Origin: Natronorubrum daqingense
GTDB lineage: Archaea > Halobacteriota > Halobacteria > Halobacteriales > Natrialbaceae
Reading direction: 5' to 3'
NCBI RefSeq assembly: GCF_001971705.1
Contig: NZ_CP019328.1
Location: forward strand, 62,001-126,000
Length of the DNA stretch: 64,000 nucleotides
Part shown: positions 1 to 64,000 of the stretch, piece by piece
How the letters are laid out: every line of letters starts with the position of its first letter
Position numbering within the stretch: position 1 is the stretch's first letter
Position numbers and translations under genes: made by a program
Notes under the pieces: generated by a model
Seen by the model: the letters and a program-made list of their open reading frames with translations, nothing else
The model's database searches: none
What the model was told of the DNA's origin: nothing

Positions 1-1903
1 CTGTGTAGGTGTATTCAGAGGGATCGGTGCTCGAGTCGGACGTAGACGTCGATTCCGAATCGGCGTCACCATCCGAGTCAGACGGTGGCGAATCGTCCTT
101 CGAGTCGGGCCGAGACGAATCGTCCTTCGAGTCGGGCCGAGACGAATCGTCCTTCGAGTCGGGCCGAGACGAATCGTCCTTCGAGTCGGGCTGAGGCGAA
201 TCGTCGGCAGAGTGGATTCGTGACATCCATTCGAACTGAGCGTCCATCCACCACTCGAGGTCCGTCTCGAACACCTGATCGCGTAGTGCGCTCATTCGAC
301 GCCGGCGTTCCTGTGGGACCATCGAGACGGCGCGCTCGAGGGCCTCGACAACGTCGTCCGTGTCAGTCGGGTCGATCGTGACCGCCTGCGAACCGAGCGT
401 CTCGTGTGCACCGGTTTGATCGCTCAACAGCAACGAACCGTCGCAATCGACGCTCGCTGCGACGTACTCCTGTGCGACGAGGTTCATCCCGTCGACGACC
501 GAACTCACGACCAACAGATCCGCCCGCCGATAGAGGGCACAGAGTTCGGTCGTCGAGAGGTAGTCTTCGGTGTAGACGATCGGTTGCCACTCGTCCGTCC
601 CGAATCGCTCGTTGATGCGAGAGATTTCCCCGCGAACTCGCTCGTTGTGGCGTTCGTACGCCGGAATGTCCGTCCTCGAGAGCGAGGCCGACTGGACGAA
701 CGTAAACTCGCCGTGCCAGGAGGGGTTTTCCTCGAGGAACCGTTCGATCGCCGTGAGTCGTTCAGGAATGCCCTTCGAGTAGTCGAGTCGGTCGACCCCG
801 AGGGCGATGTAGTTCTCGTTCGGAATGTCGTATCGATCGAGAACCGTCGTCAGATCGCTTGCCGAGACCGACCGAGCCGCTTCGTCGTACGACTCCGCGT
901 CGACCCCCATCGGCGTCGCGACGACGCGAGTCGTGTGCTCGGCGTAGTGAACCGTTCCGCGAGAGCGGTCGACCTCGGCGTCGGGCACGTATCGGTCGAC
1001 GCACGCCAGGAACTGCTCGGCGTATCGATCGACGTGAAATCCGAGCAGGTCATTTCCGAGCAGGCCCTCGAGAAGCTGTCGACCGTTCGGACACGCCCGA
1101 AACGTCGACGCCGACGGCCACGGGATGTGCCAGAACTGCGCGACCGTCGTCGAACTCGGGGTCGACTCCCGAATCATGCGCGGCGCGAGTGCGAAGTGAT
1201 AGTCCTGGAGCCACACGACCGACTCGCCGCTCGCGTGTTCTCCGACCGCTTCGGCGAATCGTTCGTTGACCGATCGATACCACTCGAAATCGCTCGAGCG
1301 AGCATCGATGAGGTCGGTGAAACCGTGACAAAGCGGCCAGAGCACGCGGTTACTGAAGCCGTAGTAATACGATTCGACCGCCTCCGACGAGAGATCGATT
1401 CGGCGGAGCGTGTACGATTCGTCTCCCGGTGGGACGGAGACGCAGTGGTCGTCGTCCGCGACTTCGAAGTCGGCACCGCCGTCGCCCCAGGCGATCCACG
1501 TTCCTTCGGCGTTTTGCAAGACGGGGTCGAGTCCAGCCGTTAGCCCACCGGTCGGTTCGTCGACTTCGATCTGGCTGTGAGCTGGTCCAGATTCGGTGTT
1601 CGTTTCGGTCGTGTCCGCATCTACTGCGCTCGTATCCGCATTCGCTTCGTCGGTGTCCGTCTCGGATGTATCCGCATTCGCTTCGTTGGCGTCCGTCTCG
1701 AACTCGTGTCGGTACGGTTGTCGATTCGAGACGACGATCAACGAATCGGGACAGACCGATTCGTCGTCCGTCGATGACGGCACGTCCTCGTCTCGCGTGG
1801 CATTGGTCGCTCGTGTCTCGTCGGTCGACCGACGCTCTCCGTCGGATCGATGCTGTCCGCTCGTCGGTTTCGTCGACGGGGATCGCTCGTCGGTAAATCG
1901 CAT
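1..1903 (-). CDS. otsA: Trehalose-6-phosphate synthase (GT20), C-terminus beyond left edge
   Basis: Transfers glucose from a nucleotide sugar to glucose-6-phosphate to give trehalose-6-phosphate, a compatible-solute precursor, in the cytoplasm. The frame reads from ATG at 1903 through the left edge without a stop (634 codons visible). Family landmarks are SNRQPY (about residues 59-64), GGLTAGLDPVL (119-129), WIAWGD (136-141), QDYHF and the diagnostic ALGVDRLDYSKG near residue 360, then VVSSVVDGMNLVAQEY. Two oddities are visible. An acidic low-complexity insert of about 45 residues (Asn/Ala/Asp/Thr) separates the SNRQP and GGL motifs, and the C-terminus carries a tandem PDSKDDSSR repeat followed by a Ser/Asp-rich tail. 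There is also an extra N-terminal segment of about 50 residues, so the protein is longer than the usual 450-500. A trehalose phosphatase may lie further left but is not visible. Confidence 0.93.
   Translation of the reverse strand, partial: MRFTDERSPSTKPTSGQHRSDGERRSTDETRATNATRDEDVPSSTDDESVCPDSLIVVSNRQPYRHEFETDANEANADTSETDTDEANADTSAVDADTTETNTESGPAHSQIEVDEPTGGLTAGLDPVLQNAEGTWIAWGDGGADFEVADDDHCVSVPPGDESYTLRRIDLSSEAVESYYYGFSNRVLWPLCHGFTDLIDARSSDFEWYRSVNERFAEAVGEHASGESVVWLQDYHFALAPRMIRESTPSSTTVAQFWHIPWPSASTFRACPNGRQLLEGLLGNDLLGFHVDRYAEQFLACVDRYVPDAEVDRSRGTVHYAEHTTRVVATPMGVDAESYDEAARSVSASDLTTVLDRYDIPNENYIALGVDRLDYSKGIPERLTAIERFLEENPSWHGEFTFVQSASLSRTDIPAYERHNERVRGEISRINERFGTDEWQPIVYTEDYLSTTELCALYRRADLLVVSSVVDGMNLVAQEYVAASVDCDGSLLLSDQTGAHETLGSQAVTIDPTDTDDVVEALERAVSMVPQERRRRMSALRDQVFETDLEWWMDAQFEWMSRIHSADDSPQPDSKDDSSRPDSKDDSSRPDSKDDSSRPDSKDDSPPSDSDGDADSESTSTSDSSTDPSEYTYT
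88..195. repeat. 27-bp tandem repeat, four copies, inside otsA
   Basis: Four near-identical 27-bp units (core TCGTCCTTCGAGTCGGGC) follow one another. Because 27 is a multiple of three, the otsA frame is kept and the repeat encodes the nonapeptide PDSKDDSSR four times in the acidic C-terminal tail. The near identity of the copies suggests recent slippage expansion. Confidence 0.95.
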
Positions 1904-2066
1904 TCGCTGAAAATACAGCGCCCCGTTGCAGGTTGATTCGTGGCCTGCATCCGCATGGGGGTCTAATGCTATCGCCTACGAGGCGAATTCGCCAGACTGT
2001 ACAGTCACGTGTCTGAACCGACTGTGCGAACACATTCGAGTCGAATACAGTGTGAACGCCACAGCA

Positions 2067-2136
2067 CTCACGCAGTCCAAACGTTCTTTCCGGCCTCATC
2101 CCTCACGCAGTCCAAACGTTCTTTCCGGTCTCATCC
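2067..2136. repeat. 35-bp perfect-type tandem duplication before the M24 peptidase gene
   Basis: Two adjacent 35-bp copies at 2067-2101 and 2102-2136 (CTCACGCAGTCCAAACGTTC then TTTCCGGyCTCATCC) differ at one base. The second copy ends 12 bp before the ATG at 2149, so the duplication covers the core-promoter position and may have duplicated a promoter or operator. Confidence 0.85.
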
Positions 2137-2148
2137 TCATTCTGAACC

Positions 2149-3390
2149 ATGGCCTCGACGTTCGAACGGCGACTCACGAACTGCCGACACAGGCTCGAGC
2201 GAAGTGGTGGCGACCTCCTCGTCTGTGTTCCGAGTCCCAATCTCACCTACCTCACCGGCTTCGAGGAATCACCCTCCGAACGTCACCTGTTGTTGTTCGT
2301 GCCACGGATCGGTACGCCCACCCTCGTCGCACCGAAGATGTACGAACAGCAACTCGCGACCATTCCGATCGACGAACCACCGCTCGAGGTCCGAACCTGG
2401 GACGACGACGAGAATCCACTGGAGGAGATTCGCGCCGTACTCGAGGGATACGAAACACGACACGGTCTCGAGTTCGCGATACCCAACGGCGTCGGAGACA
2501 CTAACAGCGACGGTGAAGCAATCGACGACGATCGTACACCCGGTGACGGCTCGATTCTCGTCGACGATCGAATGTGGGCCACCATCAGTCAGGATCTTCG
2601 CGCGTGTGCCCCCGACGCGACGTTCGGTCTCGCGAGCGACGTTCTCGAGTCTCAACGCATCCGAAAGGACGACGTCGAACTCGAGGCACTCCGCCGTGCC
2701 GGGGCGATCGCAGATCGTGTCTCGCTCGAGATTCGGTCGCGCGGCGAGGAATTGATCGGAACGACCGAATCGGCCCTCGCGAGTGACATCGAGGAGCGAC
2801 TCGAAGCGGAGGGGGCTGGCAAGCCGGCGTTTTCGACCATCGTCGCGGCCGGGGCGAACGGGGCGCGACCACACCACCATAGCAGCGACCACGAGATCGA
2901 ACGCGGCGAGCCGATCGTGCTGGACTTTGGCGCGTTCGTCGACGCTAAACTCGACGGTGGAACGGGGCGGTACCCCGGCGACCAGACCCGGACGATCGTG
3001 CCCGGCGAACCGACCGAGGAGTACAAACGAGTCCACGAGATAGTCCAGAAGGCACAGCAAGCCGCCGTCGAAGCCGTCGAGCCGGGAGTCACCGCTTCGG
3101 CTGTCGACGAGGCAGCGCGGTCGGTGATCGAGCACGCCGGCTACGGAGACGCCTTCACCCACCGAACCGGCCACGGCGTCGGCCTCGAGGTCCACGAACC
3201 GCCGTACATCGTCGGCGGGAACGATCGCGAACTCGAGCCAGGGATGGTTCACAGCATCGAACCCGGCATCTATCTCGACGGGAAGTTCGGCGTCCGAATC
3301 GAGGATCTCGTCGTCGTCACCGAAACCGGTTCCGAACGCCTGAACGACTCCCCTCGAGGGTGGGAAACTGGCGACGGGCCCTCCGAGTGA
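2149..3390 (+). CDS. M24B metallopeptidase, Xaa-Pro dipeptidase/aminopeptidase family
   Basis: A 413-residue creatinase/prolidase-fold protein that is expected to release the N-terminal residue from Xaa-Pro peptides in the cytoplasm. The N-terminal creatinase-like domain covers about residues 1-160 (SPNLTYLTGFEESPSERHL). The C-terminal pita-bread domain carries the five metal ligands D259 (VLDFGAF), D278 (GDQTRT), H342 (HRTGHGVGLEVHE), E371 (SIEPGIYL) and E385 (RIEDLVVV). The two Asp ligands are 19 residues apart instead of the usual 11, because of a short insert (DAKLDGGTGRYPG) before the GDQTR motif. The start ATG at 2149 follows a tandem 35-bp duplication. The gene converges on orc1 with only 22 bp between stops. 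Dipeptidase and aminopeptidase activity cannot be told apart from sequence. Confidence 0.92.
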   Translation: MASTFERRLTNCRHRLERSGGDLLVCVPSPNLTYLTGFEESPSERHLLLFVPRIGTPTLVAPKMYEQQLATIPIDEPPLEVRTWDDDENPLEEIRAVLEGYETRHGLEFAIPNGVGDTNSDGEAIDDDRTPGDGSILVDDRMWATISQDLRACAPDATFGLASDVLESQRIRKDDVELEALRRAGAIADRVSLEIRSRGEELIGTTESALASDIEERLEAEGAGKPAFSTIVAAGANGARPHHHSSDHEIERGEPIVLDFGAFVDAKLDGGTGRYPGDQTRTIVPGEPTEEYKRVHEIVQKAQQAAVEAVEPGVTASAVDEAARSVIEHAGYGDAFTHRTGHGVGLEVHEPPYIVGGNDRELEPGMVHSIEPGIYLDGKFGVRIEDLVVVTETGSERLNDSPRGWETGDGPSE

Positions 3391-3412
3391 AGGTTGAAAA
3401 TCAGTGACGAAC

Positions 3413-4633
3413 TCACTGCCCGTTGTTGTACGCTTCGTCGGTCTCGACGAGGACCTTCTGGACGACGTCAGGGTCCTCGAGTAACTGGTGTTCGGTGTAG
3501 CTTCCTTCTGCACTTCCGCCGCTCTGGCGGGTTTGTTCGATGATATCGAGGAACGCGTGTTCTTTCAGCAGGTCGCGAACGCGTCGCAACGAGAGCGTGT
3601 CGGATCCCTCCTGACGACACACCTCCTCGTACACGTCGAAAATTCGGGTCGTCCGAAAGCCACCCTCGTCCGGCGAATTGATCGAGAGCACCGCGAGTGC
3701 CTGCAGGACGTACCGTGAGTGAGGGGTCGAACCGCGGATGAGTTCGCGAAATCGGTCCGTTTCGGCCCGTTCACGAGCCTGGACGACGAACTCCTCGCGA
3801 ACCGTCTCACTGCCGTTGGACTGTGCGATCTCACCGGCGTACCGGAGAATGTCGATCGCTTTTCGGGCATCTCCGTGTTCTCGAGCCGCGAGGGCCGCTG
3901 CCCGCGGGATCACGGAGGCGTCGAGAATGCCGTCTTTGAACGAGTCGCTGCGAGCCTGCATGATGTCTCGAAGCTGATTCGCGTCGTACGGCGGAAAGAC
4001 GAACTCGCGTTCACAGAGACTGGATTTGACGCGTTCGTCCATCCGGTCTTTGTACTTGATCTTGTTACTGATGCCAATCACACCGATTTTGCAGGACTCG
4101 AGTTTTCCAGCCTCGCCCGCGCGCGAAAGTTGCATAAGAATGTCGTCGTCGTCGAGTTTGTCGACCTCGTCGAGAATGATGAGCACGACCTCGTATTGGG
4201 TGTCGAGCACCTGCCAGAGTCGTTTGTAGTACGTCGACGTGCTCAACCCCTTATCCGGGATTTTGATGTCGGTAATCGAAGAGTCGTTCAACGAGTGAGC
4301 AATCGTCTGGACGGCCTGGGTCTCTGTGCTGTCCTGAGCGCAGTCGACGTAGGCGAACTCCGCAGTGACCCCTTCTTCTTTCGCGACACGGACGAGTCGT
4401 TCGGAGATGTGTTTCGCACAGAGGGACTTTCCGGTCCCCGTCTTACCGTAAATGAGGAGATTGCTCGGACTCTGACCGAAGATAGCCGGGTTGACAGCGT
4501 TCGCGAGCTCGGCGATCTCGTCGTCCCGCCCGACGATACGTCCTTCCTCGGGCAAATGGTTGATCTCGAGCAACTCTTTGTTCTCGAAAATCGGGTCGTC
4601 ACGGGTGAAGAGATCGTCGCCGGAACTCGACAT
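3413..4633 (-). CDS. orc1: Orc1/Cdc6 replication initiator
   Basis: A 406-residue AAA+ ATPase that recognises origin boxes and loads the MCM helicase. Counting from the ATG at 4633, Walker A is GKTGTGKS at residues 63-70 and Walker B is IILDEVDKLD near 152-161. The sensor-1 region (IGVIGISNKI) and a C-terminal winged helix (about 310-400, SLRRVRDLLKEHAFLDIIEQ) follow. A GTG-GTG start 15 bases upstream is possible, but the ATG giving MSSSGDDLFTRDDP fits the family better. An inverted origin box at 4642-4661 sits 9-28 bp before this ATG, exactly where the core promoter should be. Binding of the protein to its own box would therefore be expected to repress or tune its own transcription. Gene and origin are arranged as in other haloarchaeal orc1-linked origins. 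Confidence 0.95.
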   Translation of the reverse strand: MSSSGDDLFTRDDPIFENKELLEINHLPEEGRIVGRDDEIAELANAVNPAIFGQSPSNLLIYGKTGTGKSLCAKHISERLVRVAKEEGVTAEFAYVDCAQDSTETQAVQTIAHSLNDSSITDIKIPDKGLSTSTYYKRLWQVLDTQYEVVLIILDEVDKLDDDDILMQLSRAGEAGKLESCKIGVIGISNKIKYKDRMDERVKSSLCEREFVFPPYDANQLRDIMQARSDSFKDGILDASVIPRAAALAAREHGDARKAIDILRYAGEIAQSNGSETVREEFVVQARERAETDRFRELIRGSTPHSRYVLQALAVLSINSPDEGGFRTTRIFDVYEEVCRQEGSDTLSLRRVRDLLKEHAFLDIIEQTRQSGGSAEGSYTEHQLLEDPDVVQKVLVETDEAYNNGQ

Positions 4634-4641
4634 AGGTATAG

Positions 4642-4661
4642 ACACCACGTTTCCGGTGAAA
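4642..4661 (-). promoter_or_regulatory. Origin recognition box 1, overlapping the orc1 promoter
   Basis: Reads ACACCACGTTTCCGGTGAAA on the plus strand, that is, an inverted ORB. It occupies -9 to -28 relative to the orc1 ATG, so initiator binding and TATA-box use should compete. Confidence 0.85.
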
Positions 4662-4782
4662 TGTCTTTACTGTTTGGACTCATTACCATCCGATCGCGAG
4701 AAACGGCTGTTTTACCGGAATACACGCCACTCGAGTGATTGACGGGTGAGGGTGTGTAAGATTATTGAATAGTGAGGGCGCG

Positions 4783-4803
4783 CACACCGGGTTTCCGGTG
4801 AAA
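4783..4803 (-). promoter_or_regulatory. Origin recognition box 2
   Basis: Plus-strand text starts CACACCGGGTTTCCGGTGAA, an inverted ORB of the CCGGTGTG variant. It faces box 3 at 4848 across 44 bp. Confidence 0.85.
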
Positions 4804-4847
4804 TGGGGTGAGAGGGGGGTGGGGTGCAGTTGAAGCGGGGGTGTGGG

Positions 4848-4867
4848 TTTACCGGAAACGTGGTGTG
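4848..4867 (+). promoter_or_regulatory. Origin recognition box 3
   Basis: TTTACCGGAAACGTGGTGTG followed by a GGGG run. Direct orientation, one mismatch (TTTA for TTCA) from the consensus. Confidence 0.85.
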
Positions 4868-5284
4868 GGGAAGAGGAGGCCACGAGCTAGCACTGCGACC
4901 GAGATCGCCGGCAAGTGCCCAATAGCACTCCAAAATTGCGTAATTCGAGTCGGCGATAATTACGTGACTCGAGTGAGGGAATGACCGAATCAAATCCAGT
5001 GACTGGCGATAGAGGAGCGATATTTGCAGACAGTTACAATATTTCCGATGAACACGATGTTTCCGATGAAAGCGAAAGCGGAAACAGCTTGTTATGCTGT
5101 TCCCCATTTTCTAATCAGTGGACTATTTAGACTCCAGCTACTTATACATATAGGGCGGTATAGATAAAGGAGGCAGATGGATCCGTCAAGTGAGGGGTCA
5201 AGTAAGGATCAAATCGGGAATCAAGTTAGGATTTGCAGATGTGTGAATGCAAGTGGTCGTATCTGTGTGGAGTCTCCGCTCTCA

Positions 5285-5304
5285 TTCACCGGAAACGTGG
5301 TGTG
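5285..5304 (+). promoter_or_regulatory. Origin recognition box 4
   Basis: TTCACCGGAAACGTGGTGTG, an exact match to the consensus core. First box on the far side of the AT-rich segment. Confidence 0.87.
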
Positions 5305-5409
5305 CCCGTGTTCGGTCACTCATCGATTCGACTCGTCGTGATCTCGTCGTGATTTCCAAAACGGTAGATACTCTCGCTTCTCGCTTGATTTACGCAGAAT
5401 CTCACACAA

Positions 5410-5505
5410 AACTCACATTCTCTGTGCAACTCACATTCTCTGTGCAACTCACAGCCTCTATGCAACTCACAGTCCACCTAACACAGCCCACCTAACACAG
5501 CCCAC
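5410..5505. repeat. Short tandem repeats inside the origin
   Basis: Three 18-bp units of the type AACTCACATTCTCTGTGC run from 5410 to 5463. They pass into 14-bp units of the type CCCACCTAACACAG up to about 5505. The tract is C/A-rich on the plus strand and has no coding potential. Its function in the origin is unknown. Confidence 0.85.
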
Positions 5506-5559
5506 CTAAAAACCCGCTGCCCACCCAAAACCCACACCTCTCCCTCACCAACTCACCCA

Positions 5560-5580
5560 TTTCACCGGAAACCCGGTGTG
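5560..5580 (+). promoter_or_regulatory. Origin recognition box 5
   Basis: Core TTCACCGGAAACCCGGTGTG, the CCGGTGTG variant also seen in boxes 2 and 7. Confidence 0.86.
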
Positions 5581-5634
5581 TGCGCGCACTAAACTTCACA
5601 CACTGAACCCCATCAATATCCGCTCGCCTCTCGT

Positions 5635-5655
5635 TTTCACCGGAAACGTGGTGTG
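5635..5655 (+). promoter_or_regulatory. Origin recognition box 6
   Basis: Core TTCACCGGAAACGTGGTGTG, identical to box 4. It starts 75 bp after the start of box 5. Confidence 0.87.
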
Positions 5656-5777
5656 GTAAGGAACGACTACTTTCAGCATCTCGAGGGAATCCTGCCAGCC
5701 AATTTCCTCTCGGTGCCCATTCACTTCAGTAGTAGCCTCGAGACTCTCTGTTTTTCCACCTCTGTTCACAACCGCTA

Positions 5778-5798
5778 TTTCACCGGAAACCCGGTGTG
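5778..5798 (+). promoter_or_regulatory. Origin recognition box 7
   Basis: Core TTCACCGGAAACCCGGTGTG followed by GG, the outermost box on the right. Nothing recognisable lies between it and the response-regulator stop at 6000. Confidence 0.86.
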
Positions 5799-5999
5799 GG
5801 TATCCGGTCCCTCCCTCCCCACTATCTTTGCCCTCCTTTCCGATAGCATCATCGAACACGTTCGGGTGCGAATTCTGCACGAGAAATCACTCAGATCGGT
5901 TCTGGAGACGAACGCTCTTCGAGGAACGCTACCCTCCGAGAGAATTCACGCTTACCGCCAGCTTTCGAGAGAATATACCCCTCAGCGAACGGTTAGTTT

Positions 6000-6449
6000 T
6001 TAGCCGGTGTCTTGGACGATCTCAAACCACAGATCCTCAATTTCTTGTACAAATCGAATGAAGTCTTCTGGCTCGACCGGTTTTTGCAGGTAATGATCTG
6101 CATCCAGTTCGTGAGATTTGACGATATCTTCGCCCATGTCCGAACTCGTGAGCACGACGACAGGAATCCCCTCGAGTGCTGACTCGTTGTTCAACTCGGA
6201 CAACACGTCCATCCCGTTTTTTCCGGGCAACTTCGGCTCGAGTAGGATAAGATCTGGCTGTGGGGTTTCTGCATACGCCCCACGCTGAGTAATCATATCG
6301 AGTGCATCATCACCGTCGGATACGGTGTAGAGTTCGTTTTTCAGTTTTGCGTCTTTGAAGGATTCCGTGAAGAGCCGTGTATCGCCTGGGTTGGGTTCGA
6401 CTAAGAGAATATCGACCCGCTTATCCTCGCTCTTGCTGTCTGGAGCCAT
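6000..6449 (-). CDS. Stand-alone response-regulator receiver protein with altered phospho-site
   Basis: A 149-residue single CheY-like receiver domain with no output domain. The motif order is DILLVEPNPGD (13-23), PDLILLEPKLPGKNG (65-79), VVVLTSS (97-103) and LQKPV (121-125). In relatives the first motif is VEDNPGD and the third strand ends LLDLNLP. Here the acidic pair has become E18-P19 and the phospho-accepting Asp has become Glu71, while the switch Thr101 and Lys123 are kept. Receiver domains with Glu at this place often behave as constitutively active or phosphorylation-independent. A TATA-like TTATAA at 6473-6478 lies 24-29 bp upstream of the ATG, which predicts a leaderless transcript. 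The partner is unknown. Confidence 0.92.
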   Translation of the reverse strand: MAPDSKSEDKRVDILLVEPNPGDTRLFTESFKDAKLKNELYTVSDGDDALDMITQRGAYAETPQPDLILLEPKLPGKNGMDVLSELNNESALEGIPVVVLTSSDMGEDIVKSHELDADHYLQKPVEPEDFIRFVQEIEDLWFEIVQDTG

Positions 6450-6472
6450 TACAAGCTATTGCGAGTGGAGGG

Positions 6473-6478
6473 TTATAA
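6473..6478 (-). promoter_or_regulatory. TATA box of the receiver gene
   Basis: TTATAA lies 24-29 bp before the ATG at 6449. This is the spacing expected for an archaeal leaderless promoter. Confidence 0.6.
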
Positions 6479-6630
6479 CACCGTGGCTCGCCTTTCGCCC
6501 ATCTCGTTCATTTCATTGATAGGACGAACACAACGACTTTCGTGGATATTTTAACGCCATCCTCGGGGTAAACCGACACCGTCAGCGAAGCAAACTGACA
6601 TCGTCGGCGAAGTACATCGGTACCGTCGAG

Positions 6631-6807
6631 TTAGTAGTAATACAGTTCGAGTTCGTGCCCGCAGTTTCGACACACCGTTTCAGTTCCCTGGAGTCGGTTC
6701 GAGGATTGCTCCTGGTGAATCCCCGGTCCCGGGGGCACGGACGCACTGACGCTTGCCTCACATTCCGGACAGCCGATACGCATACTCGAGTAGTTTGATT
6801 GAGACAT
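6631..6807 (-). CDS. Zinc-ribbon mini-protein, 58 residues
   Basis: ATG at 6807 opens a 58-residue frame that starts MSQSNYSSMRIGCPECEA and ends CRNCGHELELYYY before TAA. It contains two CxxC knuckles (CPEC at 13-16 and CRNC at 46-49) about 30 residues apart, which fits one structural zinc site. High third-position GC and the intact knuckles argue for a real gene. Haloarchaea encode many such small zinc-finger proteins, a few of which act as regulators of biofilm or motility. The role of this one is unknown. A perfect inverted repeat at 6832-6848 lies 25-41 bp upstream and coincides with a TATA-like centre. Confidence 0.75.
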   Translation of the reverse strand: MSQSNYSSMRIGCPECEASVSASVPPGPGIHQEQSSNRLQGTETVCRNCGHELELYYY

Positions 6808-6831
6808 GCCGTATCCGTAGTCGGGAAATCC

Positions 6832-6848
6832 GGTTAGTTATACTAACC
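6832..6848. promoter_or_regulatory. Palindromic TATA/operator GGTTAGT-TAT-ACTAACC
   Basis: Perfect 7-bp arms around TAT, centred about 33 bp before the zinc-ribbon ATG at 6807. The palindrome covers the expected TATA/BRE position, so a dimeric repressor bound here would block transcription. Confidence 0.55.
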
Positions 6849-7221
6849 ATATCGTTAGCAGGCTGTACGTTTCGACGTGTTTCAGTGTCGTCCGATCGAA
6901 TTATCTGAATTGAGGCGTCAAGGCCCCCTTCTGCTCACGACACCGCCGTTCGCAGAGTCAACGGGAACCTTCGGTCCCGCGCTGTCCTCAGCGAGCGAAT
7001 CGAGCAGGGAGGGGACACAGCGTTCACAAGCGCGTCGCTCTTGTGTAACCAGTACAGATGCTCGGCATTTCTGTGGACGTCCTCGGTAAATCTTCGATTT
7101 CTGGTGTGTGAACGAGACGCAAAACGCCTCGTCAGCTACCATCAACCTACAACGACGCAGTCCCGTGATTGACTTTCGAGATCGTACCGATTGCAGATCC
7201 AATCGATGACGTCTAACCAAT
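6849..7221. other. Intergenic stretch with no supported gene
   Basis: Two short open frames exist here (for example 6918-7220 on the minus strand), but neither has a family motif or a convincing start. The stretch lies between the zinc-ribbon promoter and the end of the flippase gene. It may hold a decayed gene, but nothing was recognised. Confidence 0.5.
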
Positions 7222-8769
7222 TTAATCGGCTGACAAGCCTGTTTCCGTATTCGAGTCGGGGATCCATCGTCGAACGAGCGGAATCGAGAAGCCGGCTGCG
7301 TCTTCGATGAGGTCTATGATGACGATGTCGTCAGCTTCGAAAGCGTCTACGAGGCCGACAACTGCGATCGAGCACAGACCGGTCACGACAAGGAAGGGTA
7401 ACACCGTTACCATTGAAATCGAAATCCACGGTGAGACTAATGCGCCCGCGGGGAGTAATACGAGGGGAAGGGAGAGAAACGTTCGCGTCGATTCCGGCGA
7501 GAGCGGGGTGATGTCGTACTGAATTGCAAGCACGCCACAGATCACGGCGTGAACCCCAAGCAACGAGATGACTGAGGCGATACTGGCACCGATGAAGCCG
7601 TAGCGAGGGATCAAGACGAGATTGATACCGACGTTCACCACGAGTCCGACGATGTTCCCGATCGCAATCCAGGAAGTCGACCCAAGTGCAGAGAGTGTCT
7701 CTCTGTCGCGACCGACGGTAGCGCTGGCGAAGAAGCCGAGTGCAAGGATTGGTAACGCTGTTGCAGCATCGGTGTAATTCTGTCCGAAGAAGGTATGAAT
7801 CACTCCCTCTGGGAAGACCACGAACAGGAGAAAGGCTGGGAACGTGATGATATATACCCACTTCGTCGTCGTCGCGTAGATGTCGTTTACGGCGCCGCGT
7901 TCGCCCTCAGAATCGAGCCGCGAGATGATCGGCAAGTAGAGAAATCCGAAGGCCGACAGTACGACGAGCAATCCCCCAGCAAGCGGGTAGGCGGCATTGT
8001 ACATCCCGACTTCGTAGGAGCTGCGAAAATGGCCGAGCATGAGCGTGTCAGTCTGGGTAAGCAGCGTGCCGATCACCGTCGAAACAGCCAGCGGAGCGGA
8101 GAATATGAAGAGTTCTTTGGTATGCGTTCGGTAGGCTCCGACCAGCGGCATGAGCCGGTGAAGGAAGACGAGTGCGACGAGAAACGCCACAATTGCAGCA
8201 ATGAGGTAGGCAATACCGGCTGCAACGATGCCCATCCCCGCGAGAAGCAAGCCGCCGATCAGGCCAATGCGAAGCCCCGGGTCAACGAGATCGTTCACAA
8301 TTGTTCGGTATAGCGTGTTCTCGCAGCCTCGAATAGCCGCAATGAGCATTCGGAAGCCGACAGCGAATGGGAGTGTCACTGCAAGCACCTGAATGAATAC
8401 GACCGCTGCCTCAGTCTCGAAAAACACCGCTGAAAGCCATCCAGCACCGATGAACATCCCAATGGCAAACACAAGCGACAGCACCGTCGTGATAGCCATT
8501 CCACTCACCAACAGACCACGGCGGTCCTCGAGACTGTCGTAGCGCGGAATAAACCGGGAGACACCCTGTGTGCACCCGACCAAAGCGAGTGTTATCGTAA
8601 ATGTGAAAAACGCTAACCCGATACTCACCTCTCCATAGGCGTCGGGAGTGAGCAGTCGACCGATAACGACTCGCTCGCCCAGTTTCGCTGCCGACCCGAT
8701 GATCCCACCGGCCATAACGAGGATCGCACTCGAAAGCAGTGTCGACAGTTCGCGCTCCCGGTCAGCCAT
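7222..8769 (-). CDS. Oligosaccharide flippase, Wzx/polysaccharide transporter family
   Basis: A 515-residue polytopic membrane protein with about 12-14 hydrophobic helices. It begins with the typical first helix LLSSAILVMAGGIIGSAA and the motif ERVVIGRLLTPDAYGEVSIG, then QGVSRFIPRY. The family belongs to the MOP superfamily and flips lipid-linked oligosaccharides outward across the membrane. In haloarchaea such proteins serve S-layer N-glycosylation or exopolysaccharide export. The start ATG shares its A with the stop of the upstream phosphodiesterase gene (TAATG), so the two are translationally coupled and presumably work together on a surface glycan. The short charged C-terminal tail (about residues 480-515) faces the cytoplasm or exterior unpredictably. 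The substrate cannot be read from the sequence. Confidence 0.9.
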   Translation of the reverse strand: MADRERELSTLLSSAILVMAGGIIGSAAKLGERVVIGRLLTPDAYGEVSIGLAFFTFTITLALVGCTQGVSRFIPRYDSLEDRRGLLVSGMAITTVLSLVFAIGMFIGAGWLSAVFFETEAAVVFIQVLAVTLPFAVGFRMLIAAIRGCENTLYRTIVNDLVDPGLRIGLIGGLLLAGMGIVAAGIAYLIAAIVAFLVALVFLHRLMPLVGAYRTHTKELFIFSAPLAVSTVIGTLLTQTDTLMLGHFRSSYEVGMYNAAYPLAGGLLVVLSAFGFLYLPIISRLDSEGERGAVNDIYATTTKWVYIITFPAFLLFVVFPEGVIHTFFGQNYTDAATALPILALGFFASATVGRDRETLSALGSTSWIAIGNIVGLVVNVGINLVLIPRYGFIGASIASVISLLGVHAVICGVLAIQYDITPLSPESTRTFLSLPLVLLPAGALVSPWISISMVTVLPFLVVTGLCSIAVVGLVDAFEADDIVIIDLIEDAAGFSIPLVRRWIPDSNTETGLSAD

Positions 8770-10427
8770 TAGAGGTACCCGAGATCCTCGAGTCGGTCAG
8801 TAACTTCGTTGTCGCTGGCTGTCGGATCAGTAACGCTGGTGGTCCCGCTGGCGTAGCTTGGTTCGCTGTAGTCTACTCGAACTGGCTCTAGAAGATCGGA
8901 GACGAGCCCATCGGGGACGCTCCCGGTCATCGTCTCCGGAACCGACCAGCCCAGGGTGGCCATCGTAATTGGGGCGACATCAGTCAGTGAGAGCCGCGAC
9001 GGAGATGGGCCGGAAATGGCCGGTCCAGCACCGATGAATGTCCCGTCACGTTTGTGGTCAAAACTGTCGATAGGGATGAATGTACGGCCGTACAGCGTTG
9101 CCGAGACCTGGTGCTTCATTTCCGTCGGTAGGAAGAGTATATCTGGAGCGTCCTCGGTGAACGGGCCGTCGTATACCGCTTCGCGTCGACAGACGAAATC
9201 GAAGGCTGGCTCTCCGTCAGGTGTCTCGAGCCCCTGAAGGATCTCAATTAGGTCGGTGCGGACCGCTTCGTACTCCGACTGTGGGACGACTCCGTTCGGT
9301 TCGCGCCCCTCGAGGTTGACCCGGATGCCCATTCGTGTTCCGTCGGGACAGTACGCGCGTGACTGGCTCCAGTCGACACCCTTGCCCACTGCCTCCCGTA
9401 CTGAGTCCGGTATATGTCGGATAAGGTTCTGTTCAATCCCCATTCGTTCGGCGACCGCGTAGACGTCTTTTGGCTCGATGCCGATTTGCTCGAGTGTTCG
9501 CTGAGTGGCGAGCAGTGCTCGGTTGAGCGCCGTCGGAGCGTCCCGCGTTTCGGTACCGTCTTCTCCGTTTGTCGCTCCTGCCTCGGTCAGCGATGCTTTT
9601 TCGGTCGAAAGTGTCGGTCGATCGTTCACTTCGGCGGTCTCGACGTACCCGTGCTTTCGGAGAAGTTCGTTTACGTGGATTTTATACCCGTTGACAGGTC
9701 CGATGCCGTGATCCGAACAGACGATTACGGTTACGTCGTCGTCGATCGTCTCGAGGACATCCCCGAGCATCTGGTCGGCTGCTTCGTATACCTGCCGGAA
9801 TTTATCATCCGACGTGAAATTGTGGAAGACTGCGTCGGTCTTCTGGACTTGCAACACAGCCAGTTTCCAGTCATACTTTTCGAGCAACTGTCGGCTTGCT
9901 CGTCGGCGCAGATCGATTTGGTCGAGATAGCCCGCGAATTTCTCTTCAGAGTGCTCACTGATTTCATTGCGGGAGTAGATCGTATACTCCTCGCCGAGGC
10001 TGTTACCCAACTCTGTTCGGATCTCGGCTGGATGGCCGGGTTCATCCTCGACGGCGAGATATCCGGGCAGGAGGACACCATTGATCGGATCTGCAGGATG
10101 GGTAATCGGGACATTGACCACTACTGACGTCTCTCCTTCGTTTGACAGGTAATCCCAGAGCGCCGGTTGGTGAACGTTATGCCGTGAAACAAGTGTTCCC
10201 TCATCTGGATAGCCGTCGTAGTCGAAGAAGCCGTACACGCCGTGGTGGCTCGGGTCAGTCCCGGTATACATCGAGGGCCAGGCGCTCCCAGTCCATGGTG
10301 GATGAGTCGACGTAAGGGGCGCTTCCACGCCACGATCACGGAGGGCAGAAAAGTTTGGAAGTGAGGAGGCAAAGCGGTCGAGGTACCGCATATCAAGGCC
10401 ATCAAAGCCAAGAATAACTGTTTTCAT
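8769..10427 (-). CDS. Alkaline-phosphatase-superfamily phosphodiesterase (type I NPP-like)
   Basis: A 552-residue cytoplasmic enzyme of the nucleotide pyrophosphatase/phosphodiesterase branch. Metal and nucleophile motifs are visible: ILGFDGLDMRYLDRF (metal Asp), TSTHPPWTGSAWPSMYTG (catalytic Ser/Thr region) and VIVCSDHGIGPVNGYKIHVN (DHG metal motif). The C-terminus ends in DRLEDLGYL, a tail shared with the second family member at 59497-61086. A flexible Thr/Glu/Asp-rich insert of about 40 residues lies near the middle. The gene is first in a two-gene unit with the flippase, overlapping it by one base. Haloarchaeal genomes repeatedly place this family in glycan loci, so a role in trimming or recycling nucleotide- or lipid-linked sugars is likely, but that is an inference. 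Confidence 0.88.
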   Translation of the reverse strand: MKTVILGFDGLDMRYLDRFASSLPNFSALRDRGVEAPLTSTHPPWTGSAWPSMYTGTDPSHHGVYGFFDYDGYPDEGTLVSRHNVHQPALWDYLSNEGETSVVVNVPITHPADPINGVLLPGYLAVEDEPGHPAEIRTELGNSLGEEYTIYSRNEISEHSEEKFAGYLDQIDLRRRASRQLLEKYDWKLAVLQVQKTDAVFHNFTSDDKFRQVYEAADQMLGDVLETIDDDVTVIVCSDHGIGPVNGYKIHVNELLRKHGYVETAEVNDRPTLSTEKASLTEAGATNGEDGTETRDAPTALNRALLATQRTLEQIGIEPKDVYAVAERMGIEQNLIRHIPDSVREAVGKGVDWSQSRAYCPDGTRMGIRVNLEGREPNGVVPQSEYEAVRTDLIEILQGLETPDGEPAFDFVCRREAVYDGPFTEDAPDILFLPTEMKHQVSATLYGRTFIPIDSFDHKRDGTFIGAGPAISGPSPSRLSLTDVAPITMATLGWSVPETMTGSVPDGLVSDLLEPVRVDYSEPSYASGTTSVTDPTASDNEVTDRLEDLGYL

Positions 10428-10690
10428 CGCCTCACCTCCACCAACGGTGATGCAATCCAGAATCGAACGCTAGCCCATGTTGTTGGCTGAAACAACTGAT
10501 TCTGTCCGTCTTGTCCGACCATCAACTGTCCAGACTATACATTCGATCTTTGTTATCTACTGATTTCGACACTATCCTCAACTAGTAACATACTGATAAT
10601 AGTGACTGAATACTCACGGGACCATCTGTTCAATTGACGCTCTTCACCACTACTCGGCCGCTAAAACGAAATCGGATGACGAAGTGTAAT
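10428..10690. other. AT-richer promoter region
   Basis: Separates the asparagine-synthase-like gene from the phosphodiesterase/flippase unit. It has lower GC than the coding flanks and no supported frame, and most likely carries the promoter of the phosphodiesterase gene. Confidence 0.45.
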
Positions 10691-12577
10691 TCAGACGAAC
10701 GTGTTATTTCGATATGTGTTAAGGACGGGCTGATTCGAGCTGATATCGTCGATGAACGATGTCAGTGCGAAGATTCGGTAAATCGAAACTCGTCCGTAAT
10801 CCGCGTGGGAATCGAGGAATTGATGCACATCTTCAGATGAGAAGACGTCACTAACTGCTCCACACTGGTTGACCTGAGAACGGATACATTCGATGGTATC
10901 CGGCTGGAGTGACGCCTCTGTATCGAGGTCGTTGACCGATTTGATGACCGGTTTTATGGACTCCATGACTCGAGGATATCGCGAGAGGAGGTCATCGATC
11001 ATGGCCACCATTGCGTGTCTCGAGGACGCGACTGGGGCGCGGTAGTTCGGATGGCGAATCCGGGCTGCTTCGGGTGACAGGTCCGTGAGGAACGTTCGAT
11101 ACAGGTTGTACTGCACTTTTTGTTCGGATGGGCAGTGCATCGCATATGTGAAAAATGGCAGCGAGTAGAAGGGAGTTGTACTCCAGAAGAAGAACCGGTT
11201 TCGGTCCTCACCCTCGAAGAGGAAGTTGACTGCGCGTTCGTAGATACGAAAGTGAACATACAGGGCGTTGGGGTCCGTTTCTGGGTACTCCTCGAAACGA
11301 CTGCGAATGCTCTCGCGGATCGCTGACTCGGAAAGGCCGGTGATCTCCGCGACGTCTTCGACCGGGAAGATGCCGTACTGTTGGATCACCTGATCTACGA
11401 GTTCGTCCATCGTCAGCGAACGAGCAGGGGTCAAATCTGGGAGGACCATGTCACCGCCGTCACCGGTAATGTACGAAAGCGAGGACCCGTACTCCTCGCG
11501 GATTTGTCGGAAGAATCCGAGGATAAACGATGTCAGAAGGCCGACCTGGCCATTCTTTGTTTTGATGAGGGTCTCGAGGTCTCTCCCCACTGGATGGGAC
11601 ACCTGATAGGTTTGCCACTCGACGTCGAACTCCGCAGCAATCACTCGAGCGATCTCGACGTCGGATTGTGGAACGTATTCCGACGATTCCATCGTCGCAG
11701 CGACCGGAGACTGCTCCTCTATCTGATAGCCGGCAAGCACGGATCGGGAGTCGAGACCGCCACTAAGCGAGATAACATCGGTTCCCTTCGAGCTCGATCG
11801 CTGTCGACACGCACGTTCGAACAACGACACTAGTTCGGAGGCGTTTCGTTCTGCAGATCGGTCCGCGTGTTCGTTCTCGTCAAACGCGAACGTCTGTACC
11901 GTCGTCTCCGTCGTCAGGCCGTGGTCGGGATCAAAAACGAGCAGGCTCGCCGGTCTCATCCGGTTGACTCCCTCGAGGAGTGTTCGCTCACCCAGTGAGT
12001 GGCCAAGCAGTAGGCACTGTGCGATCCCCATCTGATCGAACGAGTCCCCGAATTCACTGACGAGGTATCGTAACTCCCGAGAGAACACGAACGTCTCACC
12101 GTCTTGGGCATAATAGACGGGAAGTCGCCCAAGAGCGTCATTGAGCAACGCGAGTCGTCCGGAGTCCTTCTCGTATGCGACGAGGAGAAACTCACCATCA
12201 GTCTCGGTCACCCAGTCTTCGACTCGTTCGTTGTCACCGTGCTCGAATACGGTTTCAGCGAGCGACAGTAAGCCATATTTGTCCCCAGAATCAGCACCAT
12301 CGTGTCCCTTCTCGCGGGTAATTTCGTTTTCGCCATCGTGATCACGTTCGGCCCCACCATCGTCGTAAATCCGTCCCTCGAGATAGACCCAGTGCGTTTC
12401 GTTCTCGTATATGGCGGTTGGATACTCCGGGTATGCGGTCACCCCGAGGGAGTATTCGCTCGAATTGAGCATTACTGTGGCCTCATACCGATCCATATGG
12501 GTCAACGGATCTAGGGATTTCCGGAACGACTCGGCGTCGGCGTCTGTCGCCGTCGTTTGGCCTGAAATACCAACCAT
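10691..12577 (-). CDS. Asparagine-synthase-like protein lacking the glutaminase cysteine
   Basis: A 628-residue AsnB-family protein. An N-terminal Ntn-hydrolase-like domain (about 1-200) is followed by a synthetase domain with the ATP pyrophosphatase loop VISLSGGLDSRSVLAGY, and later YITGDGGDMVLPD. ATG at 12577 gives MVGISG, matching the family's MCGI/MVGI start. An ATG seven codons upstream exists but would displace the mature N-terminus. Position 2 is Val, not the Cys that is both nucleophile and N-terminus in glutamine-dependent enzymes, so ammonia or another amine must be the donor, or the domain is only structural. Relatives occur in O-antigen/EPS loci where they amidate sugars or peptides. 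The neighbours here are a flippase and a phosphodiesterase. An AT-rich element near 12604-12612 lies at the TATA position. Confidence 0.85.
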   Translation of the reverse strand: MVGISGQTTATDADAESFRKSLDPLTHMDRYEATVMLNSSEYSLGVTAYPEYPTAIYENETHWVYLEGRIYDDGGAERDHDGENEITREKGHDGADSGDKYGLLSLAETVFEHGDNERVEDWVTETDGEFLLVAYEKDSGRLALLNDALGRLPVYYAQDGETFVFSRELRYLVSEFGDSFDQMGIAQCLLLGHSLGERTLLEGVNRMRPASLLVFDPDHGLTTETTVQTFAFDENEHADRSAERNASELVSLFERACRQRSSSKGTDVISLSGGLDSRSVLAGYQIEEQSPVAATMESSEYVPQSDVEIARVIAAEFDVEWQTYQVSHPVGRDLETLIKTKNGQVGLLTSFILGFFRQIREEYGSSLSYITGDGGDMVLPDLTPARSLTMDELVDQVIQQYGIFPVEDVAEITGLSESAIRESIRSRFEEYPETDPNALYVHFRIYERAVNFLFEGEDRNRFFFWSTTPFYSLPFFTYAMHCPSEQKVQYNLYRTFLTDLSPEAARIRHPNYRAPVASSRHAMVAMIDDLLSRYPRVMESIKPVIKSVNDLDTEASLQPDTIECIRSQVNQCGAVSDVFSSEDVHQFLDSHADYGRVSIYRIFALTSFIDDISSNQPVLNTYRNNTFV

Positions 12578-12800
12578 ATTTGTCTCTCTGCATATCACAT
12601 ATTCGTAATATACACTCTTATTACCGGTAACCTGAAACTACTATCAATCGGTCGATACTGTCTAGCTGAGAAGCCGTTGCTTCTCGTTTACAGATACTCG
12701 TCTGAGTATCAGGTGGTTTAGACCCCATACTGACAGAACTATGACTGATGCACGCAAAATTCGGTAATTCACCGATCGAGTTTCGCATCTACGCAGCGTC
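12578..12800. other. Promoter and intergenic region of the asparagine-synthase-like gene
   Basis: AT-rich near 12600-12620 (ATTCGTAATATACACTCTTA), then ordinary composition. No supported gene. Confidence 0.45.
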
Positions 12801-12983
12801 TCAGGGAAACGACTCTTCAAAACCCCGGGGGCATTCGTCCTCGGTGTCCTCGAGGAGTTCCGCGCGGAAGTGGGTGTCGTAGCATCCGACGGGTTTGGGC
12901 TCGTGACGGACGCTAATCCGGAACACGACCAAGCATTCCTCGACGAATTGTTCCACGCCCTCGCTGACAAACGGACTCAGCAC
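12801..12983 (-). CDS. Possible 60-residue protein of unknown function
   Basis: A GTG-started frame ending in TGA whose codons show the G/C-ending bias of this genome. It encodes an acidic, Cys-containing peptide (HEPKPVGCYDTHFRAELLED, then TEDECPRGFEESFP) that looks haloarchaeal in composition. No ATG, domain or clear promoter supports it, and an in-frame stop lies just upstream. It could equally be the tail of a decayed larger gene. Low confidence. Confidence 0.3.
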   Translation of the reverse strand: MLSPFVSEGVEQFVEECLVVFRISVRHEPKPVGCYDTHFRAELLEDTEDECPRGFEESFP

Positions 12984-13100
12984 CGTCAGTGGTATACTGG
13001 CAATAGATCACACAATACGGAACTGACTGTGAAACCGTGTCGGTGGCGATAGCACTGCAGCCAGCGGTCCGAGTCGTCGATATAACACGCGAACGGTCGG

Positions 13101-13319
13101 TTACTCGGCGTCCTCGAGTAATCCGAGATCGGTTGCAACGAGGTCGGCAATGCTGTCGACGATATCGGGATCGACGGTTGCAACGTCGCTCCCTCCGTGT
13201 AACTGTTCGTTGTGCCGCTCGACCGTCTCCGCAACGTCTGAGAGGGGGATACGGGAGGTCGTCTCACACTCAGCGCAGACGATCGGAACGCGGGGTTCGT
13301 CCTCGTTGGCGGCTGTCAT
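13101..13319 (-). CDS. Small conserved-type protein with a CxxC motif
   Basis: ATG at 13319 gives a 72-residue acidic protein. It has a single PIVCAECETTSRIPLSDV motif (one CxxC, about residues 14-17) followed by a helical segment beginning AETVERHNEQLHGG. The upstream in-frame start at 13355 would add 12 residues that look unrelated. One CxxC alone could bind metal only as a dimer or with other ligands (two His follow). Composition is typical for haloarchaea and the frame is undisturbed. I do not recognise a function. It lies 100 bp downstream of, and in the same direction as, the PGF-CTERM gene. Confidence 0.65.
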   Translation of the reverse strand: MTAANEDEPRVPIVCAECETTSRIPLSDVAETVERHNEQLHGGSDVATVDPDIVDSIADLVATDLGLLEDAE

Positions 13320-13418
13320 CGGGTATTTCTCTCGAGCGAAGTGACAAAGCTTCACTGGTTGTGAATGTTCACGCAGCGGTTGCGTGAGGATTTCGTGCCG
13401 ACCGTCGCCCGCGGGCGA

Positions 13419-14507
13419 TCATCCCGACTGACGTCGAGTGAGCGCGAGTGCGACGAGCGCGAGTGCGACGATCACCGCCGGAACGCCGAAGCCGGGGATC
13501 ACGTCGGCATCGTCGGTGTTGTCACCGTCATCGCTCTCGCCATCGTCACTCTCTCCATCGGCGCTATCGTCGCTTTCGTCACCGTCGTCGCTACTGCCCT
13601 CAGCACTACCCGTTTCGCTGACGACTGGTGTGCCACTGTGATCGTTTTCCTCGCCGTCGACGCCGGTTTCGTCGCTATCGAGTTGCAAGACGACGACGAC
13701 CTGTCCGTGTGAGCCGTCTGGGGTGTACGTCCACTCGCCGCCGACTTCCTCGTAGGATTCTGCGTCTTCGATCGCATCGACGTCGGTGTCCCACGCCTCG
13801 TTTGGCTGTTCGATGTAGCCGACGACGTCTATCTTGTCGGCGTGTTCGCCTTCGATCTGGACCTCGCCGTACTCGATCGTCGCGTTCTCCTCTAAGCCGT
13901 GCATCTCGATGCTGTGGGTGTCCATGTAGCCGTCGCCCTGCACGAGGTCGTCGGTCGTTCCGAACTGGTCGCTATCGAGCGGTCGGTCGTAGTGGTCTGT
14001 GAGCGGGTACTGAACGGTTACGGGGTTCGCCTCCGAGTGCCAGGACAGTTTCTCACCGGTCTCGATGGTGACCGTCGTGTCTGGAACGCTTTCGCCGACG
14101 ATCGGTTCACCGGCTTCGTTGAGCAACGTCACGCCGATCTTTCCGGAGCCGTCGCCGAGATACGGCGAGCGGTACTCGTCACGCGGGTTGATGTAACTGA
14201 CCCAGTCGTCGTCGCCCGCCTCGTAGTACAATTCGCCCTCTTCGGGTGCCGGTTCGACGTAGGCTTCCTCGGAGACGGAGCCGTTCGCCTCGCTCACGTC
14301 GGATTCGATGGTACTCGCAGACGCGGTGATCGTAGCGCTATCGGCCCCGATTCCGGCGGGGGCCGCGAGGCCGACGACGCCGATGAAGACGAGTCCGGTC
14401 AGCGTGAAGGCGAGGACTGCAATGCCTCGATGCATCGCTACCGTCCTCCGGTGGTCTGATCTGGCTGTCGCCGCTGACTGCTCGAGTGAGGCGTCGACGC
14501 TACCCAT
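13419..14507 (-). CDS. Secreted PGF-CTERM surface protein
   Basis: A 362-residue exported protein (ATG at 14507). An N-terminal hydrophobic segment (MHRGIAVLAFTLTGLVFIGV) acts as the signal. A soluble region with beta-rich segments such as WHSEANPVTVQYPLTDHYDR follows, then a Ser/Asp/Glu/Gly low-complexity stalk. The C-terminal sorting signal is PGFGVPAVIVALALVALAL followed by RRQSG, the PGF-CTERM signature. Archaeosortase A is known to remove this signal and a lipid anchor is attached, so the protein should be displayed at the cell surface. A GTG start 20 codons upstream (14567) would add a basic TGTETAR-type heptapeptide repeat encoded by three 21-bp DNA units. An ATG at 14435 is a third possibility. 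The ligand or role of the ectodomain is unknown. Confidence 0.85.
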   Translation of the reverse strand: MGSVDASLEQSAATARSDHRRTVAMHRGIAVLAFTLTGLVFIGVVGLAAPAGIGADSATITASASTIESDVSEANGSVSEEAYVEPAPEEGELYYEAGDDDWVSYINPRDEYRSPYLGDGSGKIGVTLLNEAGEPIVGESVPDTTVTIETGEKLSWHSEANPVTVQYPLTDHYDRPLDSDQFGTTDDLVQGDGYMDTHSIEMHGLEENATIEYGEVQIEGEHADKIDVVGYIEQPNEAWDTDVDAIEDAESYEEVGGEWTYTPDGSHGQVVVVLQLDSDETGVDGEENDHSGTPVVSETGSAEGSSDDGDESDDSADGESDDGESDDGDNTDDADVIPGFGVPAVIVALALVALALTRRQSG

Positions 14508-14835
14508 CTCAGTTCCTGTTCGCGCCGTCTTAGTGCCTGTCCGTGCCGTCTCAGTGCCTGTCCGCACCGATGTGTCCGTCGGTGGCTCTCCTGTGTCATC
14601 TCCTCAACAAGCGATAGTCACTGATTTTTATATGACACGAATACCAGAATATAATGGGTTCCTACCACCCTTCCCGAGAGTGTTTCACGCGTCACAACCG
14701 AAGCTCTCGAGGAGTGTTTCCTCCCTCACAATCGGGACCTGCGAGTGAAAACTGGGATTCACGAGTCGAGTGTGTCGAGCGAACGTGAGCGGAGAACGTG
14801 TCGCTTATGCGGCTCTCGCCCCTAACCCGGAAAAG

Positions 14836-17676
14836 ATGAGTGAGGGCGACGTCGCGGCGTTTACGCACCTCGGGGAGACGGTTCGGGGGGCGCTTTCCGA
14901 ACGCGGCTTTTCGACGCCGACGGCACCACAGCGAGTGGCTATTCCGCCGTTGTCGGCCGGCGAGCACACGCTCGTGATCGCGCCGACGGGGAGTGGCAAG
15001 ACCGAGACTGCCATGTTGCCCGTCTTCGATCATCTCCTCGCGGAGGATGGGCCACCCGAGGGCTTCGGAGTGTTGTACGTCACGCCGTTGCGAGCGCTCA
15101 ACCGTGACATGCGCGAACGCCTCGAGTGGTGGGGCGAGTACCTCGGTCTCGAGGTGGACGTTCGCCACGGCGACACGACCCAGTACCAACGGGGGAAACA
15201 GGCCGAAAACCCGCCGGACGTGCTCGTGACGACGCCGGAGACGCTGCAAGCGATGTTGACGGGGAAGCGACTTCGGGAGGCTCTCGCGGACGTGTCTCAC
15301 GTCGTCATCGACGAGGTCCACGAACTCGCCGCGTCGAAACGCGGCGCACAGCTCGCCGTCGGCCTCGAGCGCCTCGAAGACCTCGCGTCGGGCGTCCAGC
15401 GGATTGGCCTCTCGGCGACGGTCGGCGACCCCGGCGAGGTCGGAAACTTTCTCACCGGCGGTCGCCCCTGTGAAATCCGCGAAATCGACGTGGGAAGCAA
15501 CGTCGACGTGACCGTTCGCCAGCCCGAAATCACCGACGAGGACGAACGACTCGCGGGCGAACTGATGACCGAGGCGGACACGGCCAGTCACGTTCGTCTC
15601 ATCCGCGATATCGTCGCGGAAAACGAGTCGACGCTCATATTTGTCAACACGCGACAGACGGCCGAAGCACTCGGCTCGAGGTTCACCGAACTCGAGCTCC
15701 CGATCGGCGTCCACCACGGGTCGCTCTCGAAGGAGGCCCGAATCGACGTCGAAGATCGATTCAAGGCCGGCGAACTGGACGGCCTGCTCTGTACGTCGTC
15801 GATGGAACTGGGCATCGACGTCGGCCGCGTCGATCACGTCGTCCAGTACAAGAGCCCGCGGCAGGTGGCGCGCTTGCTTCAGCGCATCGGTCGCGCTGGC
15901 CACCGACAGGACGAGGTCTCGAGCGGGACCATCGTGACGACCCGTCCCGACGACACGTTCGAAGCGCTGGCGATCGCTCGACGGGCGCGAGACGGTGAGG
16001 TCGAACCGGCGGCGATCCACGACGGGAGCTTGGACGTGGTCGCGAACCAGCTTCCCGGCATCGTCCAGAGTCGCGACGCGATCCACGTCGAGGACGCCTA
16101 CGAGACGATCTCGCGGGCGTACCCATTCCGCGATCTTCCAGTCGAGACGCTCCGGGAGGTCGTCTCGGAACTGCATCGAAACCGTCTCGTCTGGTTCGAC
16201 GAGTCGGCGGATCGACTCGAGACGACCGGCGGCACCTGGCAGTACGTCTACTCGAACCTCTCGATGATCCCCGACGAGGCGACGTACGAGGTCCACGACA
16301 TCGCCTCGGGGAGCCAGATCGGAACGCTCGACGAACGCTTCGTCGTCAACTTCGCCCAGCCGGGCGAGGTGTTCATCCAGCGCGGGGAGATGTGGCGAAT
16401 CGCCGAAATCGACGACGAGGAGGCCCGCGTCAAGGTCAGTCCGATCGAAGACCCCGCCGGCGAAGTCCCCTCTTGGATCGGACAGGAAATCCCCGTCCCA
16501 GCGCCGGTCGCGCGCGAAGTCGGCGAGATTCGCGGCGTCGCGGAACCCCCGTTATCGGGTGGTGCAGACGCGAGCGCGGTCGGACGGGAACTCGAGGGCC
16601 GATATCCCGCCGACGCGTACACGCTCACGGAGGCCTGTGCGCAACTCGAGCGCCAGATCGAGACAGAAGCACCGATGCCGACGGCGGATCGGCTGGTCCT
16701 CGAGCGCCAGGGTCGGACCGTCGTGGTGAACGCACCCTTCGGCCACACGGTCAACGAGACGCTCGGCCGCGTGCTCTCGTCGCTGCTCGGCCAGCAGGCG
16801 GGGTCGTCGGTCGGCCTCGAGACGGACCCCTATCGCATCGAACTCGAGGTTCCGAGTTCGGTCGCGACGAGCGACGTACTCGCGCTTTTCGAGGAGACGG
16901 ACCCCGATCACGTCGAGACCATCGTCGAACTTGGACTGAAGAACTCGGACGCGCTCGCGTTTCGGCTCGCGCAGGTGTCGGCGAAGTTCGGCGCGCTCAA
17001 ACGCTGGCAAGGGAACGGTTCGGGCCGTCTCTCGAACGACCGACTGCTGGCCGCACTCGAGGAGACGCCGATGTACGAGGAGTCGCTTCGAGAGGTGTTC
17101 CACGAGGATCTGGATGCGGCGGGGGCGAGTGCCGTTCTCGAGGGGATTCAGACCGGTGAGATCGAGGTCGACACCTACCGCGGTCGAACGCCGATCGGAC
17201 AGGGTGGCCGGTCGTCCGGCGGGAAGGAGCTGTTGGCACCCGAGAACGCGGATGCGAGCGTTATCAACACTGTCAAAGAACGAATTCAGGACGACCGGGT
17301 TATCCTCCTGTGTACCCACTGTACCGACTGGAAGGTCACGACGAAAGTGAGGCGAGTGTCTGATCAGCCGACGTGCCCGGAGTGTGGCTCGACGCGGATC
17401 GCGTCGCTCAACCCGTGGGCCGACGAGGTCGTCCAGGCCGTGCGTGCGAACGAAAAAGACGAGGAGCAGGAATCGATGACCGAACGGGCGTTTCGAAGCG
17501 CCGGCCTCGTCCAGAGTCACGGCAGACAGGCCGTCATCGCGATGGCCGCTCGAGGTGTCGGCCCTCACAACGCGGCGAGAATCATCAACAAATTGCGAGA
17601 AAATGAAGCGGAGTTCTATCGCGATATTCTCTCGAAAGAGCGCGAATACGCCCGTACGCAGGCGTTTTGGGATTAG
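14836..17676 (+). CDS. Lhr-type superfamily 2 DNA helicase
   Basis: A 946-residue ATP-dependent helicase of the large-helicase-related group, acting in DNA repair or replication-coupled unwinding. From ATG 14836 (MSEGDVAAFTHLGE) the motifs are APTGSGKTE (about 49-57), TPLRALNRDM, VIDEVHEL (DEVH box near 158-165), SATVGD (about 193), TSSMELGIDVG and the arginine-finger motif LLQRIGRAGHR (about 345-355). The Lhr winged-helix and beta-barrel core follows. Near the C-terminus CTHC (about 826-829) and CPEC (about 847-850) form a zinc knuckle, after which lies a helical segment (MAARGVGPHNAARIINKLRE) typical of the archaeal subgroup. A start 22 codons upstream (14770) is less likely. The gene stands alone on the plus strand. 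Confidence 0.93.
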   Translation: MSEGDVAAFTHLGETVRGALSERGFSTPTAPQRVAIPPLSAGEHTLVIAPTGSGKTETAMLPVFDHLLAEDGPPEGFGVLYVTPLRALNRDMRERLEWWGEYLGLEVDVRHGDTTQYQRGKQAENPPDVLVTTPETLQAMLTGKRLREALADVSHVVIDEVHELAASKRGAQLAVGLERLEDLASGVQRIGLSATVGDPGEVGNFLTGGRPCEIREIDVGSNVDVTVRQPEITDEDERLAGELMTEADTASHVRLIRDIVAENESTLIFVNTRQTAEALGSRFTELELPIGVHHGSLSKEARIDVEDRFKAGELDGLLCTSSMELGIDVGRVDHVVQYKSPRQVARLLQRIGRAGHRQDEVSSGTIVTTRPDDTFEALAIARRARDGEVEPAAIHDGSLDVVANQLPGIVQSRDAIHVEDAYETISRAYPFRDLPVETLREVVSELHRNRLVWFDESADRLETTGGTWQYVYSNLSMIPDEATYEVHDIASGSQIGTLDERFVVNFAQPGEVFIQRGEMWRIAEIDDEEARVKVSPIEDPAGEVPSWIGQEIPVPAPVAREVGEIRGVAEPPLSGGADASAVGRELEGRYPADAYTLTEACAQLERQIETEAPMPTADRLVLERQGRTVVVNAPFGHTVNETLGRVLSSLLGQQAGSSVGLETDPYRIELEVPSSVATSDVLALFEETDPDHVETIVELGLKNSDALAFRLAQVSAKFGALKRWQGNGSGRLSNDRLLAALEETPMYEESLREVFHEDLDAAGASAVLEGIQTGEIEVDTYRGRTPIGQGGRSSGGKELLAPENADASVINTVKERIQDDRVILLCTHCTDWKVTTKVRRVSDQPTCPECGSTRIASLNPWADEVVQAVRANEKDEEQESMTERAFRSAGLVQSHGRQAVIAMAARGVGPHNAARIINKLRENEAEFYRDILSKEREYARTQAFWD

Positions 17677-17793
17677 AACGTGCGACGATTTCGTTTTTCG
17701 TTCGAAGGGTGGCACGATAGTAACTAGTACTCTCTGACAGTTATTTCGACCAGTAACACAGTCCTTATTACGATGAATCGTTAGTTCCTGACA

Positions 17794-19824
17794 ATGGAAT
17801 CCGGTCCGCCTTCTTCGCCAGCTGACGGACGGACGGACCATCGAAATCTCTCTCGCGACTCCGGGTTGGCGTCACTTCTCACGGCCGCCGATATGGCCAG
17901 TTTCCGACTCGACGCCGACGGGACGATTATCGACGTCAACAATATCTTCACGTCGGTGAGTGAATACAGTCGCACAGCACTCCTCGAGAAACCGTTTTCA
18001 GCCCTTCTCGAGGACGAGACGCCCACGTTCGAATCCATCATCGACGATGGTGACCTCCCGGTTTCGACGACGATCACCCTTCGAACTCACTCCGGAACGT
18101 CGCTCTCGGCGACGCTCTACGCCGCGTCGGTGACTGATGACTCCTCCGGGGAGATTGTCGGTATCCTCGATCGGCCCACGACTCCCTCTGAGTCCGGTTC
18201 GGCGTCTTCGCTGACGTACGGCCGCACGTTCGAAGCGCTGGCTGGGTCCCTCCCCGACGGAATCATCGTTCTCGACGAGGAGAGCACGATTCAGTACGCG
18301 AACCCGGCCGTCGAGCGGATCCTGGGTTTTTCACCCGACGAGTTGGTCGGCTCGAGCAAGGTTACGATCATCCCGCCGCGGCTTCGAGCGGACCACCTCG
18401 AGGCCTTGAAACGCTATCTCGAGACCGGCGAACGCCACTTGAACTGGACGTACGTCGAACTGCCGGGACAACACGCGGCGGGCCACGAGATTCCACTCGG
18501 CGTGTCGCTCAACGACTTCACGTACGACGGTGATCGCTACTTCGTCGGCCTCTTTCGCGACATCTCGCCACGAAAGGAGGCCGAACAGACGCTGACGACG
18601 AAGGTCTCACAACTCGAGACCGTCTCGTATCTCGGCCGATACGCCCTCGAGAACGCGGATATCGACACGCTCCTCGAGAAGGCGAGCGACCTGATCGCGA
18701 CGGCATTGGCGGTCGATTGTTGTGCGATCTTCGAGCACGAGCAGGGGAACGCAGACGAACCGTTTACCGTCCGCTCGTACACCGGTTGTTCTGAGCGGCT
18801 GATAGACGCAGAACGAAGTCAGCAATCCACGGACGTCGACTCGTTGACGGCGGCAGCGATTGCAGCCCGCGAGCCAGTCGTCGTCGAACACCTCGAGATG
18901 GACGACAGATTCGCCGACTCGACGGGGCTGGCAGCGGCCGATATCGAAAGCGGGGTCGGTGTCACTATCGGTCGGTTTGACGACCCGTGGGGTGCGCTCA
19001 CCGTCTACGGGTCCTCGCCACAGGAGTTTGCGAATCACGATGTCGACTTCCTCGAGAGTGTCGCGACGGTCATCGCGAGCGCAATCGAGCGCCAACGGTA
19101 CGAACAACGACTCAGCGAAACGGTCGCGGACCTCGAAGAATCGAACGAACGCCTCGAGCAGTTCGCGTACGCGGCGAGTCACGACTTACAGGAACCGCTG
19201 CGGATGGTCTCGAGTTATCTGCAGTTACTCGAGCGACGCTACGCGGACGCGCTCGAGGAGGACGCAACGGAGTTCATCGAGTACGCCGTCGACGGCGCGG
19301 ACCGAATGCGCGAGATGATCGACGGTCTGCTCGCGTACTCTCGCATCGATTCGCAAGGAGAGCCCTTCGAACCCGTCGATCTCGAGGACGTTCTCGCGGA
19401 TGTTCTGACAGATCTACAGGTGCAAATCGACCAACACGACGCCGAGATTACGGCAACGCCACTGCCGGCGGTCCGAGGCGATCCGAGACAGCTTCGGCAA
19501 CTGTTTCAGAACCTGCTCTCGAATGCGATCGAGTACCGTGGCGAGTCACCGCCGCGTATCCACATCGACGTCGAGTGTCATGGCAATCGGTGGAAACTAT
19601 CGGTTCACGACGAGGGTATCGGCATGGATCCGGAGGACACCGACCGCATCTTTCGGGTGTTTCAGCGACTCCACAGCCGTGACGAGTTCGACGGCACGGG
19701 AATCGGACTCGCACTCTGCCGGCGGATCGTCGAACGCCACGGTGGGGAAATTTGGGCAGAGTCCGAACTCGGCGACGGGGCGACGTTTTCGTTCACGCTC
19801 CCGCCAGCGTCGACGGAGACGTAA
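17794..19824 (+). CDS. PAS-PAS-GAF sensor histidine kinase
   Basis: A 676-residue soluble sensor. It has a PAS domain (about 25-125), a second PAS domain (about 145-265, ending FVGLFRDISPRKEAEQ), a GAF domain (about 280-435), a HisKA dimerisation helix with phospho-His463 in AASHDLQEPLRMVSSYLQLL, and a HATPase_c domain with N-box LFQNLLSNAIEY, G1 DEGIGMD, F-box IFRVFQRLH and G2 GTGIGLALC. No membrane helix is seen, so it should sense an internal signal such as redox state, light or a small ligand. The HPxx-like DLQEPLRMV form is common in haloarchaeal and phytochrome-like kinases. No response regulator is adjacent. The receiver at 6000 lacks the phospho-Asp and is an unlikely partner. Confidence 0.93.
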   Translation: MESGPPSSPADGRTDHRNLSRDSGLASLLTAADMASFRLDADGTIIDVNNIFTSVSEYSRTALLEKPFSALLEDETPTFESIIDDGDLPVSTTITLRTHSGTSLSATLYAASVTDDSSGEIVGILDRPTTPSESGSASSLTYGRTFEALAGSLPDGIIVLDEESTIQYANPAVERILGFSPDELVGSSKVTIIPPRLRADHLEALKRYLETGERHLNWTYVELPGQHAAGHEIPLGVSLNDFTYDGDRYFVGLFRDISPRKEAEQTLTTKVSQLETVSYLGRYALENADIDTLLEKASDLIATALAVDCCAIFEHEQGNADEPFTVRSYTGCSERLIDAERSQQSTDVDSLTAAAIAAREPVVVEHLEMDDRFADSTGLAAADIESGVGVTIGRFDDPWGALTVYGSSPQEFANHDVDFLESVATVIASAIERQRYEQRLSETVADLEESNERLEQFAYAASHDLQEPLRMVSSYLQLLERRYADALEEDATEFIEYAVDGADRMREMIDGLLAYSRIDSQGEPFEPVDLEDVLADVLTDLQVQIDQHDAEITATPLPAVRGDPRQLRQLFQNLLSNAIEYRGESPPRIHIDVECHGNRWKLSVHDEGIGMDPEDTDRIFRVFQRLHSRDEFDGTGIGLALCRRIVERHGGEIWAESELGDGATFSFTLPPASTET

Positions 19825-19931
19825 GCAGCGGGGGCGGACGCCTACTCGGTCGCCGACTGGTTCCTGTTTTCCACGTTGAGTCGGGACGTGTCTCCGTAAC
19901 GGACATACGAATCGACCGCGTGGGTTTCGGT

Positions 19932-20666
19932 ATGAACTTCGCGCCGGGTGCCTGGAAGTACGCGCTGGTGCCCCTCCTCGCTGCGCCGTTCGCGTTTCTC
20001 ATCAGCGTGAGTGCGAGTCTCGTCGCGCTCGCCGTCGGTGTCGGGACGCTCGCGTTCTTTCGCGACCCTGACCGGACGCCACCGCCGACGGGCGTCGTCT
20101 CGCCGGCCGATGGCAACGTCTCCGTCCTCCGCGAGGAAGGTGAGCGCGTCCGCCTCGGCATCTTCATGAACGTCTGGCACGTCCACGTCGTCCGAGCCCC
20201 CTTCGATGGGACCGTGACCGACGTCGAACACGTCTCCGGCGCGAACCGTCCGGCGTTCTCGAAGGAGTCGGATCGGAACGAACGCGTCCACATTCGACTG
20301 GAAACGGACGCCGACCTCGAGACGGCCAGTAACTCGAGTTCGAGTTCGAGTTCGAGCGCGTCGACATCGACACGGTCTGTCGACAACGACGACCCACACG
20401 CAAAACCCGACGAACCGGGGAGTGACGCGACGGTGACGATGATCGCGGGGGCGTTCGCCCGTCGCATTCACCCCTATGCCGAACGCGACGAGGAACTCGA
20501 GCGAGGCGACCGAATCGGTCACATCGCCTTCGGCAGTCGAGTGGACGTGCTGTTCCCGTCTGCGGTGGACCTCGAGGACGTCGCCGTTGAGGTGGGCGAT
20601 TCGATGACGGCCGGGGAGACGGTGGTGCTCGAGGCTCCGGTCGGCGGGGAGATCGAACTTCGATAG
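19932..20666 (+). CDS. psd: Archaeal phosphatidylserine/archaetidylserine decarboxylase, proenzyme
   Basis: A 244-residue membrane-associated enzyme that converts the serine head group of archaetidylserine to ethanolamine. ATG at 19932 (MNFAPGAWKYALVPLLAAPF) is followed by two hydrophobic segments and the family motif FFRDPDR. VVSPADGNV, IFMNVWHVHVVRAP, the GANRPAFSKES motif and IAFGSRVDVLFP come next. Self-cleavage at the Gly-Ser202 bond in FGSR would create the pyruvoyl cofactor and the alpha/beta chains. A polyserine insert (about residues 133-145) encoded by a TCGAGT hexamer repeat breaks the usual compact fold, probably in a surface loop. The upstream in-frame stretch from 19752 overlaps the kinase gene and is not part of the protein. 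Confidence 0.9.
   Translation: MNFAPGAWKYALVPLLAAPFAFLISVSASLVALAVGVGTLAFFRDPDRTPPPTGVVSPADGNVSVLREEGERVRLGIFMNVWHVHVVRAPFDGTVTDVEHVSGANRPAFSKESDRNERVHIRLETDADLETASNSSSSSSSSASTSTRSVDNDDPHAKPDEPGSDATVTMIAGAFARRIHPYAERDEELERGDRIGHIAFGSRVDVLFPSAVDLEDVAVEVGDSMTAGETVVLEAPVGGEIELR
20332..20358. repeat. Hexamer repeat (TCGAGT) encoding polyserine in psd
   Basis: Four to five consecutive TCGAGT units between about 20332 and 20358 encode the serine run of the decarboxylase insert. Hexamers keep the frame, so length variation between strains is likely. Confidence 0.8.
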
Positions 20667-20761
20667 CGACGGTTCGTTCGGCGCTCGAGGATGCAGAACT
20701 CGCGAGGCAATCAGATGGAAGGAATTTGGACGCTGGATGGCCTGCTCACTCTCGAGGGACG

Positions 20762-21478
20762 ATGAGCCGCGGCGTTGGAGTGACGGAGGCAGTCCGAGAG
20801 TGGGTCCCCGAATGGACGCTCGAGGGCTTCGCCGTCCTCTCGGTATTCGGAGATCTGCTGGTGATCGTGCCGGTTCTCGGCGTGCTCTATCTGGTGACAG
20901 TCGGCCGAAGCCTCGCCCGTGGAGAGCGAGATCAACCGCTGTGTTCTGATCGAACGGCAGTTCTCATCGCAGTTGTCTTCGGTGGCCTCGCACTGATCGT
21001 CCTCTTGAAAGCGGTGTTTGCGTTTCCACGACCACCCGCTGAGTGGCACGCGATCGAACCGAGCGAACACGGCTTTCCTAGCGGCCATACGATGGCCGCC
21101 ACGGTTTTCTGGGGAGCGCTCGCGGCGCGGTTCCATCTCGGTGACCGAGCGAGTCGCCTCGCTGGTGCAGGGCTACTCGTGTCGCTCGTCGCGCTCTCGA
21201 GGCTCGCGTTGGGCGTCCACTATCTCGTCGACGTCCTCGCGTCGATGGCCTTCGGCGTCGTGTACCTCGCGGGAATCGCGTGGCTCGCCCGTGGACGTCC
21301 CGAGCGAGCGTTCGGGATAGCGATCGTCATCGCGGTGCTCGCGGTGGTTGCGAGCAACGGAAGTAGTCGGGCCGTGCTGGCACTCCTCGGAACCGTCGGC
21401 GGGGCGGTGGGCTGGTACGTCGTCGAACGACCAGTTGTCCGTCGGCGCTTGGTAACGCTGGTTCAGCGAGTGAACTGA
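20762..21478 (+). CDS. PAP2-family membrane phosphatase
   Basis: A 238-residue integral membrane protein with about six helices. The three-part phosphatase signature is complete: KAVFAFPRP (KX6RP), PSGHTMAAT (PSGH) and SRLALGVHYLVDVLA (SRX5HX3D). It should dephosphorylate a lipid phosphate or pyrophosphate on the outer face, for example a polyprenyl diphosphate carrier or archaetidylglycerol phosphate. ATG at 20762 (MSRGVGVTEAV) is preferred over the start 12 codons upstream because it gives the right N-terminal helix. It lies 95 bp after psd in the same direction, which suggests joint involvement in lipid metabolism. It could also recycle the carrier for the polysaccharide locus that begins just downstream. 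Confidence 0.88.
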   Translation: MSRGVGVTEAVREWVPEWTLEGFAVLSVFGDLLVIVPVLGVLYLVTVGRSLARGERDQPLCSDRTAVLIAVVFGGLALIVLLKAVFAFPRPPAEWHAIEPSEHGFPSGHTMAATVFWGALAARFHLGDRASRLAGAGLLVSLVALSRLALGVHYLVDVLASMAFGVVYLAGIAWLARGRPERAFGIAIVIAVLAVVASNGSSRAVLALLGTVGGAVGWYVVERPVVRRRLVTLVQRVN

Positions 21479-21755
21479 CCCGTTGCCAGTCGCTCGATTC
21501 GTCGATTTCTGGTGTGTCGAGTACTTCTCACTCGAGGGCGTGTTCGACACTTCGGCCGCTGAAGCGGGCATCGACATCGACGCGACTGCGAACTCGCCGC
21601 GTCGGGGGTTCGCTCGCGAGTGCGACCGGACCAGCGAAGCAACCGGGCGACGTGGCGGCGGGGTCCGGACCACAGTTCCTCGAGTCGTGCCATCGGACCG
21701 ACCGCCGTCAGCAGGATCACAAGGTCTATTCGCTCGGCGTAACCAGCCGGATGTA

Positions 21756-22586
21756 ATGACGGGGCTGGTCCGGAAGGGGTACGAGACGGTGCGAAACGAG
21801 GGTCTGCGTTCCGCCGTCCGGAAAACGTGGACGGTTCTGGCCGGAACGCTGGTCGACGTCATCTTTCCGTACCTGCCGGCACTCGCCGTCGAGTACTACT
21901 TCGACGTCAAATCGGTCTGTAGTTCGCGGATGAGCGACGCGAACCCGGCACGACCGGTCTGGGTCGATCCCGATCGGATCGCGTACTATCACGGCACCGG
22001 ACCGAGCGGTTTCGGCCGCGTCGTCGGCGGCGACTGGGACGACCCCGAGTGCCGGTTCGACGACCACGTCGTGCACCGATCGCTTCGACAGCGATACGAC
22101 GAGGGTCGAGACTGGTCGGAGACGGAACTGTACGATCGCTACGCCGACCGAATCGACGCCGGCGACCCGTACTGGCGGTGTCGAACGATCGAGGAACTCG
22201 AGGCGTACCTCGAGTCGATCGACGACCTGTACGAGACGATCTCCGAAAACGGGTACGAGAGCCAGCGGGCGCTGCTCTCGAAGAATCCCGACTCGGTTCG
22301 GCGTCAGAACACGGACGCCCCACACCCGGTGTTACAGGAGATCGGAGTGAACGTCTACCGGGACGGGACGATGGCGAAGAAGGGGGCGGGGTTTCACCGG
22401 CTGTCCATCGCGAAGCTCCTCGGCGTCGAGCGCGTTCCAGTGACGGTTCGCGTGCGACACGCCGAGTGGCAATCGATTCGAGACGAGATCACCGACGCGG
22501 AATCGATCCAGCAGCTGAGCCCGACGGCACGCGACCACCTCCACCACCCGGACGTGGATGCGCACGCCCCCGACTCCTGGACGTAG
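21756..22586 (+). CDS. Haloarchaeal protein with ParB-like C-terminal half, linked to the glycan locus
   Basis: A 276-residue protein from ATG 21756 (MTGLVRKGYETVRNEGLRSA). The N-terminal part holds a short hydrophobic stretch (LAGTLVDVIFPYLPALAVEYY). The C-terminal part contains EIGVNVYRDGTMAKKGAGFH then RLSIAKLLGVERVPVTVRVR. This pattern resembles the ParB-like fold motif (GRHRLAIAKLLG...IPVxVxxRH) found in many haloarchaeal polysaccharide clusters. Whether it has nucleotide-binding or enzymatic activity is unknown. The open frame extends 91 codons further upstream, but that part lacks family features. It stands at the left border of the main polysaccharide region. Confidence 0.7.
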   Translation: MTGLVRKGYETVRNEGLRSAVRKTWTVLAGTLVDVIFPYLPALAVEYYFDVKSVCSSRMSDANPARPVWVDPDRIAYYHGTGPSGFGRVVGGDWDDPECRFDDHVVHRSLRQRYDEGRDWSETELYDRYADRIDAGDPYWRCRTIEELEAYLESIDDLYETISENGYESQRALLSKNPDSVRRQNTDAPHPVLQEIGVNVYRDGTMAKKGAGFHRLSIAKLLGVERVPVTVRVRHAEWQSIRDEITDAESIQQLSPTARDHLHHPDVDAHAPDSWT

Positions 22587-22623
22587 CTCGAACTCGGAAA
22601 CACTACTCGAACCCGCGTACTGT

Positions 22624-22722
22624 CTATCGGTACCGAGCGTCGACGCGGCTGGCACCGAAGAAAAACAGCAGATAGACTGAGAGAAGGACGCCCCACACCG
22701 CGACCGAAAGCAGTACTTCCAT
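22624..22722 (-). CDS. Possible 32-residue single-helix membrane peptide
   Basis: ATG at 22722 opens MEVLLSVAVWGVLLSVYLLF, then FFGASRVDARYR and a stop. One strong transmembrane helix is followed by a basic cytoplasmic tail, a composition unlikely to arise by chance in this GC-rich DNA. It lies antisense to nothing, between the ParB-like gene and the glycosylphosphotransferase. No family is recognised. Small hydrophobic proteins of this kind are common and under-annotated in haloarchaea. Confidence 0.4.
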   Translation of the reverse strand: MEVLLSVAVWGVLLSVYLLFFFGASRVDARYR

Positions 22723-23398
22723 TGGTATGTCTCTTGTTTAGAACGGTCTGTTAGGTATTTTATGGTGATGGTCGTTCTCAACGAGTGAGTGCCTCGAGGC
22801 GGGACGGTGCGATGAGCAACCGTGGGTGGACCACGAGACGACGTGCCGGCTGGCGGTTGACTCGGTGGAACACAAGCCGAGGCCGAAACGAGTTCACGAA
22901 TCGGAGCGACCGATCCAGGCTCCAGGTTATTTCGGCGGTTCCAATGGTGATTGAAGCGTTTTCCGTACTTTACGGAGAACGAGATCCGTGCCGAGTGATT
23001 CCTCCACGAAACCGAAGAGTGACTTCGCTCTCGTCGACGCCACAAACGGTGAGATTCCCTCCACGAAGAAGGATGGATGGTAGACGTACACTGTCGATGT
23101 CCCTGACTCGCCACGACTCAATTCATGACTACTATGTGATGGTAATGGTGGCATACTGCGTTCGAAACGAGGTCAGGAGCAACGCGGTGGTACAATCGAA
23201 ACTCGCAATTCGTCCGTTATCCGTGTCCACACTGTCTGAGCGCGATGGTCGGTTTCTGACGCTGTCGTCGTCCCTCATGTCGATTGAGTCGCTCTCCGGT
23301 ACCTAACCTCCCTAATAAAAAATATCGTGATAGTCGTAAGTAGTAATATATTGCTTGCCCTGAATGTCTCTATATCGGGTGTTAGAGGGTCTCATAAC
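22723..23398. other. Long intergenic region upstream of the glycosylphosphotransferase
   Basis: About 680 bases without a convincing gene. Short frames on both strands (for example 22785-23306 and 22927-23154) lack motifs. The last 150 bases are AT-rich (AATAAAAAATATCGTGATAG) and hold the promoter. This may be a decayed gene or insertion remnant. Confidence 0.45.
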
Positions 23399-23408
23399 CT
23401 TTAATACG
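23399..23408 (+). promoter_or_regulatory. TATA element of the glycosylphosphotransferase gene
   Basis: CTTTAATACG lies 26-35 bp before the ATG at 23434, consistent with a leaderless archaeal promoter. Confidence 0.55.
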
Positions 23409-23433
23409 ATATCTCACAAAGCGGACGTGTTGA

Positions 23434-24897
23434 ATGTTGGTAAGCCGTGATTACCGCAGTGAGGCAGCCGCAGGGACAGTGGTGCTCGCTTTCGCGGCGG
23501 CGGTCGTCGCGAGTCTCTTGACCGGCGAGTCGGCCGCACTCGTGGGGGTTCCTGTCTCTACAGTGGCGCTCACTGGGGCGGTCGTCGGCGTTGCACTCGT
23601 CTCACTATATACACCGCGGCCACGGACGGTGACGACGCTGGTCGGGCACACGGGTCGTCAGGTTGCGATCGCCTGTCTCGCACTCGGAACCCTCGACGTG
23701 GCCGGCGTCGCGGCCGCACCGGATCTCGCGACGGCGCTCGTGACCGGCGCACTCCTCGCTCCCGTGCTCCCAATCTGGTATGGGTCCTGTCGACGCCGGA
23801 GCGAGTCACAGCGGATACTCGTCGTCGGCGACGATCCCGCACTGCTCGAGGAGACGATCCGATCGCTGCCGGTCGCGCCGATCGGGTTTCTCTCGCCGGC
23901 GCTTTCCGAGCGACCGGCCGACGGGGAATCCTCGGGGAAAGGGACGTCCACCGAGGGTGCGGAGCAGGCGGAGCCCGTCATCATGACTGACGGCGGACTC
24001 GCGGTCGACGACCGCGTCGATTCGATCGCTGGCGTCGACCGCCTCGAGGGCCTCTCGCGCCTCGAGTCAGTGCTTCGAGAACGTGACGTCGACACCGTCG
24101 CGCTCGCGTTCGAACAGGGGTGTCGCGAGGAGTGTTTCGGCGTGTTGCGAACGTGTCACGATCAGGGGGTCGGCGCACTGGCTCACGAATCCCTCGCCGA
24201 TCTCCTCCTCGTGAACGAACGGGTCGGTGACGACGTGGTACGCGTCGACCTCGAGCCGTGGCCGTGGTACGGCCGCGCCACGAAGCGCGCGTTCGACATC
24301 GTCTTCGCGGCGGTCGGCGTCGTCGTGTTGGCGCCGCTGATCCTGGTCATCGCGCTCGCGATCAAACGCGATTCTCCCGGCCCGGTGTTGTACAACCAGA
24401 CGCGAACGTCCGAACTGGGCGGCACGTTCACCATCGCGAAGTTCAGAAGTATGGTGACCGACGCGGAGTCCGACGGCGCTCAGTTGAGCGAGGGCGACGC
24501 CGGCGGCGTCGATCCGCGAGTCACTCGAGTCGGGCGCGTCCTCCGCAAGACGCACATGGACGAGATCCCGCAACTGTTCTCGATCCTCACGGGCGAGATG
24601 AGCGTCGTCGGCCCGCGACCGGAGCGACCCGAACTCGACCGCGAGATTGCAGCCGATGGCGTCGATTGGTCCAAGCGCTGGTTCGTGAAGCCGGGACTGA
24701 CCGGAATCGCACAGATCAACGACGTCACCGGCTTCAGTCCCACGCAAAAGCTCGCTTACGATATCGAGTACGCCCGCCGACAGTCGATCTGGCTGGACGG
24801 AAAACTCGTCGTCCTGCAGGTGTCGTCGGTCCTCGCAGACATCGTCGACCTGGCGACGGACCGGGTGGGGGGCGACGACCGGTCGAGTGCCGACTGA
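23434..24897 (+). CDS. Polyprenyl-phosphate glycosylphosphotransferase (WbaP/EpsE-type)
   Basis: A 487-residue enzyme that starts surface polysaccharide synthesis by moving a sugar-1-phosphate from a nucleotide sugar to a polyprenyl phosphate. Four N-terminal helices (about 1-115) precede a Rossmann-like domain ([18 protein letters not shown]). A further helix and the bacterial-sugar-transferase catalytic domain follow: [20 protein letters not shown], then [58 protein letters not shown] and [14 protein letters not shown]. All the family's conserved segments are intact. The cytoplasmic Rossmann part has a Gly/Ser/Glu linker of about 40 residues. It is the initiating enzyme for the locus on its right, and converges with the P-loop gene across a pyrimidine tract. 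Confidence 0.93.
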
Positions 24898-24917
24898 GCG
24901 GCCGTCCATTCGTCGGC

Positions 24918-24994
24918 CACACCCCCTTCCCTCTTCTCCTTCCCCCTCCCTCTCCCTCTCTCCCTCACCTCTTCCCCCTCCCCCCTTCTCCGCG
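24918..24994. repeat. Polypyrimidine tract between convergent genes
   Basis: About 75 bases almost entirely C and T on the plus strand (runs such as CCTTCCCTCTTCTCCTTCCC). It sits between the convergent stops at 24897 and 25030. T-rich and C-rich 3' ends fit archaeal termination; the tract could also form a triplex. Confidence 0.8.
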
Positions 24995-25029
24995 GCGGTG
25001 TCGTTCCAGTTCTAGCGACCGTCTCGGCG

Positions 25030-25824
25030 CTACTCCAGTAACCCCTCGACCTCGTCGACGACGTCCTCGAGGGCCGCTGTGTTCGCGACGGTCACCGTCG
25101 TAATCGACTCTCGCTCGGCCGCGGCGTCGAGCACCCTCGAGCACGCGTCCTCGTGTCGTCGCTGGGCTGCTTCGACCGCACCCATGTCGTGCGTTTCCGA
25201 GACGAGTTCGTCTCGTTCGCGCTGTCGACGGAGACAGACCTCCGTGGGCGCGGTGACGTGAACGAGCGTCTTCGGCGTCGGAACGTCCGCGAGGTACTCG
25301 TCCACCGAGAACCGGTTCTGGTTCCGGTTCCGTCCGCTTCGCCACAATACTGAGACGGCGCCCATCATGAACCCCTCGTCGAGACAGAGCGTTTCGTCCG
25401 GACGGACAGTGGCGACGCCCAGTTGGTACCGTTCCGCGGCGTACTGCAGCAGGGAGACGACCTGGTCCGGATCGTGCGTTGCCGCCTGCCGAGCGCGATA
25501 CAGCGCGTCCGAAAACGCCGGCCGCTCGGCGACGAACGCGGCGAACATCCGTCGCTGTACCGGAGTTTGTACGAACAGCGTCTCGAGGGGCGACGTGACC
25601 AGCGATGGCAACAGTCGGTACGCGAGTCGGTATCGGCGTCCGGATTCTGCGACTAACAGCCGTTCGACGGCGTCCTCGTAGAGTTCGCCGTAGTACCGGG
25701 AATCCTCGATCAGCCGTCTATGGATCGCGGACTTGCCCGCACCCGGCGGACCGATGAACTCGACGTGTGGCGGGTCGGTCTCGTGCGGGGACGAATCGGT
25801 CCGGCGATGGGATGGATCGGTCAT
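25030..25824 (-). CDS. P-loop kinase-like protein of the polysaccharide locus
   Basis: A 264-residue NTPase. Walker A is FIGPPGAGKSAIHRRLI near residues 23-39 and a DEGF-type Walker B is TLCLDEGFMMGAVSVL near 145-160. A basic lid-like region follows (VCLRRQRERDELVSE). The arrangement resembles thymidylate/adenylylsulfate-type kinases, but no specific subfamily can be named. Such kinases recur in haloarchaeal exopolysaccharide loci and might phosphorylate a sugar or regulate polymerisation. It follows the ABC exporter gene by 97 bp in the same direction, and three 15-bp direct repeats occupy that gap. Confidence 0.75.
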   Translation of the reverse strand: MTDPSHRRTDSSPHETDPPHVEFIGPPGAGKSAIHRRLIEDSRYYGELYEDAVERLLVAESGRRYRLAYRLLPSLVTSPLETLFVQTPVQRRMFAAFVAERPAFSDALYRARQAATHDPDQVVSLLQYAAERYQLGVATVRPDETLCLDEGFMMGAVSVLWRSGRNRNQNRFSVDEYLADVPTPKTLVHVTAPTEVCLRRQRERDELVSETHDMGAVEAAQRRHEDACSRVLDAAAERESITTVTVANTAALEDVVDEVEGLLE

Positions 25825-25892
25825 ACGGTGTGTCGGATCGGATGGTGTTTGGAAACGGCCGGACGGCGTTCAAGGTGTCCTTCGCCGTCGTT

Positions 25893-25937
25893 CACTGCGG
25901 CCGGGTTCACTGCAACCGGGCTCACTGCGACTGGATC
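25893..25937. repeat. Three 15-bp direct repeats
   Basis: Units of the type GTTCACTGCrrCCGG repeat three times across the end of the exporter gene and its downstream gap. The last unit overlaps the exporter's C-terminal codons, so the repeat grew from coding sequence. Confidence 0.75.
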
Positions 25938-27724
25938 GCGTACAGGTCCGCGTACTGGCCGTCCCGCTCGATCAGTTCGCCGTGTTGTCCCGACTCGATG
26001 ACCTCGCCTTCGGAGAGGGTGTAGATCCGGTCGGCGTTCTCGACGGTCGAGAGCCGGTGGGCAATCGCGATCATCGCGTAGTCGCGGTCCATCCGCTCGA
26101 TCGCCGCCTGGACCTCCTGCTCGAGGCTCGAGTCCAGATCGCTCGTCGCCTCGTCTAGGATCAGCAATTCGGTGTCCTCGAGTAACGCCCGCGCGAGCGA
26201 GACGCGTTGTTTTTGTCCGCCCGAGAGTCGGGTTCCGTCGTCTCCGAGGACGGTATCGTACCCGTCCGGGAGGTCGTCGACGAACTCGTCGACTTTCGCG
26301 ATCGCGCAGGCTCGCTCGATCTCGCCCTGGGTCACGTCCCGGTTGCCGATCGTGAGGTTGTACTCGAGCGTATCGTTGAAGATGAACGGATCCTGGCGGA
26401 CGATCGAGACCCGATCGCGCCACTCGTCGGCGTCCATCTCGCCGATCGGAACGTCGTTCGCGCGGATCTCGCCGCGATCGATCTCGTACAGGCGGGCGAG
26501 CAGCGAGACGATAGTCGACTTGCCAGCGCCGGACTGTCCGACGAAGGCGACGAACTCGCCTTTCTCGACCTCGAAGCTGATTCCGTCGAGGACGCGTTCG
26601 TTGCCGTCGTACGAGAACTCGACGTCGTCGAACTCGAGACGGTCGACCGCGTCGGGAACGTCGCGCGTGGGATCGTTGATCGCCTCACGGTTCTCGAGGT
26701 CGCGGATGAACTGTTGGGTCCGGACGAGGTGTGGGAGGTCGTTTTCGACCTTGTAGTAGTACTCGTTGAGCGCGCTCACTTTGGGTCCGAGTTGCATCAT
26801 CGCGAACAGGAACACGCCGAGCGCACCGATCGACAGGTCGGCGAAGGTCAGGGCGATGTAGATGAGGATGAAGACCGAGACCGCGACGCCGAGGTTGTAG
26901 AAGTTGTTGATCGCCGCCTCGTTGCGCCGGAGTTTGATGCGGGCGGTCGTGTACTGGTCGACGGCGTCGAGGAAGTTCTCGCGGAGTTCGGCGGCGAGCC
27001 CGAAGATCCGCACGTCGCGGATCCCCTGGGTTCCCGCCTGGGCGGCTTCCTGTCGTCGCTCGTTCGCGTCGGCGACCTCGTCTCCGAGATCGTATCCCCC
27101 TTCCATCACGCCGCGCAACAGGACCGTCAGTCCGCCGAGGATAACGACGGAGATCAGCGTCAACATCGGTGCCATCACCAGTGCGATGACGAGGTACGCA
27201 AGCGAGAGGAACAGTTGCTCGATGACCTTGATGACTCGCCTGATCACCCGGCCGGCGTAGTAGGTCTGGGTAACGATCGCGTTGAGGATGTCGTCGGAGC
27301 CCTCCTCGTCGAAGTACTTCACTTCAGCGTCGAGGGCGTTGTCGAACGCTCGCACCTGCAGATCGCGGATGTAGTAGGTTCGGAGGGCTTCGCGCAGCCA
27401 GCCGACGAGGAAACTCGCCGTATACCGGACGGTCATCACGACCGTAACGCCGACGACCACGAATCCGAGTTCGAATGGCACGCCGAGCGTCTCGTAGACC
27501 ACGACGAACGCTTCCATCAGTCCGTCGGCTTCCGCGGCCGGATCGTCCGTCTGCACGATTTCGATGATCGGTAGGATAAAACTTAGACCGATCCCCTCGA
27601 GAACCGCGGCGAGCAATCCGAGGCCGACGATGAGCGCCGTGAACTTCGGACTGAACCGAGCGACATCTAACAGTGCATCGATTTTGTCACGTCGAGAGAT
27701 ATCCTCGGCGGTGTCGGAGGACAT
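25922..27724 (-). CDS. ABC exporter half-transporter (MsbA/lipid-flippase type)
   Basis: A 600-residue fused permease-ATPase. Six transmembrane helices lie in about residues 25-320. The nucleotide-binding domain begins about 355, with Walker A FVGQSGAGKST (about 391-401), Q-loop VRQDPFIFNDTL, signature RLSGGQKQRVSLARALL, Walker B LLILDEATSDLD and H-loop AIAHRLST. It probably works as a homodimer. Members of this family export lipids, lipid-linked oligosaccharides (as PglK does) or peptides. No Wzx flippase is seen inside this locus, so this protein is the best candidate for moving the lipid-linked repeat unit. It lies between the nucleotidyltransferase gene and the P-loop kinase in one minus-strand unit. 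Confidence 0.9.
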   Translation of the reverse strand: MSSDTAEDISRRDKIDALLDVARFSPKFTALIVGLGLLAAVLEGIGLSFILPIIEIVQTDDPAAEADGLMEAFVVVYETLGVPFELGFVVVGVTVVMTVRYTASFLVGWLREALRTYYIRDLQVRAFDNALDAEVKYFDEEGSDDILNAIVTQTYYAGRVIRRVIKVIEQLFLSLAYLVIALVMAPMLTLISVVILGGLTVLLRGVMEGGYDLGDEVADANERRQEAAQAGTQGIRDVRIFGLAAELRENFLDAVDQYTTARIKLRRNEAAINNFYNLGVAVSVFILIYIALTFADLSIGALGVFLFAMMQLGPKVSALNEYYYKVENDLPHLVRTQQFIRDLENREAINDPTRDVPDAVDRLEFDDVEFSYDGNERVLDGISFEVEKGEFVAFVGQSGAGKSTIVSLLARLYEIDRGEIRANDVPIGEMDADEWRDRVSIVRQDPFIFNDTLEYNLTIGNRDVTQGEIERACAIAKVDEFVDDLPDGYDTVLGDDGTRLSGGQKQRVSLARALLEDTELLILDEATSDLDSSLEQEVQAAIERMDRDYAMIAIAHRLSTVENADRIYTLSEGEVIESGQHGELIERDGQYADLYAIQSQ

Positions 27725-27829
27725 TCGAGAGTAATCAGCTATTAGTGCACGCTGGCATCGTATATCCCCGTCGATACCGAGACGAATCGCCTTAAGGAAA
27801 CGCGTTCGGTGTCGCTTTGGGAACCGTCG

Positions 27830-28567
27830 TCAGTCCGAGACTGGTTCGGCGCTGATGGCGTCTTGTAACCGCCGTTCGGCCTTGTCCCGATCCTCCGGGT
27901 AGCCGACGTCGATTCGCCAGCCCTCGAGACCGATCGCGTCGATCGTCCGTCCACTCTGGATCAACAGGTCGATCGCCTCGCTGATCTCGTACTCGCCGCG
28001 GTCGGAGGGCTGGACGAGGTGACAGGCGTTGAAAATCGCCGGCGTAAACGTGTAGAAGCCGGTCATGACGAGATTCGACGGCGGGTCGTCGGGTTTCTCG
28101 ACGACGTCAGTAATTTCGCCGTACTTGTTCGTGTCACAGACGCCGTAGCGTGAGGCCTCCTCCCAGGGCACCTCCTCGACGAGGAACGCGGCGTCTGCTC
28201 GGTCTTCTTGCTGGCGACGAACGACGTCCTCGAGGTTCGCCTGGAAGATGTTGTCGCCGAGGATCAGCATGAAGTCGTCGTCGATGTGCTCTTCGACGGT
28301 CAACAACGCGTGAGCGAGTCCGTGCTGTTCGCGCTGGTGGGAGTACGTGATCGGGACGCCGCAGTACTCGTCGCCGTAGTGATCGATGATCTTTTCCTTG
28401 AGGTAGCCCACGACGACGACGAACTCCTCGGCACCGAGTTCGATGAGCCGATCGAAACAGTGCGTGAGGATCGGTTCGTCGTCGACCTCGACCATCCCCT
28501 TCGGTTTGTCCTCGGTTAATGGCCGGAGTCGGGTTCCCTCTCCTGCGGCGAGTACGACAGCTTGCAT
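27830..28567 (-). CDS. Sugar-1-phosphate nucleotidyltransferase (AglF/RmlA-like)
   Basis: A 245-residue GT-A fold enzyme that makes a UDP- or dTDP-sugar from sugar-1-phosphate. The signature is MQAVVLAAGEGTRLRPLTED followed by KPKGMVEV. ILGDNIFQANLEDVV carries the metal-binding Asp, and EKPDDPPSNLVMTGFYTFTP and WRIDVGYPEDRDKAERRL follow. It lacks a left-handed beta-helix acetyltransferase domain, so it is a simple pyrophosphorylase. The closest functional precedent known to me is Haloferax AglF (UDP-glucose forming) in N-glycosylation. It is first in a minus-strand unit with the ABC exporter. Confidence 0.9.
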   Translation of the reverse strand: MQAVVLAAGEGTRLRPLTEDKPKGMVEVDDEPILTHCFDRLIELGAEEFVVVVGYLKEKIIDHYGDEYCGVPITYSHQREQHGLAHALLTVEEHIDDDFMLILGDNIFQANLEDVVRRQQEDRADAAFLVEEVPWEEASRYGVCDTNKYGEITDVVEKPDDPPSNLVMTGFYTFTPAIFNACHLVQPSDRGEYEISEAIDLLIQSGRTIDAIGLEGWRIDVGYPEDRDKAERRLQDAISAEPVSD

Positions 28568-28811
28568 CGAGACTAATCAATACCTCTCTCCTCACAATAA
28601 CGTTCTGGTTTTCGGTATTCCAAATTTTGTATCGAGACGGACGCCGCCTCGAGCGTCCAGTTACTCCCGTTTTGGTGCCGGAGAGGCGGCGACCGCTGAC
28701 CGATTAGTCGATGCTTGCGTGATTCACACACACTCGAGGCTAGCCGACCGCTTCACAGTCCGGCCGAGTATCAGAACTGATATTTGGGAGAACTGACGAA
28801 TCACTACGATA

Positions 28812-30236
28812 GTGAGTACCGCCGAACGAGATCCGGTGACTGTTTTCACCCACGACTGGAGTATAGCGCGGGTCGCGAACGGCGTGATCTACGGACTGTT
28901 CGGTGTCTACCTCGTTCTCGTTTTACTCGCGCACACGACCGACTCGGTATTAGCGTGGCACCTCGCCGCCTCGACGGTCGTTCTCGGCGCGATTCTCGGG
29001 TGTCGATGGGCCGTAGACGCCTTTCAGGACGCCAGATACCTGTGGGCGAGCGTCCTCTCGGTTCTCGGCGTGTCACTTCTCACACTCTGGATGGTCTACC
29101 AGAGCAGTTCACCCGGACTCGGTCCCGGATCGAACCGGTCGCTCGGGATCGTGGTCGTTTTTCTGCTCACCATTGCCTTCTTCCTCGTCGTCACCGATGC
29201 CGAGCAGTACGGGGCCCGCGATTGGGCGGCGATCGCCTGCTTCGGCGTCCTCGCCGGGGTCTACCTCGCCCACTCCCTCGAGTACTACCCCTCGAGTTCT
29301 CAATCCCGGTGGCCGCTGTGGGCCGCGGTCGTGATGGGAAGCAGCCTCTTCGTCCTTCCTCGGCTCGTTCCCGAGCGGGTCTTCCTCTGGATACTCCCTC
29401 GTCTGGCAGCGGTCGTCGTCGTGCTCGGATTGGCCACGTACTCCGTCGGCGACTACACGCTGTGGCTCTTCGAGGTCCGCCAGTACCCCGGCTCTTCCCC
29501 GTCGGTCCCCGGCTTCGATCCCGACGTGATGACGCTCCAGTCGATCTTCCCCAACCCGAACGGGCTGGGGTTCCTCTCGTTCGCCGGCTTCGTCGCCGCG
29601 GCCATCGACTTCCACCGCTCCGTCGTCGCCGAGCGACCGATTAGCGCAACGATCACCGCCGTCCTCGCCGGAATCTGCGGGCTCGGGCTGTTTCTCTCGA
29701 ACGCTCGAGCGGCGATGCTCGCCGCGGCGGTTGCCCTCGTGATATACGTGAGCTACGCCGTCGGCGGCCGACGCGTCGTTCCCGTGGTAGTCGCCTCGAC
29801 TCTGCTCGGCCTGTTCGGACTGATCGCAGGGATGTACGTCGATTTCATCGGCATTTCCGCGACGAACCGCTTCGAACTCTGGTCCGCGAGCGTCAGCGCG
29901 ATCCGGGACGGCCCGCTACTGTTCGGCTACGGAAGCGGTTCGGAGAGCGCCGTCATCGAACCCTACCTCGCGGGCGACGGCGCGCCCACGCCGCACAACT
30001 CCTACCTCTCGGTGATCATCCAGACCGGACTCGTCGGCGGCCTCGCCTACGTCGGCCTCGTCGCCGGCAGCATCGTCGCCGGTGCGATCGACTACGAGAA
30101 CGTGAACGTCGCGATCCTCGCGTTCGCGACCGGGTGGGCCGTCCACCAGTTCTTCGAGTCCTACACCATGTTCGACTGGTCACTCGGCGCGGTACTCGCG
30201 GCGTTGACCCTCGGCTACCTCCTCGTTGACGACTAA
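28812..30236 (+). CDS. Wzy/O-antigen-ligase-like polysaccharide polymerase (first copy)
   Basis: A 474-residue membrane protein with about 12 helices, GTG start at 28812. The Wzy_C signature region contains SNARAAMLAAAVALVIY followed by ISATNRFELWSASVSAIRDG, PTPHNSYLSVIIQTGLVGGL and a final FFESYTMFDWSLG. It should polymerise or ligate lipid-linked repeat units on the outer face. The frame start is set by its first membrane segment (VANGVIYGLFGVYLVLVLL). It is transcribed toward a second Wzy-like gene at 30349, with a pyrimidine-rich repeat between their stops. Polymerase versus ligase activity cannot be settled from sequence. Confidence 0.85.
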   Translation: MSTAERDPVTVFTHDWSIARVANGVIYGLFGVYLVLVLLAHTTDSVLAWHLAASTVVLGAILGCRWAVDAFQDARYLWASVLSVLGVSLLTLWMVYQSSSPGLGPGSNRSLGIVVVFLLTIAFFLVVTDAEQYGARDWAAIACFGVLAGVYLAHSLEYYPSSSQSRWPLWAAVVMGSSLFVLPRLVPERVFLWILPRLAAVVVVLGLATYSVGDYTLWLFEVRQYPGSSPSVPGFDPDVMTLQSIFPNPNGLGFLSFAGFVAAAIDFHRSVVAERPISATITAVLAGICGLGLFLSNARAAMLAAAVALVIYVSYAVGGRRVVPVVVASTLLGLFGLIAGMYVDFIGISATNRFELWSASVSAIRDGPLLFGYGSGSESAVIEPYLAGDGAPTPHNSYLSVIIQTGLVGGLAYVGLVAGSIVAGAIDYENVNVAILAFATGWAVHQFFESYTMFDWSLGAVLAALTLGYLLVDD

Positions 30237-30237
30237 C

Positions 30238-30312
30238 TCTCTCTGCTGACCCTCTTTCTCTGCTCACTCTCCCCGCTGACCTCTCTCTGCTCACTCTCCC
30301 CGCTGACTCTCT
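30238..30312. repeat. CT-rich repeat between convergent Wzy-like genes
   Basis: Two copies of TCTCTGCTCACTCTCCCCGC plus TGAC (about 30258-30282 and 30286-30309), preceded by a degenerate copy, fill the gap between opposed stops. Together they form a second pyrimidine-rich junction, like that at 24918. Confidence 0.82.
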
Positions 30313-30348
30313 TCGTTACCGTCTTCTCCGACACCTCGAGTCGTCCCG

Positions 30349-31629
30349 TCACTCCCGACGCGTTTCCGACGAGAGCGACGGCAGAACCGAGAGCCACCCG
30401 CCTCGAGCACCGATCAAATCGGGTTTCAGCGTCCGATCGCCGACGGCGTACGCCATCACTCCGATGATCGCGAAGAAAAACCGGTTGTCGTTCAGGTCGC
30501 CGGTCACCATCACGTTCGCCAGCATGTATGCAAACAGCGCGCCGAGAGCGAGATGCGTCGCTCCGCCGTGCTCGCGCCAGTCGAGAGCGAGCGCCAGTAC
30601 GGCGGAGCCGAGCAGCGCGCCGAGCAGGACGAGGCCGACGAGTCCGAGTTCGAACAGTACCTCGAAGACGATGTTGTGCGGGTAGTAGCGGGTGTCGGCT
30701 CCGGGGTCGATCAGCACCGGCCAGGCGCCGAGACCCTCGCCGAACGGCAGCATCCGCAGGTGCAACGCGTCGATCGTCCCCTTCCAGTACCCCAGTCGGA
30801 GCCCGACGGAACGTCCCGGCCCGTCGGTCAACGCGAGGATTCGACGGATCCCCCGTAACTGTCCGGCGACGGTCACGAGGCCGATCAGCGAGACGAGCCC
30901 GCCAGCGCCGTATCCGACCAGCGCGATTCGGCCGTTGGGAAGCCGGCCGGTCCAGACGCCGGCGAGGAGGAGCACCCCGACCGCCCCCGCGACGGCGACC
31001 GTCGGTCCGCGCGCCCCGCTCACGAGCAGGGCGTAGCCCATCACGGGGATCACGGCGAGCGCCCCGGCCGTGAGGGCCCTGTCGTCTCGAGAAAGAACGA
31101 GGTAGCCGACAGCGAGAACCACCCCCATCCCGACGGCGCGACCCGTGATCAGGTAGTTCGTCCCGAACGGCTCGAGGACGCCGTCGCCGCCCGCTTGCTG
31201 GTAGTGGTACAGAATTTCGAGCGCCGTGACGAGCGCGACGCCGACGGTGGCGAATCCGGCGTACCGAAGCCGCCGGGACGACGTCGCGATCACGGTCGCG
31301 CCCAGCCCGAGTGCCAATCCGGTCACTGCGACCAGTCGGAACGACTTGGAGACGTAGTACTCGGAACTCGGGGACCAGAGCCCGGAGAGAACCGCGTACC
31401 CGGCGAAAATCCCGAACAGGATACAGATGACGACCGCCCGCAGTGAGAGTTCGAGCCGGCCGAGAACGACCAGAAGGGCCGAGAACCCGACGGTCGCGAC
31501 GCCGAGCAGGAGGGTCAGATCGATCGGGACCCACTCGAGGTACTTGGCGCTCTTGTAGACGCCGGCGAAGACGAACGCGACGTAGCAGAGTGCAACGGCC
31601 GCGTCTAGGATTGTCCCGCCCCTACGCAT
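30349..31629 (-). CDS. Wzy/O-antigen-ligase-like polysaccharide polymerase (second copy)
   Basis: A 426-residue polytopic membrane protein with about 11-12 helices. The Wzy_C region reads VSGARGPTVAVAGAVGVLLL, then GRSVGLRLGYWKGTIDAL, RYYPHNIVFEVLFELGLVGL and NDNRFFFAIIGV. It is the last gene of a minus-strand unit (34942 to 30349) that also holds three glycosyltransferases. It is therefore the more obvious polymerase for their repeat unit, leaving the first copy as a candidate ligase or as part of a second pathway. Confidence 0.85.
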   Translation of the reverse strand: MRRGGTILDAAVALCYVAFVFAGVYKSAKYLEWVPIDLTLLLGVATVGFSALLVVLGRLELSLRAVVICILFGIFAGYAVLSGLWSPSSEYYVSKSFRLVAVTGLALGLGATVIATSSRRLRYAGFATVGVALVTALEILYHYQQAGGDGVLEPFGTNYLITGRAVGMGVVLAVGYLVLSRDDRALTAGALAVIPVMGYALLVSGARGPTVAVAGAVGVLLLAGVWTGRLPNGRIALVGYGAGGLVSLIGLVTVAGQLRGIRRILALTDGPGRSVGLRLGYWKGTIDALHLRMLPFGEGLGAWPVLIDPGADTRYYPHNIVFEVLFELGLVGLVLLGALLGSAVLALALDWREHGGATHLALGALFAYMLANVMVTGDLNDNRFFFAIIGVMAYAVGDRTLKPDLIGARGGWLSVLPSLSSETRRE

Positions 31630-31665
31630 TCGAACGTACTCCTCCGTTGTCGGTCTCGCGTCGTC

Positions 31666-32568
31666 TCATTTCGTGAGCAGCCGTTTCACCGTTCGTTTGA
31701 TCGACAGCCCGGCCGCGAACGTCCCCGGCGTCGCACACGTCGCCAGGTGGACGTAGGGAAACGGGTTCGTCGGGTGCAGCCGGATCGTCCTGGCGAGTTC
31801 TCGCCGCGCCATCGCCATCTCGCCGCGTTTCCCGTGGGAGATTCCGAGCAGGTAGTGGTGGTGGGAGTGTCTGCGATCGGTCAGCACGTCGTCGTGTCGC
31901 TCGATCAGCTGTTCTTTCCCCCGTCGCCTCGCCTCGAGGTCGAGCGAGATCGAATCTTCCTGTCGGTAGTGTTTCGCGAAGATCTCCCCGAGTCCGTAGA
32001 GGTCGTACGCTCGAGCCACCCGAAGGTAGAACTCGTAGTCCTGCGAGGAGGCCATCGCCTCGTCGAGGAAGCCGACCTCCTCGAAGACGGACCGGCGGAA
32101 CGTCGACGTGATGAAGCTCCCGGGAACGTTCCGCTCGCCGAGATCCGAAAGCGTCACCCGGCCCTCGTCGGTCGACTCCGGCCCGAGGTACGTCTCGCCC
32201 CGGTAGACGTCGTAGCCGTGGAAGACGCCGCCGTAGGACTCGGGTAGCGAGTCGAGCGTATCGACGCAGGCCTCGAGTTTGCCGGGATAGTACTCGTCGT
32301 CGGAGTCGAGAAAAGCGACGTACTCCCCGGAGGCCGCCCGGATACCCTCGTTCCGGGCGGCGTTCGCGCCGTTGTTTCCCTCGAGTCGAATGTACTCGAT
32401 CCGGTCGTCGTCGTAGTCGTCGACGACGGACGCGGTGTCGTCGGTCGACCCGTCGTCAACGATCACGTGTTCGAAGTGGTCGTAGCGCTGCTCGAGGACG
32501 CTCTCTATCGCTCGTGGCAGCGTGTCCGCCCGGTTGTACGTCGGTGTGATGACTGAAACGGTTGTCAT
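31666..32568 (-). CDS. Glycosyltransferase family 2
   Basis: A 300-residue inverting GT-A enzyme. ATG at 32568 gives MTTVSVITPTYNRADTLPRA, the canonical start. HVIVDDGSTDDT and AARNEGIRAASGEYVAFLDS followed by DDEYY contain the DxD metal motif, and SQDYEFYLRVARAYDLYGL follows. It adds a sugar to the growing lipid-linked unit at the cytoplasmic face. The start 14 codons upstream adds residues unlike the family. Spacing to the neighbours is 36 and 51 bp. Confidence 0.92.
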   Translation of the reverse strand: MTTVSVITPTYNRADTLPRAIESVLEQRYDHFEHVIVDDGSTDDTASVVDDYDDDRIEYIRLEGNNGANAARNEGIRAASGEYVAFLDSDDEYYPGKLEACVDTLDSLPESYGGVFHGYDVYRGETYLGPESTDEGRVTLSDLGERNVPGSFITSTFRRSVFEEVGFLDEAMASSQDYEFYLRVARAYDLYGLGEIFAKHYRQEDSISLDLEARRRGKEQLIERHDDVLTDRRHSHHHYLLGISHGKRGEMAMARRELARTIRLHPTNPFPYVHLATCATPGTFAAGLSIKRTVKRLLTK

Positions 32569-32619
32569 TCGTGAGTGTCGTGTGTCCGTTCGATTTTGTG
32601 TCGATCCCATTCGTCTGTC

Positions 32620-33765
32620 TCAGTTGCCGTCCGTCCCCGTCGCGAGCAGTCGTTCGTACGCGCGAACCAACCGTTCCCGCTCGACCTCCCAGCTGTACTC
32701 GGAAACGACCGTCTCGTGTGCGGCGTCGCTCATCTCGGCTCTGATTTCGGTCTCCTCGAGCAATCGCGCGGTTTCGGCCACGATCCGGTCGAGATTGTCT
32801 TCGGAGACGGTGACGCAGTAGTCGTCGTCCGCGTAGGGCTCGAGCGACGCGACGTCCGTCAGCACGACGGGGAGGCCACAGTACAGGTACTCGAAGAACT
32901 TTGTCGGCACGTTTCGCTCGAACCGGTCTTCGTCGACGAGCAACAGGCCGACGTCGGCCTGCGAGAGGTGCGAGAAGATCTCGTCGTAGTCGACGTAGCC
33001 GAACAGCCGAACGTGGTCCGAAATCTCCTCGGACGTCATGAACTCTCGAGCCCGGCGCTCGATCTCGTCGTCCTGGAACGGGCCGAGGAGCCAGAGTCCG
33101 ACGTCGAGTCCCCGGTCCCGGAGCCGAGACGTCACGGTGAGCATGTTCAGCAGTCCGCGCTCGCGATCCAGCCCCCCGACGTACGCGAGGACGTACTCGT
33201 GCGACCGCTCGAGGTCGGCGCCCTCGGTGTCGATCTCACCGACCTTCGGCAGGTTCCGGACCGTTTCGACGGGGGTGCTCGTTCGATCGGCGACCTTCTC
33301 GCGAGTCGATTCGTCCGCCGTGACGACGAGATCCAGCGGTCGCGTCAGCGCCGACTGCACGGCCGGAAACGCCGTCTGCAGGATCGGCTTGAGGGGCTCC
33401 GGAATCCACTCGCGGACGCGAATCGCGTCCGTGTAGTCCTCGTGAATATCGTAGACGACCTCGGCGTCGGTCGTCGCCGCCAGCGCCACGCCGACCGGGA
33501 GCAACTCCGGATCGTGGAGGTGGTAGACGTCTGCGTCCTGGCGGCGCGCGACGCGAAACAGGTGCGGGAGATTCCGCCAGCGCTCGAGGCGCGTCTCGAC
33601 GTCGCCGAGCGAGCGAACGTGGACGCCGTTTCGGACCGTCGACTCGCCGTGGTGAACGAGCAGGGTCGCCCGGTACCCTTCCGTCGCCAGCGTTCGGAGC
33701 TGTTTGTGGAAGATTCTGGGATCGAACGGGTAGTGAACGGACGAGAGATGAACGACGTGTGTCAT
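32620..33765 (-). CDS. Glycosyltransferase family 4
   Basis: A 381-residue GT-B enzyme. ATG at 33765 starts MTHVVHLSSVHYPFDPRIFH and the N-terminal domain includes DADVYHLHDPELLPVGVAL. The C-terminal domain has YVLAYVGGLDRERGLLNML and the donor-binding region FERNVPTKFFEYLYCGLPVV (the E-x7-E like motif is degenerate). It is a retaining enzyme adding a sugar from a nucleotide donor. The family of PFDPRIFH-starting transferases is common in exopolysaccharide clusters. It follows the upstream GT2 stop by only 7 bp, so both belong to one transcript. Confidence 0.9.
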   Translation of the reverse strand: MTHVVHLSSVHYPFDPRIFHKQLRTLATEGYRATLLVHHGESTVRNGVHVRSLGDVETRLERWRNLPHLFRVARRQDADVYHLHDPELLPVGVALAATTDAEVVYDIHEDYTDAIRVREWIPEPLKPILQTAFPAVQSALTRPLDLVVTADESTREKVADRTSTPVETVRNLPKVGEIDTEGADLERSHEYVLAYVGGLDRERGLLNMLTVTSRLRDRGLDVGLWLLGPFQDDEIERRAREFMTSEEISDHVRLFGYVDYDEIFSHLSQADVGLLLVDEDRFERNVPTKFFEYLYCGLPVVLTDVASLEPYADDDYCVTVSEDNLDRIVAETARLLEETEIRAEMSDAAHETVVSEYSWEVERERLVRAYERLLATGTDGN

Positions 33766-33772
33766 GTGTGTC

Positions 33773-34942
33773 TTAGCTTTGGTCTGATTGTCGCGAGGCA
33801 GTGTCCCAGGTGACGATGTTCTCTCCCCGGAGGAAGTTCCACAGTCCGACGAGCATGCCGTAATTCGCGACGACGAAGTAGTGGGGGATGTGGACGACCG
33901 TCGGCGTCGAGATCGAGGTCCGCTCGAGGAGCGCGCCGACCCCGGCGAGACCGTAGCACGCGAGTTGCGCCGCGAGAAGCCCGAGATAGAGCGGGCTCGA
34001 GCCGACGAGGACGAGCCCCAGGTTCGCCGCGAGTGCAACGCCGAGAAATACCGGCGATAGCCACCGGAGGAGCTTGTGCGAGGTGAGTTGGAACGCGAAT
34101 ACCGGGTGTCGTAGCGGGTTGAGCAGCTGTAGATTGTTCGCGAGGGTGTGCCACGCGCGAGTGACGATCCGGCTCCGGCGCTCGAGTTCTTCGTCGACCC
34201 CCTCCCCCGTGTTCTCCCAGGCGACCGCGTCGGGTGCGTACGTTACCCGTTCGCCGCTTCCGACGATCGCCAGCGGCTCGGCGAAGTCGCTGATCGCACC
34301 GCTTTCGAGGGGGACGTACGACGAGTTTCGAACTGCGTAGATCGAGCCGTTTCCGGCCGCCGACGAGTTGAGTTTCGACTCGAGTCGTTTGATGAGCGAC
34401 TCGTAGCGCCAGTAGACGGATTCGCCGTCCACGTCGCTCGAGTCCCGATACGTGAGTTCGCCGATGACACACCCCACACCCGGGGCGAACGACGAGACGA
34501 GGTTGCGTATCGCGTCGGGATCGTACATGCTGTTCGCGTCCGAGAAGACGATGACGTCCTCGTCTCTCCGCGCGACGACTCTGTTCTGACATTCGGTCTT
34601 TCCGACCCGACCCTCGATCCGAACGAGTTCGACGCCGTCGTCGGCGTACGAGCGAACGATCTCGTCGGTGTCGTCCGAGGATGCATCGGAGAAGACGACG
34701 ATAGACAGTTCCTCGTCCGGGTACCCCAGGGCCAGACTGTTTTCGATCTTCTCCGCGATCACGTCTTCTTCGTTGTAGGCCGCGATGACGAGCGCAACTG
34801 ACGGGGTGTCGTTCGGACGGTCCGTCGACGAATTCGGGAAGATACTGTTCAGTACGTACAGAATCGGGACGTAGAGGGCGTACGTATGCAACAGCAACCC
34901 GACGGAGAGGACGAATGCAGCGAGGAGCGTGAGTTCGAGCAT
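33773..34942 (-). CDS. Membrane-anchored glycosyltransferase family 2
   Basis: A 389-residue GT2 with one N-terminal helix (MLELTLLAAFVLSVGLLLHT) and three or four C-terminal helices, as in processive or polyprenyl-linked sugar transferases. The catalytic core includes VALVIAAYNEEDVIAEKIEN, SIVVFSDASSDDTDEIV, DVIVFSDANSMYDPDAI (DxD-like) and a late GSGERVTYAPDAVAWE. ATG at 34942 is used; a GTG three codons upstream is possible. It is the first gene of the glycosyltransferase operon, and the 350-bp AT-rich region beyond it should contain the operon promoter. Confidence 0.88.
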   Translation of the reverse strand: MLELTLLAAFVLSVGLLLHTYALYVPILYVLNSIFPNSSTDRPNDTPSVALVIAAYNEEDVIAEKIENSLALGYPDEELSIVVFSDASSDDTDEIVRSYADDGVELVRIEGRVGKTECQNRVVARRDEDVIVFSDANSMYDPDAIRNLVSSFAPGVGCVIGELTYRDSSDVDGESVYWRYESLIKRLESKLNSSAAGNGSIYAVRNSSYVPLESGAISDFAEPLAIVGSGERVTYAPDAVAWENTGEGVDEELERRSRIVTRAWHTLANNLQLLNPLRHPVFAFQLTSHKLLRWLSPVFLGVALAANLGLVLVGSSPLYLGLLAAQLACYGLAGVGALLERTSISTPTVVHIPHYFVVANYGMLVGLWNFLRGENIVTWDTASRQSDQS

Positions 34943-35300
34943 GGAGATCACTTCTGGAAGGATTCGGTAGCGGTTCGAGTCACGATTCGAGTAGGTCCGC
35001 TCTTTCGCTATCTTCTAACAGCACCAAATTCAAACTTCCGACATAGAGTGACTTCAATACCTGATCTCCCTTTCCCTGACTAAATCTGGCGCTGTGGGGC
35101 GTCTATCGGTAGATTATCGCGCCCTCTCCATTGTGGGCCAAACTCAAAAATATACACAGTCTCTAATTCTGATATATTATACGGGTGTGACAATTACCGT
35201 TGGAACGTCCGTTGCACGAACACGACCGACGTGAACGGGCCGGTTCCCGCTGGTCGGAGGGATCAGCAGACTCATGTAATTTCCGTCGGGACCTTCGCGT
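34943..35300. other. Divergent promoter region between glycosyltransferase operon and epimerase
   Basis: About 360 bases without a gene, AT-rich around 35130-35185 (CAAAAATATACACAGTCTCT and TGATATATTATACGG). It should hold the promoters for both diverging units. Confidence 0.55.
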
Positions 35301-36236
35301 ATGACTACCGGCCAGCCGACGGGACGGACGATTCTCATTACGGGTGGGGCAGGGTTCATCGGCAGCCATCTCGCGGATGCACTCGTCGCCGATAACGACG
35401 TCCGAGTGCTCGACAACCTGACGTCGGGCGAGCGAGCGAACGTCCCCGACGACGCGACGCTCATCGAGGGCGACCTTCGCGACGACGCGACGCTCGAGCG
35501 AGCGACCGACGGCGTCGACTTGATATTTCACAAGGCCGCCCTCGTCAGCGTCCAGGGGTCGGTCGAAGCGCCACAAACGAGTCACGAGATCAACGTCGAC
35601 GCGACCCTCGAGGTACTCGAGGCCGCCCGCGAGGAGGACGCACGGGTCGTCCTCGCCTCGAGCGCGGCGATCTACGGCCACCCCGAGCGCGTGCCGATCC
35701 GGGAGGGCGACGCCAAGACGCCGAGTTCGCCCTACGGACTCGACAAACTCTCGATCGACCACTACGCCAGACAGTACCACGACCTCTACGGGCTCGAGAC
35801 GGTCGCTTTGCGCTATTTCAACGCCTACGGACCGGGCCAGACCGCCGGCGACTACAGCGGCGTTATCAGCATCTTCTGCGAGCAGGCGCTGCGCGACGAG
35901 CCGATTACGGTTCACGGCGACGGCGAACAGACCCGCGATTTCGTCTTCGTCGACGACATCGTGCAGGCGAACCTCGAGGCGGCGACGACCGACCGGGTTG
36001 GCACCGCGTACAACGTCGGCACCGGAACGAGCGTGACGGTTCGCGACCTCGCCGAAACGATCGCCGACGTCACCGACTCCGGTTCCGAGATTGCCCATAC
36101 CGAAGGGCGTACTGGTGACATCCGCCACAGCGAAGCCGACATTACGACGGCCAGAACGGCGCTCGGATACGAACCCACGGTTTCGCTTCGCGACGGTCTC
36201 GAGCGGACCGTTGCGTGGCTTCGCAAACGAGAATAA
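35301..36236 (+). CDS. NAD-dependent sugar epimerase/dehydratase (UDP-glucose 4-epimerase-like)
   Basis: A 311-residue extended short-chain dehydrogenase. It has the Rossmann motif ILITGGAGFIGSHLADAL (about 11-28), SSAAIYG, the catalytic Y145xxxK149 in SPYGLDKLSIDHYARQY, RYFNAYGPGQ, and RDFVFVDDIVQA for substrate binding. It interconverts nucleotide sugars and so supplies donors to the neighbouring glycosyltransferases. Among relatives it is closest in motif order to archaeal UDP-glucose 4-epimerases, but dehydratases and uronate epimerases share these features. It converges on the Asn-Gly repeat protein gene. Confidence 0.9.
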   Translation: MTTGQPTGRTILITGGAGFIGSHLADALVADNDVRVLDNLTSGERANVPDDATLIEGDLRDDATLERATDGVDLIFHKAALVSVQGSVEAPQTSHEINVDATLEVLEAAREEDARVVLASSAAIYGHPERVPIREGDAKTPSSPYGLDKLSIDHYARQYHDLYGLETVALRYFNAYGPGQTAGDYSGVISIFCEQALRDEPITVHGDGEQTRDFVFVDDIVQANLEAATTDRVGTAYNVGTGTSVTVRDLAETIADVTDSGSEIAHTEGRTGDIRHSEADITTARTALGYEPTVSLRDGLERTVAWLRKRE

Positions 36237-36332
36237 CCCGTCGTCTTCAAAAAGGAACGGCCGCTGAGAAACGACGATTCTACTGCCGTACTGTCTTTTC
36301 AATAGAGCAAAAAATACTGACAGTGATTGCGT

Positions 36333-37043
36333 TTACCGATTCGGTGGACGGTTATCTGGGGGACGGTTGTCTGGGGGGCGGTTGTCTGGAGGACGGTTGC
36401 CTGGGGGACGGCCGTTGCCGTTCTTGCCGTTGCCGTTCTTGCCGTTTTTGCCGTTGCCGTTCTTGCCGTTGCCGTTCCGGCCGTTGTGTTTGCCGTTCTT
36501 GCCGTTGCCGTTCCGGCCGTTGTGTTTGCCGTTTTTGCCGTTGCCGTTCTTGCCGTTGCCGTTCCGGCCGTTGTGTTTGCCGTTTTTGCCGTTCCGGCCG
36601 TTACCGTTCTTACCGTTCCGTCCTTTGCCGTTCCGGCCGTTGTTCTTGCCGTTCCGGCCGTTGCGCTTGCCGTTCCGGCCGTTGCGCTTGCCGTTCCGTC
36701 CGTTACCGTTCTTACCGTTCCGGCCGTTGCGCTTGCCGTTCCGTCCGTTGCGCTTGCCGTTCCGTCCGTTACCGTTCTTACCGTTCCGGCCGTTGCGCTT
36801 GCCGTTCCGTCCGTTGCGCTTGCCGTTCCGTCCGTTACCGTTCTTACCGTTCCGGCCGTTGTGCTTCCCGTTCCGTCCGTTGTTCTTGCCGTTTTTGCCG
36901 TTTTTACCGTTTCGACCGTTTTTCCCTGCGGAAGCGACGCCACTGAACCCGACGAGACTCAGTCCTGCAACGCCTCCCATTCGTAGCAGACCGCGACGGC
37001 CAGTAGTCGAATCCTCGTCGGCTGGTTTTTGAGTACGTTTCAT
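36333..37043 (-). CDS. Tat-exported, highly basic Asn-Gly-Lys/Arg repeat protein
   Basis: A 236-residue protein. ATG at 37043 begins MKRTQKPADEDSTTGRRGLL, followed by RMGGVAGLSLVGFSGVASAG: a twin-arginine signal with a likely ASA-G cleavage site near residue 40. The mature part is built almost only of Gly, Asn, Lys, Arg and a few His (NGKNGRNGK, NGKRNGRNGK units), then ends in a PPDNR-repeat tail. There is no acidic residue until that tail and no cysteine. DNA units of 66 bp (copies at about 36713-36778 and 36779-36844) encode part of it. Such a polycation is exceptional in a halophile proteome. Regular Gly and Asn suggest a disordered or collagen/polyglycine-II-like chain. Binding to acidic exopolysaccharide, S-layer or DNA is a guess. 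Long opposite-strand frames exist only because the repeat lacks stops; the Tat signal identifies this strand. Confidence 0.85.
   Translation of the reverse strand: MKRTQKPADEDSTTGRRGLLRMGGVAGLSLVGFSGVASAGKNGRNGKNGKNGKNNGRNGKHNGRNGKNGNGRNGKRNGRNGKRNGRNGKNGNGRNGKRNGRNGKRNGRNGKNGNGRNGKRNGRNGKRNGRNGKNNGRNGKGRNGKNGNGRNGKNGKHNGRNGNGKNGNGKNGKHNGRNGNGKNGKHNGRNGNGKNGNGKNGKNGNGKNGNGRPPGNRPPDNRPPDNRPPDNRPPNR
36410..36920. repeat. Low-complexity repeat array coding Asn-Gly-Lys/Arg
   Basis: A plus-strand array of CCGTT-based words (CCGTTCTTG, CCGTTCCGG, CCGTTGCGCTTG). It includes a 66-bp unit duplicated at about 36713-36778 and 36779-36844 with a partial third copy. Mutually similar units point to repeated slippage or unequal crossover, so allele length should differ between isolates. 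Confidence 0.9.
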
Positions 37044-37754
37044 ATTTTTATTCTCCGGGCGCGTACTCGGAAATGGCGTTGCCACTGGTTTAGGATCCCG
37101 GTGCAACGCCCTACTGCTGGGACGTATTATGCCATCTCCGCCTGTACGCTGCCCACTCCTGCACTGATTGCTGGTAGTATTAAACGCGAGTCACCGTTTC
37201 CAAACCAGACGATGATTTGTTCACCCGTACAGTAATGTACGATTCCCAATAGAAAATCTGATTTCATTCTACTCCGCTAACCTGTGCACGCAGAGAGTCT
37301 GAGATGTAAGGACTTGTCTAGTAACTATTCTTATGATCGTCCGACTCACTCGAGTTATACTATAATTTCATCACCAGACGGCAATCACAATCAATACCAA
37401 TAGGTCAAGAGGCATTAAGACCTGGCTTCGTACTATTCGGTACGGTTTCGCCAACTGTAGGTCAAAATATACCGGCCCAGAGGACTACTTGATCAATGTG
37501 TAACCGTGGTTTTCTTCGCGATGGCTGGCGAGTGCATTCCACCCAGCAAACACATCTTATCTTTGAACCGAACTGGGCTTTGTCTCCGGCTGTCTCTGGT
37601 CTTGCCAAAAATGATTGTCGGTGGGCAATGTGATTTCTATCAGACCTACTCGAGACGCACAATGTAGCACTAGTTATACAAAATGTCTTATGATATCGGG
37701 GCTATTCTGGGATTCTCGAGTGCCGCTCGAGTCCGCGTCGCGGAGACGCGAGAA
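37044..37754. other. AT-rich intergenic stretch at island border
   Basis: About 740 bases from the repeat-protein start to the next small gene. GC falls clearly (for example 37250-37420). Short frames such as 37462-37662 carry no family motif. A decayed insertion or gene is possible. Nothing was positively identified. Confidence 0.45.
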
Positions 37755-37760
37755 TTTAAA
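37755..37760 (+). promoter_or_regulatory. TATA box of the first small DDLLIV-family gene
   Basis: TTTAAA at -26 to -31 relative to the ATG at 37786, predicting a leaderless transcript and supporting that start. Confidence 0.65.
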
Positions 37761-37785
37761 TGGGATAGTGGGACCAGATAGAGCG

Positions 37786-37986
37786 ATGCGCCATCCGCAG
37801 GACGATCTCCTGATCGTGCACGCCCTTGTCGAACTCGCTCGTGAGCACAGGGGCACACCGACCGAAGCGCGTGCAAGCGATCTCGCGTACGCCATCGCGA
37901 ATCAACACGGACTCATGCCGGTCGAGGTCCCGAGACAACTCGAGGTGCCACTCGAGGCGCACGGTTGGGAGGAAGACTGCGGCTAA
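37786..37986 (+). CDS. Small DDLLIV-family protein, copy 1 (66 residues)
   Basis: ATG at 37786, placed 26 bp after a TTTAAA box, gives MRHPQDDLLIVHALVELARE followed by a helical region with AYAIANQHGLMPVEVPRQLE and an acidic end. It is a clear paralogue of the protein at 38834: both share HPQDDLLIVxAL, LAxE, IAxQHGL and RQLE. The second half looks like a short helix-turn-helix-like segment, but this is only a guess. No function is known to me. The two copies frame a third small gene, which suggests a small functional cassette or a duplicated antitoxin-like regulator. Confidence 0.7.
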   Translation: MRHPQDDLLIVHALVELAREHRGTPTEARASDLAYAIANQHGLMPVEVPRQLEVPLEAHGWEEDCG

Positions 37987-38484
37987 GGCCAGGGTCCAAT
38001 ACCCGTTCAGCCTCTGCAGTGTGTTTAGTGACAAAAAAGCAACAGAAGTACCGTCCCGCACAGCACCGCTGGGACGGTCATTCCGTCGTGCACATTACTA
38101 GTTAGGTATCAGTCTTATTATGTTGAGCACGAAGTAATTCATGGCGGGGTGGAAAACTGTCTTGACAGTCTGTCCGACCTGGGGCATCCGACGATCCCGC
38201 CAGTGATCGAGCGCCGGTCCAACATCATCGACACCGGCTCTCGATCACTCTCTCCGATTCACCCACCAGCGACTGGGGCGTTGCTGTCGGTTCACTCCCG
38301 ACAGCTTTGTCCCCACCAACTCCTGTTCATCGTCGTCTCTCGTCGTTGTGTCCTGCGTCTGTCTGTCACAAATATGGCGTTAGGGTTTGCGTTGACTTTC
38401 GGCTCGAGGAGTTGTGGGCAAGGCTAATGGTCGTAAACTCTCTGTCCTGTCTTCGAGTGTCTACTTCCTCTCGGTGTCTCACGT
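37987..38484. other. Intergenic stretch between small genes
   Basis: Roughly 500 bases. A frame at 38149-38427 is open but lacks any recognisable motif and has poor third-position GC bias. I see no supported gene, repeat or RNA here. Confidence 0.4.
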
Positions 38485-38766
38485 ATGGGCAAGACAAACC
38501 CCACATACCGAGACACAATCAGACAATTCGAAAACGATTGGTCTCCGTACCATAGAGCACTCCGTCAGCAGTACAAACCTCACTTCGAGCGACTCTTTGA
38601 TCAGGCACGGAACTTCGCGGATGCTGGCGGCATTCAGAATAGCATGGACCCAATGAACACGCACCTCATTTCTATCATGCTCGCCCAGGAGTGCAGGATT
38701 GCTGCGCTCGAGGAAGAGGTGAGTGCATTAGAAGAGGAGGTGAACACGAGTCTAGATCATCGCTAA
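38485..38766 (+). CDS. MGKTNPTYRD-type haloarchaeal protein with coiled-coil tail
   Basis: A 93-residue protein. The N-terminal signature is MGKTNPTYRDTIRQFENDWS, then YHRALRQQYKPHFERLFDQA and a helical C-terminus with two heptads (IAALEEEVSALEEEV). Small proteins with this signature are widespread in haloarchaea (I recall a DUF-type family, name uncertain) and have no assigned function. The tail should mediate dimerisation. It lies in the accessory region between the two DDLLIV paralogues and is transcribed in the same direction. Confidence 0.75.
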   Translation: MGKTNPTYRDTIRQFENDWSPYHRALRQQYKPHFERLFDQARNFADAGGIQNSMDPMNTHLISIMLAQECRIAALEEEVSALEEEVNTSLDHR

Positions 38767-38799
38767 CCACCGTTTTGGGAATAATTGTTCGTCAGAGAG

Positions 38800-38807
38800 T
38801 TTTTTAA
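38800..38807 (+). promoter_or_regulatory. TATA-like element of the second DDLLIV-family gene
   Basis: TTTTTTAA lies 27-34 bp before the ATG at 38834, the same architecture as for copy 1. Confidence 0.5.
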
Positions 38808-38833
38808 TGAAGCCGAGGCCAATCGCGGGTATC

Positions 38834-38995
38834 ATGCACCACCCACAAGATGATTTACTAATTGTCTATGCTCTTACTTTGCTTGCTCAGGAGTATAAGG
38901 TAGCTCAAAAAGAGGAGTGGGCCCTAAGCTTGGCAGACGGGATCGCGGAACAACACGGACTCACAGTTAGTGATGCAATTCGCCAACTCGAATAG
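38834..38995 (+). CDS. Small DDLLIV-family protein, copy 2 (53 residues)
   Basis: ATG at 38834 gives MHHPQDDLLIVYALTLLAQE, then an AEEWALSLADGIAEQHGL-like stretch and an end in DAIRQLE. It is shorter than copy 1 because it lacks the final acidic extension. Conservation of the start and of IAxQHGL over the divergent middle suggests both are functional. The alternative upstream start (38807) would fall inside the TATA element and is rejected. Confidence 0.68.
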   Translation: MHHPQDDLLIVYALTLLAQEYKVAQKEEWALSLADGIAEQHGLTVSDAIRQLE

Positions 38996-39404
38996 ATAGC
39001 GTCACTCAAATGGACAGCGCCAAAAACATCGGCGCACCTTTCCACCTCTGCACGCGGATCGCCAGTTAAAGCACGTAAAACAGAGGTTGATAATGTAACA
39101 AAGTAATGTTGACAAATATGAATTTTGTAGTTATATTAAATTAGTGCGTTACTCTGATGTTGAAATACAAGTTCACATAATATGCTTATTTTTCGCTCAA
39201 GTTACTATTGGTTGAATTGGTAGGCATGCATACCATGTTTTGCAACACCTATTCATCATATATGTGGCATTATAAGGGATCTATTGATACTACAAATGAA
39301 TGTGATATTCCATAATAGTCTACGAAAAGAATAACCAGGTGTGAATTTTTCCATATCTTTCCATCATCCTGGATAATGATGGCCATATGTCCGCCCAAAG
39401 ATTA
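38996..39404. other. Very AT-rich leader of the 39-42 kb operon
   Basis: About 400 bases, the most AT-rich part of the window (for example 39100-39320), with no open frame of note. This composition is typical of acquired DNA in haloarchaea. An RNA or regulatory element could be present, but none is recognisable. Confidence 0.5.
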
Positions 39405-39410
39405 TTTATA
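39405..39410 (+). promoter_or_regulatory. TATA box of the three-gene AT-rich operon
   Basis: TTTATA within ATTATTTATATCAG, 41-46 bp before the ATG at 39451, leaves room for a short leader. No second promoter is obvious downstream, in keeping with a single transcript. Confidence 0.5.
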
Positions 39411-39450
39411 TCAGTGGTGTAACAAAGAATGTGTGAAATACTGACTGAGC

Positions 39451-40161
39451 ATGATTGGATCACCGCCATACGCAGATAACTTCTCACGTATCTCATTAGG
39501 AGACTTAGAAACATCTCAGTTCATTAATTTATTAGAGGAAAACCCATACGAAAAGGGGGAGGCCTATGGATTCTCTATTGAGCAAGTGGAACCTAGTTTG
39601 ATTACAGCATATCTTCTTCTCACAAGGCCGGAAATCCAACAGGTATACGACGAGGATACGCAAGAGGTGACCAAGGAAGAGATTCAAACAGTTGAGATGA
39701 TCCCGTTCAGAGTGGATACTAAATACGGTATCCTGGAAGTCTTCGCTAACAAGGACAGTGTTTCAAACGTCACAAATAAAATTGGTCAGGTGACGAGTTG
39801 GGAAACGACCATTGAGAATACATCTTTCAGCCCCCAACAGGTTCTGAGCACCATTGAGAGCCGATACCGAGTTGAGTTGAATTCTATAAAGATATCTGAC
39901 TACCCAATAACAGACTCAGCAGTCGGTAGCTTTCAGATCGATATTGACGACCAGAACTTGGGGCGTGATTTGTTAAATAAACATTCTGGAGATATCTCCT
40001 ACCTTGGAGCATCCGTGAAAACTGATGGTGAGAGTGTGACTATTGGCATATATAATAGCGGTTCAATCATCGTATATAACAATATTGACAACATGGCAAC
40101 TGTACTTGACGTAATCAAGGAGGGTGTTGTTGGTGGAGGAGAGGAGGTGAATTATGCCTGA
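39451..40161 (+). CDS. Unknown protein, first gene of the AT-rich operon
   Basis: A 236-residue soluble protein beginning MIGSPPYADNFSRISLGDLE. It contains beta-rich segments (IPFRVDTKYGILEVFANKDS) and a C-terminal part with SFQIDIDDQNLGRDLL and VTIGIYNSGSIIVYNNIDN. No signal peptide, membrane helix or catalytic motif was found and no family is recognised. Its codons are AT-rich (many ATA, AGA and TTA), unlike the neighbours, which suggests acquisition. It ends inside the next gene: ATGCCTGA holds both the next start and this stop, an 8-base overlap, so the proteins are made together, probably in stoichiometric amounts. A sensor or inhibitor role within a three-part system is a guess. Confidence 0.75.
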   Translation: MIGSPPYADNFSRISLGDLETSQFINLLEENPYEKGEAYGFSIEQVEPSLITAYLLLTRPEIQQVYDEDTQEVTKEEIQTVEMIPFRVDTKYGILEVFANKDSVSNVTNKIGQVTSWETTIENTSFSPQQVLSTIESRYRVELNSIKISDYPITDSAVGSFQIDIDDQNLGRDLLNKHSGDISYLGASVKTDGESVTIGIYNSGSIIVYNNIDNMATVLDVIKEGVVGGGEEVNYA

Positions 40162-41161
40162 AGACGAGGGTGAACGCGGTCGAGTAGCCAATGAGCGTCT
40201 CGATGCTCTCCTCACCGAGCTGGGATGGACTAAACGAGGGAAATCGAATGTGGATGTTCCCTGCACATCAGGCGTACATGCAAACCGCACTAAGGGTCAT
40301 GGTGTAGACTCTTACTTTACCTACGATAGTCCGTTCCATAACCTAGAGCGTGGTGTCTTTGTTGAATCGAAAATCCGCAAATGGGAAAATATCAACAGAG
40401 ATGATCTACGCGATTCTATGACTCAAACTCTCCAAACAGTCGAGTGTGTTCCTGAGTCTGATAAATTTGAGGAACATTTGAACGGTTATGAGCAAAGAAA
40501 CTACAATGCAGGAGTAGTCGGTATTTGGTCCTCTGATAATTTTCATGAGGCTGACTTCCAAGGATACGTCTCGGACGTGGGTATTCATCGTAAAGAACGA
40601 GGGACGTACGAAATTGCGGTTTTAGGGAATCGAGAGTTAAACAAGTTAGCTCGGTTAGCTAAAGAGTATAACCGGCTAAAGAACGACTACAATAATGATT
40701 CGGATGAGGTGTATTTCTACTATCCCTCGATGGCGGACAAGCCGTTCCCAGATAAGCAAGACTCACTCGCACTGGAGGCCCTATTGTCAGATTTAATATT
40801 TGTTCAAATAAAAAGAGCAAGCGGGTATGATAGAGAAAACACACCCACAGGGTTTGAGCGGGTCAATGTCATATTTTACTTTGGAGACTTTACATTGGAT
40901 TCGCTGGAGGTGGTTTTCAAAGCGTTAGTTGAGTATAATTTACTTGATGTTGAGGAGGTTCTGATATATTATGATAACGAACATCTTGATAGAGGAATTC
41001 AAGATATAGAGTCAGCTAAAGCCCAGTTTGCGAATACAATTATACCAGATAATGGAGAGATTGTAGAAGATAAGGAAATCCCAAAATTCGACTTCGATAC
41101 ATTGCCATCGGTTACGTACGACAACTATACGGAAGGTCTGAGAGGTGATGATAATGCGTAG
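40154..41161 (+). CDS. PD-(D/E)XK-like nuclease, second gene of the AT-rich operon
   Basis: A 335-residue protein. The N-terminal third has the restriction-nuclease pattern: E14 in the first helix, D52 in KGHGVDSYFTYDSP, and E71-x-K73 in GVFVESKIRKW. The helix-turn preceding it (LDALLTELGWTKRG) fits the start of such folds. The arrangement 'KxHGxD...hhhESK' is like that of GapS4a-type anti-phage nucleases as I remember them, but no alignment was done. The C-terminal part (about 170-335) is unrecognised and may sense or bind a partner. It overlaps both neighbours by 8 bases at each end (taking ATG 41154 for the third gene), so the trio is a single functional unit. Base composition is foreign to the rest of the window. 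Confidence 0.72.
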   Translation: MPEDEGERGRVANERLDALLTELGWTKRGKSNVDVPCTSGVHANRTKGHGVDSYFTYDSPFHNLERGVFVESKIRKWENINRDDLRDSMTQTLQTVECVPESDKFEEHLNGYEQRNYNAGVVGIWSSDNFHEADFQGYVSDVGIHRKERGTYEIAVLGNRELNKLARLAKEYNRLKNDYNNDSDEVYFYYPSMADKPFPDKQDSLALEALLSDLIFVQIKRASGYDRENTPTGFERVNVIFYFGDFTLDSLEVVFKALVEYNLLDVEEVLIYYDNEHLDRGIQDIESAKAQFANTIIPDNGEIVEDKEIPKFDFDTLPSVTYDNYTEGLRGDDNA

Positions 41162-42455
41162 AGAAATTGTTGAACAATATCCAACCGTCAAAGACATTGA
41201 AGTGATCTATAAAGACGAAATTGGGCGAATAGACTCCCAAGAGTTCCTTCGTGATGATAAGAAGCTATTCATCCATTCAGGGGACGCAGGGAAGGTTGCT
41301 AATGTGGGGAAGCATCTGCTCTATGACTTAGATAGCGTTCTACTATTGAAAAAGGAGTTAGAAGGAAGAAGTAACAGCGAAAAATCCACTGCATTCGTAG
41401 TAGAGTCTAAAGATTCAATCGATGGGTTAGAGGGGGACCTGAGGGCACTCAAAGAAGACGGGGAGATCATTAACGAAGACTCAAGCCTCCGTATAACAGA
41501 CACTCAACGAGATGAACATAGTATCGATATCCAAGTTAGCTATACTCATCGTAGATCGTCTCAGCGGAACCTAATGGATGCTACAAGTCGGACAACATAC
41601 TTCAAAATCCACGAAACGGAGGAGGATAACATCTACAAGGTAACTCAAAACTTTTTCAATGCAGATGAATTTGATTCAGTAAAAGAATTGTTCGGCTACT
41701 GGGACAGGAAAAGACAGTTTGAAGGTAAGTCTGAAGTAGAACGTGCTGACATCCGCATAGAAGCAATCTCACCACTGGAGGATCGAGTAGACTTCTTTGA
41801 CGAATTTCTAACCTACAATCCAAATAACTGGGATACACGCAACGTTCGTCATTTAGGCGTTCGCCAGAATGGTGACCAAGACGATTCATTCGACAGCATT
41901 GAGTCTGCTGGGGATGAGTTGGAGGAGCAAATTGACAAACACCTCTCCAACATCACTGAGTTAGCACTAACAGGCAAGAGCCTCAGAGATAATCCGATTG
42001 TCGACAAGTGCATTGAGAACGACTTCTTCTTTGACTCTGCAAAGATCTATTGCGAAAACGTCGAAAGAGCCCGTGGAGTCGAAATATCAGTCAAGTTCAA
42101 GCAAAAAGGAAGAAACGCGTTTGATTTGTCTATCAATAAGGAGTACGAATTAGTTGATGGGGACCGCAAACGAGAACCCTTTAGCCCCAATTTCCGAGAC
42201 CAGACGCGGAGGGAGTTCCGAGATGCGGTTGTAGACCTATATGGGGAATTCAAGGACATGCCTGATCTTGTCAAAGAACGTGGTGACTCCTTTGACTTCA
42301 CTGATCTCCCGGGAATTGGCCCGACTATCGCTGAGAACCTCGAAAGTGAATACGAATCAGTATATGAACTAATGGATGCGGAAGTTGACAATCTAATCGA
42401 AATAGATGGCATTGGAGAATCCACAGCAGAACGAATACTTGCTACTGAAGTTTGA
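41154..42455 (+). CDS. Helix-hairpin-helix protein, third gene of the AT-rich operon
   Basis: A 433-residue protein from ATG 41154 (MRREIVEQYPTVKDIEVIYK). GTG 41145 and ATG 41148 are alternatives, all overlapping the nuclease stop. The body (1-375) is predicted alpha/beta with no family recognised. It has many charged residues and a segment DQTRREFRDAVVDLYGEF. The last 52 residues form a pair of helix-hairpin-helix motifs (FTDLPGIGPTIAENL and IEIDGIGESTAERIL), which bind DNA backbone without sequence specificity. The protein probably delivers the complex to DNA or holds DNA for the nuclease. An 8-bp-arm inverted repeat follows at 42497-42525. Confidence 0.75.
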   Translation: MRREIVEQYPTVKDIEVIYKDEIGRIDSQEFLRDDKKLFIHSGDAGKVANVGKHLLYDLDSVLLLKKELEGRSNSEKSTAFVVESKDSIDGLEGDLRALKEDGEIINEDSSLRITDTQRDEHSIDIQVSYTHRRSSQRNLMDATSRTTYFKIHETEEDNIYKVTQNFFNADEFDSVKELFGYWDRKRQFEGKSEVERADIRIEAISPLEDRVDFFDEFLTYNPNNWDTRNVRHLGVRQNGDQDDSFDSIESAGDELEEQIDKHLSNITELALTGKSLRDNPIVDKCIENDFFFDSAKIYCENVERARGVEISVKFKQKGRNAFDLSINKEYELVDGDRKREPFSPNFRDQTRREFRDAVVDLYGEFKDMPDLVKERGDSFDFTDLPGIGPTIAENLESEYESVYELMDAEVDNLIEIDGIGESTAERILATEV

Positions 42456-42496
42456 GCCCCTGCGGTCACACGTCGGCAAACTCCGTTACCCGAATA

Positions 42497-42525
42497 TGCA
42501 CACGAAACCGGTAACGCCGTGTGCA
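42497..42525. terminator. Inverted repeat after the AT-rich operon
   Basis: Arms TGCACACG (42497-42504) and CGTGTGCA (42518-42525) are perfect with a 13-base loop, beginning 42 bp after the operon stop. It could end or stabilise the transcript, or be a protein-binding palindrome. No T-run follows. Confidence 0.5.
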
Positions 42526-42921
42526 CAGTGATGGGTCGGTGGGAGAGCCGCCGATACGACCGTGAGCACGACGTATCCTTTACAAAACTCCACTCGAGCC
42601 TCACTCAGCGCTGCAAAATATGCCTCATGTGTTCACGAACCCGATCTGAAGGCATAGAGTAGCGGATGAAACACTGAGTCTCACGAACTCGAGTCCACTG
42701 GCCTCGAAAACCACCGGCGTCAGAAGCACCCGACGAACGGTCCCAGAGCCGCGGAGATCCTGCCTTTCAACAAAAACTCGCCTACACTAATTTAACCAAA
42801 GCAAGAAATTATTTGTAACTAGAACACAAACACACACTCGGCCCACCCCCACCGGATCGAAAGGTCCGACGTGTAGCACCACGCCGGGGGTCGGGGCTAC
42901 CTCCGAAAGAGGAATCCGACC
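42526..42921. other. Intergenic stretch before the four-gene operon
   Basis: Normal GC returns here. No supported frame. The region around 42780-42840 is AT-rich (AATTTAACCAAAGCAAGAAA) and may hold a promoter or the island edge. Confidence 0.45.
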
Positions 42922-43119
42922 ATGCGAAACCAATACTCGAGGGGTCAAAGAGATTACCCCATAGACGACGGTACCGATAGCCAACCGGATGGCCGCGACG
43001 ACCCGCCCCGTCCGGCCATCCTCCCCGACGACGAGCGCGTCGTCCTCCCGTTTTTCGACCGTCCGAACACGTCTGAGGACCCACCCCACGCCACCCCATC
43101 CCGAGGTGACCGCCCGTGA
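42922..43119 (+). CDS. Small disordered protein, first gene of GTGA-linked operon
   Basis: A 65-residue Pro/Asp/Arg-rich protein (MRNQYSRGQRDYPIDDGTDS) with no hydrophobic core, probably disordered. The only motif is a central ERVVLPFFDRP. Its TGA overlaps the GTG of the next gene (GTGA at 43116-43119). No function is known. It may belong to a conserved haloarchaeal plasmid- or provirus-derived block with the next three genes. Confidence 0.6.
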   Translation: MRNQYSRGQRDYPIDDGTDSQPDGRDDPPRPAILPDDERVVLPFFDRPNTSEDPPHATPSRGDRP

Positions 43120-43556
43120 CGGACTCGAGGTACGTCGTCCCCACGGGCCGGGGCTACCTCGGCACGCACACCGTCAGCACCGGCGGCTCGGTCACGCTCT
43201 CGAGCGCCGTCCTCGCCGACCGCGAGTGGTGTGACGCGTCTCGAGTGCACGCCCTCGCACGCGAGGACGGCATTGCACTCGTTCCCGCGACCACCACCGC
43301 CCACGCCCACGCGGACTCGATTACGGAATACGCGTTGTGCAGCCGACGCGACGCCCTTCGCATCGGCGTCGGTCCCGTCGCCATCACCGAACTCGGACTC
43401 GAGCCCACCGATTCGGTCCGCGTCTACGACCTCGCGGCGATCGACGACCGACCCGGACTGTTGCTCGTCGACGCGGCCGACGATCCGCGACTCGAGACCG
43501 ATCGCGACGCCCCCGACGGCTCCGGGTCCGACGCACTCGAGGGATCCGAGCCGTGA
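43116..43556 (+). CDS. Unknown protein, second gene of GTGA-linked operon (beta-barrel-like)
   Basis: A 146-residue protein with GTG start. The N-terminal half is beta-rich (YVVPTGRGYLGTHTVSTGGS). The second half, IGVGPVAITELGLEPTDSVR then VYDLAAIDDRPGLLLVD, resembles a swapped-hairpin AbrB/double-psi barrel (GxxxIPxxxR...GDxVxV) only loosely. If so it would be a DNA-binding or antitoxin-like regulator. It ends in an acidic tail. GTGA overlaps link it to both neighbours. Confidence 0.6.
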   Translation: MTDSRYVVPTGRGYLGTHTVSTGGSVTLSSAVLADREWCDASRVHALAREDGIALVPATTTAHAHADSITEYALCSRRDALRIGVGPVAITELGLEPTDSVRVYDLAAIDDRPGLLLVDAADDPRLETDRDAPDGSGSDALEGSEP

Positions 43557-43828
43557 CCGACGAACTCGACCGCGACGAGCCCTGCGACCGCGAGGTGGCG
43601 GCCACCGAACGCTACGTCGCCCGACTCGAGGCCCTCGACGCCGAGACGGAACGGCTGCTCGAGTCGATCCCCGACGCTGCCGCATTCGACGACGAGACGC
43701 GCGCTCAAACTCGGCGTCGGCTGCGCGAGGTTCGCGCCCAACTCAATCCGCTGTCGCTCAGACTCCGCTCGCGCGTCGACGCCGACGACTGCACTCCTCG
43801 CGCAGCCGACGATCCGCCCCGCGAGTGA
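43553..43828 (+). CDS. Small helical protein, third gene of GTGA-linked operon
   Basis: A 91-residue, strongly helical, acidic protein with GTG start at 43553 (overlap GTGA with the preceding stop). It contains VAATERYVARLEALDAETER followed by a second amphipathic helix (RAQTRRRLREVRAQLNPLSL). This arrangement fits a short coiled-coil hairpin that could pair with the coiled coil of the following protein. No family recognised. Confidence 0.62.
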   Translation: MTDELDRDEPCDREVAATERYVARLEALDAETERLLESIPDAAAFDDETRAQTRRRLREVRAQLNPLSLRLRSRVDADDCTPRAADDPPRE

Positions 43829-43922
43829 CGACGCTCGCCCGTCCGAACGGCCCCTCACAGCCGGTCGAATGCGGGCGACCGCCACTGCATCGCCTCCGAA
43901 CCACACCTACAACCCGACACCA

Positions 43923-44936
43923 ATGTCACCACGATCGACGACCGACCCGGACGAACCGACGCCCGACCAGCCAACCCACTCGGACCGATCCGACGAGTTC
44001 GCTCACCTCTCCGACCGACTCGAGGCCCTGGAGACTCGCCTCGAGTCCAAAGACGAACGCATCGCGTCCCTCGAGCGCGATCGAGACCGACTCGAGGAAA
44101 CCGTCGACGAACTGGCCGATCGAGTCGCGGACCTCGAGGGCGAAACCGGCCGCCTCGAGAGCGCCACCGACGCGGCGCTGAAGAAAGCCGGCGCGAACAA
44201 AGAACGCGTTGCGGAGCTCCAGTCTCGCGAACTCGAGAAGGGGGCCCACCTCCGGACGGCCACCGTCGACGAGCACGTCGTCACCGTCCCGGAGGGCCGA
44301 CTCGAGCGAATCGAGAAGGGAGACGGCGCGGCCTACTTCCGGGTACCCGAGAGCGCCGACCCGCTCGAGCGCGGCGGCGACGTCTCCCTGGCGTTCGGCG
44401 ACTTGCTCCCGATCCAGCAACTCGCCCGGATGGACGACCAGCGACGCCGCGCCGCGGCGAACGCCCTCCCGACGCGACTGGCCGCGAAACTCTGGCGGTC
44501 GCGAACCGACCCGAGCGTCGGCGACGATCCGTGGGAACGCGGCTGCAAGAACGTTCGAGAGTTCGTCACTGCGAGCGACCTCAAACACTGGATCCGCCGA
44601 CAGGAGCCGGGGATCACCGAGAGCTACGCGAAGAAGCTGGTTTCCCGGACGATCGACGCCTTGCTCGACCTCTCGAAGAATCGACTCGCGGTACGCAGGC
44701 GGACCGAACGCAAGAACGGCCTCGAGTACACCGAACGTCGGGTAATCGTTCCGGCGGACGCCTCGATCCCCGGCGAACGGGGTCGTGCGGCTGAGTCGGC
44801 GAATGCGAGACGGGACGACTCGAGCGAGGACCGCGACGCGACGCGCTCGAGCAAACGGGACGGAGCGACGGACTCGTCCCGACGGACCGAACTGACGGAC
44901 TCGAGCGACCCGGAGACAGCTGACGTCCACGGCTAA
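43923..44936 (+). CDS. Coiled-coil DNA-binding-like protein, fourth gene of GTGA-linked operon
   Basis: A 337-residue protein from ATG 43923. A long coiled coil occupies about residues 25-100 (LSDRLEALETRLESKDERIA). A globular alpha-helical region (about 130-270) follows with GDLLPIQQLARMDDQRRRAA, DPWERGCKNVREFVTASDLK and ITESYAKKLVSRTIDALLDL, which reads like a winged helix-turn-helix. The tail is Arg/Ser/Asp-rich and disordered. I recall similar proteins on haloarchaeal chromosomes and plasmids, always uncharacterised. A role in plasmid-type segregation or transcription control is an inference from coiled coil plus HTH. Confidence 0.7.
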   Translation: MSPRSTTDPDEPTPDQPTHSDRSDEFAHLSDRLEALETRLESKDERIASLERDRDRLEETVDELADRVADLEGETGRLESATDAALKKAGANKERVAELQSRELEKGAHLRTATVDEHVVTVPEGRLERIEKGDGAAYFRVPESADPLERGGDVSLAFGDLLPIQQLARMDDQRRRAAANALPTRLAAKLWRSRTDPSVGDDPWERGCKNVREFVTASDLKHWIRRQEPGITESYAKKLVSRTIDALLDLSKNRLAVRRRTERKNGLEYTERRVIVPADASIPGERGRAAESANARRDDSSEDRDATRSSKRDGATDSSRRTELTDSSDPETADVHG

Positions 44937-45214
44937 CCCCGTCCACGGCCACCCACCCACCCCGAAACGCGCCCCCGCCGAGCCACCACCCGGCTCCGAG
45001 CGGCCGTTCTCCCGCCGTCGATAGCCGTGGGTCCACCGCCTCGAGCGGGAGTCGGCGGGAAGCGTAGCGACACCGACCGACCATCCACCGTGGACGACAC
45101 CTGTCCACGGGAACCACACGAACACGGTAGCTCCTCGAGGCACTCGAAACGACCGACCTCGGCCCGTCGTCGTCACCGCCCAGCTATTTCTGATTGGCCA
45201 CCGTCCACTCGGGT

Positions 45215-45403
45215 ATGTTCCGCGCGATCCTCCCCGAGGGACAGATCGACTGCGAGCGATACGATCACACAGAAAACGGTATCGAACTCTACGACGAGAA
45301 CGACGAGTTCATCGCGTTCGTTCCTTATGCAAACCTTCACGCGGTGGCTGACCAGGATCTCTACACGAGTTCGCGGGGGGACGAAGAGCGCTCGATCATG
45401 TAA
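45215..45403 (+). CDS. Small beta-rich haloarchaeal protein, 62 residues
   Basis: ATG at 45215 gives MFRAILPEGQIDCERYDHTE, then LYDENDEFIAFVPYANLHAV and an acidic end. Its strand pattern (hydrophobic alternation) suggests a small beta sheet. The stop codon abuts the TFB stop on the other strand with no spacer (45403/45404). Similar small genes beside TFB genes are familiar in haloarchaea, but no function is assigned. The upstream in-frame TTG (45194) is not needed. Confidence 0.68.
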   Translation: MFRAILPEGQIDCERYDHTENGIELYDENDEFIAFVPYANLHAVADQDLYTSSRGDEERSIM

Positions 45404-46357
45404 TCAGGTCGCGGGCTGTTGATCGATCGCGTCGAGTTGTTCGCGATAGCGGTTGCGAACGGTGACGACGGTCGTCTGTGCCGTGTCGGCGACCGCTCGC
45501 TGTGGAATCGTCTCGTCACAGAGCAAGCCGGCGGCGTAAATCGCGGCGGCGGCGAAGCCCGTCGGCGACTTGCCCGAGTGAAGGCCCTGGTCGGTCGTCT
45601 GGTCGATGATCTCGACGGCCTTCGTTTCGACCCCCTTGTCGACGTCTAGTTCGGAGCAAAAGCGCGGAACGAACTGCCTGGGGTTCGTCGGCTCGAGGTT
45701 GATATCGAGTTCGTCGGCAATGTAACGATAGGTCCGCCCAATCTCTCGTTGGTCCACCCGTGAAACGGCGGTTACTTCCTCGAGGCTCCGCGGAATATCC
45801 TCCTTACGGCAGGCCGTGTAGAGGGCGCTGGTCGCGACGCCTTCGATCGAGCGTCCGCGAATGAGATCCTGCTCGAGCGCCTGACGGTAGATGACGCTTG
45901 CCGTCTCTTTGACGGGCTTTGGAACGCCCAGCGCGCTGACCATTCGATCGATCTCCGAGAGCGCGTACTTGAGGTTTCGTTCGCCCGCGTTCTTCGTCCG
46001 GATTCGCTCTTGCCAGACGCGGAGTCGGTGGAGTTGGCCGTGCTTATCGGCGGACATCGAGTGGCCGTTCGCGTCTTTGTTCCGCCAGTCGATCGTCGTC
46101 GTGAGTCCGCGATCGTGCATCGACTGGGTGAGCGGTGCACCGACTCGAGAGAGTTCGTCGTGTTCCTGGGCGTTGAATGCTCGCCACTCCGGTCCGTAGT
46201 CGATCGGATCTTCGGTGAGGACGAGCCCACACTCTTCGCAGACACGCTCCCCGCGGTCCGGGTCGTGGACGATCGTATCCGTCTCACAGTCGGGACACAG
46301 CCCAGGTGCTGTCTTTTCTGACTCGCTCGTCGTGTGATCGATGATGGACCGCGTCAT
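45404..46357 (-). CDS. tfb: Transcription initiation factor B (TFB)
   Basis: A 317-residue general transcription factor that recruits RNA polymerase to TBP-bound promoters. From ATG 46357 the zinc ribbon uses C21, C24, C40 and C43 (CPDC, CEEC). The B-reader/linker follows (GPEWRAFNAQEHDELSRVGA, then PLTQSMHDRGLTTTIDW). Two cyclin folds follow, the first with YRQALEQDLIRGRSIEGVAT and the second with IYAAGLLCDETIPQRAVADT. Everything needed for function is present. Haloarchaea carry several TFB paralogues with partly specialised promoters; which one this is cannot be told. Its start is preceded by a long region with no supported gene. Confidence 0.95.
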   Translation of the reverse strand: MTRSIIDHTTSESEKTAPGLCPDCETDTIVHDPDRGERVCEECGLVLTEDPIDYGPEWRAFNAQEHDELSRVGAPLTQSMHDRGLTTTIDWRNKDANGHSMSADKHGQLHRLRVWQERIRTKNAGERNLKYALSEIDRMVSALGVPKPVKETASVIYRQALEQDLIRGRSIEGVATSALYTACRKEDIPRSLEEVTAVSRVDQREIGRTYRYIADELDINLEPTNPRQFVPRFCSELDVDKGVETKAVEIIDQTTDQGLHSGKSPTGFAAAAIYAAGLLCDETIPQRAVADTAQTTVVTVRNRYREQLDAIDQQPAT

Positions 46358-47116
46358 CAGTAGTGGACGAAGCGGAGCCGCCACTGTAAGGGGCTACCAT
46401 GGTTTCGCGGGAAACAGTGACTTACGCCAATTGCGTGGTGGTTTCCGATTCAAAGAGAGAATGCAAAGAGAGCGACGAACGCTCTCGAGACGACGGTGTC
46501 GTGCCCGATCAACGCACCTGACTGGTTTGATTACGCCTGTCCAACCCACTACTCGTCTTCGGGCGAGTGCCGCGAAAACGGCAGTGCCCGGTTATGTGGT
46601 TCGTAAACACGCCACATGAAATGGGTGGATCGTTGTTCCGTGAATCTGTCGTAAATCAGGACTTCACGACGTAAACTCGCCTTTCGCGGGCGAACTGTCG
46701 TTTGTCTTTATGTCGTTGCCACCAAACGTTCCGAACCAGTGTCGTGTCGCACCGTTCCCCGCCGCCGTCGGTTCACGTGTCGTTCCCCCGGAAGACGTTG
46801 TACGTACGCGAGAGATACTACAACGCAATCGGCCGATACTGCGCGGCCCCTGTGGCCGCTGCGTTCGGCTCGGTTGACACCGATCGCTCCCGTCATCAGA
46901 CAGGGAGCGAAGCCACTCCGTACCTGCTTTGCAGCGGGTGCGAAACGTGGTTGTCCTTAAGAGTGTCAGTATTGGTGTACAACTTGGTGTGTCAATCGTG
47001 ACTGCGATTTGCCGATCAAACGGACAGCGGACCCCGTCGTTCCGGGCGTATGGTAGCTACTTCCAACTCCAACCTGTCATCGACACAGACGACACGACGT
47101 TCGGAGGTCGTTCGTG
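46358..47116. other. Long intergenic stretch between TFB and the DUF7344-like gene
   Basis: About 760 bases. Several short frames are open (for example 46701-47001 plus strand), but none has a family motif or a promoter at the right place. Composition is ordinary. It may contain long regulatory leaders for tfb and the next gene, or decayed sequence. Confidence 0.45.
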
Positions 47117-47713
47117 ATGTCGTCGATCGACACGTCACTCCCCGACGAAATCACGTCGGTGGCTGACTCGGAGGAAGCCCAACAGCTCTCGAAAGACGTC
47201 ATCTTCGAACTCCTGAAAAATCGACGTCGACGAGAGGTCCTCTCGTATCTCCTCGAGGCGGAGGAGACGGTAACGCTCGGTGAACTCGCCGAACAGATCG
47301 CGGCCTGGGAGAACGACACCGAGGTCACTGCGCTCAGTTCGGACCAACGAAAGCGGGTCTACGTCGCGCTCTATCAGACCCACCTGCCGAAGATGGACGA
47401 TGCGGGAATCGTCGAGTACGATCAGGACCGCGGCCTGATCTCGCTCGCCGACAACGCCGACTTGCTAATGATGTATCTCGATACGGATACGCACCGCCAG
47501 GATCGCTGGGATCGCTGGTACGCAACGCTCAGCGTCATCGGCGCAGCCCTCCTCACCGGTGCGTTCCTCGGTGTTCCACCGTTGTCGACGGTTCCGACGA
47601 TTGGGCTGGCGGCTGTCGTCGTCGTTTCGTTCCTCTTGCTTTCGGCCGCTCACCTCGTGACCAATCGACAACTGGAGCAAAACGTCGACGGCAAACTCTC
47701 GCGAATCGAGTAA
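47117..47713 (+). CDS. Membrane-anchored winged-helix regulator (DUF7344-like)
   Basis: A 198-residue protein. The N-terminal winged-helix domain (about 20-125) has KNRRRREVLSYLLEAEETVT, LGELAEQIAAWENDTEVTAL and a wing YQTHLPKMDDAGIVEYDQDR. Two transmembrane helices follow (ATLSVIGAALLTGAFLGV and IGLAAVVVVSFLLLSAAHLV). The pattern KNxRRREVLxYL followed by membrane helices is a widespread haloarchaeal family, often annotated DUF7344. These act presumably as membrane-tethered repressors. ATG 47117 is preferred over the overlapping GTG 47114. It may control the secreted-protein genes to its right, but that is context only. Confidence 0.8.
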   Translation: MSSIDTSLPDEITSVADSEEAQQLSKDVIFELLKNRRRREVLSYLLEAEETVTLGELAEQIAAWENDTEVTALSSDQRKRVYVALYQTHLPKMDDAGIVEYDQDRGLISLADNADLLMMYLDTDTHRQDRWDRWYATLSVIGAALLTGAFLGVPPLSTVPTIGLAAVVVVSFLLLSAAHLVTNRQLEQNVDGKLSRIE

Positions 47714-48003
47714 TCGGCCCTGGTGAGACGGGACCGACTGTGCTTTCCGAAATACGGCCGAAGGTCGGACGCTATTCGTCAGTTACCATCTCGAAACAGT
47801 CAGCACGCTGAAGCGAGAAGGACTTTTGTTCGCGCCGTTCGTAGTAGTCAATGGCTCCCGATGATGTAATCGAATACCGGAGCAGTTCGCGTGCCAGCAT
47901 CTGTTCCCGTGTCGACGCGGGAGCCACTTTTCAGACGAAGCCGAGTCCAATAGCGGTAGTCGCCTCCGTCCATTCGGGATGCGCTGTCGCTTCCCGTCGC
48001 CCA

Positions 48004-49161
48004 CTAGGTCTCTGGCTGGAGCGGTTCCCTCGACGCCGGTTCTGGTGGCTCGGAAACCTCGAGAACCTCGGCACAGAACTGTTCGAGGCGCTCGGCCTGC
48101 GAACGCCAGGCGAACGCCTGACTGTCGACGTAGGCCTGGCTGGCGAGTGACTCGCGAAGCCGTGGGGACTCGAGTACCATCCTCAGTTTGTCGGCGAGAT
48201 CCTGTGGATCGCTGACGCGAGCGAGGAGTCCGTTCTCCCCGTTAGTGAGGTACGTTTTGATGCCCTCGTGATCGGTCGTGACGACCGGGAGCTCACAGGC
48301 CATCGCCTCGATGTTCGCCATTCCGAAGCTTTCGTAGTGACTCGGTAGACAGAACACGTCTGCGCCGGCGTGGTACGCCGGCAGTTCGGGGTGGGGAATC
48401 TCGCCGTGAACGACGACTGAATCTGCCAGACCCAGTTCGTCCGCCCGCGCTCGGACCCCTTCTTCGTCGCCACTGCCGACGAAGTGCAGTTCTTGGGTGC
48501 CCTCGAGTCGAGCAACGGCCTCGAGGAGGTCGTAGATGCCTTTGGTTTCGATGAGTCGCCCCACGAAGAGGATGAGTGGGTCGTCACTCGAAATGGCTGG
48601 CTCGACGCCGGGTTGGAACTCGTCGACGTCGACACCCGGATAGATGATTTCCCCGACGTCGTACTCGAGTTTCGTTTCGACCTGTGTTTTCGTATCCTCG
48701 GAGTTCACCAGCACGTGTTCCGTTTGGGAGAAGCGTTCTCGTAGCGTCCCGCCGATTCCGATTCTCGAGAGTCGGTGGAAGGTGTAGACGGTCGGGACAT
48801 CGACGAGATTCGAGAGCAACAGATCGTCGAGATACTGGGAGGTAAAGAGCACGTCGAGGTGGCCGTTCATCTGGTCGATAACGTCGTTTCTCGCGGCCCA
48901 GTAGGTCATCAGCAACTTGCTGTGTTCTTGCGTTCCGAGTGGAAGGAAGGGCTCGAGTGATTGTGACCAGTGATCTTCGAACGAGGGTGTTTCGACGACG
49001 GTGACGTCTGAACGAGTAATGAGCGACGAGAACTCACCGCGTTGGGTGTAGAGATACACGTCGTTCGAACGGCTGAGTGCCACCGCCATTTGCTGGATGT
49101 ATACGGCAATACCGCCAGCGTGGCGGGTTCCGGCCGCGTCGTGGTAGAACCCAATTTCCAT
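48004..49161 (-). CDS. Glycosyltransferase family 4
   Basis: A 385-residue GT-B retaining enzyme. ATG at 49161 gives MEIGFYHDAAGTRHAGGIAV, with the Gly-rich acceptor loop AGGIAVYIQQMA. The C-terminal donor domain has LILFVGRLIETKGIYDLLEA and the E-x7-E motif in CLPSHYESFGMANIEAMACE followed by LPVVTTDHEG. It adds a sugar from a nucleotide donor to a lipid- or protein-linked glycan. It stands apart from the main 22-36 kb locus and heads the second glycan region. The start seven codons upstream is less family-like. Confidence 0.9.
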   Translation of the reverse strand: MEIGFYHDAAGTRHAGGIAVYIQQMAVALSRSNDVYLYTQRGEFSSLITRSDVTVVETPSFEDHWSQSLEPFLPLGTQEHSKLLMTYWAARNDVIDQMNGHLDVLFTSQYLDDLLLSNLVDVPTVYTFHRLSRIGIGGTLRERFSQTEHVLVNSEDTKTQVETKLEYDVGEIIYPGVDVDEFQPGVEPAISSDDPLILFVGRLIETKGIYDLLEAVARLEGTQELHFVGSGDEEGVRARADELGLADSVVVHGEIPHPELPAYHAGADVFCLPSHYESFGMANIEAMACELPVVTTDHEGIKTYLTNGENGLLARVSDPQDLADKLRMVLESPRLRESLASQAYVDSQAFAWRSQAERLEQFCAEVLEVSEPPEPASREPLQPET

Positions 49162-49551
49162 ATCGTACGTGGGGCGTATCATACAGTTTGTTATTCATTT
49201 CGTACGGTCTGTAGTGCTCATCTGAACATATTGGCCCACGTGTAGGCGTCGTTCACTAATTTCTATCAGAACGTCTGTGAATACTACGACTGTTAGTTCC
49301 GGTACGTGTTGGACGCTGTCATCGGCATCGGTGATTTCACACGGCTGAAGCGGTGGCATACACCAAATATAACCGGTACCTATCGGTTCCCGACGACTTT
49401 GCATTCGACGCGACCGTCGGCAGAAAGGAGAGTACGAGAGAGGTGTCCACGGTGTCCGAACCGTCACGTCTCGCAGTCAGTCGGTGAGCCGTTTCCGTGG
49501 CACCTCCCTCACCCATCGCGTCGGATAACGGGTGTGTACTGACAGCGATGC
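49162..49551. other. Intergenic stretch
   Basis: About 390 bases with no supported gene. The first 150 bases, which are AT-richer, should hold the GT4 promoter. Confidence 0.4.
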
Positions 49552-51333
49552 TTACTGTTCGCGGACGTTATACTGGATGTCGACCGTTGCGTTGCCCACG
49601 AGCGTGAAGTCCTCGATGTCACCGTCGAACCAGTACGCGTCGAGGTGGCCGTCGACGTCACCGGTCACGGATTGCGCTTCGATCACGTCGTCGTCGTCGA
49701 TCGTCGCATCCTGGTAGGTGGACTCGACGACCGCACCGCTCGCCGTGAAGGTGTACTCGCTGGGATCGTCGTCTTCCGTTCCGTCGATCACCAGCGCGTG
49801 TGGGAGCAGTTTGTGGTCGCCGTAGTCGTCCGAGTCGATTACGTCGTCGTCGAGGCGGACCGTGGCGTCGCCGTCGATTATCGTCACGTCCGTCAGCGCC
49901 CCGGAGAACTCGACCGTGACCGTGTCGTCGGTGACGGAACTTTGCACCGTCGACCCGGAAACCGTCGTCGTCTCGTCGTCTTCGGCCGCTGACGACTCGA
50001 GATCGATCGAGCCGTCGACCGTCACCTCGAAACTCGTCGGTTCACCTTCTCCCTCGACCTCGAGGGTGTGTGGGTACTCCTCGCCGTAGTCGTCCGGATC
50101 GATCTCGTCGCCGTCGAGCGAGACCGTTGCCGGTCCGTCGAGGGTGAGTTGCTCGAGGTCGCCGTCGAATCGGAACGGTTCGCTCCAGTCTGCGACGACG
50201 CCGTGTACGAGCGAGCCGTCGATGTCGGCGTCCTCGCCGCTTGAGGGTTCGACATCACCGGCTACTTCGAATTCGTATCTGGTTGCGTTCGTCGTCTCGT
50301 TTCCGTCGAACACGAGTGCGTTAGGGAGTTCTTCGTCGTCGCCGTTACCGACAGCTTCGTCGTCGCCACTGCCACTCCCGCCGTGTTCATTTCCCGAAAC
50401 AGCCTCCTCTGGGGACGTTGGAACGCCGTCGGGGACCGAGAGATCAGGATCCGAGCCGGCGCTGGAGGTGTCGACTGCACCGCTCGTCCCACCGGAGATG
50501 GCCCCGCCGTCGAGCGTGGCGTTGGCTCCGTCGTGGGTCAACACGGCGCTCGGGTAGCTCCCTGCTGCGAAGTGACAGTCCTCGGCGACGACGCCGCCGG
50601 GGCTGTGCACCCACAGTGGTCGGCCGGAGTCCTCAGTGTAGCCGCCCCAGCTTCCGTAGTCGGTGGAGTAGTCGGTATCGTCGTTGTACGCGACGCAGTT
50701 GTGTAGGCTGTCTTCACCGCTCGCGGCGCGGAACGTGGAGACGCCGTTGTTCTTCCCGTAGCAGTCGATCCACGTAATTGCGCCACCGTTGGCGCTGTTG
50801 GAGCAGTAGAAGCCGTTGTTCGGATAGCCTTGAACGTTCATCCGGCGGAACGTCACGTCGGCGCTCGCGTTTCGATGGTAGAAGACGGCACCGGGTCCGT
50901 GTGCGTGGTCACCACCAGTTTTGTTCGCACCGTCGCCGAGGTAGACGTTGTCGAACTCGACCTCGCCGCCGCCACCGATCGAGAAGATGAAGCCGTCTCC
51001 CTGATAGAGGCCGGAGACACCGACGTTCCGAATCGTCGCGTCGTCCCCGACGCTAACGGTGATCGCGTTTCCGTTGGAGACGTCGATCAGCTTGTTCTCG
51101 AATGTTTCGTTGTCGACGTTGATCGTCTGCCCGCTCGCTTCGATGACCTCGTAGTCATCCTCATCGGCGCTCGAGCCGGTTGCAAACATCGCGGCCGCTG
51201 CGGTCGTCGCGCCGGCCAGTTTCATATACGACCGCCGACCGAGCAGGCCAGTCGTCTGCGTTGTCTGTTCTGCCGGTCTTGTTTCGCTACCGACATCTCT
51301 ATCACCGTCTGATACCGAAGGTTCGCGTGCCAT
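49552..51333 (-). CDS. Tat-exported beta-helix protein with three C-terminal beta repeats
   Basis: A 593-residue surface or secreted protein. A twin-arginine signal (LLGRRSYMKLAGATTAAAAM) is followed by DDYEVIEASGQTINV. A right-handed parallel beta-helix (about 55-290; DATIRNVGVSGLYQ, GGAITWIDCYGKNNG) of the pectin-lyase-like type comes next. A Gly/Ser/Asp linker (300-330) then leads to three copies of a beta domain of 85-95 residues. The repeats share LPxALxxDG...YEFxVxGxV, a central FRFDGDLxxLTL and a closing ATVxLDxDxIDxDDYG. There is no C-terminal anchor, so it is probably released or bound to the cell wall. A carbohydrate-active role is likely but unproven. Promoter element at 51360-51366 matches those of two other genes here. 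Confidence 0.85.
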   Translation of the reverse strand: MAREPSVSDGDRDVGSETRPAEQTTQTTGLLGRRSYMKLAGATTAAAAMFATGSSADEDDYEVIEASGQTINVDNETFENKLIDVSNGNAITVSVGDDATIRNVGVSGLYQGDGFIFSIGGGGEVEFDNVYLGDGANKTGGDHAHGPGAVFYHRNASADVTFRRMNVQGYPNNGFYCSNSANGGAITWIDCYGKNNGVSTFRAASGEDSLHNCVAYNDDTDYSTDYGSWGGYTEDSGRPLWVHSPGGVVAEDCHFAAGSYPSAVLTHDGANATLDGGAISGGTSGAVDTSSAGSDPDLSVPDGVPTSPEEAVSGNEHGGSGSGDDEAVGNGDDEELPNALVFDGNETTNATRYEFEVAGDVEPSSGEDADIDGSLVHGVVADWSEPFRFDGDLEQLTLDGPATVSLDGDEIDPDDYGEEYPHTLEVEGEGEPTSFEVTVDGSIDLESSAAEDDETTTVSGSTVQSSVTDDTVTVEFSGALTDVTIIDGDATVRLDDDVIDSDDYGDHKLLPHALVIDGTEDDDPSEYTFTASGAVVESTYQDATIDDDDVIEAQSVTGDVDGHLDAYWFDGDIEDFTLVGNATVDIQYNVREQ

Positions 51334-51359
51334 GCAATCGGGTAATATGAAACTACGAC

Positions 51360-51370
51360 CATAAACTTTC
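51360..51370 (-). promoter_or_regulatory. Shared promoter element of the 49552-51333 gene
   Basis: CATAAACTTTC (minus: GAAAGTTTATG), about 27-37 bp before the ATG at 51333. Nearly the same element precedes the genes ending at 51921 and 57365. Confidence 0.6.
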
Positions 51371-51920
51371 TCCTCTCATTAACTTAAAACTTACAGACTG
51401 TAACTGGTCTGTGTTAGTTTATTCAGGAAATAATGGACATTCTCTCATGGAATGTTATATATTTTGAACGTGGAAATATTATCAAACAATCTATCATTAC
51501 TGGAGATAGTGCCGCGAGCGCGCATCAGAACGCGTTGTAATCCTCCCTTACGGAATCCGATGAACGGTTCATCGGCGTCCGTTCAGTTCGGTTCGCGTCG
51601 CACACCGTCTTTCGGTTCGAAAACAAGTATGTGAATGCCACGCATAACTACAGCCGCCGTGAGTACACGGCGAGGAAATAGTTCCACTCAACGCGTCTGT
51701 ACGGGCCGCTGAGCTGTCAATTCCGACGAATTCAGGTCGACACTCGAGAAGGACTCGTTCGTGATCGATCCTCGCGCGCGGACATCACAAATCGCACTTC
51801 GAACTCGAGGTGCGTCCGCGAGCGCTGGCACTCGTGGAAGACGAGTCGACTCGAAAAAAGCCGCGAACGAAGTGGAGAGCAACGGGTGAGTAGTCGCGTC
51901 AGCAGGGTGTCGATGCGTCG
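51371..51920. other. Intergenic stretch between the two beta-helix genes
   Basis: About 550 bases, AT-rich for the first 120. No supported gene. A frame at 51688-51882 (minus) lacks motifs. Confidence 0.45.
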
Positions 51921-52862
51921 TTAGTTGCCGCCGAGTGCCGCTTCTTCGGCGCTGGTCGGCGTTCCGTCGGGGATGAACGCTTCGGGATCGGTTCCCGTGT
52001 CGCCCTCGAGTTGGACGTTAGAGCCGTCGTGCTCGGCGATGCCGGCTTGCTCGTCGTACTGGCTGTCGATGAGAGCGACGTCGGTGCCCTGCCCGTTGGC
52101 ACCGGCGTCGATCGCGCTGTTGTGGCCGTTCATCTCGATCTGGCAGTTTTCGACTTCGATCGTCCCGGGTGCCCAGGCCCAGATGCCACGGCCTTCGTAG
52201 CCCTCGTCGTCGACGAGGACGCTCGAGTTCGTAATTCGACTCCCCTCAGTCGCGAGACGGAAGTGGGAGACGTAACAGTTAGCGGCGAAACAGCTGTCGA
52301 TGTGGATCGTACCGCCGCCGCCGTTTCCAGGGGCGGAGCCATAGACGGCGTTGTCCGCGAAGCCCTGAATGTTGACGTTCGTCATGTCGATGTGGCCAGC
52401 GTGTTCCGGGTTCGCCCAGAATGCCGTCTGGCCGTGGCCCGTCCCACTCTGATTTCCGTCATCGGAGCCGTCACCGAGATAGACGTTTTCGATCGTGCTC
52501 TCGCCACCGTCGTCGGAGATACCGAACGTCGCGGAACCGGCTCCGGAGACGTTCTCGCCCTCGAATCCGATGTTGCGAACCGTCCAGTCGCTACCGACGG
52601 TGGTGATCGTAATATCCTGTCCGGTGGTCATATCGATGAGTTTGTTCTCCCAGGTCTCACCGCTCTCGACGGTGATCTCCTGGTTTTCGGCTTCGATGAC
52701 CTCGTAGTCGTCCTGAGCGGCGGCCGTGCCGGCCGCACCGAACGTGAATGCCGCGGTCGCGGTTGCAGCCGCCGAGCGAACGAAGCTGCGGCGGTTTAAT
52801 CCGCTGTTACGGCCAGTAGTCGGTGATGTATCCGTCTCGGACGTACGGGGTTTCTGCGCCAT
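51921..52862 (-). CDS. Tat-exported beta-helix protein (shorter paralogue)
   Basis: A 313-residue exported protein. The Tat signal is LNRRSFVRSAAATATAAFTF with cleavage near AAAQ-D, followed by DDYEVIEAENQEITVESGET, homologous to the longer protein at 49552 (both DDYEVIEA.xQxI.V...W/FENKLID). The rest is a right-handed beta-helix with repeats such as GGTIHIDSCFAANCYVSHFR and an end in PEAFIPDGTPTSAEEAALGG, which corresponds to PDGVPTSPEEAVSGN at the end of the helix in the paralogue. The three beta repeats are absent. The pair arose by duplication; the shorter one may be a different substrate-binding version. Confidence 0.87.
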   Translation of the reverse strand: MAQKPRTSETDTSPTTGRNSGLNRRSFVRSAAATATAAFTFGAAGTAAAQDDYEVIEAENQEITVESGETWENKLIDMTTGQDITITTVGSDWTVRNIGFEGENVSGAGSATFGISDDGGESTIENVYLGDGSDDGNQSGTGHGQTAFWANPEHAGHIDMTNVNIQGFADNAVYGSAPGNGGGGTIHIDSCFAANCYVSHFRLATEGSRITNSSVLVDDEGYEGRGIWAWAPGTIEVENCQIEMNGHNSAIDAGANGQGTDVALIDSQYDEQAGIAEHDGSNVQLEGDTGTDPEAFIPDGTPTSAEEAALGGN

Positions 52863-52887
52863 ACACTTGCGTAACCTGGCCTTATAC

Positions 52888-52901
52888 TCATAAACTTTTC
52901 C
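52888..52901 (-). promoter_or_regulatory. Shared promoter element of the 51921-52862 gene
   Basis: TCATAAACTTTTCC (minus: GGAAAAGTTTATGA), 26-39 bp before the ATG at 52862, almost identical to the element at 51360. Confidence 0.6.
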
Positions 52902-53578
52902 TTGGTGATATGGATTAAATTTACAGAATGTGTTTCTAACACTGGGGATTATGACAGAATCTGTGGTAATTTAAGTAAGAACTTGTGAATCAGAGTCGGC
53001 GTAACTGAACTGTTTGTCCGACCGTTTATCCCGGTAAATCGTGTATTACGCCCTCGAGAGCCCGTTTACGGCACATTTTTCTCTCGAGCCCTCATCGATT
53101 CGCACTCGGCGTAGGCACGGGCAACGAACGATTCGAGACGGACAATTGATGATTAGTACCGGGTCATCTCGTGACGGTGGCACGAAGAAGCGATGGGGCC
53201 ACCGACAGAATTGCTCCGTCTCGGCGACTCGATCGAGCGGGGACGCCTCTCGAGGAAGTATCTCTGTTTCATTCGCACGTACGAGTTCGAGGAACGTGCC
53301 GACGAGGGGACGGTGACCACGGGAAACTCGAGTCACCGCTGCTCGTTTACGTACTCGAGTCACCACTGCTCGTTTACGTACTCGAGTCACTGCCTCACGT
53401 TGCGAGAACGGTATCCCCTGCTGGGTGTTACCCGCCCCGCTAATCACTCGCGCGTACACTACGCGACCGCTCGCGAATGCTGTTTACGATCGCTCACTAC
53501 GCGATGCCGGCCACTACCCCAGATCGCGCGAACGCCGCCTCGCTCTCGGGGCTCGAACCGCAGCACTCCGCTCGACCC
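52902..53578. other. Intergenic stretch with short tandem repeats
   Basis: About 680 bases. At 53326-53390 a 27-bp unit (ACTCGAGTCACCrCTGCTCG then TTTACGT) is present twice, with a partial third copy. A long minus-strand frame (53046-53459) runs across it but has no family motif and is not accepted. Confidence 0.6.
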
Positions 53579-55369
53579 TTATTGTTCTCCGGAGACGTCG
53601 TACATCCGGAACTCGTCGTTCGAGATGACCTTGTCCGCGTCGTCGTCGTACTCGATGGCCTCGAGTGCGGCCTCGCTGTGGTGGAGTTCCTGGTAGACGT
53701 CGAGTTCGCGGGTGGTGTCGTACTCCGTGACGACGAAGTTGTACCCCACCCCGTTGTACGCGCCGCTATAGTTCCCCGATTCGAACTCGTCTGGCTCGAC
53801 CGAGCCGCTGGCGGTCGTCGCCGCGCCGAGGTTCTCCTCACCTTCGACACCGTTGATCGCGTGGTCGTAGCGGTACGGGTCGGTCCCGTAGCCGACGAGT
53901 GGGGTGTCTTCCTCACCGTACTCGAGGGCGGATTCGTAGCCGCTGAATTGGTGGTCGGTGACGTGCTGGCTGGGACTGTAGATGATCGGCGAGGCGTACA
54001 CCGTCATCAATCCGAGGATGAGACAGGCCCCGAGGAGGAGGGCTGCGACGGCCGTTCCAGCCGGAAGCGTGATCACGTTCGAGAGCGCGCCGATCGCGCG
54101 GGCGAGTGCGACGCCGGCGAGGATGGTGAGAATTACGGCGATGAAGCCGATCTGGCGGAACGCCATCGTCGGGGTTCCGACGAAGTACAGGACGAACATG
54201 CCCGTCAGCGGGATCAACGCGATCGAGAGGTAGTTGACGAACGACTTCGTCTCCGAGTCGACCGTGGAGCGACCGAGCCAGACGAGCAAAATAAAGAGCC
54301 CGACGATCAGCGAGACGACCGCGAGATCGAGAAACATCGTGACGAACAACTCGCCGAGGCTACCCCCGACTTCCTCGAGGGAGGACTCGCGCTGGTCGAC
54401 TTCGGCGCCGCCGCCGACGTCTTCCTCGAAGATGCCGGCGATGAGTCCTTCGGCGGCGTTTCTGAACCGTTCGTTGCTCACCGCCCAGACGGAGAAGATG
54501 ATTCCGAGTACGGCCGTGTGCGCGTAGGTGGTCGGGTGATCGAGCATCGGGTGGTCGTCGTAGCGCGTTCGCGCGAGATACTGGGCGACGCTGATCGCGC
54601 CCAGGAGGACGACGACGTTGACCATCTGCTGTGGGTGGACCAACAGGAGCGCGATCCCCGTGAGGTAGATGAGCAGGCTAAACGGCGACAGACCGAACGG
54701 CAGTCGTTCGATCGTCGCCCGGCGATTGAGGTAGGCGACGAACGCGAAGACGACGACGGGCACCAGAAAGAGCGCGTTCGAGTTGGTGTGGATCCCCATG
54801 TGCGTCGCGATGTTGTTGATCGGCAACACCATCCAGGAGACGATGGCGGCGATTCCGATCGCCATCCCGTCACCGGCGATTTCGCGAACGACGAGCGGGA
54901 TGAACACCAAGAACGGAACGAAGACGATGGCGACGGTGAGCATCAACCCCCGTTCGATCGGAATGCCGCCCACGTGATAGAGCACCGACGCGATGGCGTG
55001 AAAGCCCGGATAGAACAACTCGTGGGCTCCCATTTCGCCGTTGACGATGTCTCGAGTCCAGCCGAGGTGACTCAGCGCATCGCCCATCCCGGAGAAGCGA
55101 TAGTTTCTGATCGACGGCAGGCTGACGATGGCCGTTACCGTCGTCGCGCCGAGTGCGATCCCGTATCCCTGTTCGCGCCCGCGACAGGTCAGTGCGGTAC
55201 TGACGGCGATGGCTAAGGCGAGGGCGAATCCGACCCAGACGACCGCCGGCGTTGCCATGTAGACCGATGATTCGTACGTCGTTGCGGGGTTCGCTCTCGC
55301 GACGAGAATCCCCATCGCAACCGCGAGAAATCCAACAGCAAACGTGACGTTGAGTGTCGACCGTTTCAT
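53579..55369 (-). CDS. Large membrane protein, GT-C-like glycosyltransferase candidate
   Basis: A 596-residue protein with about 13 transmembrane helices and a C-terminal extracellular domain (about 490-596). The N-terminal helix pair is followed by a large loop (YRFSGMGDALSHLGWTRDIV, then NGEMGAHELFYPGFHAIASV) containing acidic residues in a D-x-L-x-H pattern. This resembles the catalytic loop of GT-C enzymes that use polyprenyl-phosphate sugars, but conserved family motifs are not certain. The neighbourhood (exported proteins, GT4, ATP-grasp, deacetylase) agrees with a role in glycosylating surface proteins. Function not proven. Confidence 0.7.
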   Translation of the reverse strand: MKRSTLNVTFAVGFLAVAMGILVARANPATTYESSVYMATPAVVWVGFALALAIAVSTALTCRGREQGYGIALGATTVTAIVSLPSIRNYRFSGMGDALSHLGWTRDIVNGEMGAHELFYPGFHAIASVLYHVGGIPIERGLMLTVAIVFVPFLVFIPLVVREIAGDGMAIGIAAIVSWMVLPINNIATHMGIHTNSNALFLVPVVVFAFVAYLNRRATIERLPFGLSPFSLLIYLTGIALLLVHPQQMVNVVVLLGAISVAQYLARTRYDDHPMLDHPTTYAHTAVLGIIFSVWAVSNERFRNAAEGLIAGIFEEDVGGGAEVDQRESSLEEVGGSLGELFVTMFLDLAVVSLIVGLFILLVWLGRSTVDSETKSFVNYLSIALIPLTGMFVLYFVGTPTMAFRQIGFIAVILTILAGVALARAIGALSNVITLPAGTAVAALLLGACLILGLMTVYASPIIYSPSQHVTDHQFSGYESALEYGEEDTPLVGYGTDPYRYDHAINGVEGEENLGAATTASGSVEPDEFESGNYSGAYNGVGYNFVVTEYDTTRELDVYQELHHSEAALEAIEYDDDADKVISNDEFRMYDVSGEQ

Positions 55370-55834
55370 GCTTTCTCAGAATGGGCGCTGTCCGGTCCAG
55401 TAGCGATACGCATGTGTTGGCCGGAGGGTCACCGATAGCGACGTTTGTTATAGGGCTCCTATCCGGAACGATTTCGGAGAACGACGGGATTGTGCGCGTC
55501 CCGACTGTGGAAGGTCGACTATCGACGATACCGGAAGCCGATTCGCGCTCGTTCGTCGACTGGGCCGTCCCGATACCACTCGAGTCGGTGTCTCTGGGCC
55601 GCCGGACACAGCGTACACAGTGTTCTCGGCGGCTGGTGACGGGCTAATTCGCTCGGCTCGTGGCTTCGACGGCGACAGTATGGTCGGACTACTACCTCTC
55701 ACGTATCGATATGGATTGCATTCTCCATTTCAGAACGATCAACGATTCTGATGATTTTTGTAGCCGGTCGTGATCGCTCGAGGCGAGCGCGGACAGTGTC
55801 TATCCGTCACTGTGACGCCAGTTGAGTGCAACCT
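55370..55834. other. Divergent promoter region
   Basis: About 465 bases between the diverging membrane-protein and PP-loop genes. It has no supported frame. AT content rises at 55710-55770. Confidence 0.5.
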
Positions 55835-57139
55835 ATGTCAAAGATTATCATCGACTATGTCGACGCCGACGAGACGACCCTCGAGTGTGACGTTACCACG
55901 TCACGAGACCTCGAGCGGTTCTTCTCGACGGAATCGTTTCGAACCGAGTACGACGTTTCGATCGAGGACGTGCCCGAGGGCATCCTCGTCATTCCGGTCC
56001 TCGCACAGGTCTGTCCCGTCGCGTGGGCGAATGGTGCCGACGTCTACGTCGACGAGGTCGACGAAACGTTCGCCTCGGCCCTCTCGGCGGTCCAGGAGTC
56101 GCTGTGCTCGATGCACGACTTTCTCGAGGGCGGAACGCTCTACGCGAAAGAGACCGTAGACGTCCAACCTGATGCGAGCGGGGAGAGCGGCCTGCTCTTT
56201 ACCGGCGGCGTCGACTCGACGTGTTCGTACGTCCGCCACCGCGAGGAGGAACCGACGTTGATCAGCATTCGGGGATGGACGATCACGCCCGACTCGGCCG
56301 ACGACGAGAAGTGGGATCACCTCCGCTCGCGGACCACCTCGTTCGCCCAGGAGCACGGCCTCGAGACGTCGTTCGTCGAGTCGAACATGCTCTCGTTTCT
56401 CGCCCACCCGATGTTGCTGGCTCACTACAAACGCCACGTCGACGGCGCGTGGTACAGCTCCGTCGGCCACGGCCTCGGCCTGCTCGGCCTCTGTGCACCG
56501 ATGGCCTACGCGCGCGGAATGGACGACCTCTACGTCGCAGCGACCCACTGGGAGGGAATCGACCTCGAGTGGGGCTCCCGGCCGGATATCGACGACCACG
56601 TCCGTTGGGCCGGCACCCAGTGTCACCACGACTCCTACGACCTCACCAGACAGGAGCGACTCGACGCCATCGCGGAGTACGTCGACGACGAGGCACCCTC
56701 CCTCCAGTTGCAGACCTGTAACGTCCGCATGGACGGCAACTGCGGCGAGTGCGAGAAGTGCTACCGGACGGCCGTCGGCCTTCGCCTCTCGGGACTCGAG
56801 CCGACCGACCACGGTTACGACTTCGAGCACGACGATTACCGCGAGATTCGAACCGCACTGGAGGAGGGTCGGTGGGTGCTCGGCCAGGACGAACGCTACA
56901 TGTGGGAGGACATTCGCGAGCGAACGCTCGAGGCGGACCCGTCGTCAGTCGCAGAGGCGGCCTTCTTCGCGTGGCTCGAGGAAGCCGACCTCGACGCGCT
57001 CGTCGCCGATGCGGAGCCGCCGCTGTCTCACCGATTGCTCCGCGCGGGCGCGAGAAATACTCCCGCTCGCGTCTACAACACCGTCTATCCGGCCTGGAAG
57101 AGTGCGAAAGGGAGTTTTCGGCGGGAACAGGCGAAATAA
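55835..57139 (+). CDS. QueC-like PP-loop ATP-pyrophosphatase
   Basis: A 434-residue protein. The PP-loop is LLFTGGVDSTCSYVRHREEE (about residues 118-137), where TGGVDS replaces the usual SGGxDS. A zinc-like cluster follows in CNVRMDGNCGECEKCYRT (C-x7-C-x2-C-x2-C), the arrangement that QueC uses for its zinc. The N-terminal 110 residues and C-terminal 120 are extra compared with QueC (220-230 residues). It therefore activates a carboxyl or carbonyl group with ATP for amidation or sulfur transfer, but probably not in queuosine/archaeosine synthesis. Neighbourhood (ATP-grasp, glycan genes) suggests sugar or peptide tailoring. ATG 55835 chosen; GTG 55826 possible. Confidence 0.8.
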   Translation: MSKIIIDYVDADETTLECDVTTSRDLERFFSTESFRTEYDVSIEDVPEGILVIPVLAQVCPVAWANGADVYVDEVDETFASALSAVQESLCSMHDFLEGGTLYAKETVDVQPDASGESGLLFTGGVDSTCSYVRHREEEPTLISIRGWTITPDSADDEKWDHLRSRTTSFAQEHGLETSFVESNMLSFLAHPMLLAHYKRHVDGAWYSSVGHGLGLLGLCAPMAYARGMDDLYVAATHWEGIDLEWGSRPDIDDHVRWAGTQCHHDSYDLTRQERLDAIAEYVDDEAPSLQLQTCNVRMDGNCGECEKCYRTAVGLRLSGLEPTDHGYDFEHDDYREIRTALEEGRWVLGQDERYMWEDIRERTLEADPSSVAEAAFFAWLEEADLDALVADAEPPLSHRLLRAGARNTPARVYNTVYPAWKSAKGSFRREQAK

Positions 57140-57240
57140 CGGGAGGTGGCGATTCGGCGCAGGAGGTGACGATTCGACGCCAACTGGCAACGAGTGAGGA
57201 GGTGACGATGGGGGCTCAGACGGGCTGTTGTAATTTTCCA

Positions 57241-57271
57241 CGGTGATCGCTCACCGGGGTAGCGATCACCG
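57241..57271. terminator. Strong hairpin between convergent genes
   Basis: Perfect 11-bp arms CGGTGATCGCT (57241-57251) and AGCGATCACCG (57261-57271) enclose a 9-base loop. It lies 102 bp after the PP-loop stop and 94 bp before the stop of the opposing gene. TGTAATTTTCCA precedes it. A transcription terminator or bidirectional 3'-end structure is the simplest reading. Confidence 0.6.
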
Positions 57272-57364
57272 GTAACACGGTACACCGACCCGTACCACGT
57301 GGGTAGTGCTGTGGCTGTGCAGTGGGCAAATCCTGAATCGATAACGGCTATTCGGCGTGGCGGG

Positions 57365-57688
57365 TTATCTCTTGGCTGCGCCGTAGTCGACGTGAACGGT
57401 CGGGACGCTCGCGGACTCCGGTGCCGGGACGCCGTTCCAGTCGACGAGGTGAATGTTCGTCACCTGTCCGTCGAATCGAAACCGCTGAACGCCGACGTCA
57501 ATCGTCCCCTCCGCTACGCTGCCGGAGACGACCGGAAGGTTCTCGTCCGATTGCTCGTCGTCCACCTCGAGTTCACCGTCGACGGTGAGTTCGAAACTCG
57601 AGGGAACGCCGCGTCCGACGATCGTGACGCAATTCGGGAGCGATTGTGTGTCTGTACCTGCGGTCTGTTCAGGAGGGTCACGTGCCAT
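57365..57688 (-). CDS. Stand-alone beta-repeat protein, apparent deletion derivative
   Basis: A 107-residue soluble protein from ATG 57688, starting MARDPPEQTAGTDTQSLPNC. It has no signal peptide. Its body (SSFELTVDGELEV, RFRFDGQVTNIHLVDWNG, VPTVHVDYGAAKR) matches one copy of the repeated beta domain of the 593-residue protein at 49552, including its C-terminal ending. The first residues (MARDPPEQTAG) resemble that protein's extreme N-terminus (MAREPSVSDG, AEQTTQTTG). The upstream promoter also resembles that gene's promoter. A duplicate that lost its signal and helix by internal deletion is the simplest explanation; whether the product is still made and stays cytoplasmic is unknown. Confidence 0.72.
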   Translation of the reverse strand: MARDPPEQTAGTDTQSLPNCVTIVGRGVPSSFELTVDGELEVDDEQSDENLPVVSGSVAEGTIDVGVQRFRFDGQVTNIHLVDWNGVPAPESASVPTVHVDYGAAKR

Positions 57689-57709
57689 ACGCTGGTAACC
57701 CGAGTATTC

Positions 57710-57722
57710 CGCTATAAGCTTT
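57710..57722 (-). promoter_or_regulatory. Shared promoter element of the 57365-57688 gene
   Basis: GCTATAAGCTTTC (minus: GAAAGCTTATAGC), 22-34 bp before the ATG at 57688, a one- or two-base variant of the elements at 51360 and 52888. Confidence 0.5.
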
Positions 57723-57828
57723 CTTGTCGATCCAATGGTAGCAATTTGAGACATACGTCTCTGTGATTACTGTTGTGCGTGCTCACACTGTTGAGAAGAC
57801 ACGGTTGGTCGTCACCAGACGGTGTCAG

Positions 57829-59034
57829 TTAGGAGCGTATCGCCGAAATCGTGTTTAGGGCGTCCCGAACGAACGGACGCGGGTCGTCTCGAGTGAGGTA
57901 ATCGAATCGCGGCTGCGTGAGCAACGATCGCGCAACGTCGACGACGGCGCTCGAGAGCCCGGGCTTTTCGACCAGTCCGATGTCGTCGGTGAGAATCGAG
58001 TAGAGGTACAGGGCCTCTCCGCGGAGGAGGTGGCCACCAATGTCGCTCTCGTAGGCGTCGTCGATCTCGTCCGTTCGTCCGGCGGCTTGCAGCCAGTAGT
58101 AGTACGGAAAGTCTGCGCCCGCGCGGACCGTGAAGGGAAGCGACGACCAGAACCGCGGGTTGACTTCCATCAGTTTGAACTGGCCGGTTTTTTCGTCGCG
58201 CAGAAACTCGACCATCGCCAGGCCGTGCCACTCGAGTTCGTCGAGCAACGCGAGGCCGGCGGCTTTCAGGGCCGGAATGTCGACCGATTCGCGAAACGAA
58301 CTGGGCCCGCCGGCGTAGCTGTAGCCCCGTCGCTGTCGGTGCTGGAACGTCGCGACCGCCTCCCCCTCGTCGTAGAGGGCGAAGAAGCCGTACTCCTCGG
58401 TCGTCGAGACGTACTCCTGGACTAACGGCACGTGGTGCATCTCGAGTTGGGCGGACTCGGCGCTCGTCGCGTGCGTCGACTCGAGGTACGTCGTCGACGG
58501 CGGGGCGACGCACGTCTCGGGGGTGTACTCCTCGAGGTACTCGTCGCCGAGAATCGTGTACCGTGGCTTCATGATCCACTGGCGGTCGCCGTCGGGAGGT
58601 GCCGTGAACAGGGTCGTCTCGGGCGCGTCGACGCCCGCCGTCTCGGCGGCCGAAAAGAGTCGAATGCGATCTTGCGTTCGCGAAAGCGTCCCGAAATCCG
58701 GCCAGGGAGTGGCGACGAACTCGGCAAACTCCTCACGGTACTTCGAGAGCACGTAGATATCCGGCTCCCGAACCGGAACGATCGTTCGGACGTCCGGCCG
58801 CTCGGCGAGCGCACGGAGCGCGTCCTTGTACGCGACGAGGTCGTCGTGTGGCGAGGGCACGCGAATCGCTTCCGCACAGTACTTCGAGTGAAACGCGGGG
58901 GTCGTCTCGTCGCTCGAGACGACGATGGGTCGGATGCCGCGACGACCAAACGATCGGACGCAAGCGACGCTACTGGGTGCGGCGACGCCGGGAATAACGA
59001 CGGACGCTCGTCCACCCCGGGCGGCAGTATCCAT
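57829..59034 (-). CDS. ATP-grasp ligase
   Basis: A 401-residue enzyme joining a carboxylate to an amine or thiol through an acyl phosphate. ATG at 59034 begins MDTAARGGRASVVIPGVAAP, the pre-ATP-grasp domain. The ATP-grasp domain follows: WIMKPRYTILGDEYLEEYTP (phosphate loop and lysine), LVQEYVSTTEEYGFFALYDE, GLAMVEFLRDEKTGQFKLME and VNPRFWSSLPFTV (metal-binding E and N). Proteins with this ending (MEVNPRFWGS) are common in glycan and peptide-tailoring clusters. The acceptor is unknown. The starts further upstream are not needed. It lies within the second glycan region, between the beta-repeat gene and the phosphodiesterase. Confidence 0.85.
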   Translation of the reverse strand: MDTAARGGRASVVIPGVAAPSSVACVRSFGRRGIRPIVVSSDETTPAFHSKYCAEAIRVPSPHDDLVAYKDALRALAERPDVRTIVPVREPDIYVLSKYREEFAEFVATPWPDFGTLSRTQDRIRLFSAAETAGVDAPETTLFTAPPDGDRQWIMKPRYTILGDEYLEEYTPETCVAPPSTTYLESTHATSAESAQLEMHHVPLVQEYVSTTEEYGFFALYDEGEAVATFQHRQRRGYSYAGGPSSFRESVDIPALKAAGLALLDELEWHGLAMVEFLRDEKTGQFKLMEVNPRFWSSLPFTVRAGADFPYYYWLQAAGRTDEIDDAYESDIGGHLLRGEALYLYSILTDDIGLVEKPGLSSAVVDVARSLLTQPRFDYLTRDDPRPFVRDALNTISAIRS

Positions 59035-59496
59035 ACCTCTCGTTCTCGTATCGGGTAGAAATGTTATGACGTGTCTACAGTGAGCGCCGTCGACGTGCAA
59101 CGATCCCGCTCGGCTCGCGAGTGCTCCGTTCGATTCCGTCCCAGTCCGGCCCGTCAGTCGACGCCCGTTCGAACGTGGCACTCGAGTTCGCGTCTCCTGA
59201 TCGTCTCGGAAGTCACCACTACCGACGGAAACGAGGCTGTTGGCGTGATCAGCGCGCCGATCTGGCGAAGACTCGAGTATCGTTTCGGTGTGACAATTTG
59301 TTACTATCTCGACTAGGCGCTGGTTGATTGGTCACTGCTAGGTTAGTCGGCCACTGTCGGAACGACGTCCGTCGCGAGGTAGCCGCCGAGAACGAGCGGG
59401 ATGGAAGTGATGCATCGACGACGTCGACTGCGTGGAGAGACTGTCGTGGGTTCCGCTGTGCGTGCGTCCGTGGCGGAGCAGAGCGAGCGCGGGTAC
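59035..59496. other. Intergenic stretch
   Basis: About 460 bases between two genes in the same direction. No supported frame, repeat or RNA seen. Confidence 0.4.
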
Positions 59497-61086
59497 CTAT
59501 TCCATGTAACCGAGCCCCTTCAGACGATCCTCGACGTCCGTGAAGTCGTCCTCGACGCTTCCGTCGGTGTCAGATTGCGAGACGCCCGTCCGTTCGACTT
59601 TCGTCGACGCGGGCTCAGTTTCCGTGTCGAAGGCGTCGAAGAGGACGCGGCCGTCGGCGTTTTTCGGGACGGGTTCGCCGATGCCGTGTAAGAGCGTCGG
59701 GGCGATGTCGACGACTCGGGCCCCGCGCAGCGTCGCTCCGGCCTCGATCGACGGGCCGCGACAGAGGACGATTCCCTCTTTCCGATGGCTCGCCGCGTAC
59801 GTGCCGGTCGGGCCCGTCGCTTCGTCGGTGATCGCGTTGCGGGCCTCGTAGACGTCGTGGCCGTTGACGATGAGGTCCGGCGAACCGTCGTCGGTCGGGA
59901 ACAACTCGTCGCCGTCGAGGACGTTGAGCATCGGCTCTCCCTCGTCGTTCGTGACCGACTCGAAGAGATCGGTAAGTTCCGCTTTGAGCGCCGGTACCTG
60001 CCGTGGCTCGACGACGCCGCTATCGAATCGTTCGGTGTCGTTGATGTACAGACAGCCGGCGCCGTGGACGAACGCGGCCGTTCGCTCGTAATCGACGTCG
60101 TAGAGGGCGTGATCCCCCGGAATCTGCTCGGCGACAGAATCGACGAGCGAACGCGGCAGCGTCGAGACGATCAACTCCTCGGAGATCCCGACACGCTCGA
60201 GGGCGTCCGTAATCCGGTCTCGGGAGATACCGAGGCTCGCGAGCGCGCCGCGCGTGCCGTCGTCTTCCTCCCTGAAGAGGTAGCCTTCCTCCTCGAGGAT
60301 GTGATTGACGTAGACGAGTTCCTCGATCGGCCCGAAGCCGTGGTCGGAGGTGACGTAGAGGTCGGCGTCGTGTTCCTCGGTGTAGTCCATCACTTCGCCG
60401 AGGATCTCGTCGAGTTTCTTGTAGTGGGCGAGCAGCCGGTCCATGTCCCAGATGAGGTGCTGGAATCGATCGGGTGCGGTGAAGACGAAGAAAAACAGCC
60501 GCCAGTCGTCGCCGGCTTCGTCCATCTGGAGGTTCATCACCGTCTTTCGGTTCTCGAGCATGTCGTTGACGGCGACCTCGAATTCCTCGAGGCGATCGGC
60601 GTACTCCGGATAGTCGAGGCTGATCGTGTAGTCGGGGATCTGCGACTCGATGTCGGCTTTCAGTTCCGGCGGATGGGTGTACTCCTTGTCGGTCGACGGC
60701 GTCATCATGCCGGTGACCATCGAGCCGTCGATCTCCTGGGGCGGGTACGTCATCGGGACGTTGCCGACGTGGGCTGGCGAGAGGAGATCCCAGAGCGCCG
60801 GCTGTTGCATGTCGTAGCTTGTGTACATCTCGTGGGAGTACCCCGACGAGAGATTCTGAAAGCCGTAGAGACCGTGTTTGTCCGGCCAGACGCCGGTCGC
60901 GATGGAGGGCCACGCGAGCGGCGTCGTCGCCGGTTGCGTGCTCTCGAGAGTGCCCGAGGCACCGTCCTCGCGCATCCGAGCGAAGTTGGGGAGTTCCCCC
61001 TCTTCGCTCCATTGTTCGATGAGTCTCCACGGAACGCCGTCGAATCCGAGCACGAATGCGCGCTCGGCTGGGGAAGACCTGCTCAT
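59497..61086 (-). CDS. Alkaline-phosphatase-superfamily phosphodiesterase, second copy
   Basis: A 529-residue enzyme homologous to the one at 8769. ATG at 61086 gives MSRSSPAERAFVLGFDGVPW. The nucleophile region is STQPATTPLAWPSIATG and the metal motif is YVTSDHGFGPIEELVYVNHI. The ending DRLKGLGYME matches DRLEDLGYL of the other copy. No signal peptide is found, so it acts in the cytoplasm. Such enzymes cleave phosphodiester or pyrophosphate bonds; in glycan loci they may process nucleotide sugars or lipid carriers. The two genes head two separate glycan regions of this window. Confidence 0.88.
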   Translation of the reverse strand: MSRSSPAERAFVLGFDGVPWRLIEQWSEEGELPNFARMREDGASGTLESTQPATTPLAWPSIATGVWPDKHGLYGFQNLSSGYSHEMYTSYDMQQPALWDLLSPAHVGNVPMTYPPQEIDGSMVTGMMTPSTDKEYTHPPELKADIESQIPDYTISLDYPEYADRLEEFEVAVNDMLENRKTVMNLQMDEAGDDWRLFFFVFTAPDRFQHLIWDMDRLLAHYKKLDEILGEVMDYTEEHDADLYVTSDHGFGPIEELVYVNHILEEEGYLFREEDDGTRGALASLGISRDRITDALERVGISEELIVSTLPRSLVDSVAEQIPGDHALYDVDYERTAAFVHGAGCLYINDTERFDSGVVEPRQVPALKAELTDLFESVTNDEGEPMLNVLDGDELFPTDDGSPDLIVNGHDVYEARNAITDEATGPTGTYAASHRKEGIVLCRGPSIEAGATLRGARVVDIAPTLLHGIGEPVPKNADGRVLFDAFDTETEPASTKVERTGVSQSDTDGSVEDDFTDVEDRLKGLGYME

Positions 61087-61361
61087 GATTGGTATTTGAG
61101 ACGTCGGGGACGTCTGCTGTCTCGGTGGTACCGGGATGGCGGCTTTGTTATGGGGAGATTTCACGGCTGTTCGGGATGGTAACCCGCCAATCTGATTGTG
61201 CTAGTGAGGAATGTCGTGGGTTCTCATCACACGATTTGTGCCGATCGTATCATGTCACTATAGATGCGGCCACTGGCTGTCTCCGCCGACAGGCAATCCA
61301 TAACAAAACGATGTCTCCCGCAGGTACTGAGGTATGGCATGGAATTATTGGGTAGTCGCTG

Positions 61362-62354
61362 GTGGTGGCCTGCGTGGGTAGCGTCGTCCTCTCTCTCGAT
61401 GCCGAACTCGGCTGGGGCTTTCACGACCTCGAGGATCCGCCGACGGACCGCGTGGAAGCCGGTCGCCGTGGCTGGAGCGTCATGTGCGATCTGCTCGAGG
61501 AGTTCGACGTGGAAGCGACCTGGGCCGTCGTCGGCCACCTCATGCTCGAGTCCTGTGACGGAACGCACGCCGACCACCCGGCACCTCCCGGCTGGTTCGA
61601 GCGCGAACGCAACAGCTGGGCGGATCGCGAGGACCTCCGATTCGGCCCCGACCTCGTTAGACGCGTCCTCGAGTCGGATGTCGATCACGAGTTCGCCAGC
61701 CACTCCTTCTCGCACGTTCTCTTCGGCGACTCCGCGACGGATCACGACCTCGCCACGGCCGAACTCGAGCGAGCGACCGAGATTGCCGCCGAGTGGGGCC
61801 AGACCGTCGATTCGTTCATCTATCCCCGAAACGACGTCGGGCACCGGGACGTACTCGCAGAGCACGGCGTGAGCGCCTACCGCGGCAAATCCCCGACGAG
61901 AGACGGCGTTCGAGGCCTCTTCGATTCGACGCTACGAGACCAGTCGATGCTCGTCGAGCCCGAAATCGACGAGTTCGGGCTGGTCAACGTTCCGGCCTCG
62001 CTGTTCCTCTTCGGGTTCGAGGGCCCCGCACGGACCGTCGCTGAGTCCGTCTGGGCGGATCCGATGCTCGAGTTAGCCCGTCGCGGGATCGACGAGGCGG
62101 TCCAGACCGATGGCGTGTTCCACATGTGGCTTCATCCGAACAATCTGACGTCGAAACGAGACGACCAGCGGATGCGTGCGATCCTCGCCCACCTCGCTCG
62201 TCGTCGCGAGGAGACGGACCTCACGGTCGAAACGATGGCTGACGTCGCGAACCGACTGCATCGATCACACGGCCTCGACGGCCTCGACAGCGTGTCGACA
62301 CACGTCGACGGGCAGGCGACTGCGGGTGGGGCGAGTAGCGCCGGCGGGAACTGA
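61362..62354 (+). CDS. Polysaccharide deacetylase-like protein (NodB fold)
   Basis: A 330-residue protein. The NodB motifs are SVVLSLDAELGWGFHDL (metal/catalytic Asp), FASHSFSHVLFGDS (the H-x3-H metal motif), SFIYPRNDVGHRDVL and FHMWLHPNNL (catalytic His). It should remove N-acetyl groups from a surface or lipid-linked sugar. No signal peptide is visible, so it probably acts inside before export. Start GTG 61362 (MVACVGSVVLSLDAEL) is used because family members begin just before the first motif; GTG 61374 is also possible. It opens a plus-strand unit with the oxidoreductase. Confidence 0.85.
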   Translation: MVACVGSVVLSLDAELGWGFHDLEDPPTDRVEAGRRGWSVMCDLLEEFDVEATWAVVGHLMLESCDGTHADHPAPPGWFERERNSWADREDLRFGPDLVRRVLESDVDHEFASHSFSHVLFGDSATDHDLATAELERATEIAAEWGQTVDSFIYPRNDVGHRDVLAEHGVSAYRGKSPTRDGVRGLFDSTLRDQSMLVEPEIDEFGLVNVPASLFLFGFEGPARTVAESVWADPMLELARRGIDEAVQTDGVFHMWLHPNNLTSKRDDQRMRAILAHLARRREETDLTVETMADVANRLHRSHGLDGLDSVSTHVDGQATAGGASSAGGN

Positions 62355-62480
62355 TCGTTGACCTCCCTCTTAGAGCGTTTTCGATGCTGCATCCGAGACG
62401 ACCGAATGCCCCCGCTACGATTCGAGTGAGACAGGTAGGGCGGCGATAACAAAGCCCGCTGGCAGTCGGGTTGCGAGCAG

Positions 62481-63584
62481 ATGCCTGCAACACTTCTTGG
62501 CCGGTGGTCCGACTCGGGTGCCCTTTCGCTCGGCATCCTCGGCGTCGGAAACATCGGCATGGTACACCTGAAATCGGCCAGCGCGATGCCGGGGGTCACT
62601 CCCGTCGCGGCCGCCGACGCGGTGCCGTCGAATCGCGACCGAGCCGAGTCTGCCGGTGTAGCCCGAACGTACGACGACTACACGACGCTCCTCGAGCACG
62701 AAGACCTCGACGCGGTGGTCGTCGCGTTGCCGCCGTTTCTTCACGCGGACGCGGTCGAACGCGCCGCCGAGGCCGGCGTCGACGTCTTCGTCGAAAAACC
62801 CCTCGCGCGAACGGCCGAGGAGGCCGAGGAGATGATCGAAACCGCTCGCGAAGCCGATATCGCCCTCGGCGTCGATCACACGCTTCGCTACCAGCCCGAC
62901 ATGGTCGGCGTCAAAGACGAGTTCGACGAGGGGCGGGTCGGACACGTCCCCTACGCCTCGATCACGCGGCTCAACGACGGGCCGCTCGGTCGGCCGCCCG
63001 CCTCCGAAGCGCCGCCAGCGTGGCCCCTCGATCCGGAGGCCGTCGGCGGCGGCTCCTTGCTCGAGTTAGGCGTCCACTGTCTGGACGTCCTCGAGTGGCT
63101 CTTCGGCGACCTCGAGGTTCAGAGCGCCTCGATGGGGCAGACGCTCGACGTGCCCGTCGAGGACGCCGCGACGGTCCTCTTGCGCGCGCGGGAGACGGAG
63201 ACGACGATCACGCTCCACTGTGGCTCCTACCAGTGGGAGCAACTCCCCGAGGTCAACACGCGACTGCGCCTCGAGGGGATCACGGGCACGATCACGAATC
63301 AGGATCACCTGCCGGCGAACTTCTACGCCGACGCCGCCCACTCCGCACTGACGAACGCGACGAGTCGACTGCGCCGAAGCGATCCCGACGTGTTCGGGCC
63401 GACGTTCTACTTGCAGGCCCACTACGACGCGCTCGAGGACTTCTGTGATGCCATCCGAAACGACGAGGCCCCGCCCGTTGGCGGCGACGTCGGCTTGCGA
63501 ACGCTCGAGTTGGCCGAACAGGCCTACGAACTCGCAGCGGGCGAAGACGATGCCGCCCTCGAAATTCCGGAGGTGGTCTCGTGA
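62481..63584 (+). CDS. Gfo/Idh/MocA-family oxidoreductase
   Basis: A 367-residue NAD(P)-dependent sugar dehydrogenase or reductase. Its Rossmann start is LSLGILGVGNIGMVHLKSAS, then DDYTTLLEHEDLDAVVVALP and the family's catalytic motif VDVFVEKPLARTAEE (EKP). The second domain includes GGGSLLELGVHCLDVLEWLF (catalytic D/H pair). It likely oxidises or reduces a nucleotide-linked sugar, often making 3-keto or N-acetyl-uronate intermediates in surface glycans. Its stop overlaps the GTG of the next gene (GTGA at 63581-63584), so the two are co-translated. Confidence 0.9.
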   Translation: MPATLLGRWSDSGALSLGILGVGNIGMVHLKSASAMPGVTPVAAADAVPSNRDRAESAGVARTYDDYTTLLEHEDLDAVVVALPPFLHADAVERAAEAGVDVFVEKPLARTAEEAEEMIETAREADIALGVDHTLRYQPDMVGVKDEFDEGRVGHVPYASITRLNDGPLGRPPASEAPPAWPLDPEAVGGGSLLELGVHCLDVLEWLFGDLEVQSASMGQTLDVPVEDAATVLLRARETETTITLHCGSYQWEQLPEVNTRLRLEGITGTITNQDHLPANFYADAAHSALTNATSRLRRSDPDVFGPTFYLQAHYDALEDFCDAIRNDEAPPVGGDVGLRTLELAEQAYELAAGEDDAALEIPEVVS

Positions 63585-64000
63585 GCGTCTGTCTCGCCGG
63601 CGTCGACGCGTCGGAGCGACGCGGCGGCTGGGACCCCGACGCCGACGGTCGACGGGCGGGACTCGAGTCGCCGATTCGGACCGTACTCGAGTCCCACACG
63701 AGTTCGCTCACCGCTGCCGATCGACTCACGCTCGTTCCGGATACCCACTATCCGTTCCATCCCTCCTCTGGGATGGTCACCGACCCCGCCGTCGTCGCCG
63801 CCCTCGTCGACCACCTCGAGGGGCGAACGAGTGCCGATATCGCCGTCGCGGGAATCAGCGACGATCGAATCGGCTTCGATCGAACGGCTGACTACCTCGG
63901 CTATCCGACCATCCTCGAGTCCACCGACGCGACACTCGTCGACCTGGCGGACGAATCCCGTCGAAATCGCGTCGTTTCCATCGACGGGGAGCGGGTATCG
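63581..64000 (+). CDS. DUF362 family protein, N-terminal part
   Basis: Runs off the right edge; 140 codons visible from GTG 63581 (MSVCLAGVDASERRGGWDPD). The segment LVPDTHYPFHPSSGMVTDPA followed by VVAALVDHLEGRTSADIAVA fits the start of the DUF362 domain (a family of unknown function, sometimes fused to iron-sulfur domains). In haloarchaea this family is often placed with Gfo/Idh/MocA oxidoreductases, as here. Any C-terminal domain is not visible. Confidence 0.75.
   Translation, partial: MSVCLAGVDASERRGGWDPDADGRRAGLESPIRTVLESHTSSLTAADRLTLVPDTHYPFHPSSGMVTDPAVVAALVDHLEGRTSADIAVAGISDDRIGFDRTADYLGYPTILESTDATLVDLADESRRNRVVSIDGERVS

What the first reader, a model, noticed from the sequence alone, without database searches (positions are those of the whole stretch)
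39451..42455. AT-rich three-gene operon with a PD-(D/E)XK-like nuclease and a helix-hairpin-helix partner: candidate new defence system
Three genes overlap by 8 bases each, use AT-rich codons unlike both flanks, and follow the most AT-rich non-coding leader of the window. The middle protein has E14, D52 and E71-x-K73 in nuclease order (KGHGVDSYFTY...ESK). The third ends in a double helix-hairpin-helix. The first is unrecognised. Strict co-translation plus nuclease plus DNA-binding partner plus foreign composition is the usual outline of an anti-phage or element-exclusion module. The nuclease part recalls GapS4a-type proteins from memory, but the three-gene arrangement, with HhH and an unknown first component, is one I do not know.
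Basis: partly seen in the sequence, partly recalled or inferred. Interest (0 to 1): 0.87.

Follow-up and report, generated by a model that had tools for sequence, protein, structure and literature searches.

The report
Archaeal relative of 3HP antiphage system
A salt-loving archaeon carries, on a plasmid, a distant version of a three-gene antivirus system known from E. coli prophages; it shows that the nuclease part is shared with a second antiphage system and that the archaeal version gained a DNA-binding tail, so it is a new variant of a known kind of defence rather than a new system.

Summary
In detail: three AT-rich genes (A 39451-40161, B 40154-41161, C 41154-42455), 8-base overlaps, on a 202-kb secondary replicon. 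B is a PD-(D/E)XK nuclease: D52, E/D71 and K73 are conserved in 22 of 22 homologues, and its predicted fold matches FokI, Can2, HamA and Shedu nucleases; E14 is not conserved. C ends in an (HhH)2 domain found only in haloarchaeal copies. The arrangement is not unknown. All three proteins are full-length homologues of the PADLOC proteins Hp1, Hp2 and Hp3, the three-gene system (DefenseFinder Rst_3HP) of P2-like prophages that protects E. coli against phage P1. Profile-profile probabilities are 99.4, 98.4 and 98.7%, with negative controls at 0.1-0.2%. B and C also belong to the families of GapS4a and GapS4b, which links 3HP with GAPS4. Haloarchaea, some Firmicutes and a gut phage contig have the order A-B-C, Proteobacteria B-C-A. 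The genes stay together and are under purifying selection. One same-genus plasmid has this segment replaced by about 250 bp; two others carry different AT-rich genes there. Most likely: a divergent archaeal 3HP-type antiviral complex with B as the nuclease effector. Antiviral activity in archaea is untested.

The parts
39005..39450 (+). AT-rich leader (GC 0.36); TATA-like TTATTTATA at about 39402-39410, about 40 nt before the first ATG (promoter role inferred)
39451..40161 (+). gene A, 236 aa, Hp3-like third component; no known domain
   Evidence: PHROG_5850 E 3.7e-8; haloarchaeal profile versus proteobacterial Hp3 profile 98.7%, E 4.5e-16
40137..40151 (+). Shine-Dalgarno-like AGGAGAGGAGGTGAA before the start of B
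40154..41161 (+). gene B, 335 aa, Hp1/GapS4a-like PD-(D/E)XK nuclease
   Evidence: NCBIfam NF047933 E 4.6e-16; PADLOC Hp1 E 3.1e-6; hhalign 99.4%; AF2 model pLDDT 81.5 with nuclease-fold matches
40307..40309 (+). codon of D52, catalytic Asp, 22/22 conserved
40364..40372 (+). codons of E71-S72-K73, (D/E)xK motif; K73 22/22, acidic 71 22/22
41140..41150 (+). Shine-Dalgarno-like GAGAGGTGATG before the start of C
41154..42455 (+). gene C, 433 aa, Hp2/GapS4b-like component with C-terminal HhH
   Evidence: hhalign versus proteobacterial Hp2 alignment 98.4%, E 6.7e-15 over 340 columns
42297..42440 (+). (HhH)2 domain of C (residues 382-429), haloarchaea-specific addition
   Evidence: Pfam HHH_5 E 1.9e-11; structure matches to UvrC, RadA, XPF and Hef HhH; absent in L009, L011, L015, L031 and proteobacterial copies
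37720..42934 (.). accessory segment: replaced by about 250 bp in the same-genus plasmid of G352, other AT-rich genes at this place in G790 and G116

Best explanation
The operon is a divergent haloarchaeal version of the 3HP anti-phage system (gene order Hp3-Hp1-Hp2), acquired with a mobile AT-rich segment on a plasmid. The three products are made together and most likely form one complex. C (Hp2/GapS4b-like), with its haloarchaea-specific HhH tail, and probably A (Hp3-like) hold or sense DNA of an incoming virus or plasmid. That licenses B, a PD-(D/E)XK enzyme, to cut DNA, so that the invader, or the infected cell with it, is stopped. Shown here: homology of all three to 3HP, the nuclease fold and conserved catalytic residues of B, the HhH domain, conserved linkage, purifying selection, and the mobile variable location. 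Inferred: complex formation, sensing by A and C, DNA rather than RNA as substrate, and antiviral activity in the archaeon. Direct cleavage of the invader and abortive self-damage cannot be told apart.
For: B: GapS4a model E 4.6e-16, PADLOC Hp1 E 3.1e-6, hhalign to proteobacterial Hp1 99.4%, E 9.6e-22. C: hhalign to Hp2 98.4%, E 6.7e-15. A: hhalign to Hp3 98.7%, E 4.5e-16. Mismatched pairs give 0.1-0.2%. The E. coli trio L027 matches PADLOC Hp1, Hp2 and Hp3 at 792, 820 and 520 bits and lies between portal gpQ and replication gpA of a P2-like phage-plasmid, the hotspot where Rousset et al. tested a three-gene system with no clear domain that protects against P1 (PMC9122126). Nuclease fold: VIA matches AF1548 Z 10.0, FokI 8.5, AspBHI 8.4, Can2 8.0, HamA 7.9, SduA 7.7. 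D52, (E/D)71 and K73 in 22/22. The trio is complete in all 9 B-positive haloarchaeal genomes of 391 and in every one of 23 prophage contigs that is not cut off. Mirror-tree r 0.94-0.97; dN/dS 0.04-0.11. Empty or variable site; integrases or a resolvase nearby in L010, L012, L062, L064.
Against: No direct PADLOC hit for A or C, and B is far below the GapS4a cut-off (58.9 against 270 bits), so divergence is large and function could have shifted. Gene order differs from the tested E. coli system. In three Halobacterium-type genomes an A homologue stands alone in a GC-rich chromosomal setting, so A can have another role. No antiviral test exists for any archaeal copy, and the mechanism of 3HP itself was not found in the papers held. 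The C model is poor (pLDDT 60.7) and A was not modelled.
Confidence: 0.82

Rival explanations
1. Plasmid-encoded exclusion or addiction module: B is a toxin-like nuclease held in check by A or C, which keeps the plasmid or excludes rival plasmids rather than viruses.
For: Many copies are on plasmids, the genes are tightly co-translated, and the B nuclease could be toxic.
Against: The E. coli homologue protects against phage P1 (PMC9122126) and sits in a phage defence hotspot; there are three conserved components rather than a two-gene pair. P1 itself lives as a plasmid, so the two readings overlap.
Confidence: 0.15
2. It is a GAPS4 system proper, with A an unrelated neighbour.
For: B matches GapS4a; C-family proteins match GapS4b in G772 (E 1.3e-10), E. 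coli (2.2e-5) and Azospirillum (1.6e-3).
Against: Scores are far below both curated cut-offs; A is conserved with B and C across archaea, Firmicutes, Proteobacteria and phages, changes its position in the operon yet stays, and co-evolves with them.
Confidence: 0.05
3. DNA repair or recombination module (HhH protein plus structure-specific nuclease) with no defence role.
For: The HhH of C resembles those of Hef/XPF, UvrC and RadA; PD-(D/E)XK enzymes are common in repair.
Against: Patchy presence (9 of 391 haloarchaeal genomes), foreign composition, prophage and plasmid location, an HhH absent from most family members, and a homologue with tested anti-phage activity.
Confidence: 0.03
4. The haloarchaeal clade has changed purpose: same proteins, but a new trigger or target set by the HhH tail, for example forked or branched replicating DNA. 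This is compatible with the best explanation and would be a refinement of it.
For: The HhH is present in 8 of 9 complete haloarchaeal C proteins aligned here and in no bacterial copy.
Against: No functional data; the L009 copy lacks the HhH and keeps the trio.
Confidence: 0.3

Closest known systems
Rst_3HP, PADLOC Hp1-Hp2-Hp3 (E. coli P2-like prophage hotspot; Rousset et al. 2022, PMC9122126)
   Same: All three proteins are full-length homologues, in one co-directional compact operon, on mobile elements; Hp1 carries the same D...(D/E)xK site.
   Different: Order A-B-C (Hp3-Hp1-Hp2) instead of Hp1-Hp2-Hp3; C has an (HhH)2 tail; only about 13-18% identity to the E. coli-type proteins; an archaeal host; existing PADLOC models detect only B, weakly.
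GAPS4 (NCBIfam GapS4a NF047933, GapS4b NF047934)
   Same: B is homologous to GapS4a over residues 13-294; the C family is homologous to GapS4b; nuclease gene then partner gene.
   Different: Scores far below the subfamily cut-offs; a conserved third gene A with no NCBIfam counterpart. Whether GAPS4 loci have an A-like gene could not be checked.
PD-(D/E)XK nucleases of other defence systems (Hachiman HamA, Shedu SduA, Can2, FokI)
   Same: Fold and catalytic motif of the N-terminal half of B.
   Different: No sequence similarity found; no ATPase, CARF or recognition domain in the operon.
(HhH)2 domains of Hef/XPF, UvrC, RadA
   Same: C-terminal 55 residues of C.
   Different: The rest of C is unrelated to these repair proteins by sequence.

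Membership tests
Rst_3HP / PADLOC Hp1-Hp2-Hp3 | Homologues of all three proteins next to each other in one operon | tested here: met
   hhalign 99.4/98.4/98.7% for B/C/A against proteobacterial alignments, negative controls 0.1-0.2%; adjacency
Rst_3HP / PADLOC Hp1-Hp2-Hp3 | Direct detection of each protein by the existing PADLOC models | tested here: not met
   Only B: Hp1, E 3.1e-6; no direct Hp2 or Hp3 hit. It is therefore filed as a divergent variant, not as a canonical member
Rst_3HP / PADLOC Hp1-Hp2-Hp3 | Anti-phage activity | not testable with these tools
   Reported for the E. coli system against P1 (PMC9122126); no data for archaeal copies
GAPS4 | GapS4a and GapS4b above the curated NCBIfam cut-offs | tested here: not met
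   B 58.9 bits against 270; C of the window has no hit; best relative in G772 40.7 bits against 300
GAPS4 | Two-gene system without a third component (definition from memory) | tested here: not met
   A is conserved with B and C in archaea, Firmicutes, Proteobacteria and phages. Genuine GAPS4 loci could not be fetched for comparison
PD-(D/E)XK nuclease superfamily | D...(D/E)xK catalytic residues on adjacent strands | tested here: met
   D52, E/D71 and K73 in 22/22; strands 53-59 and 64-74 in the model
PD-(D/E)XK nuclease superfamily | Restriction-endonuclease-like fold | tested here: met
   Model pLDDT 81.5, pTM 0.85; AF1548 Z 10.0, rmsd 2.5, 118 aligned; FokI Z 8.5, rmsd 3.4, 150 aligned. 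Foldseek alone was weak, with HamA at E 3.1e-3 and probability 0.97
(HhH)2 DNA-binding domain | Two HhH motifs above the Pfam cut-off | tested here: met
   HHH_5 44.7 bits against cut-off 27

The most novel reading that the evidence does not exclude
3HP and GAPS4 are two ends of one old superfamily of nuclease-based immune complexes found in archaea, Firmicutes, Proteobacteria and phages. The archaeal branch has turned it into a system triggered by branched or otherwise structured invader DNA by adding an HhH tail to the sensor subunit, and A can detach and be domesticated in the chromosome, as in Halobacterium-type genomes.
Probability: 0.35. Interest if true: 0.7.

Novelty: new variant of a known kind. 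Interest (0 to 1): 0.52.

Why it matters
It assigns a nuclease fold and catalytic residues to 3HP, whose three proteins were described as having no clear predicted domain, joins 3HP with GAPS4, and extends both to archaea, where existing defence models detect only one of the three proteins, weakly. The family can be tested at once with point mutants in either E. coli or a haloarchaeon, and the HhH tail gives a handle on what the sensor subunit touches.

Tried and rejected
New, unknown system: rejected once the E. coli trio matched PADLOC Hp1-3 and all three window proteins aligned to it. E14 as a catalytic residue: rejected. HhH as a defining component: rejected (absent in bacterial copies, L009, L011). 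Inverted repeat 39121-39146 / 42785-42810 as element ends: 11 perfect bases in 5.7 kb of AT-rich DNA is about what chance gives, not pursued. Sigma-70 promoter hits: 10 against 7.4 expected, and the wrong promoter type for archaea. Sequence searches of the PDB with A and B gave nothing useful, C only HhH. The C model was too weak for a fold assignment outside the HhH; Foldseek CENP-N (E 2.6e-3) and VIA KA1/PMM-like matches at residues 75-199 (Z about 8) are not trusted. The C-terminal half of B (162-321) resembling the RPB5 N-terminal domain (Z 8.8) hints at a second, inactive nuclease-like domain but is not claimed. Viral-structure library: no match with E at or below 0.001. Pfam scan of 25 A-family proteins: nothing. 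The search of viral contigs with the haloarchaeal B alignment found none. True GAPS4 loci could not be reached. Searches of the paper library for GAPS4 and for a 3HP mechanism found no paper on either mechanism.

Full report
What is there. The window lies at 62001-126000 of a 202,531-bp contig beside a 3.4-Mb main contig, so the operon is on a secondary replicon. Three + strand genes, A (39451-40161), B (40154-41161) and C (41154-42455), overlap by 8 bases at both joints, with Shine-Dalgarno-like sequences inside the preceding gene. The operon GC is 0.431 against 0.598 for the window, and the leader holds the lowest-GC 400 bp of the window. The composition is a property of the system and not of this host alone: the trio has GC 0.39-0.51 in the other haloarchaeal loci inspected, several of which lie in much GC-richer surroundings.

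First identification. B matches NCBIfam GapS4a at E 4.6e-16, but with 58.9 bits against a cut-off of 270, PADLOC Hp1 at 3.1e-6 and PHROG_7059 at 3.5e-20; A matches PHROG_5850 at 3.7e-8. C has only its HhH in Pfam.

The trio is conserved. B occurs in 9 of 391 haloarchaeal genomes, and in every one A precedes it and C follows it. The same order A-B-C is found in Petroclostridium sp. X23 (L015), in a genome of the same phylum (G772, L031) and in an unclassified gut phage contig (L011). A second order, B-C-A, is found on plasmids of Pseudomonas, Azospirillum, Aliarcobacter, Vibrio, Enterobacter and Klebsiella and on an E. coli phage-plasmid, and in IMG/VR prophage contigs: 21 of 23 show all three genes (one of them with B shortened by the contig end), and the other two are cut off at the contig end. 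Trees of the three proteins agree (pairwise distance correlation 0.94-0.97, no permutation of 1000 as high; shared ancestry of hosts is not removed by this test), and close pairs have dN/dS 0.04-0.11.

Which system. The E. coli trio matches PADLOC Hp1, Hp2 and Hp3 at 792, 820 and 520 bits. It lies between the portal gene (gpQ) and the replication endonuclease gene (gpA) of a P2-like element, next to a DinI gene. Rousset et al. describe the gpA-gpQ hotspot of P2-like phages, and a cloned system of three genes with no clear predicted domain that protects against P1 (PMC9122126). DefenseFinder lists Rst_3HP as mostly prophage-borne (PMC9090908). That PADLOC Hp1-3 are this Rst_3HP is an inference from names, location and gene number. 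Alignments that share no sequence, haloarchaeal plus one gut phage contig on one side and proteobacterial on the other, match over their full length: B 99.4% (E 9.6e-22), C 98.4% (E 6.7e-15), A 98.7% (E 4.5e-16). Mismatched pairs give 0.1-0.2%.

Link to GAPS4. C-family members match GapS4b (G772 1.3e-10, E. coli 2.2e-5, Azospirillum 1.6e-3), and B-family members match GapS4a in haloarchaea, Petroclostridium, G772 and Vibrio. So 3HP and GAPS4 share two components. I found no statement of this in the papers held. Whether GAPS4 loci lack A could not be tested.

The nuclease. Across 22 B proteins D52 and K73 never vary, position 71 is E (12) or D (10), and W25 and D128 never vary; E14 is E in only 3. 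The AlphaFold model (pLDDT 81.5, pTM 0.85) aligns by VIA to AF1548 (Z 10.0), FokI (8.5), AspBHI (8.4), PaqCI, XisH, Can2, HamA, EndoMS and SduA, which are nucleases or (from general knowledge of the folds) nuclease-fold proteins. Foldseek alone gave weak E-values (HamA 3.1e-3). One RefSeq E. coli Hp1 locus is also annotated with a PD-(D/E)XK nuclease domain protein.

The HhH. It is present in eight of the nine complete haloarchaeal C proteins aligned, and absent from L009, the phage contig, the Firmicutes and the proteobacterial copies. It is therefore best read as a later addition, and it suggests that C is the subunit that touches DNA.

Location. In same-genus genome G352 the flanks are 82-84% identical, but the segment 37720-42934 is replaced by about 250 bp. 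In G790 and G116 the same place holds other AT-rich genes, a pentapeptide-repeat protein with a two-gene operon and two unrelated genes respectively. This is a variable site on haloarchaeal plasmids. Elsewhere the trio is near integrases (L010, L062, L064) or a resolvase (L012).

Mechanism, with its steps marked. Shown: homology, fold, catalytic residues, linkage, mobile setting. Inferred: the three proteins act as a complex; C and A sense or hold invader DNA; B cuts DNA. Not decided: whether the cut is limited to the invader. The E. coli activity against P1 is published; nothing is known for archaea.

Verdict. This is a divergent archaeal variant of 3HP, worth attention because it gives 3HP a nuclease, joins it to GAPS4 and shows an archaeal domain addition.

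Noticed in passing
L093 7697-8410 (-), L094 7205-7918 (+), L095 7346-8068 (-): Stand-alone homologues of A on GC-rich chromosomal DNA in three genomes of one haloarchaeal family (G001, G007, G376), without B or C; in G001 and G007 next to an eIF1/SUI1-like gene and a NadE-like gene (recognised by eye). They look like domesticated Hp3; role unknown.
   Followed up: partly
L078 8911-12707 and L080 9765-12214: At the plasmid site corresponding to the window operon, two same-genus genomes carry other AT-rich genes: a pentapeptide-repeat protein with a 359/382-aa two-gene operon, and 287-aa and 335-aa genes, all without PADLOC hits. Possible further unknown defence genes in a plasmid hotspot.
   Followed up: partly
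B residues 162-321 (window 40637-41116): The C-terminal half of B resembles the N-terminal domain of RNA polymerase subunit RPB5 (Z 8.8, 118 residues), perhaps a second, inactive nuclease-like domain.
   Followed up: partly
L014 99-5809 and 14337-20695: Around the Halocatena trio lie a UvrD-type helicase fused to a PD-(D/E)XK domain (with a 653-aa gene before it) and a gene set with a Rad50/SMC-like ATPase: a possible defence island.
   Followed up: no
36333-37106 (-): An ORF of Asn-Gly-Arg/Lys repeats with an apparent signal region, 257 aa; low-complexity, possibly a secreted or cell-surface protein.
   Followed up: no
37889-37915 and 38937-38963: Two diverged copies of a small ORF end (27 nt, 85% identical) upstream of the operon, in ORFs 37615-37986 and 38807-38995 (both contain 'HPQDDLLIV'): a duplicated small gene, one copy degraded or extended.
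   Followed up: no
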